Source: an uncultured Flavobacteriales bacterium
Lineage (GTDB): Bacteria; Bacteroidota; Bacteroidia; Flavobacteriales_G; Salibacteraceae
Direction: 5' to 3'
DNA length: 53,806 nt
NCBI GenBank assembly: GCA_913020435.1
Contig: CAJVZZ010000018.1
Location: 1 to 53,806, forward strand
This document shows positions 1 to 53,806 of the stretch, one piece after another; position 1 is the first letter of the stretch; each line of letters begins with the position of its first letter. The notes under the pieces are model-generated. The model was not told the DNA's origin and did not search any database. It saw only the letters and a list, made by a program, of their open reading frames with translations. The position numbers were made by a program, and so were the translations under genes.

Positions 1-118
1 AAATTTCGTCATGATCATCAGGAGGTATACAAAAACCCCATTTGACACACAGGTCAGCAAGGAGATATATTAATTCTCGTTCCATAGGAGGAACATTTTT
101 CCCAACTTTAAATCCCAT
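1..118 (-). CDS. Small hypothetical protein, 3' end beyond window edge
   Basis: An open frame on the minus strand starts at ATG 118-116 and runs without a stop to base 1, giving at least 39 codons. The product begins MGFKVGKNVPPMERELIYLL and continues with LADLCVKWGFCIPPDD, which reads like a real soluble protein with regular codon use. It lies immediately after the palindromic element at 138-325, and its start is about 20 bp from that element. I do not recognise the family. The C-terminus is outside the window, so length and function cannot be given. Confidence 0.55.
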   Translation of the reverse strand, partial: MGFKVGKNVPPMERELIYLLADLCVKWGFCIPPDDHDEI

Positions 119-137
119 TCAGTTCTTTAATTACACC

Positions 138-325
138 TAACGTTTAGTATATGGCAAGTAGGGCAGTAGAAAGCACTAAACTTTCAGATTTGCTCTGAGC
201 CACATTTTTATATTTTGTTTTTAACTTATTCATTTTAAAAGCTAAATTAAAAATTTGGCGGTGTTTGTAAATAGCACTGAACTTTTGTAAACCACTGAAC
301 GCCCTATTTGCTATATACAGTGTTA
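138..325. repeat. 188-bp intergenic element with imperfect terminal inverted repeats
   Basis: The left arm (138-164, starting TAACGTTTAGTATATGGCAA) and the reverse complement of the right arm (301-325, TAACACTGTATATAGCAA) match over about 25 bases and end in the same TAGGGC. The element sits between the stop of the gene at 335-1165 and the start of the gene at 118, like a spacer cassette. On the minus strand its end reads GTTAGGT, which fits the GTTRRRY core of integron attC sites, but the opposite end does not fit RYYYAAC. It could be a MITE or a divergent attC-like site. Confidence 0.55.
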
Positions 326-334
326 CCACCTTTT

Positions 335-1165
335 TTATTCTGTTTTTATATGTTTAATTTTTAATTTTTCGTCCAATTTACGAATGAAATTTTCTTCAAA
401 ATACGTAACTATTTTTTCATTTAATTCATCATTCACGTCATTGCCTTCACTTTGGGCGTATCCGTTATCCATTGCATAACAAATAAAAATTTCAGATTGC
501 GTTGGGCTATTTTTCCAATGTTCTTCACCTCCATAAAATCTAAAGGTGTATTCACGTTTTTCCGTGGTATTTATATTTACAGTTATGTAACCTCCTGTAT
601 TATAATAATCAGTTGTGTCTAAAAGGGGTCTTTCTATATATTCGTTTTCTAGGATTACTTTGTTAATCGCAGATTCTAGAGAATCTTTTGAAATGGAGTA
701 TTTGTAACCACCCATTGAACCGTGTGTTCCGGCTGTAGAACAAAAAGCTATAAACGAAATAATAGCAATCAAATTGACAGCTATTTTAAGTTTAGGAAGG
801 TTTAATGTTTTGTGCTTGTGAAAGTAGCTTAATGGTAATGCAATTAGAGCGAAGTAATCCGTGTAATCAATAACTCTATTTATGCTAAAAATATTGAGAC
901 TATTCCAATAGCTGATGAATGAATCAGCTAAGGGCATTTTCCATAAAATAAATCCGATAAATGTGATTAAATAAACAGTCCTTTTATTATTAGGAAACAG
1001 AAAGGTCAAGAATATTGGGAAAATAAATAGACCCGCCAAATCACTTAGTTTTCCTGTTAGAGTATTAGAAAATAACTGTTTAAAAAAGAAGTCATTTAGA
1101 ATTAGAATAAGAAGTCCAACTATAAATGACGTAGATAATAATATGTTCGGATTTTTCTTTGTCAT
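335..1165 (-). CDS. Multi-pass membrane protein of unknown function
   Basis: About 276 residues from ATG 1165 (product begins MTKKNPNILLSTS). The frame stays open 24 codons further upstream, but that extension crosses a repeat motif and is unlikely to be coding. The N-terminal 160 residues hold about five hydrophobic segments: ILLSTSFIVGLLILIL, LAGLFIFPIFLTFLF, TVYLITFIGFILW, YFALIALPLSYF and LIAIISFIAFC. A polar domain of about 120 residues follows. LSDLAGLFIFP and the YTDYFALIALP stretch look like family signatures, but I cannot name the family. The gene is bracketed by the 10-mer TGTTACCACC at 321-330 and its inverse GGTGGTAACA at 1170-1179, as if carried as a cassette. The boundaries of the coding region are fairly sure; function is unknown. 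Confidence 0.7.
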   Translation of the reverse strand: MTKKNPNILLSTSFIVGLLILILNDFFFKQLFSNTLTGKLSDLAGLFIFPIFLTFLFPNNKRTVYLITFIGFILWKMPLADSFISYWNSLNIFSINRVIDYTDYFALIALPLSYFHKHKTLNLPKLKIAVNLIAIISFIAFCSTAGTHGSMGGYKYSISKDSLESAINKVILENEYIERPLLDTTDYYNTGGYITVNINTTEKREYTFRFYGGEEHWKNSPTQSEIFICYAMDNGYAQSEGNDVNDELNEKIVTYFEENFIRKLDEKLKIKHIKTE

Positions 1166-1169
1166 AATT

Positions 1170-1221
1170 GGTGGTAACAATTCGATATATCCACCGGTAG
1201 ATATATCCGCCTTATCTACAA
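1170..1221. repeat. Third copy of the TGTTACCACC motif plus a 12-bp direct repeat
   Basis: GGTGGTAACA at 1170 is the inverse of the motif at 321-330 on the other side of the membrane-protein gene. It is followed by two near-identical 12-mers, GATATATCCACC and GATATATCCGCC, separated by GGTA. The pair can fold locally (GGTGG with CCACC). It lies directly upstream of the gene start at 1165, so it may also affect that gene's expression. Confidence 0.45.
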
Positions 1222-1238
1222 CCGATAAATAATACATA

Positions 1239-1614
1239 AATGCTAGTATTCAATTATTTAGTTGTTTTTAAACGCTTTCAACCATTTACCATCAGAAAAA
1301 GGCGAAGCATCCTTTCCACTGCTCAAACACTATCATTCGGTTTTCCCGTTGCACTAGGAGCAATCTTCAATATTTCGCTTTCCTTTCAATTGATACCCTA
1401 AAAGTAAGTAGGTAGAATAACAATCGTATAAAACTCCGTAGTAACACGTACATTTTTCAGTGGTAACACGGAGCAAATCCTATACTTTCCTTTTGAACCA
1501 ATAAGCAGTTGAAGCGGTTTATCATTTCAGGGCACCAAGGCCTATAAAAATCGAAATAAATCAAAGCCATAGATTTTGTTTTGTATTCGCGGGCTTTAGG
1601 TTTTATTTGCAGCA
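1239..1614. other. Non-coding stretch
   Basis: No open frame of protein-like character, RNA gene or convincing hairpin was seen here. It lies between two genes that transcribe away from it, and may hold the dead promoter of the pseudogene that follows. Confidence 0.5.
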
Positions 1615-2858
1615 ATGATTTCAAAATAATTCGATATTCTAGCAGTTGGCGCTGGCCCAGCAGGTTATGTTGCAGCCTTACAATTGGCGAAAACCAACCC
1701 CAAATTAAAAATTCCCCTGATTGACAAGGCGACTTTTCCTAGAGATAGAATATATGCTGATGCGTTGAGTGGTGATTTAGTAATGTGGTAAAACAACTGT
1801 ATCGAATTGACCCAGAATTAGCAAAACGATTTACCGATCAAGCAGAAAAACATCCAGTAAGCATTATTCGGTTTGTTGCACCAAATGATGTTCCGTTGGA
1901 TATTCATTTTTTGCAGGCTAACGATCCAGCGTCTGCAGCCTATGTTTCCAAACGGATAGACTTCGATAACTTTCTTTTTGAAGAGATTATCAATTTACCA
2001 AACGTTACCGTTTTCCAAGATCATAAAGTATTGGCTGTAAAAACCGATACTGAATCAGCAACAGTTATTACTGACCTAGGAACTTTTACCGCAAAAATAG
2101 TTTTAGGCGCAGATGACGCTCAACCTATTGTAAATAAGAAACTTACCTCAACCAAAATTGACCGAAAACATTACATGCCTAGAGTACGTCAGTATTTTGA
2201 AGGAGTTGATAATTACCAATAGAGCAAAACCAATGAATTGTACTTTCAATAGGATTTATTGCCGGGCTATTTTTGGATCTTTCCTCTACCTAATAATAAG
2301 TGGAATGCAGGTTTAGGTATTCCTTCAGACGAAGTAAGCGCCAATAAAATCAACTTAAAACAACCGCTAAATTCTATTCTAGAGAACCTCCCAATTATCA
2401 AATAACGTTTTAAAAATGCAAAATCGTTAGAGGAAATACAAGGCTTCGGCTGGTCTTTAGTTACTCGAAAAGTGACTTGTTCTAGTAATCGATTTTTGTT
2501 GTTGGAAGCTGCAGCAACTCTTATCGATTCTTTCTCTGGAGAAGGTATTGCAAATGTAATTCGAAGCGGACATATTGAGGCAGACCTTTTAAAAAAGGCA
2601 TTTCAAGAAAATCGATTTTAAGCTGACTTCAATAAACAATACTACCAAGAGATGTATGCTCGAATGGGCAGTGAGATAATGGTAAGTGCTTCCATGAAAA
2701 AATTACTGCACTTCCCTAGCCTTTTCAACTTACTCATAAATAAAGCCACCAAAAACAAATCTCCTCAAACCTTTCTCACGGCAATGATTTATGATTTGGG
2801 TTTGAGAAAAGAACTTCAAAAGCCAACATTCTATTTCAAATTGTTGTTTAATCGATAA
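1615..2858 (+). pseudogene. Decayed geranylgeranyl-reductase-type FAD oxidoreductase
   Basis: The frame from ATG 1615 reads MISK, stop, then FDILAVGAGPAG, an ADP-binding beta-alpha-beta fold at the N-terminus typical of NAD(P)/FAD-dependent oxidoreductases of the geranylgeranyl reductase family. A frameshift near 1780-1785 moves the reading to another frame. That frame stays recognisable to 2858 through WSLVTRKV, SFSGEGIANVIRSGH (the second FAD-binding region) and a C-terminal helical part ending KPTFYFKLLFNR. In-frame stops lie at codon 5 (1627), 2220, about 2250, 2403 and 2619. The total of about 414 codons is near the intact family length, so decay is by point mutation and not by deletion. 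Intact relatives reduce isoprenoid chains or act in related lipid oxidoreductions; no product is expected here. Confidence 0.85.
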
Positions 2859-2965
2859 ACAATAATCTATTATGCCCTGCTAAATCAGTAGATTTACAAA
2901 TTAGCCTAACCAATAGTTAAAAGGCAACGCAGAAATCATTTCTACGTCTTATTATTGTGAACTTT

Positions 2966-5900
2966 ATGAACACATTGCACCGGTTTTTTCTTTGCGTTTC
3001 TATGCTCCTTGCCGGCATTACGCTGAATGCGCACAATGACGGGTTTGCCGAGTTTGAATTCATAAAAAACCAAGGCCAATGGCACAATAACATTGCTTAC
3101 AAAGTTCAGCTTCCCGAAGGCAATATTTACCTAGAACAAGGCCGACTTAAATTTCACTTAGCTGATATGAGTGTTATTTCTCAAATTCACGTAGGTACTT
3201 TTAAAGGCAACACAAAGAATGCAAAAATCAAAAACCACGTTTACAACGCCAACTTTATTGGCTGCAATACCAATTGCGAAATCGTACAAGAAGATATCCA
3301 AGATAATTACTACAATTACTACTTAGGGAATGACAAAACGAAGTGGTCAAGAGAGACTCCAGTTAGTCATGCTGTGCGATATAAGGAACTTTACAATGGA
3401 GTCGATCTGCTGATTTTTTCCAAAGACGGTGGAATTAAATACGAGTTTCATTGTAAGAATTATACTGCATCTCAACAAATTAAAATTGAATACGAAGGCC
3501 ATGATAATTTAAAATTAAAAGATGGCAGTTTTACAGTATTCACCAGTTTGGGAGATGTGAGTGAAAATGCTCCAGTTGTTTTTCATCCGTCTGAATCAAA
3601 TCAAGATACGCTTGTCGCTAACTATTCACTTTCAAAAAATATACTGTCCTATGATTTGAAAGTAAAAGAACAAAACAAAAGTCGCCCAATTGTAATTGAT
3701 CCAGACCTTATTTTTTCTACCTATTCTGGTAGCACCACTACCAATTTTGGCGCAACGGCAACCTATGATTCAGAAGGATTCTTATATTCTGGAAGTATCA
3801 TTTTTGGTACTGGATACCCGACTACAATTGGAGCATTTGACAGAACATTTAATGGAGGTTCTGGTGTTTTGGGATTACCGGGCTGCGATATAGCTATAAC
3901 GAAATACGATACTAATGGAAGGACTGCACTTTTCTCTACTTATCTAGGCGGATCAGGTGATGAAATGCCACATTCTATTGTAGTTAATAGTCGCGACCAA
4001 TTGTACGTTTACGGAACTACCGGCTCACAAAACTTCCCAACAACAGCAAGTGCTTATCAAGATACACTAACACAGCCAAATGCTGCAAATGTTCGAACTT
4101 TGGAAGTTGCAGTTAGCTACACTTTTGGTTCTGACATGTTCGTGACCGCATTTCAATCTGACGGGAAAAAGCTATTGGCAAGCACCTATATTGGAGGAAG
4201 TGAAAATGATGGTTTAAACAACCCCAGCCCATTTGGATTTGGAAACCCTAGAGTATTAAATTACAACTATGCAGATGTTGCTCGAGGTGAAATAGATATT
4301 GATAAAGATGATAATGTTTATGTGGTGACCTCTACCCGATCTACAGATTTTCCAATAAAAGGAAACCCTGTTTATCCAATATATCGCGGCGGAACTCAAG
4401 ATGGAATTATTGTAAAATTCAAACCATTATTAGACACGCTAATTTGGAGTAGTTATTTTGGAGGTGCATTTTCTGATGCTATCTACTCTTTGGCATTTCG
4501 AAAGAATGGAAACATTACCATTGCTGGCGGAACAACATCGTCTGTTCTATTTCCATCAGGCGCCCTTCCAGGATATACTGGATTTCAAGGAGGAAGAGCT
4601 GATGGATTTGTAGCAGAAATAAGTAACGATGGACAAACAGTTGTTGCTTCAACCTATTTTGGAACCAGTGAATACGATCAAATCTATTTTGTAGAGCGAG
4701 ATCGCTTTGAGAATGTGTATGTGTTTGGCCAAACTGAAGACGCATCAAGCAAACTCGTCCAAAATGCTCAATATTCCGTTCCAACTGCAGGACAATTCGT
4801 AACCAAATTCACTCCATCCATCGATTCTATAATCTGGTCAACCAAATTTGGCACACCAGTTACTACTGGAAACGCAACACCGAATATCTCTCCTACTGCC
4901 TTTTTAGTTGATTTATGCAATTCAGTGTATTTATCAGGCTGGGGAGGAACTACAAATTCTGGAAAAGGCAACAATTCAACCTTAGTAACTGGCATGGACA
5001 CTACCAGTGATGCTTTTCAAGCTACTACGACAGGCAGCGACTTGTATTTAATGGTTTTGGCAGATGATGCGAGTAGAAAAATTTACGGATCCTTTTTTGG
5101 CGGTGCATTTGCCGCAGAGCATGTCGATGGGGGGACTTCACGATTTGATCGCAAAGGAAAAATTTATCAGGCAGTTTGCGCGGGTTGCCCAACCGCTGCT
5201 AGACCATCTGGCTCAAGTGATTTTCCAACCAAACCGAATCCCGGAGCAGTTTCAAATCAAAACAGAGCCAATGGAGGTTGCAACAACGCAATTTTTAAAA
5301 TGGATTTCTTATTACCTGCGGTTGTTGCTGAATTCCAGTTGCCAAGAACTATTTGCACCAACGACAGTATTCTTTTGCGGAATCTATCGCTAGAACAAAA
5401 GGCAACTAACTACAAATGGTATTTTGGGAATGGCGATTCTTCAGAATTAAAAAACCCAAAGGTCAATTACGACTCTACAGGAACCTTTGAAATATTATTA
5501 GTGGTTTACGATTCTGCATCCTGTAACCTCAACGATAGTATAACTAAGAAAGTAACCCTAATAAATCCAACTGCATTGACATTGCCTAACGATAGTATTT
5601 GCATTGGAGATACGGTGCTGTTAGGGAAATCAAATCCAAGTGAATATGATTACAGCTGGTCGCCGGGAAGTATGTTGGATGATTCAACCAAAAGAAACCC
5701 TTTAACGTCACCTAGTGCCCCTACCCAATTTACGTTGCTTATCGATAACGGTATTTGCATAGACTCCAATTTTCAATTCATTCAAGTAGATTCTTTCATT
5801 AGAGCCGATTTTACGATTCCTGATTCGATTTGCACTCCTGATACTATTACACTTGCTAACCGCAGCAATATCCTTATTGAAACTATTGTACGTTGGGATT

Positions 5901-7306
5901 TAGCCGGAGGCACAGCGGATACAGTGCTTTCTCCAAATTATACAATAACAAAACCAGGAACTTACAAGTTTCTGTTGGTGCTAAGTGACTCTAATTCATG
6001 CAATGAATCAGATTCCATTCAGAAAACAATTCAAGCCAACTCCGATACTACTTTTAAATTGAAGGATATTTTAATTTGCAATGAGGATGCATTGCCGATC
6101 GGACTTCCTAACGATACGAACTACGTGTACAATTGGAATACCTCTTTTGGAATAAGTGATTCTACAACTTCAAATCCTTTTGGTAGCACTAAAGTAGATA
6201 CTACCTTCAAATTATTCATAAACAAAGGCGTTTGTGTTGATACAGCTTTGCAGCTGCTTAAAGCTGACAGTATTCGAATTTCAACACATGCCGACACAAT
6301 AATCTGCTCCAATGTTCCTTCTTTAGTTCTTGATGGAAAACATTTTGGAACCGGAACGCTGTATCAATGGAGTTCAAATAACAAATTCGATGATCAACTA
6401 AATATTTCAATCCTAGATAGTTTGGCTCGAGTTTTCTACGATACGTTATTTGAAAACACCTACTATATGCGTTCTGTTTCTTCGAGAGGTTGCAACGCTT
6501 TCGACTCTACAAAAATATTTTTAAATGATTTTGGTATTCGCGTTTCTGACTCCACCAATTTGTGCCTAAACGACTCGGCTACCCTTTCTATAGTTAGCCT
6601 AATTGCCAACGATACTTTAAACGTACTTTGGACACCTTTTAAAGATATTTATGGTCCAAATGACACTACTACAATCATAGTACACCCAAGCGAAAGCCGG
6701 ACCTATTTTGTAGATGTTGAGACAGCATTTAACTGTCGCGCTTCTAGAGAAGTATTTGTTTTTGTATCGGATATGGACTCTTCTACTGCCCTACTTACTG
6801 GAACTAGAGACACAATAGTAAAGGTGTTGGATTCGGAACTGAATGTTGAACCAAAAGGCTATGCTTACTTGTGGTCTCCGACTATTGGTTTGAGCGATCC
6901 AAACTCAGATAATCCAATTGCTAAACCTGCAGAAACCACAACTTATACGGTTACGGTTTTCGATCCCCAGTTACCAAAATGCTCTGTCGAACGAAAAATT
7001 AAAGTTCACGTTGAAGAATTATTCTGCGAACCTCCCTACATCTTTTTGCCGAATACCTTCACTCCAAATGGGGATGGAAAAAATGATGAACTAGAACTTT
7101 TCGGAAAGTATATTGGAGAAATGAACCTTCAAGTATTCAACCGCTGGGGCGAGTTGGTTTTTGAAGCAAATGATCAATCGGAAACTTGGGATGGAACCTA
7201 CAAAGGAAACGAAAGTTGGCCTGAAGTATTTGTTTACCAATTATACGTTAAGTGTATTGACGGTCAGGAATATAAAATTAAAGGAGACATTACTGTAGTT
7301 AAATAA
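2966..7306 (+). CDS. Giant secreted PKD/propeller protein with T9SS type B sorting domain
   Basis: 1446 residues from ATG 2966; an in-frame GTG at 2957 is a weaker alternative. A signal peptide ends near LNAHNDG. Residues about 25-250 (FIKNQGQWHNNIAYKV onward) match the N-terminal domain seen before SBBP-type propellers in Bacteroidota. Residues about 250-780 have repeated blades (FSTYLGGSGDE, ASTYIGGSENDG, WSSYFGGAFSDA). A PKD domain follows at about 795-880, then Cys-containing Ig-like repeats. The last 90 residues (FLPNTFTPNGDGKNDE, LQVFNRWGELVF, WDGTYKGNE) are a gliding-motility-associated (CHU_C, type B) sorting domain. Type B cargo usually depends on a PorP/SprF partner, which is encoded 2 bp downstream. 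It is probably a surface adhesin or surface-layer protein; the substrate is unknown. Confidence 0.9.
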   Translation: MNTLHRFFLCVSMLLAGITLNAHNDGFAEFEFIKNQGQWHNNIAYKVQLPEGNIYLEQGRLKFHLADMSVISQIHVGTFKGNTKNAKIKNHVYNANFIGCNTNCEIVQEDIQDNYYNYYLGNDKTKWSRETPVSHAVRYKELYNGVDLLIFSKDGGIKYEFHCKNYTASQQIKIEYEGHDNLKLKDGSFTVFTSLGDVSENAPVVFHPSESNQDTLVANYSLSKNILSYDLKVKEQNKSRPIVIDPDLIFSTYSGSTTTNFGATATYDSEGFLYSGSIIFGTGYPTTIGAFDRTFNGGSGVLGLPGCDIAITKYDTNGRTALFSTYLGGSGDEMPHSIVVNSRDQLYVYGTTGSQNFPTTASAYQDTLTQPNAANVRTLEVAVSYTFGSDMFVTAFQSDGKKLLASTYIGGSENDGLNNPSPFGFGNPRVLNYNYADVARGEIDIDKDDNVYVVTSTRSTDFPIKGNPVYPIYRGGTQDGIIVKFKPLLDTLIWSSYFGGAFSDAIYSLAFRKNGNITIAGGTTSSVLFPSGALPGYTGFQGGRADGFVAEISNDGQTVVASTYFGTSEYDQIYFVERDRFENVYVFGQTEDASSKLVQNAQYSVPTAGQFVTKFTPSIDSIIWSTKFGTPVTTGNATPNISPTAFLVDLCNSVYLSGWGGTTNSGKGNNSTLVTGMDTTSDAFQATTTGSDLYLMVLADDASRKIYGSFFGGAFAAEHVDGGTSRFDRKGKIYQAVCAGCPTAARPSGSSDFPTKPNPGAVSNQNRANGGCNNAIFKMDFLLPAVVAEFQLPRTICTNDSILLRNLSLEQKATNYKWYFGNGDSSELKNPKVNYDSTGTFEILLVVYDSASCNLNDSITKKVTLINPTALTLPNDSICIGDTVLLGKSNPSEYDYSWSPGSMLDDSTKRNPLTSPSAPTQFTLLIDNGICIDSNFQFIQVDSFIRADFTIPDSICTPDTITLANRSNILIETIVRWDLAGGTADTVLSPNYTITKPGTYKFLLVLSDSNSCNESDSIQKTIQANSDTTFKLKDILICNEDALPIGLPNDTNYVYNWNTSFGISDSTTSNPFGSTKVDTTFKLFINKGVCVDTALQLLKADSIRISTHADTIICSNVPSLVLDGKHFGTGTLYQWSSNNKFDDQLNISILDSLARVFYDTLFENTYYMRSVSSRGCNAFDSTKIFLNDFGIRVSDSTNLCLNDSATLSIVSLIANDTLNVLWTPFKDIYGPNDTTTIIVHPSESRTYFVDVETAFNCRASREVFVFVSDMDSSTALLTGTRDTIVKVLDSELNVEPKGYAYLWSPTIGLSDPNSDNPIAKPAETTTYTVTVFDPQLPKCSVERKIKVHVEELFCEPPYIFLPNTFTPNGDGKNDELELFGKYIGEMNLQVFNRWGELVFEANDQSETWDGTYKGNESWPEVFVYQLYVKCIDGQEYKIKGDITVVK

Positions 7307-7308
7307 AT

Positions 7309-8322
7309 TTGGAACTAAAAAAAGTCATATTACTTTTCCTTTTAGGTGGTTTTCTACAACTTACCTCCTACAGTCAGGACCTTCATTACAGTCAGTTTTT
7401 ATACTCGCCTCACAATCTAAATCCTGGCATGACCGGTAACTTTGATGGGCGATATAGAGCTGCTTTTAACCACCGTCAACAATGGCAATCATTTATCAAT
7501 CCCTTCCAAACTACCTCTATTGGAGTTGATGCTAGAGATTTTCTGAATCTCAAGAATTTCGGATTAGGCTTAAACTTCAATTACGATCAAGTTGGCACTA
7601 CCAACTTCAAAACCATTCAATTTAGCATACCCGTTTCCTATCGAATAGGAATTACCAAAGACAGCGTGCACAGCATAACACTCGGCGCTCAAGCTGGACT
7701 GGAAAGCCAATCGCTTGATGGCAGCCAGTCTACCTTCGGATCTCAGTACAATGGAAATCGTTACGATGGCGATTTAGATGGTGAAAACGTTTCAGGGAAT
7801 AGCGCACTAAATACCGTTTTTGCGGCGGGTGCGGTTTACAATTTAGACTTATCTCGAAATCTAAGATTCAAAGCAGGAGTTGGCATTTACAATCTGAATC
7901 AACCTGCTATTGAATTCACCAATGGAGCTGGAGGCCAATTGGATAGACGATTTAATTATCATGCAGGTGCCACCGTTTATTTGACACCAAATTGGTTTCT
8001 TACTCCTGGTATTATTCATTCTAGACAAGGTCAATTCCAAGAAACAGTTTTCGGAACAGAAATCAATTATGAATTTGACGCAGCACTCTATCGCTACCGA
8101 GCACTGTTTTTAGGGGCATGGAACAGAAACAATGACGCTGCCGTTGCAGATATTGGGTTTTATTACAACTCATGGCGCGTTGGATTTAGTTATGATGTTA
8201 ATTATTCTCAGTTAGAAACCGCCTCACGAAACCGCGGTGGCTGGGAAGTTTCAGTTATTTATATCTTGCGCGAATTGCTTCCAAAACGAAGCAATTACAA
8301 GTATTGTCCAAACTTTTTATAG
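7309..8322 (+). CDS. PorP/SprF family T9SS outer membrane protein
   Basis: 337 residues starting at TTG 7309, two bases after the stop of the cargo gene; no ATG lies near, and the signal peptide (KKVILLFLLGGFLQLTSYSQ) begins at once. The mature N-terminus, DLHYSQFLYSPHNLNPGMTG, is the hallmark of PorP/SprF proteins, and the rest is alternating beta-strand sequence of a barrel ending RRGGWEVSVIYI-like strands. Family members bind type B sorting domains and tether or export the cargo at the cell surface. The operon order (type B cargo, PorP/SprF, OmpA protein) resembles sprB-sprF-type loci. Translational coupling to both neighbours is likely given 1-2 bp gaps. Family call is strong; which cargo it serves is inferred from adjacency. 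Confidence 0.88.
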   Translation: MELKKVILLFLLGGFLQLTSYSQDLHYSQFLYSPHNLNPGMTGNFDGRYRAAFNHRQQWQSFINPFQTTSIGVDARDFLNLKNFGLGLNFNYDQVGTTNFKTIQFSIPVSYRIGITKDSVHSITLGAQAGLESQSLDGSQSTFGSQYNGNRYDGDLDGENVSGNSALNTVFAAGAVYNLDLSRNLRFKAGVGIYNLNQPAIEFTNGAGGQLDRRFNYHAGATVYLTPNWFLTPGIIHSRQGQFQETVFGTEINYEFDAALYRYRALFLGAWNRNNDAAVADIGFYYNSWRVGFSYDVNYSQLETASRNRGGWEVSVIYILRELLPKRSNYKYCPNFL

Positions 8323-8323
8323 C

Positions 8324-10321
8324 GTGAATTTCAAAAAAGGCCTACTCCTTTCCTGTTGCACTTTTTGGATAGCATTAAGCTTTGCTCAATCTCCTATTCA
8401 GTGGGCTAAATATGGGAATATTGCTTTTGAAGAAGGGGATCTTTATGCCGCAATTGACTATTTTGGAAAAGCGTACAGAGCAGACACCACACAACTCCAG
8501 AACCTAATGAAACTGGGCGATTCGTATCGTTTAAACAACAATTACGTAATGGCTGAAAAATCTTATCAAGAAATTTACTCTAGGCCAACATCAGCGCTCT
8601 CTAGAGCAAATTATGGAATGAGTGCTTATTGGCTAGCTCGCATGCAACAGTCGCAAGGTAAATATGACACTGCAGGTCAAAATTTTGAACGATACGCAAA
8701 TTACGAAGCAAACCCAGGCTCCTTCTTCTGGAAAGATGCCAAGCAGCAAATCAAGTCTTGCGAATGGGCACAGAATAATATCAACGACTCTACAGACGTA
8801 TCCTTCAACAATAGCAACTTTGCTAGTAATTACACCGATTTTGGAGGTACATTAATCAACGACACCACTTTGCTTTACTCTTCTTTACGTTTTCTAAAGA
8901 AGGACAGTACTCTTAAGCTTGCGAAGTCGGAACGCACGAAAAAAGTTCAGACTATTGGCGCTAGACAACAAGATTCCAACTGGACGCGTGAGCCAAGCTG
9001 GGACACGCTGTTTCCAGAAACGGATATGCACATTGGAAACGCCAGTTATTTTGCGGATAGCAATTGGCTGCTCTACTCCGAATGTCCAGATTATAGCAAT
9101 TGTAAAATCAAATACCGTAAGTTTAAAGATGGAATATGGAGCGAAGCCATTGAGTTACCTCCTACTGTGAATCTTGAAGGCTTTTCAGCTACACAACCCG
9201 TTATGGCCATTATAAAAGGAAAGCCCACTTTATTCTTCGTTTCAAATAGACCACAAGGTCGAGGTAAATTGGATATCTGGTACTCTACCTTCGAAAAGCG
9301 TTTAAACGACTTTAAATACCCAAGAAACATGGGCAGAAAATTGAATTCTGCAGGAAATGAGGTCACTCCATTCTACTCAGCAGATAGCAACCAACTCTAC
9401 TTCAGCTCTGACTGGTGGGAAGGTTATGGTGGCTACGATGTTTTTAAAGTTGATGTAAACAGTCTTAGATCAACCAGTAAAGCGCAAAACACTTCGCAAC
9501 CAATCAACACTCCTGCAAACGATTTGTACTTCTGGGAATCGCCAAAACAAACCATTTTCGTAAGTTCCAATAGGCACGGAGGAACCAAGATGGATGGTCA
9601 AACTTGCTGCAATGACATATACTTTGCTGGAATTTCACCACCAGCCGAACCAATTCCAGCTATTGACACGATTATTCCACCAACCCCTTTAGACACCATC
9701 AAAGACACTGTTCCTTTAATTGTTACAATTCCAGAATTGAACAATTATTTGCCCGTTTTATACTTCGAAAATGACCAACCAAACCCAGGCAGCTTTAACG
9801 CTACAACCAAAGAAAATTACGCTGACCTACTGAATCAGTTTACAGAAAATAAAAATACTTACTTAACTGAATTTATATCAGTTGCAGAATCCAACGAAAG
9901 CGATAGTTTAAAAGAATTAATCAATAATGTATTCAACAAAAAAGTCAAAACCGGGCTCACTGATTTGAATCGTTTTATCGATTTAATGTTACCCGAACTT
10001 AAGGCAGGCAAAAAGATAAAAATCACGATTAAAGGTTACGCGTCTCCCCTTGCCGGACCGACCTACAACTTGAAACTTTCCCAACGAAGAATTTCTTCCA
10101 TAATTAATTACCTCAATACTTATCAAGAAGGTGTTTTAAAGCCGTTTTTAAGCGACACAACAACTTCTGGAAGAATTATTATTGAACAGGCTTCTTTTGG
10201 GGAATCTGAGGCCTCAAAAGCTGTGAGCGATAATCGCAGGAACAAAGCCTTATCAGTTTATAGTCCTGCTGCGATATTGGAACGAAGAATTGAGGTGATT
10301 AAGGTCGTTGAGGAAGAGTAG
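8324..10321 (+). CDS. PorE-like lipid-free TPR/propeller/OmpA protein
   Basis: 665 residues from GTG 8324, one base after the PorP/SprF stop. The open frame extends upstream to 8237, but GTG 8324 places a signal peptide (KKGLLLSCCTFWIALSFAQS) at the start. Residues about 22-130 are TPR-like (WAKYGNIAFEEGDLYAAIDY, LMKLGDSYRLNNNYVMAEKS). Residues about 170-440 hold PD40-type blades (LLYSECPDY, TLFFVSNRPQGRGKLDIWY, QLYFSSDWWEGYGGYDVFKV). The C-terminal 170 residues are OmpA-like (ITIKGYASPLAG, YNLKLSQRRISSIINYL), which bind peptidoglycan. This is close to the PorE/SprE-type architecture that anchors T9SS to the wall, but the carboxypeptidase-regulatory domain of PorE is not evident. It probably completes a cargo-anchor complex with the two upstream genes. 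Confidence 0.85.
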   Translation: MNFKKGLLLSCCTFWIALSFAQSPIQWAKYGNIAFEEGDLYAAIDYFGKAYRADTTQLQNLMKLGDSYRLNNNYVMAEKSYQEIYSRPTSALSRANYGMSAYWLARMQQSQGKYDTAGQNFERYANYEANPGSFFWKDAKQQIKSCEWAQNNINDSTDVSFNNSNFASNYTDFGGTLINDTTLLYSSLRFLKKDSTLKLAKSERTKKVQTIGARQQDSNWTREPSWDTLFPETDMHIGNASYFADSNWLLYSECPDYSNCKIKYRKFKDGIWSEAIELPPTVNLEGFSATQPVMAIIKGKPTLFFVSNRPQGRGKLDIWYSTFEKRLNDFKYPRNMGRKLNSAGNEVTPFYSADSNQLYFSSDWWEGYGGYDVFKVDVNSLRSTSKAQNTSQPINTPANDLYFWESPKQTIFVSSNRHGGTKMDGQTCCNDIYFAGISPPAEPIPAIDTIIPPTPLDTIKDTVPLIVTIPELNNYLPVLYFENDQPNPGSFNATTKENYADLLNQFTENKNTYLTEFISVAESNESDSLKELINNVFNKKVKTGLTDLNRFIDLMLPELKAGKKIKITIKGYASPLAGPTYNLKLSQRRISSIINYLNTYQEGVLKPFLSDTTTSGRIIIEQASFGESEASKAVSDNRRNKALSVYSPAAILERRIEVIKVVEEE

Positions 10322-10364
10322 CTTAATAGTTTTAAATAATAGTATTGAAACGTGATTGGAGCTT

Positions 10365-10385
10365 GGCGCAGTTTGAAACTACGCC
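10365..10385. repeat. Palindrome, REP-like
   Basis: GGCGCAGTTT and AAACTACGCC form a near-perfect inverted repeat just downstream of the T9SS operon. It lies at the left edge of the RAYT island and resembles short palindromes scattered in Bacteroidota genomes. It lacks a T-tract, so it is not a good intrinsic terminator. Confidence 0.45.
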
Positions 10386-10477
10386 TTCAATTATTCGAAT
10401 AAACTATAAAATGAACCTTCTTAAGAAAAAAGCACAGCTTAGGCAGGTTGGGGCTAGTTGATTGTTTTGGTTAGACA

Positions 10478-10492
10478 CGGATTGCAAATCCG
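10478..10492. repeat. Palindrome CGGATT-GCA-AATCCG
   Basis: A perfect 6-bp stem with a 3-base loop, followed by the small inverted pair CGCTAGCG. It sits in the same non-coding stretch as the palindrome at 10365 and the long hairpin at 10549, and is probably another REP-type sequence. Confidence 0.4.
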
Positions 10493-10548
10493 CGCTAGCG
10501 GGGGCCTTTGCTCATGGAACTAAGATAGGTTTTGTGCTAGTATTTACA

Positions 10549-10614
10549 GTTGCCATAAAGCTTTTCTATAGTCTTTGCAAAAAGCAAAGACTAGAAAACT
10601 ATCATATGACAACT
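10549..10614. repeat. Long imperfect inverted repeat (66 bp)
   Basis: The core is GTCTTTGC (10571-10578), loop AAAAA, GCAAAGAC (10584-10591). It extends outward through TTTTCTATA with TAGAAAA, and through AGTTGCCATA (10549) with TATGACAACT (10605), so each arm is close to 28 bases. No T-tract follows the stem. It could be a MITE, an RNA-level structure or a dead repeat. Confidence 0.6.
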
Positions 10615-10761
10615 TGAGTAACTACTTTTTAATCAACATATGGCAAGGTGTTGGGGATAGTAATCAGAGAAATGTATGTTATTTTTTTTCAATGATTTAC
10701 GACTAAATCAATCGAATCCCCTTTGTTCTAGAAAACCAATAATATTGGTAATTCACCCAAC

Positions 10762-10785
10762 TGCCGCGCAATTGCATCGCGTGGT
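10762..10785. repeat. REP element 1 of the RAYT island
   Basis: CTGCCGCGCAATTGCATCGC followed by GTGGT. CCGCG pairs with CGCGTGG around a central CAATTG. It differs by one base from REP 2 at 10875, and like REP 2 directly follows (on the minus strand) a RAYT 3' end. Confidence 0.75.
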
Positions 10786-10790
10786 TACTA

Positions 10791-10867
10791 CTAAACCACC
10801 TCGACATTTTTCAATAATAACTTCCTCCAGCATATTTTTTCGCACGACTGTAAAGGTAATCTTCTGC
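10791..10867 (-). pseudogene. Truncated copy of the RAYT 3' end (copy A)
   Basis: On the minus strand this reads AEDYLYSRAKKYAGG then YY and a stop, matching AEDYLYSSAKDYAGEKG at the C-terminus of the intact transposase at 10904-11455. Only the last 25 codons are present, joined at one side to REP 1 and at the other to REP 2. The unit 'RAYT tail plus REP' therefore occurs twice in tandem. Confidence 0.75.
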
Positions 10868-10874
10868 CCCATTG

Positions 10875-10899
10875 CTGCCGCGCGATTGCATCGCGTGGT
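10875..10899. repeat. REP element 2 of the RAYT island
   Basis: CTGCCGCGCGATTGCATCGC followed by GTGGT, beginning 4 bases after the stop codon of the RAYT gene in its direction of transcription. Members of the RAYT family act on REP hairpins of this kind that carry a short guide tetranucleotide near the stem. Confidence 0.78.
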
Positions 10900-10903
10900 A
10901 AAA

Positions 10904-11455
10904 CTATACCACCAGAACATTATCCAATAAACCTTTTTCACCAGCATAATCCTTTGCACTGCTGTAAAGGTAGTCCTCTGCATTAAAAACCAACCCTGCC
11001 TTGACTGGATTCTGATGTATGTAGTTTATTTTTTCGTCGATTACATGATTTGACCACAATTCGATTGGTTTATTGTCATGTCTCCAGAATTGATAATTCT
11101 TGACATTTGAAGTATTATCGGCAGCTTTAGAAAACTGTTCCAAAAGCCATTCTCGCCTACTTTCTTTAGAACTTTCTTTTATTTCTTTGATTATCGCTTT
11201 ACTGGTAAAGCGTTTAAAGTCTCCTAGGATCTTTTCTGGCTTTTCCTCAGAAGCTACCCTAAATACCAAATGAACATGATTACTCATAACACACCAAGAA
11301 AAAATCTCCATGCCTTTTTCCTTTTGACAATAAGACAAACTATCTAATAGCAGATTCTTGTATTCAAGTCGAGTAAAAACATCAATCCATTCAACTACTG
11401 CAAAACTTACAAAGTAGATTCCCTCTGGATTATGAAATTTGTAATTACGACTCAT
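10904..11455 (-). CDS. REP-associated tyrosine transposase (RAYT, Y1_Tnp/IS200-like)
   Basis: 183 residues from ATG 11455; the frame is open to a TTG at 11464. The HUH motif is visible as SNHVHLVF at about residues 66-73, with the preceding strand GMEIFSWCVM. The C-terminal YIHQNPVKAGLV carries the tyrosine of the nicking site. Family members nick single-stranded REP hairpins and are thought to disperse them, without carrying their own classical IS ends. The gene is intact and surrounded by palindromes and truncated copies of its own 3' end (10791-10867 and 11627-11716). A perfect TATTTTTG promoter box lies 6 bp before the ATG, so it may be transcribed as a nearly leaderless mRNA. Activity is plausible but not shown. 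Confidence 0.88.
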   Translation of the reverse strand: MSRNYKFHNPEGIYFVSFAVVEWIDVFTRLEYKNLLLDSLSYCQKEKGMEIFSWCVMSNHVHLVFRVASEEKPEKILGDFKRFTSKAIIKEIKESSKESRREWLLEQFSKAADNTSNVKNYQFWRHDNKPIELWSNHVIDEKINYIHQNPVKAGLVFNAEDYLYSSAKDYAGEKGLLDNVLVV

Positions 11456-11461
11456 TGGTTT

Positions 11462-11469
11462 CAAAAATA
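11462..11469 (-). promoter_or_regulatory. -7 box TATTTTTG for the RAYT gene
   Basis: A perfect match to the Bacteroidota TANNTTTG element on the minus strand, ending 6 bases before ATG 11455. A start site at the usual distance would leave almost no leader. No clear -33 TTTG is seen. Confidence 0.5.
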
Positions 11470-11506
11470 AACTGAAGAGTTTCAGCTAATGCTGATAAAA
11501 CCCTAA

Positions 11507-11560
11507 GCTGCCGCGCGATTAGCTTCGCTGAGCTCGCAAGCTCGATTGTATAGCAATCGG
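11507..11560. repeat. REP-like compound palindrome 3
   Basis: It starts with GCTGCCGCGCGATT as in REPs 1 and 2. It then diverges into the palindrome GAGCTCGCAAGCTC and the hairpin CGATTG-TATAG-CAATCG. It lies on the 5' side of the RAYT gene, so the transposase is bracketed by REPs. Just before it is CAGCTAATGCTGATAAAACC, a motif repeated at 11618-11641 and 11718-11741. Confidence 0.6.
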
Positions 11561-11626
11561 TCAGAAATGCTTTGATATTTTTACTTTAAATATAATCACT
11601 AAAATTAAACTTAATTCAGCTGCTGA

Positions 11627-11716
11627 TCAGCTGATAAAACCACGCGAGCTGGGGTAATCTTCTACGTTAAAAACCCAAGCAAACTTTACAGAATTATGAT
11701 ATATGTAATTAATTTT
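11627..11716 (-). pseudogene. RAYT remnant (copy C)
   Basis: On the minus strand this reads KINYIYHNSVKFAWVFNVED then YPSSRGFIS and a stop. It aligns with KINYIHQNPVKAGLVFNAEDYLYSSAKDYAG of the intact RAYT, and the catalytic-helix tyrosine is retained. Only about 29 codons survive. It is more diverged than copy A, so at least one earlier RAYT occupied this island. Confidence 0.75.
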
Positions 11717-11741
11717 TAGCTGCTGCTCAGCTAATAAAACG

Positions 11742-11764
11742 TCACGTCGCAATCGTGCGGGAGC
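11742..11764. repeat. REP-like fragment, inverted
   Basis: GTCACGTCGCAATCGTGCGG resembles the reverse of the GCGCGATTGCATCGCGTGG palindrome. It follows a third copy of the AGCT-rich motif ending TAAAAC. It marks the right edge of the RAYT island. Confidence 0.45.
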
Positions 11765-11850
11765 TCAAAATTACTGCAAAAAGAAAAAAAAATTCTAAAC
11801 TAAAACTCAAGAATGATTGAATCAAAATAACAACGAAACCGTAATTCTTG

Positions 11851-11858
11851 TACTTTCG
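11851..11858 (+). promoter_or_regulatory. -7 box TACTTTCG (one mismatch)
   Basis: One mismatch to TANNTTTG, ending 7 bases before ATG 11866 of the hydrolase gene. Transcription would start at or next to the start codon. Confidence 0.4.
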
Positions 11859-11865
11859 AATTATA

Positions 11866-12666
11866 ATGCAAGTCGCAATTCCCGTAGTCGTTTTAATAGT
11901 AGTGGTTTTAATAGCCTTGGGCATGCTACTATTCTTGTATTTACGTCAAGAGAAAATGATTTTTTTAGCAGAGAAACTTCCTAGAAATCATGTCTTTAAT
12001 TTCCCTGGTGATGTAGAAGAACGTTTTATGAAATTAGAATCCGGCGAAACTGTTCATGCACTGCAGTTCAGAGTAAAAGAACCAAAAGGAATTGTGTTTT
12101 ACTTTCATGGTAACGCAGGGTCGCTTGCAAGCTGGGGACAATGGGCTAGTGTTTTTCAAGAACACAATTGGGATGTGTTGATGTACGATTATCGAGGTTA
12201 TGGAAAGTCAACGGGATGGATTCACAATGAAACACAACTCCATGTGGAAGCGGAAGAAGTCTACAACAAGATTATTCCAGAATACCACGAAAAGCGTGTA
12301 GTGCTTTATGGACGAAGTCTTGGGACAGGCATTGCGGCTAAATTAGCTACTCTGCACCAACCAGAATCGCTGGTGTTGTGCACCCCCTATTTCAATTTTG
12401 ACGATGTGGTTAAATACACCTACCCGCTAGTTCCTGTATCGGTATTACTGAAGTATAAATTCAGAACCAATGAATACCTAAAGCAACTCAATTGCCCCAT
12501 TTACCTATTACATGGAACGGAGGATGAATTAGTACCTTACGAATCCAGCGTTAAGTTGAATAAATTGGGCGATAACATTGAACTGACCACCATTGCAGGT
12601 GCAACACATTCTGACCTTATTGACTACCCTGAATTCCGAGAAAAAATAGAAAAGATACTGGTATAA
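11866..12666 (+). CDS. Membrane-anchored alpha/beta hydrolase (ABHD13/BEM46-like)
   Basis: 266 residues from ATG 11866; a TTG at 11848 is also in frame but lies before the likely promoter box. Residues 1-27 form one transmembrane helix. The hydrolase fold follows: oxyanion region FYFHGNAGSLASW, then MYDYRGYGKSTG, the nucleophile elbow YGRSLGTG (Ser), the acid in HGTEDELVP (Asp) and the histidine in AGATHSDL. This order and the FHGNAGS motif fit the ABHD13/BEM46-like subgroup of the S33 clan. Substrates of the bacterial members are mostly unknown; esters or thioesters at the membrane are likely. It stands alone, next to the RAYT island, with no operon partner. Confidence 0.85.
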   Translation: MQVAIPVVVLIVVVLIALGMLLFLYLRQEKMIFLAEKLPRNHVFNFPGDVEERFMKLESGETVHALQFRVKEPKGIVFYFHGNAGSLASWGQWASVFQEHNWDVLMYDYRGYGKSTGWIHNETQLHVEAEEVYNKIIPEYHEKRVVLYGRSLGTGIAAKLATLHQPESLVLCTPYFNFDDVVKYTYPLVPVSVLLKYKFRTNEYLKQLNCPIYLLHGTEDELVPYESSVKLNKLGDNIELTTIAGATHSDLIDYPEFREKIEKILV

Positions 12667-13110
12667 CCCAAAGAGTTATTTAAGAAAAGCGGTATTAAAA
12701 GCTAGTGATCCGTTGAACTTTTAAAGTAGCTATCTAAAAATTAAAAATCTCATTAATTATACTTAAAGCGACAATTTATACCAATACATAATTGAATTTT
12801 TCTGTATATTAATTATTTTGATATATCTTCACTTTACATGCTTTAGGGAATCGAAACTATTCTATTCTTAGCGTTTTCATTACTTCCAAACTGTCTGTTT
12901 ACACTAACAGATTTAAAACTTAAGTTCCTTATATAATTCTGCTGTGGTTGTACTAAAAACGGAAACAATCCAATAAGACTTGGCCAAATAAAACAACTAC
13001 AAATTCAGTTCAAGACCTCTGCAATAAATAATCATGGTTAAAGGTTGTTGATTACGCAATTATTCTTCTTTCAAAGTGATAAATGTAACCTTGAATTCTT
13101 AAAGGTTCAC
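12667..13110. other. Non-coding stretch
   Basis: AT-rich, with stops in all frames and no convincing hairpin or RNA gene. The only signal found is the promoter box at its right end. Confidence 0.5.
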
Positions 13111-13118
13111 TACTTTTG
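13111..13118 (+). promoter_or_regulatory. -7 box TACTTTTG for the MerT-like gene
   Basis: A perfect TANNTTTG match ending 10 bases before ATG 13129. A TTG at 13091 lies 17 bases upstream and may serve as the -33 element. Confidence 0.55.
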
Positions 13119-13128
13119 TACTACACTT

Positions 13129-13482
13129 ATGGATTCGAGCAGATTAAAAACAATTATTGGTGCTAGCTTTATTGCTATGTTAATGCATTCCTTTTGCTGC
13201 GTATTACCTCTTGTTGTGGTTTTAGGGGGATTATCTGGAGCGGCTTCTACTCTATCTTGGATAGAACCTGCCGAGCCTTATTTAATTGGCTTTTCAATTT
13301 TAGCTTTAGGCTTTTCTTTTTATCAAGTGTATAAACCCAAACCAGAAATAGATTGTGAATGTGAAACACACAGTCATAAAAACAAACGCACTTCAAAAGT
13401 ATTTTTATGGAGTACAACGGTTTTTACTATCGCCATGTATTCACTGCATCATTTTACTGATGTATTTGGTCATACTCACTGA
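13129..13482 (+). CDS. MerT-like heavy-metal transport membrane protein
   Basis: 117 residues from ATG 13129; the longer open frame from 13045 crosses the promoter box and is rejected. Helix 1 carries a vicinal cysteine pair (MHSFCCVLPLVVVLGG, Cys 23-24). Helix 2 follows EPAEPYLIGFSILALGFSFY, as in MerT, whose EPYRP-LIGFT segment occupies the same place. The cytoplasmic stretch DCECETHSHK gives two more cysteines and two histidines, and a third helix ends at a His-containing tail (HHFTDVFGHTH). MerT moves Hg(II) from periplasmic MerP to the cytoplasm. No MerP, MerA or MerR is nearby, so another metal, or a partner elsewhere in the genome, is possible. It overlaps the TonB-like gene tail to tail by 7 bp. 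Confidence 0.7.
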   Translation: MDSSRLKTIIGASFIAMLMHSFCCVLPLVVVLGGLSGAASTLSWIEPAEPYLIGFSILALGFSFYQVYKPKPEIDCECETHSHKNKRTSKVFLWSTTVFTIAMYSLHHFTDVFGHTH

Positions 13483-14240
13483 CCAACAAAATTGTAAGAA
13501 ATTGTTCCATCTTGCTTGGTTTCCGAAGCTAGATCTTCGTTAAAAGTAGAAGTCAAAGCAGCATTCTTAGCGGCTTCTTGAAGACACTTATCTTTTGTAT
13601 TGGTTTGTACTGAATTAACACTTGCTGATAGTACTTCTCCAAAACGATTGACAGAAATATTTACTACGACCGTGCCTCCACCCTGACAAACATATACCGG
13701 ATTATTGATGCCTATAATACCCTCTATCCTATTCTTTAGATAATAGGTAATGTTGGTCACATCATTGTGTTTGTTGCCTAAGTCAGATTTGCCCTTTACT
13801 CCAGTTGAAGTTTTCTTTTTACTTTTCTTTTTATCAGAAATTTCTCCCTCCAAGCTTCCAGCTCCTTTTCGACCTAAATCAGTAGTGCTTTCACTCCGAG
13901 CCATATCAGATACTTGTTTGGCAATCTCTTGCTCAATTTTGGCCTTCTGAGCCTTACTCAGTTCATTAGTAGCTTCATTAATTGCTTGATTGGTTTTTGC
14001 TACCGAATATTTTTTAGCATCCAACCCCTTTTCTTCGAAATTCTCTGGAATTCTAACCTTTTCAATTTCACGTAATTTAGATAGTGGTTTAATTTCCTGT
14101 AAACTCATATTGATGTAAGACCAATCTTTATTCTTGTCAAAATCAATTTGCGTAAAAGCAAAAAACAACACAGTGACCAAATGAATGGCCGCTGTTGTAA
14201 TTATTGCCCAATGTGATGATTTAGATATTTGCACAACCAA
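13476..14240 (-). CDS. TonB-like energy transducer
   Basis: 254 residues. The start is TTG 14240 or GTG 14234; no ATG precedes the membrane segment. One N-terminal helix (residues about 11-29, AIITTAAIHLVTVLFFAF) is followed by a charged coiled region of about 140 residues rich in K, E and Q. The C-terminal 90 residues resemble the TonB/TolA C-terminal fold: GGGTVVVNISVNRFGEVLSA, then KCLQEAAKNAALTSTF and a final strand GTISYNFVGQ. The two cysteines (VYVCQGGG and DKCLQEA) are typical of the Bacteroidota version. TonB-type proteins couple the proton motive force, through ExbBD, to outer membrane receptors. No exbB/exbD is adjacent. It shares an intergenic region with the terminator of the YceI gene. 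Confidence 0.75.
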   Translation of the reverse strand: MVVQISKSSHWAIITTAAIHLVTVLFFAFTQIDFDKNKDWSYINMSLQEIKPLSKLREIEKVRIPENFEEKGLDAKKYSVAKTNQAINEATNELSKAQKAKIEQEIAKQVSDMARSESTTDLGRKGAGSLEGEISDKKKSKKKTSTGVKGKSDLGNKHNDVTNITYYLKNRIEGIIGINNPVYVCQGGGTVVVNISVNRFGEVLSASVNSVQTNTKDKCLQEAAKNAALTSTFNEDLASETKQDGTISYNFVGQ

Positions 14241-14250
14241 TAGTATGAAA

Positions 14251-14290
14251 TAAAAAAAGCCTTAATCCCAAGAGTTTGAGATTAAGGCTT
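14251..14290 (-). terminator. Intrinsic terminator of the YceI gene
   Basis: AAGCCTTAATC (14257-14267) and GATTAAGGCTT (14280-14290) form an 11-bp perfect stem with a 12-base loop. On the minus strand it is followed by a run of T. Confidence 0.9.
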
Positions 14291-14314
14291 CCAAATATTG
14301 TTAACGAGAATCGT

Positions 14315-14941
14315 TTACATTGCTGGCATCAAAGAAATAGTCAACTCGATATCATCACTAAGAACCATATCTTTCATAGTAGCCGCATAAGCAACTTCAT
14401 AATTCTGACGATTGAAAGTCAATACACCAGTAGCTGCTCCTGTAGCTTCATCAAATACTACATTACTAACTGTTTCTGCGTTTGTTTTTCCTCTTACTGT
14501 AAGATTTCCCATAACTGTTCCTGCTTTCATATCAGAACCAGTAATTTCGAAAGATGCTGTTGGATTATTCGCAACATCAAAGAAATCAGCAGTTGCTAAA
14601 TGACCCACTAATTTCTCTACAGTATTATCTTCGCTATAATTGCTGTCTGTTGGAGTAATTGAACCCATATCAATAACAAACTTGCCACCAACAAGATCCT
14701 TTCCTTTCCAATCTAAATTTCCTTCTTTTACTACAACTGTTCCCGAATGCGAATACATTCCAGCCATAGTTCCTTTCCACTCTACTGAGCTAGCAGCTGC
14801 ATCAACCGTAAATGACTTCATCTCAACTTCATCAGTATCTGTTGCTGGAGCTGCTGCTTCAGTTTTCTTTTCGCCACCGCCACATGATGTCATTGCAAAT
14901 GTGAATGCTGCAGTTGCAGCTAATAATGTAATTTTTTTCAT
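14315..14941 (-). CDS. YceI-family lipoprotein
   Basis: 208 residues from ATG 14941. The lipobox is FAMTSCGGG with Cys about residue 20, followed by an acidic linker. From about residue 42 the YceI fold is clear: SFTVDAAASSVEWKGTMAGM, HSGTVVVKEGNLDW, FVIDMGSITPTD, HLATADFFDVANNPTASFEI, GNLTVRGKT, and a final FNRQNYEVAYAATMKDMVLS. YceI proteins are beta-barrels of lipocalin type that bind amphiphilic or polyisoprenoid molecules. The lipoprotein form in Bacteroidota is periplasmic or outer-membrane attached; the ligand is unknown. It is monocistronic, ending at a strong terminator. Confidence 0.9.
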   Translation of the reverse strand: MKKITLLAATAAFTFAMTSCGGGEKKTEAAAPATDTDEVEMKSFTVDAAASSVEWKGTMAGMYSHSGTVVVKEGNLDWKGKDLVGGKFVIDMGSITPTDSNYSEDNTVEKLVGHLATADFFDVANNPTASFEITGSDMKAGTVMGNLTVRGKTNAETVSNVVFDEATGAATGVLTFNRQNYEVAYAATMKDMVLSDDIELTISLMPAM

Positions 14942-15073
14942 CTCTTTATAATTTTGTTATTTGACTTATTGAGCGACGAATGTATAATTATAAAAGCAAT
15001 AATCAATGTATGTACATCTATATTTTACGACTTTTTTAATACTAAGCTTTTATAACAACCATTTACAGCATTT

Positions 15074-15356
15074 TTATATCAATTCGTATAAGCCTTCCAA
15101 CGCTTTTCTAGCTTTATTATAGTGTTGAGCAGAAACTTCAGGTGACAGATAACCCAATGCTCATAGTTCAAATGGCTCCAATATTTTTTGTTTCATTTCT
15201 AATATCTCAGAATATTGTCCTGGCTCAAACCCTTCTATTGGAGTAGCATCTATACGCAATGCAGCCGCAGCGATAACTGCAATCCAAATGATGCAGGTGT
15301 TAACTGAATTGCTTCTTTTATAGTTGCTTATATCTTGCTGGAATATTTGGGTGGAA
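15074..15356 (-). pseudogene. Nitroreductase remnant with internal deletion
   Basis: On the minus strand KYSSKI, stop, ATIKEAIQLTPASFGLQ matches the N-terminal part of NfsB-like nitroreductases. It jumps straight to VIAAAALRIDATPIEGFEPG, then EILEMKQKILEPFEL, stop, ALGYLSPEVSAQHYNKARKA and a natural end at 15074. The GIDATP-EGF and ALGY signatures are diagnostic of the FMN-dependent family. The middle of about 100 residues, with part of the FMN site, is deleted, and there are two in-frame stops. No function is left. Confidence 0.8.
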
Positions 15357-15418
15357 GACTTGCAGTTCGAACATAAGAGTTAACAGTTCTTTATGATCAA
15401 TTCGAGGGTTATAATAAC

Positions 15419-15456
15419 AAAAATCGGCCTTTTCAGATTACGAAAAGGCCGATTTT
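15419..15456. terminator. Bidirectional terminator of the Kelch gene
   Basis: AAAATCGGCCTTTTC (15420-15434) and GAAAAGGCCGATTTT (15442-15456) form a 15-bp perfect stem with a 7-base loop and A/T tails on both sides. It lies 25 bp after the Kelch stop codon. Confidence 0.92.
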
Positions 15457-15481
15457 AACAAATGACAAACCAAATAGAAAT

Positions 15482-16765
15482 TTAATTCTTTATAAGTCTT
15501 TCTCGGACAATAACACCTTCATTATCAATTTGAACAACATACATTCCTGGTTCCAATTCAACCAGAGAAATAGTTGACTCAGATTTAGAAATTGTTTGTT
15601 TTATAATAAGTTTTCCATTTAAGTCAAACAAGCAAACCGAAGTTTCCGAATCTGAGTCAATCTGAAAGTAAAGAACATCAGTTGCTGGATTGGGAAACAT
15701 TTGAAAATTGCTTTCACCAAATAAACTTTCTACTCCAACATTTAAATTTGGATCAGTTTCTTTCTCTTCTATTGTAGATAAATCAAAAGATAGCATTTGA
15801 TTTAAACGCAATCCAGAAGCGTCTTCTCCTCCTACTAAATAAACCATATTATCAATAACAAATGTGCCTGTAGCCCATCTACTTCCATTTCCAGGATGCG
15901 ACTCTTGTTTTATCCAAGAGTCTAAATCTGGTGTATACTGATAAAAATATCCAGAATCAAAGTTTTGATGTTGTTCATCCTCTCCGCTTATTATGTAACC
16001 GTATTTACCGTTATTAAATTGACTTCCAGCCACTCTTCCTTCTCCAGGAAAATCACTCAATTTTGTCCATGAATTATTTACTGTATTGAATTTATAAAAG
16101 TCATTATAAATGTTTGTTGAAGTCAATCTAAAACCGGGAACAAATGTTGTTCCGTGTCCCATTCCAACATATGCATCCGTACCAATACCAAAGAAATATG
16201 GGTGATGTCTTGTATCTCCCGGTAAATCAGGATGTTTCAACCAAGTATTTGAAGAAATGTTGTATTCGTACCAGTCTTTACGATTTCCTGTAGCGCTGCC
16301 ACCTGCACCAACAAATAGCTTTCCATTCGAAGTAGAAACAAAAGCTGGATGAAAACGACCAACACAAGAACAAGAAGCAAGTTGCTTCCAAGTGTTGGCA
16401 ATTGGATCATATTCCCACAAATCATTTAAATATTGATTTGTTGAACTTATCCCAAAACCTACATAAGCTTTTCCATCATTTGTTACAGCGTATGAGAAGC
16501 TTCTGGCTACTCCAGGAAAATCGGCCATTTTTGTCCAAGTATTGGAAATAGGATCATATCTATAAAAATCCTTAACGTAAGCATCTCTTCCACCTGCTTG
16601 TGCCCCAGCTGTACCTGCTAGAACATAACCGTTGCCAATTAATGAAAAAGCGATAGGGTGATGCCTTGCTACCCCAGGAAAAGGAGCTTTAGTTTTCCAA
16701 TTTGTTTGACCGATAGCGAATAAGCAACTAAATAAAAAAATAAAAGAAATATATAGATTTTTCAT
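15482..16765 (-). CDS. Kelch-repeat secreted protein with T9SS type A sorting domain
   Basis: 427 residues from ATG 16765. A signal peptide ends at FAIGQ. Residues about 22-330 form Kelch blades, each with a YDP-NTW pattern: FYRYDPISNTWTKMADFPG, LWEYDPIANTWKQL, YEYNISSNTWLKHPDLPG, FYKFNTVNNSWTKLSDFPG. Blade starts such as GYVLAGTAG and AYVGFGIS carry the Gly pair. The C-terminal 80 residues (FQMFPNPATDVLYF, VCLFDLNGKLI, LEPGMYVVQIDNEG) are a classic type A T9SS signal, removed or attached at the surface. Propellers of this kind bind carbohydrate or protein partners; the ligand is unknown. It is a single-gene unit with its own terminator. Confidence 0.92.
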   Translation of the reverse strand: MKNLYISFIFLFSCLFAIGQTNWKTKAPFPGVARHHPIAFSLIGNGYVLAGTAGAQAGGRDAYVKDFYRYDPISNTWTKMADFPGVARSFSYAVTNDGKAYVGFGISSTNQYLNDLWEYDPIANTWKQLASCSCVGRFHPAFVSTSNGKLFVGAGGSATGNRKDWYEYNISSNTWLKHPDLPGDTRHHPYFFGIGTDAYVGMGHGTTFVPGFRLTSTNIYNDFYKFNTVNNSWTKLSDFPGEGRVAGSQFNNGKYGYIISGEDEQHQNFDSGYFYQYTPDLDSWIKQESHPGNGSRWATGTFVIDNMVYLVGGEDASGLRLNQMLSFDLSTIEEKETDPNLNVGVESLFGESNFQMFPNPATDVLYFQIDSDSETSVCLFDLNGKLIIKQTISKSESTISLVELEPGMYVVQIDNEGVIVRERLIKN

Positions 16766-16923
16766 GTATTTGTTTTTGTGTTATAAGTTGAACAACCAAA
16801 AAAGTTAATGGTTTGGCACTATAATCAAACAGTCATTTAACTGACAAAAAATAGTTCAAAAACCTAAGCTCTTAAGTTAATCAAAGATACTACAAGAACT
16901 ACATTTTCACTTAAACCGACTCT

Positions 16924-17352
16924 TTACTTCTTTAAATTTATCATTGAGTATTTTGAAATATAAATCCTCATTATATTATATGAGGTATTCTTTAATACCA
17001 ATGCCTTTCTAATTGGGACATCAGTGAACTTTAGATCGAATCTAATGTATGAGCGTTCGTTGCTTTCCATGGGGTAATTTATGCAAGAATTGGCCAGCGA
17101 GTTCGTCTGATATAAGCAGCTCATATGTACTTTCTTCTTTTTTAAGTAAATTTGAATGAGTTCAGCAATTTGTAGCCCTAGTTTTATTCCAATTGAACCG
17201 CTTACTATTAAATAGCATTTATCTCCTCTGCTTTTAACCGAGAGATAGTATTTAATTTTATCATTAGATACTGCCTTAACTATTAGACATTTATTAGTGC
17301 CGAACTTCGCTATTAAATTCTCAGGCACAGAAACGATAAAATACCACCTCAA
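16924..17352 (-). pseudogene. Frameshifted DUF1905/YdeI-OmpD-associated protein
   Basis: The 142-codon frame begins WYFIVSVPENLIAKFGTNK and runs through KCYLIVSGSIGIKLGLQIAE, matching the DUF1905 domain (usual pattern G-GYF-I-V---IRKKLGLQ-GD). After the lysine run near 17140 the frame becomes nonsense. A different frame reads KKEESTYELLISDELAGQF then LHKLPHGKQRTLIH, the typical helical second half. A second shift restores the first frame at DVPIRKALVLKNTSYN, which matches the conserved end of the family. The N-terminal 20 or so residues are also missing. Two frameshifts and a start in mid-domain mean a dead gene that is recently broken. It is immediately downstream of the Kelch gene's divergent side. 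Confidence 0.75.
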
Positions 17353-17412
17353 CTAAGTGAAGTGTTTTTCGTGCGGTGCATAAAACTAACAGACTATTAT
17401 TAATTATTAGTT

Positions 17413-17455
17413 CAAAAAAAATCCCTTACCAAATAAATTGATAAAGGATTTTTTA
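17413..17455 (-). terminator. Terminator of the five-gene A-B array
   Basis: Runs of A followed by ATCCCTTA (to 17428) pair with TAAAGGATTTTTT (17442-17454), with one mismatch in the stem and a strong T-tract on the minus strand. It lies 15 bp beyond the stop of the last array gene. No other terminator was found inside the array. Confidence 0.75.
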
Positions 17456-17469
17456 ATTGTAAAATTTAT

Positions 17470-17985
17470 CTACTCTGCTGCTGCACCTTCAGCATCACCA
17501 AATGCATCAGATACTTCATCCTCGTATCCAGTCATGAGAATTATGCAACCTTTAATAAAGGACGAACCGTCTTCGTCAATATATGCTGGGATTAAAAAAT
17601 TGACATATACCTCTGACAATCCTGACTCAGGATCTGGCTCAAAATTAAATTGCTTTTGTGAACTTTCGAACTCAGCTAATTGCTCTCTTTTCTTTTCAGT
17701 TTGAGATTTATCGTAAATTCTAATTTTGATGTCTTTGGGAACTAATTCAGTGTTAAATGTAAAACGATATCTCGCATCATAATATATTGGAATACTAATT
17801 TCCTTGATATGATTGAAACGTTTAAATACGATACGATTAGTAATCATATTCGTATATTTAAAAGGGACTAAAGCCTTTCTGCATTTTATGATCACATCTC
17901 CCTTTGGGCAATATGATGTCGGAGTTTGTTGAGCATGCAGATAACTCGAGGCAAGTAAAACTACAATTGATAGCAATATTCTCAT
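17470..17985 (-). CDS. Array protein A3: small secreted protein of unknown family
   Basis: 171 residues from ATG 17985. The signal peptide is MRILLSIVVLLASSYLHAQ. It is a clear paralogue of A2 (18903-19376) and A1 (20345-20869). Shared features in order are a cysteine soon after the signal (SYCPKGD), a second cysteine before a PF motif (KCRKALVPFKY), then HIKEISIPIYYDARYRFTFN, IKIRIYDKS, a central FNFEPD, VNFLIPAY and a C-terminal KGCIILMTGYED. The pattern of alternating hydrophobic residues suggests an all-beta, probably sandwich, domain. Only A3 has the Ala/Asp-rich tail (DAFGDAEGAAAE). It is the last gene of the array, 18 bp after B2. I cannot assign a function. Confidence 0.75.
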   Translation of the reverse strand: MRILLSIVVLLASSYLHAQQTPTSYCPKGDVIIKCRKALVPFKYTNMITNRIVFKRFNHIKEISIPIYYDARYRFTFNTELVPKDIKIRIYDKSQTEKKREQLAEFESSQKQFNFEPDPESGLSEVYVNFLIPAYIDEDGSSFIKGCIILMTGYEDEVSDAFGDAEGAAAE

Positions 17986-18003
17986 AATTTTTACTTTCTA
18001 AAA

Positions 18004-18873
18004 TTAAACTTTAGTAATTCGATTTCTCAATTCAATAATCATAATAGATAGTTCTTCTAAATGTTCTTTCGAAATTTTATAATCTTTAAAAGATGCAATC
18101 TTTTGTGAGTTTTTATTCTCTTCTAATCGTATGAAGAACTTATCAAGTTTATTCAAATCCTTAGTAAGTTGTTCGATATCTTCAGTTTGGTTATTGTTTG
18201 ACCGAAGGGCTTTAACCAAATTATCCAGAACAGTCATTTGCTCTACCAGTCTCCCTGAAATCATATGTTGATTATTCGAATTAGAAGCCTTAACTCCTAG
18301 GTACATCCCTTCTATCCAAGCTCCAGCAAAAATAATGTGAGTTACTTCTTGTAAATTGTTTTCATCCACAAACATGTCTGTTTGCATTTGAATATCAATC
18401 ATAACATTTAGAATAGAATCTTCATTTCCTAAGCTATTTTGAAACCTATTCAACAATTCTTCTGATTCAAACACAGCACCAAACCCAATTTTATCTGAAA
18501 GACTTTTTATTGTTTTCAAGTAAGCAGTTGCATCCTGACTTTGTCCATTAAGAATTATATAAGCTAAATCAGCAGAATAAACTCCAAAGTTCAAAATCTT
18601 CTGAGACTTGGTAATGTACTGTTCTTGATTGGAAGGAGAATTAGTGAGCCTTTCTATGTAGCTCAATCCTGATTTTTGGAAAATAGAACCTATTTGCAAT
18701 GCTGAAGGTAAATAAAATGCTTCAGGTTCTTTATCCTCTCCTTCCTCTGCCATTTCATTCAATAAATCATCTTGGGCTTGCTCCTCTTGAGAAACTTGTT
18801 GCGTTGAATCTTCACCACATGACGTCAATATCATTGTTGAAATAAACAAAGCTGTAATTATCTTCTTGTCCAT
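18004..18873 (-). CDS. Array protein B2: lipoprotein of unknown family
   Basis: 289 residues from ATG 18873. The lipobox is ILTSCGED (Cys about residue 19), followed by a very acidic linker (QEEQAQDDLLNEMAEEGEDK). The body is all-helical and aligns end to end with B1 (19401-20270, also 289 residues). Conserved blocks are LPSALQIGSIFQKSGLSYIE, LNFGVYSADLAYIILNGQSQ, a GNEDS turn, IFAGAWIEGMYLG and a final IIELRNRITK. Helical lipoproteins with this GAWIEG motif are, to my recollection, common but uncharacterised in Bacteroidota. It sits between A2 (29 bp) and A3 (18 bp) and is surely co-transcribed. Its likely place is the periplasmic face of a membrane; the role is unknown. Confidence 0.78.
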   Translation of the reverse strand: MDKKIITALFISTMILTSCGEDSTQQVSQEEQAQDDLLNEMAEEGEDKEPEAFYLPSALQIGSIFQKSGLSYIERLTNSPSNQEQYITKSQKILNFGVYSADLAYIILNGQSQDATAYLKTIKSLSDKIGFGAVFESEELLNRFQNSLGNEDSILNVMIDIQMQTDMFVDENNLQEVTHIIFAGAWIEGMYLGVKASNSNNQHMISGRLVEQMTVLDNLVKALRSNNNQTEDIEQLTKDLNKLDKFFIRLEENKNSQKIASFKDYKISKEHLEELSIMIIELRNRITKV

Positions 18874-18902
18874 TATTTTGGAAATTAGTTTAGTACTTGA
18901 TA

Positions 18903-19376
18903 TTAATTCTTAAATCCTGAGTAAAAAATCACACAACCCTTATCAATTACGCTTGCGTCACTATTATTTGAAGCAGGAATAATGTAATCAATATAGATTC
19001 TATTGTGCGCAACGTTTTTAGGTGGATCATATACGAAATGTCGCTCATTACTGGATCCATCATAGACTTTTCTTCGGCTTGAATTACTAGCAGGCTTATC
19101 GTAAATTTCAATTTTCACGTCTTGGTGAAGACCTTCTGTGTTAAACACAAATCGATAATTAGCATCATGAAAAAGAGGCACTTCTACTTCTTTAAACTGA
19201 CTTTCCGAATTAAAAGTAATTTTTGTGATTTTGAAAGCATAGTAATGAAATGGCTTTAAATCATGTTTACATTTTTTCTTTACTTCTTCATCCCATTTAC
19301 AAGAGTTCCTAACTGTTTGAGCCTGGATTGAAAGAGCAGCAAATAAAAGAGCCAGAACTAAAAATAAATTTCTCAT
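18903..19376 (-). CDS. Array protein A2: small secreted protein of unknown family
   Basis: 157 residues from ATG 19376. The signal peptide is MRNLFLVLALLFAALSIQAQ. Same plan as A1 and A3: NSCKWDE near the N-terminus, KKCKHDLKPFHYYAFKITKI, then QFKEVEVPLFHDANYRFVFN, VKIEIYDKP, a strand pair RHFVYDPPKN and RIYIDYIIPAS, and KGCVIFYSGFKN at the very end. It is the shortest of the three and lacks any tail. The three cysteines match A3, while A1 has only the first and last, so the first-last pair could form the conserved disulfide. It begins 24 bp after B1. Confidence 0.75.
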   Translation of the reverse strand: MRNLFLVLALLFAALSIQAQTVRNSCKWDEEVKKKCKHDLKPFHYYAFKITKITFNSESQFKEVEVPLFHDANYRFVFNTEGLHQDVKIEIYDKPASNSSRRKVYDGSSNERHFVYDPPKNVAHNRIYIDYIIPASNNSDASVIDKGCVIFYSGFKN

Positions 19377-19400
19377 TTTTTATAAATTTTAAAGTAATAA

Positions 19401-20270
19401 TTACGATTTGGTTATTTCGCTGCGCAAATCTCTTACCATTTCATAAAGTTTCTTCCAATCCGCATCTGCAAGTGCTGTTTCATCGTAAGAATATTTATCA
19501 GCCCCCTTTACACCCTTGATGCTTAAAAAGTAATCCAGAATCGCTTGATATTTCCCTTCAATTGCAATAGTTTCTTCATTTCTATTTGGCTGAAACTGCA
19601 AACCCTTAATAAGATTTTCTACAATACCCATTTGCTCCGCTAAACGAGCTTTAAGGTTATCATTACCACTATTGTTAGCAGCATCTAATCCTATAAACAT
19701 TCCTTCAATCCATGCTCCAGCAAAAATCACCATTGCTGTATGCTCTTCATTATTCTCAGCAATTAGCATATCTGTTTTTTCTTGAAACTCTAGCATTATA
19801 GTAAAAACTGAATCTTTATTCCCAATATTTGCCTCAAAACGCTCAAATAGAGGACCGGTATTAAAAATTCCAGACATTCCTGTTTCGTCAGCTAGTTGTC
19901 TAACAGCTTTTAAATATTGTATCGACATTTGAGACTGATCATTAAGAATACAATAAAATAAATCGCCGCTGTAAACACCAAAATTCAATAGTTTCTCGAA
20001 CTTAGAGTTGTAGTCAGAAACTTTATCTGGATTATTGGTAATTCCGTCTAAGTACGAAAGACCAGAATTCTTAAACATCGCACTAATCTGCAGCGCTGAT
20101 GGAATTACAAATTCAGGTTGATCAATTTTCCCTTCAATTACTTCAACTTCCTGAACTACCGCTTCCTCGTTATCTTCGACGGGATTGGCATCAGGAACAT
20201 TTGAATCTCCGCATGAAACTGCAAAAACACAAACTAATATAGCTAATACTGAACTGGCTTTTTTATTCAT
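19401..20270 (-). CDS. Array protein B1: lipoprotein of unknown family
   Basis: 289 residues from ATG 20270. The lipobox is FAVSCGDS (Cys about residue 20), followed by an acidic stretch to about residue 50. The helical body carries the same blocks as B2: IPSALQISAMFKNSGLSYLD, LNFGVYSGDLFYCILNDQSQ, GNKDS, IFAGAWIEGMFIG and RDLRSEITK. The middle (RLAEQMGIVENLIKGL) matches RLVEQMTVLDNLVKAL of B2. Equal length and co-linear blocks show that B1 and B2 arose by duplication together with their A partners. The 74-bp gap to A1 is the largest in the array and holds a short hairpin and a possible TATATTCG promoter box. Confidence 0.78.
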   Translation of the reverse strand: MNKKASSVLAILVCVFAVSCGDSNVPDANPVEDNEEAVVQEVEVIEGKIDQPEFVIPSALQISAMFKNSGLSYLDGITNNPDKVSDYNSKFEKLLNFGVYSGDLFYCILNDQSQMSIQYLKAVRQLADETGMSGIFNTGPLFERFEANIGNKDSVFTIMLEFQEKTDMLIAENNEEHTAMVIFAGAWIEGMFIGLDAANNSGNDNLKARLAEQMGIVENLIKGLQFQPNRNEETIAIEGKYQAILDYFLSIKGVKGADKYSYDETALADADWKKLYEMVRDLRSEITKS

Positions 20271-20320
20271 TTTTTATCCTTTAGGTCTTATCGTTGCGAA
20301 TATATATAAATTACTCTAGT

Positions 20321-20334
20321 GGGTTTTCTAACCC
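20321..20334 (-). promoter_or_regulatory. Short hairpin between A1 and B1
   Basis: GGGTT and AACCC form a 5-bp stem around a tetraloop in the 74-bp gap, 10 bp after the A1 stop. There is no T-tract. It could act as an RNA-processing or stability element separating A1 from the downstream genes; the evidence is weak. Confidence 0.3.
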
Positions 20335-20344
20335 TTTTCATTTT

Positions 20345-20869
20345 TTAAAAATCTACATCCTCAAATCCTGCTCCAATTAGTATACATCCTCTATTTCTTA
20401 TGTAATTGTTAAACTCTTTGTCACCAGGTATTTTAACAGATAAATATATTCTTGATCCTTCAAAATCTGAAGGGGTTTCATAGGTAAACGTTTTGGAGGT
20501 AGACTGAGATAATACTTTAGAACCCGAAGCCTTGTGAGGTTTATCAGTAATCTTCATTTCTACTCCAGTTGGCATGCCTTCCGCATTAATCACAAACTTA
20601 TACTGTGTTGTGTGATAAATAGGAATTGCAATTTCCTTAACTTGGGTGTACGATTTGTAGTGAATTTTCGCAGGAGTAATCTTTTCCAGTCTAAATGGAG
20701 CAATTTCCACTTTAATTTTCTCTGCAGTTACTTTAAATGTACAACTCTCTTTGATAATAATTTCTTCAGGATCGGAATTACCCGACCTTCCTTTTTTCTT
20801 TTGACCAAAAGAAACACTCGAAAGAAACACTGTAATCAAAACTGCTAGTCCTATACCTTTTGTACTCAT
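20345..20869 (-). CDS. Array protein A1: small secreted protein of unknown family
   Basis: 174 residues from ATG 20869. The signal peptide ends at SVSFGQ and is followed by a basic patch (KKKGRSGNSD). It shares with A2 and A3 the order ESCTFKV, IAPFRLEKI, QVKEIAIPIYHTTQYKFVIN, VEMKITDKP, a FTYETPSD-like hinge, RIYLSVKIPGD and NRGCILIGAGFED. It lacks the second cysteine of its paralogues. It is the first gene of the array and lies 211 bp from the divergently transcribed antiporter gene. No standard domain is recognised. As with the other A proteins, a secreted beta-sandwich partner of the neighbouring lipoprotein is a reasonable but unproven guess. Confidence 0.75.
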   Translation of the reverse strand: MSTKGIGLAVLITVFLSSVSFGQKKKGRSGNSDPEEIIIKESCTFKVTAEKIKVEIAPFRLEKITPAKIHYKSYTQVKEIAIPIYHTTQYKFVINAEGMPTGVEMKITDKPHKASGSKVLSQSTSKTFTYETPSDFEGSRIYLSVKIPGDKEFNNYIRNRGCILIGAGFEDVDF

Positions 20870-21026
20870 TATATTGATTTTTAGACGTGCGACTAAAATA
20901 GGAAACTAAATAAGGTTTCTGGATTAGATAGTTGAGAGGCTATCAACAAAAAAATTAAACATAACATTCTGATATACAGTATTTTAAATTAATATTTATG
21001 ATTAGTTCACATTCTTAAAAGTTTCT

Positions 21027-21034
21027 TAGTTTTG
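21027..21034 (+). promoter_or_regulatory. -7 box TAGTTTTG for the antiporter gene
   Basis: A perfect TANNTTTG match 46 bp before ATG 21081. This leaves a leader of about 40 bases, longer than for most genes in this window. Confidence 0.5.
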
Positions 21035-21080
21035 GGCAAAACACACAAAAATTAAAATCAAACACATAAAATCTACTAAA

Positions 21081-22646
21081 ATGAAAGGTAACTGGAAGTT
21101 CTTATTTATGTCCACAATTGGACTTTTTATGATCGGTTTGTCTTACGGGCAAATAAACGATGACCAAGCAGCTGTTGATGAACAATTAACCAATTTAGAA
21201 CAAAATACAGAACCATCCGATGACGTAATGTCGGAGTTAGAACAAGAAGAAATTGTTGAAGATGTCATTACCGCTGAACCTATTATAGAACATTCAAATG
21301 AGGCTGTTGCAGAGGAAGAACATAATAGTCATGGTCATGAGGGAATGAACACCTTAGATCTTATCGCTTTATTGGTATTACTTGCCGCATTATTCACATT
21401 CATTAATATTCATTACATAAAGCTGCCAGGAACAATTGGTCTTATGCTTCAAGCTCTCTTTTTAAGCTTAATAATTGTAGGAGCAGGATTTGTATTCCCA
21501 GCAATCAGACAAGGTGCAGAAAACATTATGCGTAATGTGGATTTTACGGAAGTACTATTGAACATTATGCTTAGTTTCTTGCTCTATGCAGGTGCATTGC
21601 ATGTGGATATCGATAAGTTAAAAGAAGAATCTGCCTCTGTATTTATACTTGCGATATTCGGTACCTTAATTTCAACATTCCTTATCGCAACATCAATCTA
21701 TTATTTCTTAGGATTATTCGAATTATCATTTGAAATAGAATACATACACTGTTTATTGCTGGGAGCACTTATTTCTCCTACAGATCCAATTGCAGTTCTA
21801 GCAATTCTTAAAACAACTAATATTTCAAAAAATCTTCAAATTAAGATTGAAGGCGAATCATTGTTTAATGATGGAATCGGTGTTGTTGTATTCATTACTA
21901 TCCTAGCGATTGCAACAGGTGGCTCTGGTCATGGTGGTGGAGAAGAAATTACTGCAGGTTCTGTAGCTTTTCTTTTTGGTAAAGAAGTTTTTGGTGGTCT
22001 TTTATTAGGAGGTTTATTCGGAGCACTAGGTTATTGGTTATTGGTTGTAATAGACAATGCGCATGAAGAATTAGAGGTTTTAACTACTCTTGCTTTAGTA
22101 TTGGTTGGAACGCAAATAGCTGTTCATCTGCATATTTCAGCACCACTTGCAATGGTAGTTATGGGTCTTATAATTGGACGAGGAAATGCAAGCCATGGTC
22201 AGTTGGACGAAAACGGAGTGGAAATTGAAGGAATTGCTGGAGAATATGTAATGAAATTTTGGCATTTAGTTGATGAAGCAATGAATGCTATTCTATTCAT
22301 CCTTATTGGACTGGAAATGTTAATCATTATTGAAGAAAGTAGTGCAGCATTCTTGCAAATCGGTGTCATAAGTATATTCGTAATTCTTGCTGGTCGATTC
22401 TTAGGAGTTGCAATCCCTGTCACCATTCTTGACTTCTTCAAACGGTCAGCAACAGGAACGATTCCGATTCTTACTTGGGGAGGCTTAAGAGGCGGTATTT
22501 CTATTGCCTTAGCACTTTCTTTATCTGAAGGCGATATAGGAAAAGAGGTTAAGTTTTTGATTGTAACAATTACCTATTGCGTAGTTGTATTCTCTATCCT
22601 TGTTCAAGGAATGACTATTGAAAAACTGGTTAAAAAGTACCTCTAA
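21081..22646 (+). CDS. NhaP-type Na+(K+)/H+ antiporter (CPA1)
   Basis: 521 residues from ATG 21081. Unusually it begins with a cleavable-looking signal (residues 1-24, ending SYGQ). An acidic extra-membrane segment of about 65 residues follows, ending in a His cluster (HNSHGHEG). About 12 helices come next. The ion-binding region is visible as LLLGALISPTDPIAVLAIL (the Thr-Asp of the unwound helix) and the adjacent GESLFNDGIGVVVF (Asn-Asp). TWGGLRGGISIALALSL near the C-terminus is the CPA1 signature with its essential Arg. It exchanges cytoplasmic cations for periplasmic protons, serving pH and sodium homeostasis. It is a single-gene unit with a leader promoter and strong terminator; substrate preference cannot be read from sequence. 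Confidence 0.9.
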   Translation: MKGNWKFLFMSTIGLFMIGLSYGQINDDQAAVDEQLTNLEQNTEPSDDVMSELEQEEIVEDVITAEPIIEHSNEAVAEEEHNSHGHEGMNTLDLIALLVLLAALFTFINIHYIKLPGTIGLMLQALFLSLIIVGAGFVFPAIRQGAENIMRNVDFTEVLLNIMLSFLLYAGALHVDIDKLKEESASVFILAIFGTLISTFLIATSIYYFLGLFELSFEIEYIHCLLLGALISPTDPIAVLAILKTTNISKNLQIKIEGESLFNDGIGVVVFITILAIATGGSGHGGGEEITAGSVAFLFGKEVFGGLLLGGLFGALGYWLLVVIDNAHEELEVLTTLALVLVGTQIAVHLHISAPLAMVVMGLIIGRGNASHGQLDENGVEIEGIAGEYVMKFWHLVDEAMNAILFILIGLEMLIIIEESSAAFLQIGVISIFVILAGRFLGVAIPVTILDFFKRSATGTIPILTWGGLRGGISIALALSLSEGDIGKEVKFLIVTITYCVVVFSILVQGMTIEKLVKKYL

Positions 22647-22667
22647 AATAATTTTTAAGAGCAATTG

Positions 22668-22706
22668 AAAAAGCTCCTATCGGAATTCCGGTAGGAGCTT
22701 TTTTTT
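22668..22706 (+). terminator. Intrinsic terminator of the antiporter gene
   Basis: AAAGCTCCTATCGG pairs with CCGGTAGGAGCTTT around AATT and is followed by eight T. Confidence 0.93.
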
Positions 22707-23479
22707 GTTCAACTTTCAAGTTCAGTAACTTACTTTTTAATGGACAACCCTTTTATTCCGCTACTAAAGCACCATACTATTGCAACTTAATGTCAACTTT
22801 CTAATCTATTTTAATCAATTAATCTTCAAAATACCTGAACACCGTTTTTGCAACTAGACCTATTCTAAGGAATGTCCAACAGAATATTGAAGTTTCAATT
22901 CTTCTCCAGATGATTTATTTTGAGATTTAAAGCCAAGGTAATTTTCTCCTAAAGCATCTTCATGACTTGGGAATCACTTTCAAATAAACCCCAGCAAACC
23001 AATCTTGACTCCAAACTGAATTATAAAATCTGTAATATATTTTATTGTGCTTTTAATTAACTAAATAAGTTGATGATTTTGAGTCAATTACCCATTTATA
23101 GCTAGCTATATTATCCGCAATACAATATCCATATTCAATACATATATTTTCTTGTTTTTACTCGCTGAACACTCAGAAAAATTTTTATAAAACTATAAAT
23201 GGATAAAATGCAATCCAATTAGCCCCCAGTTCAATTAACCCAGTGCAGCCTAATAATTTGAGGTTAACTTATTACTAACAATAATAACTCCCTCTATTTT
23301 TATGAGCTGCTAATTAATTATGAAAAAACTAGGATTATTGTAACGATTCGTATCACATTGCGATGGAAAAATAAACCTTGTATTTAGAAGATCTGCTTAA
23401 ATCCAAAAAGGTTATTCTCTGTTCTTAATTTTTAACTCGAATCAAATGGTTTCAAACCAAATTTCATTGGCTAATACAG
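22707..23479. other. Long non-coding stretch with a possible gene remnant
   Basis: Most of this 770-bp stretch has stops in every frame and no hairpin of note. Around 22870-22975 the minus strand reads HEDALGENYLGFKSQNKSSG and then EELKLQYSVGHSLE and a stop, which has protein-like composition and may be the end of a decayed gene. I could not identify the family. No RNA gene was seen. Confidence 0.35.
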
Positions 23480-23487
23480 TAATTTTG
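23480..23487 (+). promoter_or_regulatory. -7 box TAATTTTG for truA
   Basis: A perfect TANNTTTG match ending 5 bases before the TTG start codon. The transcript would start at or next to the start codon. Confidence 0.5.
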
Positions 23488-23492
23488 TAGCC

Positions 23493-24257
23493 TTGAAAAC
23501 TGAGCAAAATAGATGGTTTATAGAACTAAGTTATAATGGTGCCGCCTTCAGTGGTTGGCAACGTCAGTTAAATGCTTCGTCTGTTCAGCAAACAATTGAA
23601 GAAGCTATCAGTATTATTTTTCAAAAACCTACGGAAATCTTAGGTTGTGGAAGAACCGATTCAGGAGTCCATGCAAAGTCCTACTTCGCGCATTTTGATA
23701 CTGAAATGTCATTTGAACCAGTTGATTTAGTATTTAAACTCAATAGCATTTTAAATAATGATATAGGAATTTCAAGGATTTGTTCTGTAGATAATGAGCT
23801 CCATGCTAGGTTTGATGCAACCTTAAGAACTTATAAGTACTTCGTTCTTTTTGAGAAAAATCCTTTTGAAATCCCCTTCAGTCATTATATCTATGGTACT
23901 AAACCAGATATAGAAAAAATGAATTTAGCAGCACAGCTGCTTTTAGGAGAGCATGATTTTTCTTGCTTCGAGAAAATAGGATCCGATAATTCTACCAGTA
24001 TTTGCAAAATATCGCATGCTAAATGGACTAAAAATGAAAGCGGTACTGTTTTCGAAATTTCAGCGAATAGATTTCTTAGAAATATGGTTCGAGCAATTAC
24101 AGGAACCTTGTTGGAAGTCGGTCTAGATGATATTTCAATAGAAAAATTCAAAACCATTCTTAAAAGTAAAGACCGAAGTCAAGCAGGTCCTTCAGCTCCA
24201 GCAAAGGGCTTATTCCTTTGGGAAATCACCTATCCAAATCTTAAAAGTTATGAGTGA
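23493..24257 (+). CDS. truA: tRNA pseudouridine(38-40) synthase
   Basis: 254 residues from TTG 23493. There is no alternative start: the conserved FIELSYNGAAFSGWQRQ begins at residue 9, as in other TruA proteins. The catalytic aspartate is Asp56 in GCGRTDSGVHA. Further TruA blocks are HARFDATLRTYKYF, GEHDFSCFEK and ANRFLRNMVRAITGTLLEVG near the C-terminus. The length is normal for the family. TruA isomerises uridines 38-40 in the tRNA anticodon arm. Its 3' end overlaps the ABC exporter start by up to 8 bp, so the two are co-translated. The promoter box lies only 5 bp upstream, suggesting a leaderless mRNA with a non-AUG start. Confidence 0.95.
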   Translation: MKTEQNRWFIELSYNGAAFSGWQRQLNASSVQQTIEEAISIIFQKPTEILGCGRTDSGVHAKSYFAHFDTEMSFEPVDLVFKLNSILNNDIGISRICSVDNELHARFDATLRTYKYFVLFEKNPFEIPFSHYIYGTKPDIEKMNLAAQLLLGEHDFSCFEKIGSDNSTSICKISHAKWTKNESGTVFEISANRFLRNMVRAITGTLLEVGLDDISIEKFKTILKSKDRSQAGPSAPAKGLFLWEITYPNLKSYE

Positions 24258-26010
24258 GATGACGGGTAACGTTTTCGATGTCAAGATATTTAAACGTGTC
24301 CTAAAGTACGTTCGGCCTTATCGAAAGCAGTTTAATTTTACAGCTTTACTTACCATAATACTTGCCTTCCTCGGTCCCTCTAGACCATTATTGGTTAAAT
24401 ATACTGTAGATAATTCAATTATCATCCCTGATTCAGAATTGCTGATAAAGCTGACTTTAGCCATGGTAGCATTGGTAATAATAGAAACGATTGTACAATT
24501 TTACCAAACCTACATGGCCAACTGGGTCGGTCAAAGTGTAATTAAAGACCTTAGAGAAGAGACTTTCCACAAAATTTCAGCATTCAAACTCAAGTATTTC
24601 GATCAAACGCCAATAGGAACTATGGTAACTAGAGTAGTTTCTGATATTGAAACCATTGCTGACTTATTCTCGAATGGTATCCTCATTATAATTGGAGATA
24701 TCATGAAACTTTTAGTTGTAATTATAATAATGTTCATCACTGATTGGCGTTTGGCTTTGCTCAGTTTGGCTTCAATTCCACTATTATTAGTGGCTACTAA
24801 AATGTTTAATAAGTCCATTAAATCAGCTTTTCAAGATGTAAGAACCGAGGTTTCTAGACTGAACGCGTTTATTCAGGAGCATCTAACGGGGATGAGTATT
24901 GTTCAGATTTTTAATCGTGAACAAAAGGAATATGAAAAATTTAAAGGGATAAATAAAAAACATAGAAACGCACATGTTAGAACGGTTTGGGCCAATGCTA
25001 TCTTTTTTCCAATTGTAGAGTTATTCAGTGCAACTTCTCTTGCCTTATTAGTTTGGCTTGGCTCCAAAGGAATTATAGATGAGAAAATAACATTTGGAAG
25101 TCTCCTTGCGTTTATCTTATACATTCACATGCTATTCCGCCCTATCCGACAACTTGCTGACCGATTCAACACATTGCAATTGGGAATGGTCAGTTCCGAA
25201 AGGGTTTTTCGAGTATTGGATACAGATGCGAAAATTGAAAATACAGGAAACATAATACTGAATAATCCAAAAGGGCTGATTGATTTTAAGAATGTCTGGT
25301 TTGCATATAATGAGCCTGAATGGATTCTTAGAGACATTAACTTTACAGTCGCTCCAGGTGAAAAAGTTGCTTTAGTAGGGCCAACAGGAGCGGGAAAATC
25401 CTCTATTATAAATCTTCTTGGACGATTCTATGAATACCAAAAAGGGTCTGTGAGTATTGACGGAAACTTGATTCAAGACATTGACTTACAATCGCTAAGA
25501 AAACATGTAGGAATTGTGGTTCAAGACGTTTTCTTATTCTCAGACACCATCTACAATAATATTACACTCAACAATCCTAGAATTTCAATGGAGGAAGTTA
25601 GAACAGCTGCTAAGGAAATTGGTGCTGATGATTTCATTATGCGATTGCCTGGTGATTACCAATATGCAGTTGGTGAGCGCGGGGGAACTTTATCTGTTGG
25701 ACAAAGACAATTATTAGCCTTTATACGTGCTTACCTCTATAACCCTGGTATTCTAATATTGGACGAGGCTACATCATCTGTCGATACTGAATCGGAAGAA
25801 ATGATTCAAAAAGCTACGGAAAAAATCACTGAAAATCGGACTTCAATTATTATCGCTCACCGTTTAGCAACAATTCAAAAATCGGATAGGATTATGATAG
25901 TTGATGACGGAAAAATCATTGAAAGTGGAAGTCATTCAGAATTATTAAAGAAAAATGGTTTTTACAAAAACTTATATGACATGCAATTCGCAACTGAATT
26001 AGAATCATGA
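24250..26010 (+). CDS. ABC exporter, fused permease and ATPase (MsbA-like)
   Basis: 586 residues from ATG 24250, which overlaps truA; ATG 24259 just after the truA stop is an equally good start. Residues about 10-310 form the six-helix exporter core, and residues about 340-580 the nucleotide-binding domain. The domain shows Walker A (GPTGAGKSS, about 376), the Q-loop (VVQDVFLFSDTI), signature LSVGQRQLL (about 480; the usual GGQ is VGQ), Walker B ILILDEATSS (about 500) and the switch His in IIIAHRLAT. It works as a dimer. MsbA-type transporters flip lipid A or drugs; LpxK is encoded 1.7 kb away on the other strand, which is suggestive only. ATGA overlap with the next gene indicates one operon truA-ABC-peptidase. 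Confidence 0.9.
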   Translation: MSEMTGNVFDVKIFKRVLKYVRPYRKQFNFTALLTIILAFLGPSRPLLVKYTVDNSIIIPDSELLIKLTLAMVALVIIETIVQFYQTYMANWVGQSVIKDLREETFHKISAFKLKYFDQTPIGTMVTRVVSDIETIADLFSNGILIIIGDIMKLLVVIIIMFITDWRLALLSLASIPLLLVATKMFNKSIKSAFQDVRTEVSRLNAFIQEHLTGMSIVQIFNREQKEYEKFKGINKKHRNAHVRTVWANAIFFPIVELFSATSLALLVWLGSKGIIDEKITFGSLLAFILYIHMLFRPIRQLADRFNTLQLGMVSSERVFRVLDTDAKIENTGNIILNNPKGLIDFKNVWFAYNEPEWILRDINFTVAPGEKVALVGPTGAGKSSIINLLGRFYEYQKGSVSIDGNLIQDIDLQSLRKHVGIVVQDVFLFSDTIYNNITLNNPRISMEEVRTAAKEIGADDFIMRLPGDYQYAVGERGGTLSVGQRQLLAFIRAYLYNPGILILDEATSSVDTESEEMIQKATEKITENRTSIIIAHRLATIQKSDRIMIVDDGKIIESGSHSELLKKNGFYKNLYDMQFATELES

Positions 26011-26909
26011 TAAAAGGCTATATCTTGCTGCTTACCTGCTTATCAATTGGATCTTTAGCAGCACAAGATTCTAAAAGTACATCTCGTGAAAATCTTGATT
26101 TTGAAGCAGATAAAATCGTTAAAGAGGCTACAACTAATATATTGAATTACATTGGTTTACCTCCAGATTTCAAGGTGGTTCAATTAAATATTCCCAATGT
26201 CATCGCTTACACCAAACATGGAGATCGCTATATAGGATACAATCCAAAATTTATTCAACGATTGCGAATTCAATCTGAAACCGATTGGAGTGCATATAGT
26301 GTTTTGGCGCATGAAATAGGCCATCATCTTGCAGGCCACACAGAAAAAAATGGCAGATCAAATCCAGGAAATGAATTAGTTGCAGATCATTTCAGTGGTT
26401 TTATTCTTCAGCGAATGGGCGCTACATTGGCTCAAGCTGAATCTGCTTTGCTAAGTTTAGAAAAAATTGGTGGTATTTCGGATACCATCCATCATCCTCC
26501 GGTTAATTCTCGAATTACCTCCTTGGCAGAAGGTTGGATGCAAGCTGCTTCGTTAAATTTAAATCATAAGATTTTAGAGAAGATAGACAACCCTGAAGCT
26601 CCCTCAACTAATGTGTATCAATATAAGTGCACATTTAATGGTGACGAAAACGTTTATTACATAAATCAAAATGATCAAGTAATCTGGTTTAACGAACGAG
26701 GCAGGCCTATTGAAATTGGAAAAAAAATGCCATCTGAAACAACCAATTTTGCATGGAATATTAAGTATGGAAGAAGTGTATATGGCGTTGATGCTAAGGG
26801 AGTTATTTGGTCTAATACCAACTACAGCTCGAGTTTTAAAGTCGGAATAATTGATAAATTCGATTACAACCCAAATCAGATTGAAGAACATACAGAACCT
26901 GAGAAATAG
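26007..26909 (+). CDS. M48-like zinc metalloprotease, secreted
   Basis: 300 residues from ATG 26007, which overlaps the ABC stop as ATGA. The signal peptide ends at SLAAQ. The zinc motif is HEIGHH at residues 101-106, with the third ligand and helix in ELVADHFSGFIL about 20 residues later, the arrangement of M48-type gluzincins. The rest, including SRITSLAEGW, is consistent with that clan. The last 100 residues (YYINQNDQVIWFNERGRPIE, VYGVDAKGVIW) look like two copies of a small beta unit, perhaps a substrate-binding domain. It probably acts in periplasmic protein quality control. Coupling to the exporter is seen in the overlap but unexplained. It meets the PNP gene tail to tail with a 2-bp gap and no visible terminator. 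Confidence 0.82.
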   Translation: MIKGYILLLTCLSIGSLAAQDSKSTSRENLDFEADKIVKEATTNILNYIGLPPDFKVVQLNIPNVIAYTKHGDRYIGYNPKFIQRLRIQSETDWSAYSVLAHEIGHHLAGHTEKNGRSNPGNELVADHFSGFILQRMGATLAQAESALLSLEKIGGISDTIHHPPVNSRITSLAEGWMQAASLNLNHKILEKIDNPEAPSTNVYQYKCTFNGDENVYYINQNDQVIWFNERGRPIEIGKKMPSETTNFAWNIKYGRSVYGVDAKGVIWSNTNYSSSFKVGIIDKFDYNPNQIEEHTEPEK

Positions 26910-26911
26910 AT

Positions 26912-27724
26912 CTACAAACTTCGAATAAGTTCAGTAAAAATAGTAGTCATTAAGGGCTCTGCATTATTTGCAACCTCTTGCACATCAGTATGTGTTACTT
27001 CTACAATTTTTCCTTCCACACCCAAATCAGAAATTATAGAACAGGCAAAACACGGAATTCCCATATGGCGAGCCGCAATAACTTCTGGAACGGTCGACAT
27101 TCCAACTACATCGGCACCAATAACTCTTACGTATTTATATTCTGCTGGGGTTTCTAAACAAGGACCGCTTACTCCTGCATAAACACCTTCTTGAACTTTA
27201 ATGTCATTTTGTGTTGCAATCTTATGCGCCTTAGCAATCATAGACTTATCATAAGCTTCACTCATATCGGGAAACCTTGTTCCTAATTCGTCAATGTTTG
27301 ATCCCATTAACGGATTATCACCAAACAAATTAATATGGTCATTTATGATCATTAAATCTCCAATTTCATAAGTTTCGTTGACTCCGCCGCATGCGTTAGA
27401 AAGTAACAAGTGTTTAATTCCCAGTTGCTTCATAACACGAATTGGAAAAACTACCTTATTCATCCCATAGCCTTCGTAAAAATGAAATCGTCCTTGCATA
27501 GCAACAACATTTTTCCCACCTAATTTTCCGAAAATTAATTTACCGGCATGTCCTTCGACTGTTGAAATAGGAAAGTTTGGAATATCAGAATAATTCAATT
27601 CTAACTCTGCCTCAATCTTATCTGCTAATCCGCCTAAACCCGAACCTAGAACGATTCCAACGCTAGGCTGATTTTGAATTTTACTTCTTAAGAAATTAGC
27701 AGTGTTATTTATTTCTTGTAACAT
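26912..27724 (-). CDS. Purine-nucleoside phosphorylase (trimeric, PNP class I)
   Basis: 270 residues from ATG 27724. The phosphate-binding loop is VLGSGLGGLADKI near residue 26. Further signature blocks are GRFHFYEGYGMNKVVFPIRV, the active-site segment SNACGGVN, GVSGPCLETPAEYK, and the base-binding region VVGMSTVPEVIAARHMGI. Length and order are those of the low-molecular-mass trimeric PNPs acting on guanosine and inosine: nucleoside plus phosphate gives base plus ribose-1-phosphate. The gene begins inside the end of lpxK (20-bp overlap), so the two are translated from one mRNA although their pathways differ. Confidence 0.94.
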   Translation of the reverse strand: MLQEINNTANFLRSKIQNQPSVGIVLGSGLGGLADKIEAELELNYSDIPNFPISTVEGHAGKLIFGKLGGKNVVAMQGRFHFYEGYGMNKVVFPIRVMKQLGIKHLLLSNACGGVNETYEIGDLMIINDHINLFGDNPLMGSNIDELGTRFPDMSEAYDKSMIAKAHKIATQNDIKVQEGVYAGVSGPCLETPAEYKYVRVIGADVVGMSTVPEVIAARHMGIPCFACSIISDLGVEGKIVEVTHTDVQEVANNAEPLMTTIFTELIRSL

Positions 27725-28766
27725 ATTCTATAATTTGTTCATCAAATTCCTCTTTGTCCTTTCCATGAAATTGTACTTGAACAGGAATAAAATAGATGGG
27801 TTTATCTCCCAATAGTTCTTTAATTCCAGCCGATTGCAACCGAACAGCATCCTTCTCGGTAGTAATAATAATTTTATTTTTTCCTTTTATTTGATCAAAT
27901 TCTCTAAGAATTTTCATAATGTCATTGATCATAAAGTTATGGTGATCTCCAAACCTCAAATGACGAATTGAATTGACTGTATCCTTTAAGTGATATTCCA
28001 AAATAGAAGGTTTTGCAATTCCCGTAAATAGTAGAATATCTTTTTCTTTTCCTAGTTTGATATTCTTTGGATGATTGTTTTCATAAACTGGCTTTATACT
28101 ATTGTAGGACAAATAGGAGAAATAAACCTTTTGGTAAGGTTTTGTCTTCAATTGTTTACGAATTGCTCTCGCATCAACAGGTGAGAATATGGATGGACAT
28201 TTAGTAACTACAATAACATCAGCACGCAGCGCACCCCATTGCGGTTCTCTTAAACCACCGGTAGGCAGCATAATATCCTTGATATATAATTTGCTGTAAT
28301 CTGTCAATAAAATTGAAAGCCCCGGTTTTAAAGACCTGTGCTGAAAAGCATCATCCAAAATAACACATTTAGTCTCAGGGTATTTTTCGATAATATTTTT
28401 GATACCACGATTCCGATTAGCATCAACAAATACGTTTAAGTATGGATAATTATCTTTAAAAACTTTAGGTTCATCTCCTACATCCAAAAACGAGTGATTG
28501 GGAGATACCTTAATAAAGCCAGTGGTTTTTCGTCCATAACCCCTGCTTAAAGTGGCAATTTTAATTTTTCTTTTTAATAGGCGTATTAAATATTCAACAT
28601 GTGGACTTTTCCCTGTCCCACCCATAGATAAATTCCCAACAGAAATAACTGGAAAATCATGCTTTTTAGAACTCAAAAAACCCATGTCATAGAAGAAATT
28701 TCTCAAAGTCGTTATACCTCCATAGACAAAGGCAAGGGGATACAGAAAAAATCTAATTATTTTCAT
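27705..28766 (-). CDS. lpxK: Tetraacyldisaccharide 4'-kinase
   Basis: 353 residues from ATG 28766. The N-terminal membrane-associated helix (RFFLYPLAFVYGGITTLRNF) is followed by the kinase P-loop SVGNLSMGGTGKSPHVEYLI at about residues 41-60, which includes the LpxK-specific GNL-GGTGK. The motifs LSRGYGRKTTGF, GDEPKVF, ILDDAFQHRSL and ADVIVVTKCP follow in the expected order. The enzyme phosphorylates the 4' position of the lipid A disaccharide at the inner membrane using ATP, giving lipid IVA. Single-copy and intact, it shows that the organism makes lipid A. It overlaps the PNP start by 20 bp. Confidence 0.95.
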   Translation of the reverse strand: MKIIRFFLYPLAFVYGGITTLRNFFYDMGFLSSKKHDFPVISVGNLSMGGTGKSPHVEYLIRLLKRKIKIATLSRGYGRKTTGFIKVSPNHSFLDVGDEPKVFKDNYPYLNVFVDANRNRGIKNIIEKYPETKCVILDDAFQHRSLKPGLSILLTDYSKLYIKDIMLPTGGLREPQWGALRADVIVVTKCPSIFSPVDARAIRKQLKTKPYQKVYFSYLSYNSIKPVYENNHPKNIKLGKEKDILLFTGIAKPSILEYHLKDTVNSIRHLRFGDHHNFMINDIMKILREFDQIKGKNKIIITTEKDAVRLQSAGIKELLGDKPIYFIPVQVQFHGKDKEEFDEQIIEYVTRNK

Positions 28767-29189
28767 TGACGTGCGAAGTTAAAAGTTTAAGCATCTTAAG
28801 CATACATTATATGTATTTCTGTAATCACCTTCACCAATTCACTCTCAATAAGCCGCTCCGCAACGATTACAGTCAGAATAAGGACCGCAATTTTCTATTC
28901 ATATGTAATGTAAAAGAACTCTGCGTGCTCTAGACCGACACATTCCATTATGGAGGAGAACTTCATTGAACGTCTTAATGCCCAGCATATCTGCTCTAGA
29001 AAATGACTGATACGATACCACCAAGTACTTTTAGTGTTCCTATTCAAGCTGAAAATAACCACTGGATTATTTTAGATGATTAGAATTAATCGATAATTAC
29101 TCCCAAACCTTTATCTCCGTCAAAATGTGAGCGAATTGAAATAAAAATTAATCAAAACTCCGATTTTCAATTCAAAGCAAGGGAAAAAC
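28767..29189. other. Non-coding stretch
   Basis: The 420 bp between divergent genes has no protein-like frame longer than about 26 codons. One such frame, MTDTIPPSTFSVPIQAENNH at 29003, may be chance. No RNA gene or terminator was seen. Confidence 0.4.
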
Positions 29190-29197
29190 TAATTTTG
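29190..29197 (+). promoter_or_regulatory. -7 box TAATTTTG for the Nif3 gene
   Basis: A perfect TANNTTTG match ending 19 bases before ATG 29217. Confidence 0.55.
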
Positions 29198-29216
29198 AGT
29201 TTGAAAATTCAATAAC

Positions 29217-30311
29217 ATGAAACTCGCTCAAATTATACAGGCACTCGAAAGTCTAGCTCCCCAAACCCTGCAGGAATCCTACGATAATTCTGGATTGTTG
29301 GTAGGAAACCAAGAAATGGAAATTTCGGGTGCTTTGATCTGCTTAGATTCTATTGAGGAGGTCATTAATGAGGCCATTTCCAAAAAATGCAACTTGGTCA
29401 TCGCCCACCATCCAATCGTTTTTAAGGGTCTGAAGAGTCTCACTGGAAAAAACTATATCGAACGAACGATATTAAAAGCAATCAAAAACGACATTGCTAT
29501 TTATGCCATTCACACGAATTTAGATAATGTTCAGCAAGGTGTAAACGCTAAAATTGGAGAACTACTAGGCATTGATCATCCTAAAATTCTGCTACCAAAA
29601 AATAAAATTATTGAAAAATTAGTGACTTACTGCCCAACTGAACAGGCAATTGAAGTAAGAGATGGATTGTTTTCTGCTGGAGCAGGAAACATTGGGAATT
29701 ATTCTGAATGTTCCTTCAGCTCTATTGGTACTGGAACGTTTACTGCAAATGAAAATGCAACCCCATTTGTAGGAACACGAAATGAAAAACACCATGAAGA
29801 AGAACATAAGATTGAAGTAGTTTTTGAAAACTATAATCGATCTAAGGTTTTGGCAAAACTCAACGAATGTCACCCCTACGAAGTGGTTGCTTACAGTCTA
29901 TACTCTACTTTAAACAGTCACCCTAACATTGGTTCAGGTATGTTTGGTGAATTAGACCAAGAATTAGAAATCAATGCATTCTTTGAATTACTAAAGCGGA
30001 AATTCAAGTTGAAAATCATCAGACATACAACAGGAACAAAATCGATTGTAAAAAAAATAGCCTGGTGTGGCGGTTCAGGAAGCTTTTTATTAGATCGAGC
30101 AAAAGCGGTTAAAGCAGATGTTTTTGTCACTGGAGACTTTAAGTATCATGAGTTTTTTGACCATGAGAATAATTTAGTAATTGCAGACATTGGTCACTAC
30201 GAAAGTGAACAATTCACAATTGACTTATTAGGCGATTTTCTGAAGGAAAAATTCCCTAAATTTGCAGTCCATTTGACGAAAATAAACACAAATCCGGTAA
30301 ACTACTATTAA
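29217..30311 (+). CDS. Nif3-like dinuclear metal centre protein
   Basis: 364 residues from ATG 29217. Metal-site residues are visible: VIAHHPIVFKGLKSL (His64-His65), the aspartate in IHTNLDNV and, at the C-terminus, IADIGHYESEQ (His and Glu). The central domain of about 130 residues between the two Nif3 halves, containing KLVTYCP and HPYEVVAYSLYS, is the PII-like insert (YqfO type), which accounts for the length. The family is conserved, and some members have been described as GTP cyclohydrolase type 2, but the physiological role is not settled. The next gene begins 10 bp downstream; this pairing with a coiled-coil/zinc-ribbon protein is common in bacteria. Confidence 0.93.
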   Translation: MKLAQIIQALESLAPQTLQESYDNSGLLVGNQEMEISGALICLDSIEEVINEAISKKCNLVIAHHPIVFKGLKSLTGKNYIERTILKAIKNDIAIYAIHTNLDNVQQGVNAKIGELLGIDHPKILLPKNKIIEKLVTYCPTEQAIEVRDGLFSAGAGNIGNYSECSFSSIGTGTFTANENATPFVGTRNEKHHEEEHKIEVVFENYNRSKVLAKLNECHPYEVVAYSLYSTLNSHPNIGSGMFGELDQELEINAFFELLKRKFKLKIIRHTTGTKSIVKKIAWCGGSGSFLLDRAKAVKADVFVTGDFKYHEFFDHENNLVIADIGHYESEQFTIDLLGDFLKEKFPKFAVHLTKINTNPVNYY

Positions 30312-30321
30312 TTAAGTATAT

Positions 30322-31098
30322 ATGGCTAAAAAAGCTGCAGTTGCAAGTATCGAAGAGAAGTTAAGATCATTATACGACTTACAATTAATTGATTCTAAGA
30401 TCGATGAAATCCGTGCGACTAGAGGTGAATTACCTAAGGAAGTTGGAAATTTAGAAGATGAAATTGAAGAAATTCAAAGTCGTGTAGACAAGCTGAATGG
30501 CGAAATCACTTCTTTAGATGGTGACATTTCTAAGAAAAAACTAACAATAAAAGATTCTGAAGCTCAAATTAAGAGGTTCAATAAACAATTAGAGGAAGTA
30601 AAAAACAACAGAGAGTTTGAAGCTCTTACTAAGGAAGTTGAATTCCAGAACTTGGAAATTGAGTTAGCTGAGAAAAGAATAAACGAATACAAGGTTAAAA
30701 TTGCTAACAAAAAAGAAGTTCTTGGCTTGGCTGATGAGAAGTTGAAAGAGCGTTCTGAAGATTTGGCTGTCAAAAAAGGCGAATTGGATAACATCGTTTC
30801 TGCAAACGAGAAGAAAGAAAAAGCACTTACCAAATTATCTGATGACTATGCAACGAAAATCGAAATTCGTCTGTTAGAAGGTTATAAAAGAATTAGAAAT
30901 AACTCTATTCACGGATTAGCAGTTGTTCCTGTAATTGACGGAGCTACACAAGGTTCTTTCTTCATGATTCCACCTCAACGTGAGTTGGACATAAGAGCAA
31001 GAAAGAAAATCATTATCAGCGAACACTGTGGTAGAATTTTGGTTGATGAAGAATTAGCAAATGAAGAAACAGAAAAAATGACTGCTATTTTTAAATAG
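30322..31098 (+). CDS. Coiled-coil protein with degenerate C4 zinc ribbon
   Basis: 258 residues from ATG 30322. Residues about 15-180 form a long antiparallel coiled coil (KEVGNLEDEIEEIQSRVDKL, KRFNKQLEEVKNNREFEALT). The conserved NNREFEALTKE turn is typical of the family. The C-terminal 60 residues correspond to the zinc ribbon, with IPPQRELDIR and HCGRILVD in the right places. Of the usual four cysteines only the one in HCGR remains. The first CxxC position reads GSFFMIP and the residue before EHCG is Ser. The rest of the domain is well preserved, so zinc binding appears to be lost while the protein stays under selection. It probably binds DNA, RNA or a protein partner. It forms an operon with nif3 and ends at a terminator. 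Confidence 0.85.
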   Translation: MAKKAAVASIEEKLRSLYDLQLIDSKIDEIRATRGELPKEVGNLEDEIEEIQSRVDKLNGEITSLDGDISKKKLTIKDSEAQIKRFNKQLEEVKNNREFEALTKEVEFQNLEIELAEKRINEYKVKIANKKEVLGLADEKLKERSEDLAVKKGELDNIVSANEKKEKALTKLSDDYATKIEIRLLEGYKRIRNNSIHGLAVVPVIDGATQGSFFMIPPQRELDIRARKKIIISEHCGRILVDEELANEETEKMTAIFK

Positions 31099-31120
31099 TC
31101 ACTTTTACATAAGATTAAGG

Positions 31121-31157
31121 AAGCCCTTCTCATTAATTTGAGAGGGGCTTTTTATTT
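31121..31157 (+). terminator. Intrinsic terminator of the Nif3 operon
   Basis: AAGCCCTTCTCA pairs with TGAGAGGGGCTT and is followed by a T-tract, 22 bp after the stop codon. Confidence 0.9.
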
Positions 31158-31259
31158 ACTTTAGTTAAATGCTAGCTAAAATCAAAAACGAGTAAATGTG
31201 CTTATAAGACACTAGCTTTATTGACTCGGACATAGCAGTAAATAACTAAAACCTCTACT

Positions 31260-31847
31260 ATGAATACTATTCTAAATCAAAATCTATTTTTTATCAAAGA
31301 GCATGTTGGAATGTTCAAGGCAGCCAACAATTACGATATTTACAATCCCGATAATCAAAAAATGATAATGAGTTGTCGTGAAGAAAATCTTGGTTTTTTC
31401 ACCAAAATATTAAGATTTACAGACTACAAAAGAATGACTCCTTTCGATGTACAGATCAAAACTACTTCAGGAGAAAAAGTATTAACCGTAAAACGAGGTG
31501 TTTCCATCTTTGTATCTACTGTTGATGTTTTTGATGAAAACGATATTCTAGTTGGTAAATTCAAACAGAAGTTCTTTTCAATTGGTGGTAAGTTCAATGT
31601 GCTAAATGCTAATGAAGAAATATTGTGTAAGCTACAAGGCAAGTGGACTAGCTGGGATTTTAAATTTACAGACGATAATAGAGAGTATGGGCATGTGAGT
31701 AAAAAATGGGCGGGATTAGGCAAAGAAATGTTCACCAGTGCAGATAATTATATGCTCGAAATTAACGATACGGTTCACGCATCTGATCCTTTGAGAGTTT
31801 TAATTCTTGCAGCAGTAATTTGTATCGATATGGTTTTAAAAGAATAA
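31260..31847 (+). CDS. Phospholipid scramblase-related (LURP-one-like) protein
   Basis: 195 residues from ATG 31260 with no signal peptide. The fold is indicated by repeated beta segments around a central helix: LFFIKEHVGMFKAANNYDIY, VQIKTTSGEKVLTVKRG, VGKFKQKFFSIGGKFNVLN, and the C-terminal YMLEINDT, ending in a hydrophobic helix, RVLILAAVICIDMVL. This is the Tubby/scramblase-like pattern known in bacteria as scramblase-related. Bacterial members have no proven activity. It stands alone, and its stop is 29 bp from the tail of the FadL-like gene on the other strand. Confidence 0.75.
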   Translation: MNTILNQNLFFIKEHVGMFKAANNYDIYNPDNQKMIMSCREENLGFFTKILRFTDYKRMTPFDVQIKTTSGEKVLTVKRGVSIFVSTVDVFDENDILVGKFKQKFFSIGGKFNVLNANEEILCKLQGKWTSWDFKFTDDNREYGHVSKKWAGLGKEMFTSADNYMLEINDTVHASDPLRVLILAAVICIDMVLKE

Positions 31848-31876
31848 AATGTTACAATGGAGACGTTTTACTTAAC

Positions 31877-33346
31877 CTACTTCAAATAAACCGCAAAACT
31901 TAGCACAACTTGATGTTGTTCGGTTTGGAACTGGCTAGCTTGTAGGTTTATGTTCTCCGCAAAATGAATGGAACGCTCCCCTACTGCAGAAATCGCATAT
32001 CCGTAGCCTACATCAAACGCAAAAAGATCTTTCCGATATCCAAATCCCAAACCGAATTGGTGCCGATCTAATAAGGTAGTATTTTCAATTCCTTGATTAA
32101 AGGAATACCCCGCTCTTATGGCATAAGGCCCTATTGGTTTTTCGATTCCCGATCTGAAATTTAAAGTGGGTTTAAAAGCAGCAGAGAGTTCATTATTCAA
32201 CCTAGTAAAATCAATAGGAAATTCACCCGTGGACTTAAACTGAACCGCACGATAATCGATGTAATCGACGTCGATATTAATTGCTCCAAGTTTCTTTTTC
32301 GCTGCCCCAAAGCTCAACCCTAATGTATATGGACTGCGCATACGATAATCGTTCAATCCCTCAGGAGATTCTGCCCTGGTTTTGGGTCTGTCCTCCCAGT
32401 TGGCCTCCAAAGTATTAGTGTACGTTTCAGAGAGTTTAAAAAATTCTTGGCTTTTGAAAGAAGCGCCCATTCTCAAAAATTTATTGATACGATAGATAGC
32501 ACCCATTTTTAACTGAAATCCGTTTCCACGGATATTCAATTCACTGGTTTGTTTCCAACTCGTCACAAAAGTGTTAGGATCGTTCTCAGGCATTACTTCG
32601 GTATAAGTTGAAGTACTTAAATAACGCAGCGCCGAAACGCCAATAGAAGCACCTAAATGCAATTTATCGCGGTAGTTCCCTCCTACTCCAAAATTATAAT
32701 GTCCAATACCACGTCGTTCTTGATCTTCTCTACCCTGAGTTTGTCCGTGCAATTCGTTGGCGTGAATGTATTCTCCATTTGCAGTATCAATCAGAAATGC
32801 TCCCCAAGCCAAGCCTGCCCCAAAAGGAAAAAACGCCTCCACAGATTCTACAGTAACATTTGGATCCTCTATAATATCCAAGAAATACAAATCGAGTAAA
32901 GAACTTTGATTATTAACTCCCTCAAACTTTGATTTTGTAGTGAACATGGATTGTTGATTGTAGGAAAAAAATGCATTTACGAACTCCCAATCTGGATGTT
33001 CGACTTCTTCCGACAACACAATAGAGAAGTTAGATAATCGACCTAAACCGATTCCTGCTTCTGATTCACTACCATAATGCGCCGTACTATTTTTACTTTG
33101 GCCAATGGTCAGACTTGCTGTAAACTGACCTGTTCTAAAAACACCTATTCCGGCTGGATTAGAGTTTACCGCACTGGCTTCTCCACCAAGTGCGCCAAAA
33201 GAACCTGCCATTCCTACAAATCGAGCAGTGCCTAATGTTTGAGGAGCAGAAAATCGAACTGCGTCTTCAATATTTTGAGAAAAAAGAGAGTTTTGAACCA
33301 GCAAGAATCCAAAAAAAACAGCAAAACCAAGTAAAGGCAGCCGCAT
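31877..33346 (-). CDS. OmpP1/FadL-family outer membrane transporter
   Basis: 489 residues from ATG 33346. The frame is open for 7 more codons, but a GGAG at the right spacing precedes this ATG, a rare clear ribosome site here. The signal peptide ends at SLFSQ. The N-terminal hatch region, DAVRFSAPQTLGTARFVGMA, followed by GSFGALGGEASAVNSNPAGI, is the FadL hallmark (the NPA motif). About 14 amphipathic strands follow, with a terminal strand ending VVLSFAVYLK. FadL-type proteins admit hydrophobic compounds. The Bacteroidota branch is often annotated hemin receptor, but that name is unproven. It begins one base after the upstream lipoprotein gene. Confidence 0.9.
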   Translation of the reverse strand: MRLPLLGFAVFFGFLLVQNSLFSQNIEDAVRFSAPQTLGTARFVGMAGSFGALGGEASAVNSNPAGIGVFRTGQFTASLTIGQSKNSTAHYGSESEAGIGLGRLSNFSIVLSEEVEHPDWEFVNAFFSYNQQSMFTTKSKFEGVNNQSSLLDLYFLDIIEDPNVTVESVEAFFPFGAGLAWGAFLIDTANGEYIHANELHGQTQGREDQERRGIGHYNFGVGGNYRDKLHLGASIGVSALRYLSTSTYTEVMPENDPNTFVTSWKQTSELNIRGNGFQLKMGAIYRINKFLRMGASFKSQEFFKLSETYTNTLEANWEDRPKTRAESPEGLNDYRMRSPYTLGLSFGAAKKKLGAINIDVDYIDYRAVQFKSTGEFPIDFTRLNNELSAAFKPTLNFRSGIEKPIGPYAIRAGYSFNQGIENTTLLDRHQFGLGFGYRKDLFAFDVGYGYAISAVGERSIHFAENINLQASQFQTEQHQVVLSFAVYLK

Positions 33347-33347
33347 A

Positions 33348-34112
33348 TTATCGTCTCCTTGCACCACTTACTGACCCAGAACTTCTTGAGCCACCTGAAC
33401 TACTACCAGAGTTACTTCTCGAGTTATTATGGTAACCAGGGTTAGACCATGTCCCAGTTCCAGAGCTGTTACCCGTTTTGTATTTACGACTTGCGTTGGA
33501 ATTGTATCCAGAAGGTTTTGAAGAGGAACTTGAACTACTTTGAGAAGATGCAGGACGAATAGGCTGTCTCATTTTCGCTACTCGATCTGCTTCATAACGT
33601 GAGTTCGAAACATTTGGACGATAAGGCTCTGGAGGAACCACAACAACAGGACGTTGATTTGTAGCAGGCATGTAATAAGTTCCAGCACCGTAGTTAGTAT
33701 ATTGAGGGTTGTTGTAACCCACATAATATGGACTCGTGTGAGTCTGATAAGGAGAAATTAAATACCCGCCGCCAGAAACCATTAATCCAGCTGCTCCAGA
33801 TATATATGGAGATTGTGGCTGCATCCATGTTCTATCGTTTGGTTCGTATGTTGAATTTTCATCTTCGGCTTCATAAGCTGCAATTCTGTCTTCGAAACTT
33901 GGGTTGATTCTACTAGACTCTTCTTTGTCGTAATAGACGACAGCACCTTCTGGCATAGCAACATTTTCATTGTTAAGAATTGCCGAAGTGTTGAAATTGT
34001 GCGTTACATCATTGTTGTAATAAAGGTCGTCGGTATAATAGCTAGCTGTTTCTATACTCGAACAGCTGGAAAAAAGAACCGTAATTAAAAGAAGTTGGAT
34101 AAAATATTTCAT
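33348..34112 (-). CDS. Low-complexity lipoprotein
   Basis: 254 residues from ATG 34112. The lipobox is LFSSCSS (Cys about residue 17). The middle contains Gly/Tyr/Asn-rich and Pro-rich segments (YYVGYNNPQYTNYGAGTYY, VVVVPPEPYRP). The C-terminal 80 residues are almost entirely Ser, Gly, Asn and Arg (SSQSSSSSSSKPSG, ending SVSGARRR). No domain is recognised. It is transcribed with the FadL-like gene (1-bp gap), so a role in assembling or stabilising that outer membrane protein is possible. The basic Ser-rich tail would suit binding to LPS or peptidoglycan; this is inference. Confidence 0.7.
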   Translation of the reverse strand: MKYFIQLLLITVLFSSCSSIETASYYTDDLYYNNDVTHNFNTSAILNNENVAMPEGAVVYYDKEESSRINPSFEDRIAAYEAEDENSTYEPNDRTWMQPQSPYISGAAGLMVSGGGYLISPYQTHTSPYYVGYNNPQYTNYGAGTYYMPATNQRPVVVVPPEPYRPNVSNSRYEADRVAKMRQPIRPASSQSSSSSSSKPSGYNSNASRKYKTGNSSGTGTWSNPGYHNNSRSNSGSSSGGSRSSGSVSGARRR

Positions 34113-34138
34113 GCTTTGGTTAATACAACAACTGTGCC

Positions 34139-35164
34139 TTAGGATAAGTTCATTTTTAAAATGTAATTCAAAGCAAAATCAAACTGCTCCGAACTTACAT
34201 CTAAATGTGTAACCAATCGAATACTTGTAGGGGTTAAAGTTAAGGCATGTATGTCATTTTTAGTCAATAAATCCATAATAATTTCAGTTGTATCTGGTGA
34301 ATCAAAGTGCACCATTACAATATTAGATTCCACTGGAGTCACTTTGGTAACAAAGGCTAAATTTTCAAACGCTTTTCCAAGTTCAGTTGCATTTTCATGA
34401 TCTACTTTCAATCGATCTACATTATTATCCAAAGCATAAATTCCCGCAGCAGCTAGATATCCTGCTTGTCTCATTCCTCCTCCAAACCGTTTTCGAACAC
34501 GTCTAGCTTGATGAATAAATTCCTGAGTTCCAACCAATACACTTCCGACAGGAGCACCCAATCCTTTACTCAAACAAATACTAATCGAATCGAAGCATTT
34601 ACCAATATCTAAAGACGAGTAGCCTGCAGCTTCAAAGGCATTAAATATCCGAGCACCGTCAAGATGTAAGGCCATTTTATGAGCATTACATAAAGCCTGA
34701 ATCTCTTGAATTTGATTCAGTTTATAAACCGTTCCACCAGCTTTGTTGCAAGTGTTTTCTAAAGAAACCAAAGTAGATTTTGGAAAATGAACGTTGTCTG
34801 CTTTTATTACTCCTTCTATTTGAGATGCCGTAATTTGACCTTTTTCGCCATTCAAAAGTGCAGCAGAAACTCCAGAATTTGCTGCAATTCCTCCGCCTTC
34901 ATACACATGAATATGTGACAATACATCGCAAATTACTTCGTCTCCAGGTCGGGTATGTGCGTTAATCGCAATTTGATTGGTTTGCGTTCCGCTTGGACAA
35001 AACAATCCCGCTTCGAACCCAAATAATTTTGCAGATTTTTGCTCCAATGCATTTATTGTTGGGTCTTCCACAAAAACATCGTCTCCCACCTCAGCAGAAA
35101 ACATTGCATCTAACATTCCTTGGGTTGGCTTGGTAACTGTATCGCTTCTAAAATCTACTCGCAT
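34139..35164 (-). CDS. ltaE: Low-specificity L-threonine aldolase
   Basis: 341 residues from ATG 35164. The N-terminus MRVDFRSDTVTKPTQGM and GDDVFVEDPTINALE are diagnostic of the beta-eliminating-lyase-fold aldolases. The PLP lysine is in SICLSKGLGAPVGS (about residue 199), with the cofactor-binding HLDGARIFNA and the phosphate-binding RRVRKRFGGGMRQ. The reaction is L-threonine or allo-threonine to glycine plus acetaldehyde, supporting glycine and one-carbon supply. It is in a minus-strand cluster and starts 6 bp after the SIMPL gene, so it is likely co-transcribed with it; no functional link is obvious. The gene symbol is by analogy with E. coli. Confidence 0.93.
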   Translation of the reverse strand: MRVDFRSDTVTKPTQGMLDAMFSAEVGDDVFVEDPTINALEQKSAKLFGFEAGLFCPSGTQTNQIAINAHTRPGDEVICDVLSHIHVYEGGGIAANSGVSAALLNGEKGQITASQIEGVIKADNVHFPKSTLVSLENTCNKAGGTVYKLNQIQEIQALCNAHKMALHLDGARIFNAFEAAGYSSLDIGKCFDSISICLSKGLGAPVGSVLVGTQEFIHQARRVRKRFGGGMRQAGYLAAAGIYALDNNVDRLKVDHENATELGKAFENLAFVTKVTPVESNIVMVHFDSPDTTEIIMDLLTKNDIHALTLTPTSIRLVTHLDVSSEQFDFALNYILKMNLS

Positions 35165-35170
35165 ACGTCT

Positions 35171-35884
35171 CTATTTTGCCGACAATTCAAATTTAACAAA
35201 CACTTGATCGCTTAACGTTATCGCCCCTGGTGTTGCATCGATGTTTGCCGCTCCATTAGACCTAACCGCTGCCGCATCCATAGCCAACTTGTAATTTCTT
35301 GGTTGTGGCCTATCTATCCGCCCACCGTAAACCATTTTTTTAATCCCTATGACTTCCATATTTGCTGCTGCAGCCAATAATTGAGCTTTTGACTTTGCAT
35401 CTGTTACTGCCATTTGCATAAGCTCAGCTTCGTACTTCTTTTTATTAGACAAATCAAAACTCAATCGCATATTCACTTCCACTTTAGAATCTCGAATGGC
35501 GCCGTAAACCATTTTCATAGTTTCTTTATCAAAAGCTATGTGGACGTTTATGCTGTGCATGGCCTTATAACCATCTTGAAAACGTTTTCCATTTTCGTAT
35601 TTCCAATTTTCGTCGATAGAGTAATTAATGGTTTTAATGTTCTTGTCTTCGACTTTCGACTTTTTCAATTGACTTTTAATAGCACTTATCTTGGTATTTA
35701 ATTCATCCAATGCCACACCAAAATCTACATTTTCTTGATGTACAGTAATTGAAAAAATCACTTCATCAGGCATAACACTCATTCGTGCTTGACCATTTAT
35801 TTCTAACGTTGGTTTATTATTTTCTTGTGCAAAACCTCCGAAACATATCACAGAAAATACCATGGCAACCAGTAAGTTTTTCAT
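35171..35884 (-). CDS. SIMPL (DUF541) periplasmic protein
   Basis: 237 residues from ATG 35884. The open frame extends 9 codons further into the end of the methyltransferase gene, but the signal peptide MKNLLVAMVFSVICFGGFAQ starts here. The domain is recognised from LEINGQARMSVMPDEVIFSI, then NIKTINYSIDENW, AMHSINVHIAFD and DAKSKAQLLAAAANMEVIGI. Members (E. coli YggE type, BP26) are periplasmic, form ring oligomers in some cases and affect oxidative stress or channels; the mechanism is not known. Its 5' end lies 10 bp from the methyltransferase stop, so the genes form an operon. Confidence 0.88.
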   Translation of the reverse strand: MKNLLVAMVFSVICFGGFAQENNKPTLEINGQARMSVMPDEVIFSITVHQENVDFGVALDELNTKISAIKSQLKKSKVEDKNIKTINYSIDENWKYENGKRFQDGYKAMHSINVHIAFDKETMKMVYGAIRDSKVEVNMRLSFDLSNKKKYEAELMQMAVTDAKSKAQLLAAAANMEVIGIKKMVYGGRIDRPQPRNYKLAMDAAAVRSNGAANIDATPGAITLSDQVFVKFELSAK

Positions 35885-35894
35885 AGAATTTCTT

Positions 35895-36536
35895 TTAAAG
35901 TTTCCTCGCAACCATTAAACCATCTCTAATCGGCAGCAATACATTTTGCACCCGCTCATCATCCTGAATTTTTTTATTGTATTCCAATAACATTCGTGTT
36001 TCTTCATCTTTAGGATCCAAAGGCTCTATCACCTTTCCACTCCACAATACATTATCAGCGATGATATATCCACCTTTATTGACACGATCAATCGTCTGAT
36101 CGTAATAATTGCAATAGTTCTCTTTATCGGCATCAATATAAACCAAATCAAAATTGCCTTCGATCTTTGGGATTACTTCAAGCGCTTTTCCTACATGCTG
36201 AACAATTTGATCTGAGCATCCACTTTTCTTAAAATACTCGCTTTGGAAACTTTCCAATTCTTCATTCAAATCGATGGTATGAATCACCCCATTAGCTGCC
36301 AATCCTTCTGCAAAACAGATGGCTGAATAACCCGTATAAGTTCCTATTTCCAGAATGGTTGTTGGTTTTATCATATGACTTAACATACTCAAAACTCGTC
36401 CTTGATAATGTCCAGCCAACATTCGTGGAATCAAAATTTTCAAATGAGTTTGACGGTTTAATTCTGCCAAAACCTCATTTTCAGCTTCGGAATGTGCAGT
36501 AACGTAGTCGTCTAATTTTTCATCTAAAAACTCCAT
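35895..36536 (-). CDS. Class I SAM-dependent O-methyltransferase (catechol/caffeoyl-CoA type)
   Basis: 213 residues from ATG 36536. The SAM-binding motif I is ILEIGTYTGYSAICFAEGL (about residues 60-78), followed by the acidic IDLNEE. The metal and substrate region FDLVYIDADKENYCNYYD and IIADNVLWSGKV contains the Asp/Asn metal ligands of this family. The family methylates a range of phenolic or other hydroxyl substrates using SAM and a divalent cation; the substrate here is unknown. It lies between the SIMPL gene and the phosphatase-family gene with 5-10 bp gaps, a compact minus-strand operon. Confidence 0.92.
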   Translation of the reverse strand: MEFLDEKLDDYVTAHSEAENEVLAELNRQTHLKILIPRMLAGHYQGRVLSMLSHMIKPTTILEIGTYTGYSAICFAEGLAANGVIHTIDLNEELESFQSEYFKKSGCSDQIVQHVGKALEVIPKIEGNFDLVYIDADKENYCNYYDQTIDRVNKGGYIIADNVLWSGKVIEPLDPKDEETRMLLEYNKKIQDDERVQNVLLPIRDGLMVARKL

Positions 36537-36541
36537 AAGAT

Positions 36542-37528
36542 TTATTTAAAATTTACTACGATTGGCAAATGATCTGAGTAACCGGCAAAGTACTTTTTAC
36601 CGCCATGCGTTCTACTTGGAAACCAGTCACCATTTCTAGTTTTATAAAGCATGTATTGCTTTCTGTGCACGTAAACCGAATCTATATCTACCATTAAATT
36701 ATTCGATAAAATAGCATGATCCAACACTCCCCAATGTCCTTTATAAGCATGTGTTCCTTGAGTCGTATCTGCATGAATTGGAAAAGTGGCATTATAAAGT
36801 CTTCCTCCCATCACAGAATCAGCTCCTAGAACAGAAATCACACTTTCGTTAGTCGGATAATCATTTAAATCACCCATAATCAGAATCTTACAATCTAATT
36901 CTTCTTTATCCAAATCCATTTTTAAAGCAGTTGCCGCAGCTATTCTTTTACGATTAGAAGCTTCTTTTCCGCCCCATCTAGATGGCCAATGATTTACATA
37001 AATCAAAATAGTATCGTTAGAATTATCAACCAGTCTTGCTTTTAGAATATCTCGTGTTGTTTTACCACTGTCGTTGATATCTATTTCGATAAAATTGCTT
37101 TCAATTTCTTTTAAAATCTGGGGGTTGTATAGCAAAGCGACATCAATTCCACGAAAATCAGGACTTTCTTTATGCAGTATTTGAAGACCCAAATGAGCAA
37201 TACTTTTGTGCTTCGATAAGTCTTCCAAAACCAAACGATTTTCAATTTCTGCCAATCCAATTGCTGCTAGTGACTCTGCCGAATCTATTGAGGCAATTAC
37301 TTGTGCAATTCTATCCAACTTCTGAAGATATTTTTCTGTATCCCATTCTTTAGAGCCTTCAGGAGTGTATTCACCATCTCTTTTCTCGGGAGCATTTATA
37401 GTATCGAATAAATTCTCGACATTATAGAATGCGATTTGATAGTTTTTAGCTGATTTTACAGCTGGAGTTTTAACCGCAGTACAGGCGAGCATTATACAGG
37501 ACGCGACTGAAAAAAGTATATAATTCAT
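36542..37528 (-). CDS. Endonuclease/exonuclease/phosphatase-family lipoprotein
   Basis: 328 residues from ATG 37528; a start 5 codons upstream is open but places charged residues before the signal. A lipobox-like SCIMLACTA puts Cys at about residue 16. The EEP fold residues are in order: FYNVENLFDT, IGLAEIENR (Glu metal ligand), DVALLYNP, VNHWPSRWGG (His), MGDLNDYPTN (Asp-Asn) and GYSDHLPIVV (Asp-His). This is the DNase I/phosphodiesterase superfamily. A secreted or lipid-anchored form in Bacteroidota may degrade extracellular DNA or phosphoesters to supply phosphate. It is the first gene of the operon ending with the threonine aldolase. Confidence 0.9.
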   Translation of the reverse strand: MNYILFSVASCIMLACTAVKTPAVKSAKNYQIAFYNVENLFDTINAPEKRDGEYTPEGSKEWDTEKYLQKLDRIAQVIASIDSAESLAAIGLAEIENRLVLEDLSKHKSIAHLGLQILHKESPDFRGIDVALLYNPQILKEIESNFIEIDINDSGKTTRDILKARLVDNSNDTILIYVNHWPSRWGGKEASNRKRIAAATALKMDLDKEELDCKILIMGDLNDYPTNESVISVLGADSVMGGRLYNATFPIHADTTQGTHAYKGHWGVLDHAILSNNLMVDIDSVYVHRKQYMLYKTRNGDWFPSRTHGGKKYFAGYSDHLPIVVNFK

Positions 37529-37740
37529 CCTACAAAAATGCATGATTTAGACGCTAAGTCAGAGGCTCTTTTTCTTTTATTCTCCCATCGTGTTGAATTT
37601 AGTTTATCATCCCTGTCCACAAGTATTCATTTTTCAGATTCTCTATCCTTCAGGAACATTCATACGAGTACATTCAGAACTGATCGCTATCGATTGCCAG
37701 ATTAATAATGACTGCGATAATTCAAGTGTAAAATAAAATC

Positions 37741-38403
37741 TTACTTCTCTTTAATAGTGGAAAACAACAAATGTTTAAGAAATAATTCTAGCGAAAGATC
37801 AGAATCACTCTCAGTAAGCGAGCAGAGGTGTGTACTAAAAAAGCGCTGAAAATGTGCGCTTTCGATAATTGTACTTATCAATGCAGAAGGAAACTTATAA
37901 TCTGAATTAACCTCCAAAATAACCTTACTTAATTCATGCACTAAGCTTTGAAAGCTTATAAAGTATCCTTCTTCGTTATCAGAATCAACTTCTTTTGTAA
38001 GATATGCTTTAGAACTTTCAGAAATTACAATCCTATGCAGCGCCACTTCATCAATATGACTGAAAGTAGGGTCAACTTTTACGGGATGAGTAATGTGCTC
38101 TACAAAGATTTCTAATCGACGTTCTGCTGACTCAATATTTTGCATGGCGAACGTTAAGCGATAATCTAGCCAATTCCAATACCAAGAAACCAAATAAATA
38201 AGCAGCTTATGTTTATTCTCAAAGTATCTGTATACTGAGGCTTCTGTAGACTCTATTCGTTTAGCTAATTTCTTAAAAGTGAAGGCTTCGAAACCAATTT
38301 CATCAATTAATGAAATACTATTTGCAATAATATTTTGCCCCAACTCTGAAGTATCTGGATCTTTTATGAAACAACGTTCTTGGATTTTTACTTGGACTAT
38401 CAT
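37741..38403 (-). CDS. TetR/AcrR-family regulator
   Basis: 220 residues from ATG 38403. The helix-turn-helix lies at residues about 20-65: GQNIIANSISLIDEIGFEAF, FKKLAKRIESTEASVYRYFE and NKHKLLIYLV. The remaining all-helical 150 residues are a divergent ligand-binding domain. It follows the SulP transporter gene in the same operon after an 11-bp gap, so it probably controls that transporter or is co-expressed with it as a sensor. No operator palindrome was identified. The ligand is unknown. Confidence 0.88.
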   Translation of the reverse strand: MIVQVKIQERCFIKDPDTSELGQNIIANSISLIDEIGFEAFTFKKLAKRIESTEASVYRYFENKHKLLIYLVSWYWNWLDYRLTFAMQNIESAERRLEIFVEHITHPVKVDPTFSHIDEVALHRIVISESSKAYLTKEVDSDNEEGYFISFQSLVHELSKVILEVNSDYKFPSALISTIIESAHFQRFFSTHLCSLTESDSDLSLELFLKHLLFSTIKEK

Positions 38404-38414
38404 AAGGTTACCTT

Positions 38415-39974
38415 CTAATTGACTTTATCTTGGGAAAAACCTTTCATAAATACAGTAATATTACGCTCATGAGCAGTGCTCTCGAATTCTTTAATCAAAT
38501 CATAAATATCATAGGGGATACTGACCGCTTTTGTACCGTCAATAATAACTTCCTCATCATGTTTTACATGCTCTAAAGCATCAAGTAAAGCACCTTTATT
38601 TAGAAAGCTAACTTCTTCAGAAAGAATGATTCTATGAATGTGTTTTCCATCGTCTTCTTCTTTGATTTTAACGTGATCAGTTTCGAGATTTCTTTGAAGA
38701 ATGAAAAAGATTGCTACTAGCAGTCCAATTCCGATTCCTATCAGAAGATCGGACAATAGAATTGCAAAAACCGTCACTAGAAAAGGGATATATTGCTCTT
38801 TTCCTTTCGAAAGCATGTCTTTAAACACACTTATTTTAGCCAATTTATAACCAACAACAATCAGAATTGCCGCTAATGCCGAAAGAGGAATCTTGCTTAA
38901 TATCCCAGGAATAAACACTACCGAAACCAACAACAAAACACCATGAAAAACGGTAGACACTTTAGTTTGTCCTCCTGAATCAATATTGGCACTGCTTCGG
39001 ACAATTACTTGCGTAACGGGCAAACCTCCGATTAAACCCGATATCATATTTCCTAATCCTTGAGCCTTTAATTCCCTATTTGCAGGTGTAATTCTTTTGT
39101 GAGGATCTAATTTATCAGTTGCCTCAACACACAATAGCGTTTCTAAGGAAGCAACAATAGCAATTGTGACTCCAACTAACCAAACATCTAAATTAAATAT
39201 AGAATTCCAGTCAGGAAAAGTGACAAAATCTCTAAGACCGGCAAATGAGCTAATCTTTGGAATGCGCACTAAATGTTCAGCACTGACAGATAATTCGGGA
39301 TTTATAGACTCTAAAACAATATTCATTGTAGCACCTAAAACTACTACTACTAATGCACCGGGAAGCAGCTTCATAAGGCCACCCTTGGGAGTTAAATACT
39401 TATCCCATAAAAGCAGCACAAGAAGACAGGTTCCTGAAATTATTATTGCACCAACAGAAAAATAATCTAAAGCTTGTAATATCTCCGTAAATGTATTTTC
39501 TCCATCTGATTGAAAAAATGAAGTATCTCCTTCTTGATCTCTGTCAAAACCCAGCGCATGAGGAATTTGCTTGAGTATTAATATGATTCCAATACTCGCC
39601 AGCATACCTCGAATAACAGAATTGGGGAAATAATAGGCAATCATTCCCGCTTTTAGAAATCCCATTGCTATTTGAAGAAAGCCTCCGATCATCACCGCTA
39701 ATAAAAAAGGCGGAAACCCTAACTCATTTACAGAGGTAAATACAATCACAGCAAGGCCAGCTGCAGGTCCACTTGCTCCTACCTGTGAACCACTTGCAAT
39801 CCCTACAATTATTCCTCCAACTATCCCCGATATTATACCTGCAACCAGTGAAAAAGTATCGGGACTTGAACCAGAAGCTGAAGCTATACCAAGACATAAA
39901 GGCAAGGCAACTAAAAAGACAACTAAACCGGCTGGAATATCAGACTTTAAATTCTTGAGATAATTATTTTCCAT
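38415..39974 (-). CDS. SulP-family inorganic anion transporter with STAS domain
   Basis: 519 residues from ATG 39974. The N-terminal SulP core is clear: KSDIPAGLVVFLVALPLCLG, ASGSSPDTFSLVAGIISGI, GSQVGASGPAAGLAVIVFT and GLIGGLPVTQVIVRSSANID. About 12-14 helices are followed by the cytoplasmic STAS domain in the last 90 residues (RIILSEEVSFLNKGALLDAL, VIIDGTKAVSIPYDIYDLIK). SulP proteins carry sulfate, bicarbonate, molybdate or dicarboxylates; the substrate cannot be assigned from sequence. The gene leads a two-gene operon with a TetR regulator. Confidence 0.92.
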   Translation of the reverse strand: MENNYLKNLKSDIPAGLVVFLVALPLCLGIASASGSSPDTFSLVAGIISGIVGGIIVGIASGSQVGASGPAAGLAVIVFTSVNELGFPPFLLAVMIGGFLQIAMGFLKAGMIAYYFPNSVIRGMLASIGIILILKQIPHALGFDRDQEGDTSFFQSDGENTFTEILQALDYFSVGAIIISGTCLLVLLLWDKYLTPKGGLMKLLPGALVVVVLGATMNIVLESINPELSVSAEHLVRIPKISSFAGLRDFVTFPDWNSIFNLDVWLVGVTIAIVASLETLLCVEATDKLDPHKRITPANRELKAQGLGNMISGLIGGLPVTQVIVRSSANIDSGGQTKVSTVFHGVLLLVSVVFIPGILSKIPLSALAAILIVVGYKLAKISVFKDMLSKGKEQYIPFLVTVFAILLSDLLIGIGIGLLVAIFFILQRNLETDHVKIKEEDDGKHIHRIILSEEVSFLNKGALLDALEHVKHDEEVIIDGTKAVSIPYDIYDLIKEFESTAHERNITVFMKGFSQDKVN

Positions 39975-40062
39975 ACATGAATTAAGAGTAAAACGCTAAG
40001 GTATGATAGCATTACTATTATCATTAGAAAAAAACCAACTATTTACTAACTCTTGGAGTATT

Positions 40063-41205
40063 TTAACAACTCACCACTTTAAGCAAGGCTTTAACTTCTC
40101 TAGCCTTATTATATGCCTGATCTATATCATGATGTGTTATTGTAACGTGCCCCATCTTTCTATATGGCTTAGTTAAATGTTTGCCATACAGGTGAATATG
40201 GACTTGCGGCATTGCCATTACCTTTTCTAGATTTTCATACTTAGCTTCGCCTGTATAAGAAGGATCACCAAGCACGTTCAGCATAACACTTGGCTGCAAA
40301 ATGGACGTGTCACCTAACGGTAAATTCAAGACCGCTCGCATATGTTGCTCAAACTGAGAAGTTACATTCCCTTCAATAGTTTGATGTCCACTGTTGTGCG
40401 TTCTTGGCGCCACTTCGTTCACCAATAATTCACCGGATTTAGTCAAGAAAAATTCAACTGCAAGCAATCCAACTATATCTAGTTTTTCCGCAACTTTTTT
40501 GGCCAACATCTCTGCAGCTCCTTCAATTTCTTTTGAAACCTTAGCTGGGCACTTCAAATATTCCACCAAATTGGCTACTGGATTAAATTCTAATTCAACG
40601 ATTGGATAGGTAACCACTTCCCCACTCTCATTCCGAGCAACAATAACACTCAATTCCTTCTCAAAATCGACAAACTTCTCCAAAACACTTGGTGAATCAA
40701 ATGCTTTTTCAGTGTCTGCAATTGACTTTAGTAAATGCACGCCTTTACCATCATAACCTCCAGTTCTTGCCTTTTGCATAAAAGGAAAGTCTTGAACGTG
40801 ATCACTTAATTCAGCCCTAGAATTCACCAAAACATATGGAGCAGTGGGGATTCCGTTTTCTGAATAAAATTGTTTTTGAAGGCCTTTATCTTTTATCAAC
40901 TCCAAGACACGCGGTTGAGGAAATACTTTTAATCCGTTTTTTTCTAGTTGCTTTAAGGCATCAGTGTTTACATGCTCAATTTCTATAGTAAGCACATCTT
41001 TGTCTTTTCCAAAATTAAGAACAGTTTGGTAATCTTTAAAATCTCCTTGTTCGAATTCGTGCGCAATCAGACGACATGGCGCATTTTTATCAGGATCTAA
41101 AACACATACTTGAACATTGTAGTTTACTGCTTCTTGAATAAACATTTTCCCGAGTTGTCCACCACCTAACATCCCAAGTTTAAAATCCTTGCTATAAAAA
41201 TTCAT
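40063..41205 (-). CDS. purK: 5-(carboxyamino)imidazole ribonucleotide synthase
   Basis: 380 residues from ATG 41205. An N-terminal GMLGGGQLGKMFIQEA nucleotide-binding loop, the ATP-grasp body (VDFEKELSVIVARNESGEV, NEVAPRTHNSGHQTIEG) and the C-terminal HLYGKHLTKPYRKMGHVTI are all characteristic of PurK. The reaction is AIR plus bicarbonate plus ATP to N5-CAIR, in de novo purine synthesis; PurE then completes the step but is not encoded here. The length is normal. Its promoter region is only 41 bp and is shared with the divergent tex gene. Confidence 0.95.
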   Translation of the reverse strand: MNFYSKDFKLGMLGGGQLGKMFIQEAVNYNVQVCVLDPDKNAPCRLIAHEFEQGDFKDYQTVLNFGKDKDVLTIEIEHVNTDALKQLEKNGLKVFPQPRVLELIKDKGLQKQFYSENGIPTAPYVLVNSRAELSDHVQDFPFMQKARTGGYDGKGVHLLKSIADTEKAFDSPSVLEKFVDFEKELSVIVARNESGEVVTYPIVELEFNPVANLVEYLKCPAKVSKEIEGAAEMLAKKVAEKLDIVGLLAVEFFLTKSGELLVNEVAPRTHNSGHQTIEGNVTSQFEQHMRAVLNLPLGDTSILQPSVMLNVLGDPSYTGEAKYENLEKVMAMPQVHIHLYGKHLTKPYRKMGHVTITHHDIDQAYNKAREVKALLKVVSC

Positions 41206-41221
41206 GCGTTTGACCTTTTCC

Positions 41222-41229
41222 TAATTTTG
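41222..41229 (+). promoter_or_regulatory. -7 box TAATTTTG for tex
   Basis: A perfect TANNTTTG match ending 17 bases before ATG 41247, inside the 41-bp gap shared with purK. Confidence 0.55.
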
Positions 41230-41234
41230 AAGCA

Positions 41235-41242
41235 CAAAAATA
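41235..41242 (-). promoter_or_regulatory. -7 box TATTTTTG for purK
   Basis: A perfect TANNTTTG match on the minus strand, 29 bases before the purK ATG. It lies 5 bases from the tex -7 box; the two promoters overlap. Confidence 0.5.
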
Positions 41243-41246
41243 CCTA

Positions 41247-43385
41247 ATGCCTCCTATGTCGAATACGTCTAAAGTCAATTTCATTCAACAAGCCTCAAAA
41301 CTGAGCAATAAGCACATTAAAAATTGCGTTGATTTAATCGAAGATGGTGGAACTATTCCGTTTATCGCTCGATACAGAAAAGACTCAACTGGCGGTATGA
41401 ATGAAGTTGAAATTGAATCTGTTCATACTCAACTTTCAATTTGGAATAAATTGGAAGAACGCAAAAAAACTATTCTTAAAAACCTGGAGGAACAAAATGT
41501 CATTACGGTTGAATTAAAAACAAAAATCGTCGAATGCTATAATCTTATTGCACTTGAAGATCTATTTCTACCCTTCAAAAAGAAAACAAAAACTAAGGCT
41601 GCAATTGCTTTAGAAGCTGGATTAAAACCATTAGCCGTGGCAATAATGAAAGAATCAGATAATGACCCCGTTCATTTTGCTAAAAAACTTATTTCTAGCA
41701 AGTTCCCGACAGAACAAGCTACAATGCAAGGTGCAATAGATATTGCTGCTGATTGGATCAATAATAACGAATGGATTAGAAATCGTTTGCGCAGGATATT
41801 CAATAGTAAGGCACTAATTTCCAGCAAACTCATCAAAGGAAAAGACATTGAAGCAGAAAAATTCAGTGATTTCTTTGACTATTCCGAAAGCGTAAATCGT
41901 ATTAAACCTCATCGTTTTATGGCATTAAGGCGAGGTAAAAATTTAGGAGTTTTAGCTATAGGAATAGTGCCTTTGAAGGCTGACTCAATTGCTGCAATGG
42001 AGCATGCTTTAGTAAAGTCTAAAACTTTATATTCTACTCTTCTAAAAAAAGCAATTGTTCAGGCTTATTCTAAACAACTAAAACCTGCTTTAGAGCGGGA
42101 AGTATTTAATCGTCTTTCTGAAACATCAGATCGTTCAGCGGTTACCATATTCAGAAAAAACTTAGAGCAAATTCTTATGACTGCTCCGCTCAGAAATAAG
42201 AAGATTTTAGCAATTGACCCAGGCTTTAAGTCAGGTTGCAAACTGGTTTGTTTGGATGAAAATGGAGCACTAAAACACAATGAAACTATTTACCCAAATG
42301 CACCACAATTCGACAGCAAAGCATTGAATAAGATAAACACTTTGGTTCGTTCTTATAAAATTGACGCCATTGCAATTGGAAACGGCACAGCAAGCCGCGA
42401 AACCGAACAGTTGATTCAAAAAATTAGATTCGATCGTGATATTCAGGTATTTGTGGTAAGTGAAGCAGGAGCTTCCGTTTACAGTGCTTCAAGAATTGCA
42501 AGAGCTGAATTTCCAAATTATGATGTCACCGTTAGGGGCTCCGTTTCTATTGGAAGGAGACTAATTGATCCTTTGTCTGAACTGGTGAAAATTGAACCGA
42601 AAGCATTGGGAGTTGGACAATATCAGCATGATATTCCGTTGATTCAATTAGAAAGTGGATTGAGCCGAAGCATTGAATATTGTGTGAATAAAGTAGGCGT
42701 CGATATTAATACGTCAAGCGCCCACTTGTTAACATATGTTAGTGGAATCGGTCCAAAAATGGCAGAATCAATTGTTTCATTCAGAAACGAAAAATCTACC
42801 TTTCAATCCAAAAAAGATATACTTAAAGTCTCAGGATTAGGCCAAAAAGCTTTTGAGCAATGCGCAGGATTTATTCGAATTTCAAATGCAAAAAACCCTT
42901 TAGATAATTCTGCAATCCACCCTGAATCTTACAATGTCGTTAAATCAATTTCTGAAAAACTAAATCTAACAACTAACGAATTGTTAGGCAATAAAGACAT
43001 TCTTCAGACATTAAACGCAGAAGATTTTGTAACAGAAAAGACTGGAATAGAAACCATTTCTTTTATTCTTATGGAACTTGAAAAGCCAAATCGTGATCCA
43101 CGAGAAACTGCAAAAATATTTCAATTTAGGAAGGATATAAAAACAATTAATGACTTAAAGGTTGGTGATATTGTGCCCGGTATTGTTTCCAACGTCACAG
43201 GATTTGGCGCCTTTGTGGATATAGGAATAAAGGAAAATGGATTACTTCATCTTTCAGAAATGGCCGATAAATATGTATCAGATCCAAATGACATAGTGTC
43301 TATGAATCAAACCATAGAAGCTAAAGTGAAGAGTATAGATTTAGAAAGAAAACGAATTGCCCTTAGCTTAAAGGGAGTCTCTTAG
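41247..43385 (+). CDS. tex: Tex family RNA-binding transcription accessory protein
   Basis: 712 residues from ATG 41247; a second ATG at 41256 is possible. The Tex order is visible: N-terminal helical core with TIPFIARYRKDSTGGMNEVE and LEDLFLPFKKKTKTKA, the YqgF-like RNase H fold (ILAIDPGFKSGCKLVCLDEN, IAIGNGTASRETE), the helix-hairpin-helix region (TYVSGIGPKMAESIVSFRNE, ILKVSGLGQKAFEQCAGFIR) and a C-terminal S1 domain (GDIVPGIVSNVTGFGAFVDI). Tex influences transcription and RNA handling under stress. The gene is intact. Its 3' end overlaps the GIN-domain gene by 18 bp on the opposite strand. Confidence 0.95.
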   Translation: MPPMSNTSKVNFIQQASKLSNKHIKNCVDLIEDGGTIPFIARYRKDSTGGMNEVEIESVHTQLSIWNKLEERKKTILKNLEEQNVITVELKTKIVECYNLIALEDLFLPFKKKTKTKAAIALEAGLKPLAVAIMKESDNDPVHFAKKLISSKFPTEQATMQGAIDIAADWINNNEWIRNRLRRIFNSKALISSKLIKGKDIEAEKFSDFFDYSESVNRIKPHRFMALRRGKNLGVLAIGIVPLKADSIAAMEHALVKSKTLYSTLLKKAIVQAYSKQLKPALEREVFNRLSETSDRSAVTIFRKNLEQILMTAPLRNKKILAIDPGFKSGCKLVCLDENGALKHNETIYPNAPQFDSKALNKINTLVRSYKIDAIAIGNGTASRETEQLIQKIRFDRDIQVFVVSEAGASVYSASRIARAEFPNYDVTVRGSVSIGRRLIDPLSELVKIEPKALGVGQYQHDIPLIQLESGLSRSIEYCVNKVGVDINTSSAHLLTYVSGIGPKMAESIVSFRNEKSTFQSKKDILKVSGLGQKAFEQCAGFIRISNAKNPLDNSAIHPESYNVVKSISEKLNLTTNELLGNKDILQTLNAEDFVTEKTGIETISFILMELEKPNRDPRETAKIFQFRKDIKTINDLKVGDIVPGIVSNVTGFGAFVDIGIKENGLLHLSEMADKYVSDPNDIVSMNQTIEAKVKSIDLERKRIALSLKGVS

Positions 43386-44111
43386 GTCAACAAGTGCACC
43401 TCCAGTAGCTCTATCAGTTATACTGAGAGTATCTTCCCCGTCAAACTCAATCGTACCTCTAGACATATTTACATCTAACAAGCCCGTTGCATATGCTTTA
43501 AATGAAGCTGAAGCATCCATTTTCACATAAGTAGTATCGGTTATTAGATACCTAGCATTGTAAGTTGATGATGAGTTAAAGTTCGCTGTGTGAATCTGGG
43601 CATACCCTTGGGTTTTAATATTAGCAGCACCATTTAGATCAACTTGTAATTCATCCACATAAAAAAATGCATCTAATGAAGCAGATTCGTTGAACACCAG
43701 GTGGAAATTATCTCCGTAAATAGCTTTTGTCGTGAAAATTTTAGAAGGTGAATTAATGACTAACTTTTCTAGCGAGTTGACAAATAAATGAAATTGAATC
43801 TCTTTATGCTCCCTAAAACATCCATCAAAACCTACTGTAATTGAGCCATTAACATCAATTACTTCAATTTGTTCAGCAACATTTTCTTGCGCTAAAACCA
43901 TTACTTCACTGCGAGAACGGTTACTATCGAAGTGAATATGAAGTTCAGCAGGAATATCTAACGTAAAAGTGTGATAGTTCTCAAACGACCTGCGATCTTC
44001 AACTACATCACCTATCCCTTTTTCGCAATCTTGCCACGGCCACTTTTTGCAACCAGAACAAGTTACAATAAATGCTAAAAGAAAAAGATATGATAACTTA
44101 TTTGAGTTCAC
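43368..44111 (-). CDS. GIN-domain (DUF2807) lipoprotein
   Basis: 247 residues from GTG 44111; no ATG precedes the signal peptide (LSYLFLLAFIVTCSGCKKW, with candidate lipobox cysteines). Residues about 35-230 match the repeated-strand GIN domain (DUF2807): FTLDIPAELHIHFDSNR, VIDVNGSITVGFDG, LEKLVINSPSKIF and LQVDLNGAANIKT, a right-handed beta-helix-like fold. The family is called putative autotransporter adhesin head, but the function in Bacteroidota is unknown. A perfect TATATTTG box lies 16 bp upstream. Its 3' end overlaps tex. Confidence 0.85.
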   Translation of the reverse strand: MNSNKLSYLFLLAFIVTCSGCKKWPWQDCEKGIGDVVEDRRSFENYHTFTLDIPAELHIHFDSNRSRSEVMVLAQENVAEQIEVIDVNGSITVGFDGCFREHKEIQFHLFVNSLEKLVINSPSKIFTTKAIYGDNFHLVFNESASLDAFFYVDELQVDLNGAANIKTQGYAQIHTANFNSSSTYNARYLITDTTYVKMDASASFKAYATGLLDVNMSRGTIEFDGEDTLSITDRATGGALVDLRDSL

Positions 44112-44127
44112 AACCGTAATATTGATG

Positions 44128-44135
44128 CAAATATA
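44128..44135 (-). promoter_or_regulatory. -7 box TATATTTG for the GIN gene
   Basis: A perfect TANNTTTG match on the minus strand, 16 bases before GTG 44111. Confidence 0.55.
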
Positions 44136-44136
44136 T

Positions 44137-44158
44137 CCCTTTTATAAGGGGTTTTTTT
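44137..44158 (+). terminator. Plus-strand terminator upstream of the LOG gene
   Basis: CCCTT and AAGGG form a short stem around TTAT, followed by GG and T7 on the plus strand. It stands in the gap between two divergently transcribed genes, where no local gene needs it. It could end read-through from tex after crossing the GIN gene. Confidence 0.55.
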
Positions 44159-44191
44159 ATTCTCCATGAACGCAAAACAAGTAAACTAATT

Positions 44192-44896
44192 ATGACGAGC
44201 GACGATAAGATCAAGAAGGCATTCATAGACAAAAACTGGAATGAAATAAAAACCAATGATTCTTGGCAGATTTTTAAAATTATGTCAGAATTTGTGATTG
44301 GATTTGAAAAGCTTTCTAAAATAGGACCCTGTGTTTCTATTTTCGGTTCAGCTCGTACAGACGAAAACCATCCCCACTACCTTCTAACAGAAGAAATCGC
44401 ATATAAACTCACTCTTTCAGGTTTTGGCGTAATTAGTGGCGGCGGACCCGGAATTATGGAAGCGGCGAATAAAGGCGCACAAAAAGGTGGAGGAAGATCA
44501 GTAGGTCTGAATATTGAATTACCCTTTGAACAGACTGAAAACCCTTACATTGATAAGGATAAACTGATCAACTTCGATTATTTCTTTGTTAGAAAACTTA
44601 TGTTCATTAAGTACGCTCAAGGTTTTATTGTAATGCCAGGAGGCTTTGGAACATTGGATGAACTTTTTGAAGCATTAACCCTAATACAAACTCAAAAAAT
44701 CGCCAAATTTCCAATCATTCTAGTTGGTAAAAAATACTGGAGCGGATTAATAGACTGGATTAAAACTACCATGTTGGAAGAAAAAAATATCAATAAAGCA
44801 GATCTCGATTTATTCAGAGTTGTAGATACTTCCGATGAAGCGGTTGAGGAAATTGAAGCCTTTTACACAAAATATCTTCTAAAACCGAATTTCTAG
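44192..44896 (+). CDS. LOG-family protein (cytokinin riboside phosphohydrolase-like)
   Basis: 234 residues from ATG 44192. The Rossmann-type motifs are SIFGSARTDENHPHY, FGVISGGGPGIMEAANKGA and VMPGGFGTLDELFEALTLIQ, the latter two being the family signature GG-GIMEA and PGG-GT--E. LOG enzymes release nucleobases from nucleoside monophosphates; bacterial members act on AMP and related compounds. The N-terminal 40 residues (IKKAFIDKNWNEIKTNDSW) are the extension seen in longer bacterial forms. It stands alone in a divergent arrangement with the GIN gene. Confidence 0.93.
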   Translation: MTSDDKIKKAFIDKNWNEIKTNDSWQIFKIMSEFVIGFEKLSKIGPCVSIFGSARTDENHPHYLLTEEIAYKLTLSGFGVISGGGPGIMEAANKGAQKGGGRSVGLNIELPFEQTENPYIDKDKLINFDYFFVRKLMFIKYAQGFIVMPGGFGTLDELFEALTLIQTQKIAKFPIILVGKKYWSGLIDWIKTTMLEEKNINKADLDLFRVVDTSDEAVEEIEAFYTKYLLKPNF

Positions 44897-45093
44897 AATA
44901 ATCAGAGTAATCAACACCCCTTTCTTTATAAGTAGGGTCATTCATAATCTATTTTAAAAACAGAGGAAATTAATTATAAGTATCTGATAAACAGTAGTAT
45001 AATTAAATTCAAACAACATCTAACCTTCCCTTGTACACAGCTTCGTGTTTAGAAGTGCAGGATGTAACCTACCATGTCTTTGTGCCTTAAAAA

Positions 45094-45101
45094 TAGATTT
45101 G
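45094..45101 (+). promoter_or_regulatory. -7 box TAGATTTG
   Basis: A perfect TANNTTTG match ending 27 bases before ATG 45129 and the first gene of a plus-strand envelope cluster. Confidence 0.5.
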
Positions 45102-45128
45102 TGAAAATAGATCCTAAACAAAAGAACT

Positions 45129-46802
45129 ATGCTTCGCACGCTCATTGCATTCCTACATATAATTTCGTTTTCATTCATATTTACAACTGATGTAAACGAA
45201 TTAAAAAAAGAAGATTTTAAAGCAGAGATAAACACGCCAGAAATTATAGAAAAAGGTTCAGAAGGAATTGTAGAAATTAAATTCACTAAAGGAACTGTAA
45301 AAGGTTTCGCAAAACTGACAGATAACTTTCCGCAAGGAGTAATTGCTGAAGCAGTCGATATGGGGGATGCTACATTCACCTTCAGTAATGGGGTCTTGAA
45401 AATTATTTGGCTCAACTTCCCCACCGATAACCAGTTCTCGGTTAAATATAAAGTCAAAGTAGACCAATCAGCTGCAAACGACTTCGACATTGGAGGTAAA
45501 TTCTCTTACTTAGAGAACAATGAAAAAAGAAGTTATTCTATTTTTAAAAAATCCATTGCAACTGGAGTAGAGGCCTTAGCATCAAAAACTAAAACCGAAC
45601 TAAAAGAAGAAGAAATAGCTGCTTATGTTGAAGTAATTAGAACCGTTGAAACACTTGGTAATGACAAATACCAGGTTACTCTAGATATAACAAAACAAGG
45701 AATTGAAGGATTTTGCAAAATTCAAGAATTCACTTCGTTTGGAGGCATAATGAGCGAAGTTGAGCTCAAGGGGGCTATCTTCAGCTTCATCAAGAATAAA
45801 GGAAAGTTTGTTTGGATGTCATTACCAACAGATGAAAACTTCACAGTTTCTTACAGTCTAGACCTAGGTTCAGCCAAAAACAAAGACGTTTCAGTTTTGA
45901 AAGGAGACTTTTCCTTTTTAGAAGGAAACGTTACCAAAAAAGTGGACATAATTAAGAGAGTCTTAGAAACTCTTGCGGATAATTCAAGCTCTTCTCAAAA
46001 CGAAACTGTCGAAGAAAAAAATACCAAGAAGGACGAAACCATAATAAGCACTGAAAATGAGCCTTCTATTCCGATGGAGACATCTGTGACAAGTCCAACG
46101 ATCCCAGTTGTTGAAGATGACTCAAAAATAACAGTGATAAACGAGGAGGAAGAACTAGACACCTCTCAAGAGTCGATGATTACTTCTGATGAAGAAATAG
46201 AAAATAAAGAAATGATAACCGCTGAGACTTTAGCTGCAGCTAACAGAAATGAACCTAAAAAGGGGAACACCGAAGAAACTCTTGATATTACTTCTGATTC
46301 TATTAAAGAAGAGGTTATAATAGAAGACGATATTCTTGAAGAAACACCTGTTCTTGAAAATATAGAACTTAAAAAAGTTGCAACAACCGAGGAAAACGAA
46401 ATTGATACGGATTTTGAAGCAGTTAAAGAGGAGGAAGTTGCTACGATTAAAGAGGAAAAACCGAAAGAAAAAAAAACCGGACCAGTTCTAGAAAATAATT
46501 TTGGAGTTAGAACGGGAGTAAATTACCGTGTACAGATAGCTGCTGGAAAAAATGTGGTAGACAAGGCATACTTTGAAAAACGACATAATTGGACAAGTGA
46601 CTTTGTAATCGAAAATCACAAAGGCTGGATTAAATATACAACCGGTTCTTACCAGATATACAGAATTGCTCGCGATAATAGAGCAACTGTTAATGGCGGT
46701 GAGCATAAGTTTAATGGTCCTTTTGTAACGGCGTACAACGAAGGTATTAGAATTACGGTTCAAGAGGCGCTAATGATTAGTAAACAGAAATGGTTTAAGT
46801 AG
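45129..46802 (+). CDS. Secreted protein with duplicated N-terminal domain and SPOR-like C-terminus
   Basis: 557 residues from ATG 45129. A signal peptide is at residues 1-20. Two homologous domains follow: residues about 30-135 (GFAKLTDNFPQGVIAEAVD, LKIIWLNFPTDNQFSVKYKV, GKFSYLENNEKRSY) and about 160-280 (GFCKIQEFTSFGGIMSEVEL, KFVWMSLPTDENFTVSYSL, GDFSFLEGNVTKKVDI). An acidic low-complexity linker (residues about 290-450, mostly Glu, Thr, Ser) leads to a C-terminal module of 95 residues, VNYRVQIAAGKNVVDKAYF and the rest, which resembles SPOR peptidoglycan-binding domains. I do not recognise the duplicated domain. It is 62 bp upstream of a second SPOR-containing protein. Confidence 0.75.
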   Translation: MLRTLIAFLHIISFSFIFTTDVNELKKEDFKAEINTPEIIEKGSEGIVEIKFTKGTVKGFAKLTDNFPQGVIAEAVDMGDATFTFSNGVLKIIWLNFPTDNQFSVKYKVKVDQSAANDFDIGGKFSYLENNEKRSYSIFKKSIATGVEALASKTKTELKEEEIAAYVEVIRTVETLGNDKYQVTLDITKQGIEGFCKIQEFTSFGGIMSEVELKGAIFSFIKNKGKFVWMSLPTDENFTVSYSLDLGSAKNKDVSVLKGDFSFLEGNVTKKVDIIKRVLETLADNSSSSQNETVEEKNTKKDETIISTENEPSIPMETSVTSPTIPVVEDDSKITVINEEEELDTSQESMITSDEEIENKEMITAETLAAANRNEPKKGNTEETLDITSDSIKEEVIIEDDILEETPVLENIELKKVATTEENEIDTDFEAVKEEEVATIKEEKPKEKKTGPVLENNFGVRTGVNYRVQIAAGKNVVDKAYFEKRHNWTSDFVIENHKGWIKYTTGSYQIYRIARDNRATVNGGEHKFNGPFVTAYNEGIRITVQEALMISKQKWFK

Positions 46803-46864
46803 CAAAAAATCAACTGCAACAATCATTATTTATTTAATTTAGGCCAATTATTGTAATAAGTCAA

Positions 46865-48916
46865 ATGAAGTCAATCCTAACAGGAGTATTTATTGTAGTG
46901 TTTTCGGCGATTTCGGTTGCCCAAACTGACACCAGTTCCACTGAAGAATTTGTTCTTGAGTCTGCAGATACAGAGACAACTGAATCCATTAGCGATTTCA
47001 GACCTGTAGTTTCGTTATCTGGAGGTTGGCTTACTTTTTTTGGTGACGTTTCTAACAAGCAAAAAGCAAACGGAATATTACTTTCAAATCTTGCAGTTGA
47101 TTTGAGCGTTTCTTTTCCATTAAAAAGTAGTTTTTATTTAACCTTCAGAAGCATGCTGGGAACAGTTTCTGCAAATGAAAGAAGTGCGAGTAGAAATTTA
47201 AATTTCAGCAGTAGAATTCAAACTTTTGGAATTGAAACAAGTTACAACTTCAATCACTTCTTAAATGAGAAAAGAGCAATTGACCCCTACCTATCTATAG
47301 GTTTTGACGCATTGGTTTTTAATTCAAAAACAGACCTATTCGATGCCAATGGAAATCAATATTACTACTGGACTTCTGGAGACATAATGGATAGGGCTGA
47401 AACTCCTGAAAACCTAGCTTCCGCAAACAAACTACAGCGAGATTACGATTACGAAACTGACTTAAGAAAAAGTGGAGTTACTGGAGCTCCTGAATTCGAT
47501 AAATTCTCTTTTGTTATTCCATTTGGTGCAGGTGTTAATATGCGATTAAGTCACAAATTCCATGTTCATATAGGAGCAACATACAATTTATTACTCACTG
47601 ACAGAGTTGATGGAGTTACTGCCGATGGGGTTGCTGATTATAATGGTCCCGGGAAATTAGATGGATTTTTATTTAGCCATATTGGATTAAGCTATGATCT
47701 CTCAAATCATAGTACTTCCAATCCAGAAGAAAGCGGAATTAGCGATGAAGAATTGGCAGACCTAGCAACAGGAGATAAAGATTTGGATGGTGTAAATAAT
47801 TTAGCCGACGAGTGTTCTGAAACTCCTGCAGGAGTAGAAGTTGATGAAAAGGGTTGTCCTTTTGATGAAGACAAGGATGGTGTTCCAGATTACTTAGACC
47901 TTGAGTTAGGAACTGATTCTACTTTGATTGTTGATACTAATGGTGTCGGTATGACTCAAGAGCAGATCCAAATGATTGCCTTCAGGTTCCTTGATGAATC
48001 TGGAGCACTAACTGCTATCGAAGACACTATATATACATACGAGCTGCCTAGTAAAACTGAACGTATAACCAAGAAAAAATATAGCGTTCAAGTAGCTAGT
48101 GACTCTTTATCTACAGAACAAGCAGTAGATTTGCTAAGTAATGAAAAACTTAAAAGCGTTCAAGATGGCGATAACTCGACTGTATTAGTTGGTGAATTCG
48201 ATGAAATAAGTGAAGCACTTGCAAAAAATAAAGAACTTAAAGAAAAAGGGATTTCAACACGAGCCATTGTTGAAGAAACTGTCACCGGAAAGATTATAAT
48301 AGCAGATACACGTGGTGAAATTGTTGGCGCTACCATCGGAAAAACTGCTCCTCCAGGTACTCAATTTAGAATTCAAGTTGGTGCATTTAAAAAGCCTATT
48401 AAAAAAAGTGCATTTAGTAATTTAAATATAATTGGAATAAAAAGTAGCGATGGTTTTACACGATATTATATCTCTGAAGGTTACTCATCCTATGCAGCAG
48501 CAGCAGCAGCTAAAGTTGCATTGAAAGGACAAGGTATTGGAAATTCATTAATTAAAGCATTTAGTGAAGGAGAACAAGTTTCATTATCAAGTGCAGGCGC
48601 CACATTTGACGCTACTAATACTACTCCTGCTTCGCCAAAAGATAAGAGTAAGGTCAGTTTTAAAGTTCAGTTGGGAGCTTATGCAAACGCAATACCAATG
48701 ACAGAGTTCAACAAATTTGTAAAACTTGGAAAAATTGCTAATGAAAAAGGATCAGATGGGAAGACTAGATACTTCGTTGGTTCATTCTCAAGCTATGACA
48801 AGGCAAGTTCTTATATTAACGAATTAGGCGACTTCAATATAAATGAAGCATTTGTTGTTGGAGAATACAACGGTAAAACTATCTCCGCTAAAGAAGCAAT
48901 GGACATTGTAGAATAA
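46865..48916 (+). CDS. Outer membrane barrel protein with TSP3 and three SPOR-like modules
   Basis: 683 residues from ATG 46865. After the signal peptide (ending SVAQ), residues about 40-285 look like an outer-membrane beta-barrel (VVSLSGGWLTFFGDVSNKQK, FSSRIQTFGIETSYNFNHFL, HFHVHIGATYNLLL-like strands). A thrombospondin type 3 segment follows: DKDLDGVNNLADECSETPAG and DKDGVPDYLDLELG. Three SPOR-like modules then occur at about residues 400-480, 495-575 and 595-682; clear starts are FRIQVGAFKKPIKKSAFSN and FKVQLGAYANAIPMTEFNK. Calcium-binding TSP3 and SPOR modules would link the barrel to the wall. It is likely co-expressed with the upstream gene, which ends in the same kind of module. Confidence 0.82.
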   Translation: MKSILTGVFIVVFSAISVAQTDTSSTEEFVLESADTETTESISDFRPVVSLSGGWLTFFGDVSNKQKANGILLSNLAVDLSVSFPLKSSFYLTFRSMLGTVSANERSASRNLNFSSRIQTFGIETSYNFNHFLNEKRAIDPYLSIGFDALVFNSKTDLFDANGNQYYYWTSGDIMDRAETPENLASANKLQRDYDYETDLRKSGVTGAPEFDKFSFVIPFGAGVNMRLSHKFHVHIGATYNLLLTDRVDGVTADGVADYNGPGKLDGFLFSHIGLSYDLSNHSTSNPEESGISDEELADLATGDKDLDGVNNLADECSETPAGVEVDEKGCPFDEDKDGVPDYLDLELGTDSTLIVDTNGVGMTQEQIQMIAFRFLDESGALTAIEDTIYTYELPSKTERITKKKYSVQVASDSLSTEQAVDLLSNEKLKSVQDGDNSTVLVGEFDEISEALAKNKELKEKGISTRAIVEETVTGKIIIADTRGEIVGATIGKTAPPGTQFRIQVGAFKKPIKKSAFSNLNIIGIKSSDGFTRYYISEGYSSYAAAAAAKVALKGQGIGNSLIKAFSEGEQVSLSSAGATFDATNTTPASPKDKSKVSFKVQLGAYANAIPMTEFNKFVKLGKIANEKGSDGKTRYFVGSFSSYDKASSYINELGDFNINEAFVVGEYNGKTISAKEAMDIVE

Positions 48917-48940
48917 ATTACCCTAGGGCCTCGTTTACCG

Positions 48941-48948
48941 TAAATTTG
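48941..48948 (+). promoter_or_regulatory. -7 box TAAATTTG
   Basis: A perfect TANNTTTG match ending 17 bases before ATG 48966, so the next gene has its own promoter. Confidence 0.5.
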
Positions 48949-48965
48949 GGTGCTATAGATTGCTT

Positions 48966-49727
48966 ATGAAGGCATACATTCAACTTTTTATATTTTTAAT
49001 CCTTTCCATTTTCTCCGTAAGCGCTTACTCGCAATCCAAATTACTGATTGGAGAAGTAATCTCTAAGAAGGATAGTTCCAAGCTATTTGGGGTTCACGTT
49101 GTAAACATAAGCTCGAACAAAGCAACTAACTCTATATCTGATGGTTCTTTTTCTATGCCTTATCAAAATGGCGATACTATTATCTTGACTTCGATAGGTT
49201 ATAAAGATCATAAACTATTTACCGGAATGTTTTGGGTAGCCAGTGGTCAAACAATAACAATTTATATGTCTCCTCAGGTATATGATTTGCCCAGTTTTGA
49301 TGTCAATCAATACAACACTAAGGAAGAATTTAAAGAAGATTTTATAAATCAAACCCCTATTAAACCAATTAACCCTGAGCTGTTTGAATACAAAAAGCCA
49401 AGTAAACTTGAAGATGTGGATACTGACCTAAATGCACATATTCCGCTGAATAGTCCTATTTCATTTCTGTACAATAAATTTGGAAAGGAAGCCAGACAAG
49501 CAAAAAAATTAGCTAAAGCTCAAAAAGAAACTAAAGAAGAAAAAATAATTAAAGAAAAATACAATTCCCAAGTAGTGCAAAAAATTTTAGAATTTGAAAC
49601 CAAACAAGAAGCAAAGCGGTTTATGGAAGAGTGTCCGTTAGAAAATGAGTTTATTCTTAAAGCCAAAGAATACGACATTGTAAAAGCAATTTTGGATTGT
49701 GAGAAAAGGAAATCTGATGCTGAATAA
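48966..49727 (+). CDS. Secreted carboxypeptidase-regulatory-like domain protein
   Basis: 253 residues from ATG 48966; an in-frame TTG lies at 48960. The signal peptide ends at VSAYSQ. Residues about 24-105 match a CarboxypepD_reg-like fold: LLIGEVISKKDSSKLFGVHV, then SDGSFSMPYQNGDTIILTSI and GYKDHKLF, the plug-associated unit found in many Bacteroidota proteins. The rest is charged and helical (KKLAKAQKETKEEKIIKEKY), without barrel features. It is probably periplasmic. Similar proteins are conserved in the phylum without known function. It is the last gene of the 45129-49727 cluster. Confidence 0.8.
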   Translation: MKAYIQLFIFLILSIFSVSAYSQSKLLIGEVISKKDSSKLFGVHVVNISSNKATNSISDGSFSMPYQNGDTIILTSIGYKDHKLFTGMFWVASGQTITIYMSPQVYDLPSFDVNQYNTKEEFKEDFINQTPIKPINPELFEYKKPSKLEDVDTDLNAHIPLNSPISFLYNKFGKEARQAKKLAKAQKETKEEKIIKEKYNSQVVQKILEFETKQEAKRFMEECPLENEFILKAKEYDIVKAILDCEKRKSDAE

Positions 49728-49814
49728 TTAGCAGTGTTCTGACATAGCTCCGTATTTACTGTTCTTAGGCCTTACAAGCAGAGTATATTAGTTTAATCTT
49801 TAAAACTTATAACT

Positions 49815-49986
49815 ATGAAAATTGTAAAAATCGTTGCCGTTGCAACTGGAACTATAGCTCTCGGAGCTGTCTCAAAAAATGCTAATGCTGCAGACTTATT
49901 TACCTGTTGATCATTTAGGGTCAGGATCTGAAGTACGTTCAAATCTAATTGAACTTAATTCTGACTTTATCGCTGATAATATTTAG
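49815..49986 (+). pseudogene. Frameshifted small secreted peptide, HvfA-like
   Basis: ATG 49815 opens a 31-codon frame, MKIVKIVAVATGTIALGAVS then KNANAADLFTC, an Ala-rich signal peptide, ending at TGA 49908. One base shift away the sequence continues as DHLGSGSEVRSNLIELNSDF then IADNI and stops at 49984. Together these give the N-terminal half of a small protein with a signal peptide, followed by a motif of the LGSGSEVR type. As I recall, that motif precedes EGKCG repeats in HvfA-like (bufferin-type) metallophore precursors. The Cys-rich half is absent. The frameshift is certain; the family is a tentative reading. Confidence 0.5.
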
Positions 49987-50191
49987 AAATTTGGAGAATT
50001 ATAAAATTGAATTTAGCGAGGTGTCTGTGCTTGTGGCACAAGTATTAGAAGCTCTTCCAGAAAACAACTTTGACTTTTTACATTCAATGAAAAAAGTTGC
50101 TGCACAATACAACCTAACCGACATAGCAATCATTGAAAAACGAGCGGACAACTTACTTATTAAGTTCAAGCAACTTGGCTTATTTCTATAA
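49949..50191 (+). pseudogene. Orphan C-terminal fragment, family not recognised
   Basis: The frame is open from TTG 49949, but protein-like sequence begins only around ENYKIEFSEV (about 49997). It runs EVSVLVAQVLEALPENNFD, then HSMKKVAAQYNLTDIAIIEK and RADNLLIKFKQLGLFL, ending at 50191. This reads like the helical C-terminus of a larger protein whose front half was lost, perhaps by the same deletion that removed the end of the peptide gene before it. It could alternatively be a small intact gene. It ends directly against the stop of the subtilase gene on the other strand. Confidence 0.4.
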
Positions 50192-52888
50192 TTACTCTTT
50201 AATCAAACGAACTGTTTCGGATACAATTCCATCTTCAATAATTGATAAAAAGTAAACACCTTGAGTTACTGAGGTCAGTTTAATTTTTCTTCCTAAAGCT
50301 ACAAAAGATTCTTCCATATAAATAGTTCTTCCTGTCACATCAGTTAACTTTAGAACTGAAGATTTTGATACATTCCGTATTTCTAAAACCTGTGTAAAAG
50401 GATTTGGATAAACCTGAATTTTCAAATTTAGATTCCCTTCATTCATTCCAGTGCAGTTATCGAGTCGAATGAATTCAGAAGCACTTCCTTCGCAATTGTT
50501 AGCATCTGCAAATACATAAGTTATTCTTCTAACTCCAGGCGTAATTATCCTAGGATCAAATTGTGCGTTTTGTGAGCCATCAATTGAATACCTGCCGCCT
50601 GAAGGTATTCCTCCCGTTAATATAAATCGAGGAGCATTATTACAGATTCTAGTTTCTTCCAGTGCAAGTGATACCTCTGGATTGGCTCGAATTTTTACCG
50701 TTATTATTTTTATATCCTCGCAGCCCGTTGCGTTTTTAATCGTGTGAATTGCTGTATAATCCCCTGGCTGCAATAAGCTAGGTCTAAACTTACAAGAATC
50801 AATATAAGGCATCCAACTGCCACCGCTCCATTTTCCATTTTGATCAATTGGAGTAAGTACAATCGATGTCTTTTCAGAAATACAATATGCTGTATCCGCT
50901 TCAACTACTCCTGCATCTGGTTTGTCTCCGATGGAAATATTTACGGTTTTGGTATCGAATAATACTCCTTTAAAACTCCTTAAAGTTGCAACATAAACTC
51001 CTGAGGTTTTATAAACACAATACGGGTTTTGCTGATTTGAATTTGCTGGAAGTGCACCACCAAAACTCCATTGCCAAGCAGTAACTCCACCAGTAGATCT
51101 ATCGGTAAAGTAGATGGTATCACCAATACAACCCGTAAGTGAAGATGCGTTAAAATCAGCTCTAGGACCTTCAATAAACCCTTCAGCGATTAATGAAAAA
51201 TCCTGATTTCCAGTTGATAAACTGCCTTTATGTGTTACTCGTAAATAGTAACTTCCTGCAGGAATGTTTGAGTAATAAATTTGCTCTACATTATCTCTGA
51301 AATTATCTGCTTTCGTAGCTGCAGAAGCAGGTACTAGAGGATTCATTCGGTAAGGATAATATACAGATCCGTTATTAATATTTACCAACCTTACATCTAA
51401 ATCATTCACCAGTTTAATATTGGTCGGATTGAGACTTGGAGAATTTGTTGAACCTTCGATATCTGTCCAGCAAATCGTAACTCGAACAGGATTGGTTCCA
51501 TTTGAAAAAACTACTTTTTCATATTTAGCCGAATTATTTAATGTCAGTTCCTCAACTTGAATTTCAGTGTCATTCAAAACCTCAACTGCTTTGAATGTGT
51601 TCATTAACCCCCAACCAAAAACATAATCCGGACCAGTAGAAGTTCCTGCTTCATCTGCAGAATGAATGACGAGTCCTTTGAGAGTAGCAGCCCTCATGTA
51701 TTTTCTTTTTATACTGTTATAATGCTGCTGCAGCAATAGGCATGAACCCGCAACACTGGGACTGGACATGCTTGTTCCGCTTGAACTGTAATAGTCCGAA
51801 TTTCCAGTGCTATTACAACTATAAACTCCAGCTCCATTCCCCACAATATCGGGTTTAATTCTGCCGTCATCAGTTGGTCCCCAAGAGCTAAAACTAGTCA
51901 TTGAAACTCCGTTGGCAATTACATAGCCGTTGGTCAAATCATTGACAGCTCCCACGGTTAAAATATTCTTAGCAGTAGCATATGTAGAGACACAATCGTA
52001 TTGTCCATCTGGATCTCTTACCGCAGAACTTGTAGCATAAGAGCTACCAGTCCAAATTTGGTAAGATCCGCTCGGTTGTCTATCGTTTCTATCGTTTCCA
52101 GCTGCTTTTACAATTAAGTAATAAGGAGCTAATCGAGCAATTCTATCCCAAGCTCTTGTTCGTGAATCGTAAAAACCAAATTTGTAATCCTCTACTGAAC
52201 TAATCGAAGTATTGCCGTACCAAAAATCATTACCATTACTCCTGCCCCAGCCTGTTGCTGTTCCATAAGAATGATTTGAAACCATAATTCCTTTAGATGC
52301 GGCATCTGCCATTTCTGAAGCATCACTATTCCAATCGTAAGCCCATAATTTTGCTTGAGGTGCCATTCCTTTTGCGTTTGCTGATAAACCGGATGCTATA
52401 AGAGTACCTGCAACATGAGTAGCATGTGAACTATTTCCAGACGCATTATCACTGCGCGTTATCCTATTTCCAAACTCGCGATGAGAAGCTCGAACACCAC
52501 CACCATCCCACTCAGCAATAGTCATGTTTTGTCCTTCCAAGTTTAATCCTTGACCACCTCCGTTGTGTAATTTATTGGTTCCAATACTTCGAGCCGCTAC
52601 TCTGTTAAAAGCCTCATTATATCTTGGAGAACCGTCTGCATTTAAACCAACCAACTGAATATAAACGCCTTCTCCAACAATTTCTGTAGGCCAGTTGTAC
52701 AATTTAGCAAGGTTTAAAGCGGTTTTTAGTTCAATACTATCACTAACTTTAAGTTCTTTGGAAAGCTGCAGTAGCTCCTCAATATTGGTGTTCTCTAAAA
52801 CCACTTCAGACGCAGTCTGAGCAAATAAACTGAGGTTACTGAAAAGGATTATTAAGAAAGCTGATACTAAATGTTTTGTAATTTGCAT
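50192..52888 (-). CDS. Subtilisin-like (S8) protease with PKD and T9SS type A sorting domain
   Basis: 898 residues from ATG 52888. The signal peptide ends at LFAQ. The catalytic triad is Asp128 (IAEWDGGGVRASHREF), His155 (NSSHATHVAGT) and Ser near residue 373 (SSGTSMSSPSVAGSC), in S8 order. Between about 480 and 570 is a C-terminal jelly-roll-like region (VRVTICWTDIEGSTNSPSLN), then a PKD domain (YFTDRSTGGVTAWQWSFGGA) and further beta repeats. The last 80 residues (IQVYPNPFTQVLEIRN, VLKLTDVTGRTIY, LTSVTQGVYFLSIIEDG) are a type A T9SS signal. It is a surface or secreted peptidase for extracellular protein degradation. An imperfect promoter box (CATATTTG) lies 4 bp upstream of the ATG. Confidence 0.94.
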   Translation of the reverse strand: MQITKHLVSAFLIILFSNLSLFAQTASEVVLENTNIEELLQLSKELKVSDSIELKTALNLAKLYNWPTEIVGEGVYIQLVGLNADGSPRYNEAFNRVAARSIGTNKLHNGGGQGLNLEGQNMTIAEWDGGGVRASHREFGNRITRSDNASGNSSHATHVAGTLIASGLSANAKGMAPQAKLWAYDWNSDASEMADAASKGIMVSNHSYGTATGWGRSNGNDFWYGNTSISSVEDYKFGFYDSRTRAWDRIARLAPYYLIVKAAGNDRNDRQPSGSYQIWTGSSYATSSAVRDPDGQYDCVSTYATAKNILTVGAVNDLTNGYVIANGVSMTSFSSWGPTDDGRIKPDIVGNGAGVYSCNSTGNSDYYSSSGTSMSSPSVAGSCLLLQQHYNSIKRKYMRAATLKGLVIHSADEAGTSTGPDYVFGWGLMNTFKAVEVLNDTEIQVEELTLNNSAKYEKVVFSNGTNPVRVTICWTDIEGSTNSPSLNPTNIKLVNDLDVRLVNINNGSVYYPYRMNPLVPASAATKADNFRDNVEQIYYSNIPAGSYYLRVTHKGSLSTGNQDFSLIAEGFIEGPRADFNASSLTGCIGDTIYFTDRSTGGVTAWQWSFGGALPANSNQQNPYCVYKTSGVYVATLRSFKGVLFDTKTVNISIGDKPDAGVVEADTAYCISEKTSIVLTPIDQNGKWSGGSWMPYIDSCKFRPSLLQPGDYTAIHTIKNATGCEDIKIITVKIRANPEVSLALEETRICNNAPRFILTGGIPSGGRYSIDGSQNAQFDPRIITPGVRRITYVFADANNCEGSASEFIRLDNCTGMNEGNLNLKIQVYPNPFTQVLEIRNVSKSSVLKLTDVTGRTIYMEESFVALGRKIKLTSVTQGVYFLSIIEDGIVSETVRLIKE

Positions 52889-52957
52889 TTTGCAAATATG
52901 CCTCTAAAATGGATTTATTCTGCAATCATTTGAAAATTCATTTTCTACAAACTATTT

Positions 52958-53737
52958 ATGAAATTCTGTTTTTACACAACCACATTAGTTCTGCTAACAA
53001 TTTTACTTTCCTTGGGACTAAATGCCCAAAATGAAACACCTAATGCAGGCGATAAAATCATTACAGATGAAAAAAAACGTGATTTTTCGTGGGAAGATTG
53101 GAAAGAAAGAAGCAATAAGCACTGGAGAGGTTTAGATGTAGGAATTAATATGCTGCTTTATGATGACGGTAGCGAAATTCCAGAAGCTAAGTTCAATGCA
53201 TTAACCCCGGATATTGGAAAATCATTTTATTTTGGATTAAATGTTTTAGAAAAAGACATTACACTAAACGGTGAATACATAAAGTTCATAACAGGATTTG
53301 GTTTCGATTTTTATAATTTTCATTTAGATAAAAATGCGATTCTTCTTTCGCAAAGAGACACGCTGGCTTCAGCAATTGATACTATAAATACATTTACGAA
53401 AAACAACCTAAAAAGTGCTCATTTAACCGTGCCCCTGCTTATCGCATTTAACACAAATGTGAAGCATTCAAAAGCATTTCATTTTGCTACAGGACTTATT
53501 TTAAGCTATCGACTATCTGGTAAACAAAAGATAGAATACGACGATGGAAACGTTGAAACAGCTCTAGAAAGAAAGGGACAAATGCACCAAAACCCATGGA
53601 AGGTTGCCGCAACATTTAGAATAGGATATGCTAACTACCACGTTTTTGGAAATTATGCATTAACCAATTTCTTTGTCAGCGGACAAGGGCCACAGGCTAA
53701 AAGTGTTGTGTTTGGTATAAAGATTTTGCCTTGGTAG
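52958..53737 (+). CDS. Outer membrane beta-barrel protein
   Basis: 259 residues from ATG 52958. The signal peptide ends at LNAQNE. The mature part opens with a Trp-rich stretch (RDFSWEDWKERSNKHWRGLD) and then shows alternating amphipathic strands typical of a small outer-membrane barrel: VGINMLLYDDG, SFYFGLNVLEKDITL, HLTVPLLIAFNT, HFATGLILSYRLSG, KVAATFRIGYANYHVFGNYA and a last strand KSVVFGIKILPW ending in the C-terminal aromatic residue expected by BAM. The plan is close to PorT/OMP_b-brl-type proteins. No specific role can be assigned. It is divergent from the subtilase gene. Confidence 0.78.
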   Translation: MKFCFYTTTLVLLTILLSLGLNAQNETPNAGDKIITDEKKRDFSWEDWKERSNKHWRGLDVGINMLLYDDGSEIPEAKFNALTPDIGKSFYFGLNVLEKDITLNGEYIKFITGFGFDFYNFHLDKNAILLSQRDTLASAIDTINTFTKNNLKSAHLTVPLLIAFNTNVKHSKAFHFATGLILSYRLSGKQKIEYDDGNVETALERKGQMHQNPWKVAATFRIGYANYHVFGNYALTNFFVSGQGPQAKSVVFGIKILPW

Positions 53738-53745
53738 TGGTGGTT

Positions 53746-53806
53746 TTGAATGTTGAATGTTGAATGTTGAATGTTGAATGTTGAATGTTGAATGTTGAAT
53801 GTTGAA
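53746..53806. repeat. Heptanucleotide tandem repeat (TTGAATG)n, cut by window edge
   Basis: Eight perfect copies of TTGAATG and five bases of a ninth, reaching the end of the window, so the full length is not known. It starts 8 bp after the stop of the barrel gene. Such repeats change copy number by slippage. With a 7-base unit, length change would also shift any reading frame or promoter spacing beyond the edge. Confidence 0.95.

What the first reader, a model, noticed from the sequence alone, without database searches (positions are those of the whole stretch)
17470..20869. Alternating A-B-A-B-A paralogue array of secreted proteins and lipoproteins
Five genes in one orientation encode three copies of a small secreted Cys-containing protein (A) and two copies of a 289-residue helical lipoprotein (B), with gaps of 18-74 bp and one terminator. 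Shared blocks are KE(I/V)-(I/V)P--Y-F-N and a final GC(I/V)I in A; LNFGVYS-DL, GAWIEGM and GLSY in B. Duplication as a two-gene unit implies that A and B work together. I recognise no function. A secreted all-beta partner bound to a periplasmic-facing helical lipoprotein, diversified by duplication, is a plausible undescribed envelope module (inference).
Basis: partly seen in the sequence, partly recalled or inferred. Interest (0 to 1): 0.78.

Follow-up and report, generated by a model that had tools for sequence, protein, structure and literature searches.

The report
Lipoprotein and jelly-roll protein pair array
A marine bacterium carries a row of genes for a lipid-anchored helical protein and a small exported beta-sandwich protein; the pair is predicted to bind each other and its lipoprotein occurs in nearly the same genomes as one unusual ABC transporter, so it looks like the outside part of an undescribed envelope transport system.

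Summary
The array is real: five same-strand genes A1-B1-A2-B2-A3, two paralogous families, ending in a strong hairpin. The conserved unit is B then A: 136 of 157 distinct B genes have an A directly downstream (median gap 11 bp). Trees point to an ancestral (BA)3 array that lost its first B in this lineage. Neither family matches any Pfam, NCBIfam or PDB family. AlphaFold2 on the naturally in-frame B1-A2 stretch gives pTM 0.83, near my rough estimate for a docked pair (0.78), far from undocked (about 0.55). A is a GOLD/CUB/PPC-like jelly roll; B is a helical lipoprotein whose N-terminal strand seems to complete A's sheet. New here: B occurs with one ~1000-aa TerB-ABC-ABC2_membrane transporter (of 345 genomes 174 have both, 154 neither, 17 only one) and is next to it in many loci, including another class of Bacteroidota. 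The transporter has a ~235-aa loop before its last membrane helix. Best reading: B-A is the extracytoplasmic module of an undescribed TerB-ABC transporter, probably an exporter. In the window genome the transporter genes lie on other contigs. Substrate, direction and B localisation are unknown.

The parts
20345..20869 (-). A1: secreted jelly-roll protein, 174 aa, signal peptide; its own upstream B appears to have been lost
   Evidence: ORF; A family HMM; groups with A1 of the BABABA array in L090
19401..20270 (-). B1: helical lipoprotein, 289 aa, lipobox Cys20, acidic tether
   Evidence: ORF; AF2 pLDDT 92.3, pTM 0.91 alone; groups with second B of L090
20097..20114 (-). B1 residues 53-58 (FVIPSA): conserved strand that appears to add to the A beta-sandwich
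   Evidence: DSSP strand 53-54 in fused model; CUB-type matches span model residues 50-455; P57 and S58 100% and 96% conserved
18903..19376 (-). A2: secreted jelly-roll protein, 157 aa, in frame with and 24 bp downstream of B1
   Evidence: ORF; fused B1-A2 model; GOLD-type matches Z up to 9.0
18004..18873 (-). B2: helical lipoprotein, 289 aa, lipobox Cys19
   Evidence: ORF; 37% identical to B1; groups with third B of L090
18703..18720 (-). B2 residues 52-57 (FYLPSA): equivalent of the B1 strand motif
   Evidence: Alignment with B1
17470..17985 (-). A3: secreted jelly-roll protein, 171 aa, acidic C-terminal tail
   Evidence: ORF; groups with A3 of L090
17416..17454 (-). Hairpin with U-run, likely transcription terminator of the array
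   Evidence: dG -17.9 kcal/mol, z -5.4

Best explanation
B and A form a heteromeric extracytoplasmic complex. B is anchored by its N-terminal lipid through an acidic tether of about 35 residues; its conserved F-(V/I)-(I/L)-P-S strand adds to the jelly roll of A, and its helical body packs against A (predicted, not measured). The complex is the dedicated periplasmic or surface partner of a TerB-ABC-ABC2_membrane half-transporter of about 1000 aa, probably an exporter of the ABCG type. The large loop before the transporter's last membrane helix is the likely docking site, and B-A would receive, gate or pass on what is moved, perhaps a lipid or other amphiphile. In this lineage the pair was tripled to (BA)3 and one B was then lost, which leaves three A variants on two anchors. 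Shown: the array, homology, conserved B-A order, array history, high-confidence fused model, gene linkage and co-distribution of B with the transporter. Inferred: physical contact with the transporter, export direction, substrate, and the reason for multiple copies.
For: B-A linkage: 136/157 distinct B genes with A downstream, median gap 11 bp; 78/79 named loci with an adjacent A. Complex: fused B1-A2 pLDDT 86.5, pTM 0.83, against my own rough estimate of 0.78 docked and 0.54-0.58 undocked. Link of B to the transporter: (i) same-strand adjacency in 27 genomes of 15 families, B upstream of ABC with a median space of 542 bp (A itself was read in that slot in L171, L181, L183, L184, L187, L194-L196, L206, L209, L220-L222); (ii) other arrangements, ABC-B-A (L167-L169, L198, L211) and B-ABC (L078, L172-L174); (iii) within about 0.2-2.1 kb in eight genomes of the window's own family; (iv) in another class of the phylum (G332, G340) a 35-39% identical homologue lies 104 bp, 1.1 kb and 4.9 kb from divergent B genes. 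Co-distribution: 174 both, 154 neither, 11 B only, 6 ABC only of 345 (Fisher 1.7e-75); phylum sample: B in 5 of 296, the full-length transporter in the same 5; both absent in G015, G374 and G059 while relatives of the same genus or family have both. The adjacent antiporter, used as a control, shows no positive association (11 of 39). Transporter domains by Pfam, loop by hydropathy.
Against: In the window genome the two TerB-ABC genes (G000 C1 and C17) are not linked to the array on C18. The B-A subfamily adjacent to the transporter is a distant relative of the window subfamily. Co-distribution is inflated by shared ancestry; no tree-corrected test was run and the control gene was much rarer than B. 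A was not tested for co-distribution. No complex with the transporter was modelled. The B-A docking is from a fused chain whose linker includes the A signal peptide, with no mismatched control, and the pTM yardstick is a rough estimate of mine. 18 of 157 B genes have no A beside them.
Confidence: 0.6

Rival explanations
1. B-A is a self-contained envelope complex (for example a glycan- or surface-binding module) that only shares taxonomic range and sometimes an operon with the TerB-ABC transporter; A is the ligand-binding jelly roll and B its lipid anchor.
For: A resembles GOLD/CUB/PPC jelly rolls, which often bind proteins or glycans. Many of the 79 named loci have a threonyl-tRNA synthetase gene just downstream and no transporter nearby. 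The window genome has unlinked transporter genes.
Against: Several different arrangements link B to the transporter, including in another class, and presence/absence agrees in 328 of 345 genomes.
Confidence: 0.25
2. B is a remote imelysin/EfeO-type metal-binding protein and B-A acts in metal (iron) handling, analogous to EfeO with its cupredoxin plus imelysin domains.
For: The top Foldseek row for B alone is EfeO 7wgu (E 1.0, not significant) and an imelysin-like protein is at Z 5.1. Conserved polar residues D103, N110, E189, E212, Q213 could line a site.
Against: The GxHxxE motif described for imelysins (PMC3143127) is in only 2 of 162 B proteins; no Pfam or PDB sequence match; Z 5.1 is within noise for helical bundles (note); no iron genes recognised among recurrent neighbours.
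Confidence: 0.08
3. A is a secreted toxin-like jelly roll and B its lipoprotein immunity partner, diversified by conflict.
For: Foldseek hits of A include receptor-binding domains of toxins; paralogue arrays are typical of such pairs.
Against: The hits reflect a common fold (E 1.5e-3 at best). Array genes are vertically inherited in orthologous positions, B-A lies next to housekeeping genes in many genomes, B is not found in 72,556 plasmid records, and B co-occurs with a transporter.
Confidence: 0.04

Closest known systems
ABCG-type half-transporters (human ABCG1/2/5/8, pigment precursor permease TIGR00955)
   Same: ATPase domain before the ABC2_membrane domain in one chain; the transporter that co-occurs with B matches them (TIGR00955 E 3e-67; ABCG2 E 4e-35 over residues 267-743)
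   Different: N-terminal TerB domain, about 235-residue loop before the last TM helix, and gene-linked lipoprotein and jelly-roll partners; scores below the TIGR00955 family cut-off
Mycobacterial FHA-ABC exporter Rv1747
   Same: From memory and abstracts: ABC exporter with N-terminal regulatory domains fused to the ATPase
   Different: TerB in place of FHA (no FHA hit in the segment between TerB and ATPase); sequence relationship to Rv1747 not tested; partners here are extracytoplasmic
GOLD domain (p24/TMED, ACBD3), CUB and PPC jelly rolls
   Same: A aligns with p24 GOLD domains at Z 8.3-9.0, rmsd 2.3-2.6 over 92-97 residues; single A members weakly hit PPC and CUB_2
   Different: 8-13% identity, no sequence family assignment, conserved N-terminal Cys and GC(I/V) near the end, works with a separate lipoprotein
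EfeO / imelysin (M75) proteins
   Same: Extracytoplasmic all-helical protein combined with a beta-sandwich (cupredoxin in EfeO)
   Different: Motif GxHxxE missing, fold match weak, two genes instead of one

Membership tests
ABCG-type ABC transporter (the co-occurring transporter, not the array itself) | ABC_tran ATPase N-terminal to an ABC2_membrane domain in one chain | tested here: met
   PF00005 at 256-407 and PF01061 at 557-774 above gathering cut-offs; same order in L221, L226, L229
ABCG-type ABC transporter (the co-occurring transporter, not the array itself) | Curated score of the pigment precursor permease subfamily TIGR00955 | tested here: not met
   227.5 bits against a cut-off of 736
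TerB domain family PF05099 (transporter N-terminus) | Score above Pfam gathering cut-off | tested here: met
   36.9 and 30.6 bits against 24.4 for L078 and L221; the window genome's own C1 copy scores 18.6, below cut-off
GOLD/CUB/PPC jelly roll (A) | Beta-sandwich fold | tested here: met
   Predicted model, Z up to 9.0 to GOLD domains
GOLD/CUB/PPC jelly roll (A) | Family assignment by sequence | tested here: not met
   Of 28 members checked singly, one hits CUB_2 at 2e-4 and one PPC at 3.4e-4; no family is shared by two members
Imelysin / M75 (B) | GxHxxE motif (variant GxxxxE in one subfamily) | tested here: not met
   GxHxxE in 2 of 162 B proteins; motif definition from PMC3143127. The GxxxxE variant was not counted
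[quoted passage not shown]
   Single helical domain predicted; 3pf0 at Z 5.1; no internal repeat found
Bacterial lipoprotein (B) | Signal peptide followed by a lipobox cysteine | tested here: met
   Cys20 invariant in 24 aligned B proteins; a Cys in the expected stretch in 160 of 162. No signal peptide predictor was available; the remote B homologues in G332/G340 were not checked for it

The most novel reading that the evidence does not exclude
A previously undescribed three-part envelope transport system of Bacteroidota: a TerB-ABC exporter whose long loop docks on a lipid-anchored helical protein that carries a jelly-roll subunit by strand addition, with the subunits multiplied in Crocinitomicaceae to tune specificity.
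Probability: 0.45. Interest if true: 0.75.

Novelty: new variant of a known kind. Interest (0 to 1): 0.62.

Why it matters
Two protein families with no name in Pfam or NCBIfam turn out to be a conserved pair, and B is tied to one specific transporter across many Bacteroidota. B-A pairs are also present in cultured strains such as Crocinitomix catalasitica and Acidiluteibacter ferrifornacis, so the idea can be tested at the bench. If right, it defines a new way in which an inner-membrane ABC transporter works with lipoprotein partners in a phylum whose envelope transport is otherwise known mainly from T9SS and SusCD, and it turns hundreds of 'hypothetical' genes into a testable system.

Tried and rejected
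Pfam, NCBIfam and PDB sequence searches for A and B gave no family. Fold search of B alone gave no clear match (best Z 6.1, below the stated noise level for helical bundles), so no fold name is given. An imelysin assignment was considered and rejected on the motif. An FHA domain between TerB and ATPase was suspected from the sequence but not found. A toxin-immunity reading was rejected on vertical inheritance and absence from plasmids. Internal duplication within B: none detectable. Promoter scan: no more sites than in shuffles. The careful A tree did not finish, so the quick tree is used; the B tree used 49 selected rows. Literature searches found nothing on the pair or on a TerB-ABC system. 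One multi-protein family search failed on a wrong coordinate and was repeated.
Full report
Observation. The five minus-strand genes are present exactly as described: A1 20345-20869, B1 19401-20270, A2 18903-19376, B2 18004-18873, A3 17470-17985, with gaps of 74, 24, 29 and 18 bp. The copies are true paralogues (A pairs E 1e-24, 6e-34, 8e-21; B pair E 5e-69). A 17-bp hairpin with a U-run follows A3. One motif detail is corrected: A1 ends GCIL, not GC(I/V)I.

Families. Neither A nor B matches a Pfam, NCBIfam or PDB family, as single sequences, member by member, or as profiles against the PDB. B is found in 53 of 60 relatives, often in five or six copies. A single-sequence search finds A in 31 of 60, but an HMM recovers more, for example next to B in G025 where the single query failed.

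The unit is B-A. A scan of 84,980 species genomes returned 79 loci with names; 78 have an adjacent same-strand A, in the orders BA 45, BAA 14, BAAA 8, ABABA 6, AB 3, BABABA 1 and BAB 1. Over all fetched loci, 136 of 157 distinct B genes have A directly downstream with a median gap of 11 bp, 3 have A only upstream and 18 have none.

History of the array. In the quick trees, A1, A2 and A3 of the ABABA arrays group with A1, A2 and A3 of a BABABA array (L090), and B1 and B2 group with its second and third B (some branches have modest support and L090 rows are long).

Structure. B1 and A2 happen to be in frame, so the DNA stretch can be read as one chain with stop codons read as Gly; stop codons separate the two genes, and the signal peptide of A2 becomes part of the linker. 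AlphaFold2 on an alignment of 133 rows, 26 of them paired B-A chains, gave mean pLDDT 86.5 and pTM 0.83. My own rough estimate for this chain is 0.54-0.58 if the two domains were undocked and 0.78 if docked, so the model asserts a defined B-A interface. B alone gives pLDDT 92.3 and pTM 0.91, all helical. A is a jelly roll that aligns with p24 GOLD domains at Z 8.3-9.0. B residues 53-54 are called a strand in the fused model. The only other bridge residues in B recur at the equivalent positions in the B-alone model, and several CUB matches run from model residue 50 to 455. I infer that the B strand (FVIPS; P57 fully conserved) adds to the A sheet. Coordinates and a PAE matrix were not available, so this is an inference.

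The transporter. Neighbour clustering of the more distant B-A loci showed a recurrent co-directional gene of about 1000 aa with TerB, ABC_tran and ABC2_membrane domains. Hydropathy puts the last TM helix about 235 residues after the previous hydrophobic segment. It is adjacent to B-A in the orders B-A-ABC, ABC-B-A and B-ABC, lies within about 0.2-2.1 kb in eight genomes of the window's own family, and in 27 genomes of 15 families from the class sample it follows B on the same strand with a median space of 542 bp, enough for one A gene (these 27 were picked out by eye from the printed tables, so this is a minimum and not a rate). In genomes of another class a 35-39% identical homologue lies beside divergent B genes, two of which keep the FVPSA motif. 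The window genome has two copies, on contigs C1 and C17, unlinked to the array.

Co-distribution. The phylum sample of 296 genomes has B in five and the full-length transporter in the same five (two further genomes, G332 and G340, match over the ATPase and membrane part). The class sample of 345 has 174 with both, 154 with neither, 11 with B only and 6 with ABC only. Nine of the 11 B-only genomes are under 90% complete, and three of the 11 show partial matches to the transporter at a looser threshold. In G015, G374 and G059 both are missing while relatives of the same genus or family keep both. The antiporter beside the array does not follow B (11 of 39). Shared ancestry inflates the Fisher value of 1.7e-75; the different gene arrangements and parallel losses are the stronger evidence. 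A was not part of this co-distribution test; it enters through its linkage to B.

Mechanism. The best reading is that B-A is the extracytoplasmic partner of a TerB-ABC exporter. Export is inferred from the ABCG/ABC2 type of the transporter; the substrate is unknown. The tripled unit in this lineage may give alternative A subunits; that is conjecture.

Comparison. The co-occurring transporter has the domain order of ABCG half-transporters but scores below the TIGR00955 cut-off and carries a TerB domain. A has the jelly-roll fold without belonging by sequence to GOLD, CUB or PPC families. B fails the imelysin motif test. I found no paper describing this combination in the open library searched; papers outside it may exist.

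Taxonomy.

Noticed in passing
L061 (G000:C33) 5396-7234: A divergent pair of B-type lipoprotein genes without A sits just upstream of the threonyl-tRNA synthetase gene in the window genome and near relatives (L179, L185, L188, L217); in 37 of 79 named loci a threonyl-tRNA synthetase gene lies downstream of the B-A pair.
   Followed up: partly
L017:786-1424, L011:825-1478, L027:2255-2992: A proteins of some sister genera carry an acidic, Trp-rich linker (EESWEESSWGESDESS type) after the signal peptide.
   Followed up: no
L107, L109, L111-L114, L119, L125, L130, L133, L153: Some lineages have one B followed by two or three A paralogues (BAA, BAAA), so A multiplies without B there.
   Followed up: partly
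window 20271-20344: The A1-B1 gap (74 bp) is the longest of the array and holds a short GGGTT...AACCC inverted repeat; possibly a regulatory spacer.
   Followed up: no
L243 (G408:C4) 6755-9334: Genome G408 has a TerB-ABC gene (859-aa ORF) but only a 45-residue match to B about 2.4 kb away on the same contig, possibly a decayed or fragmented pair.
   Followed up: partly
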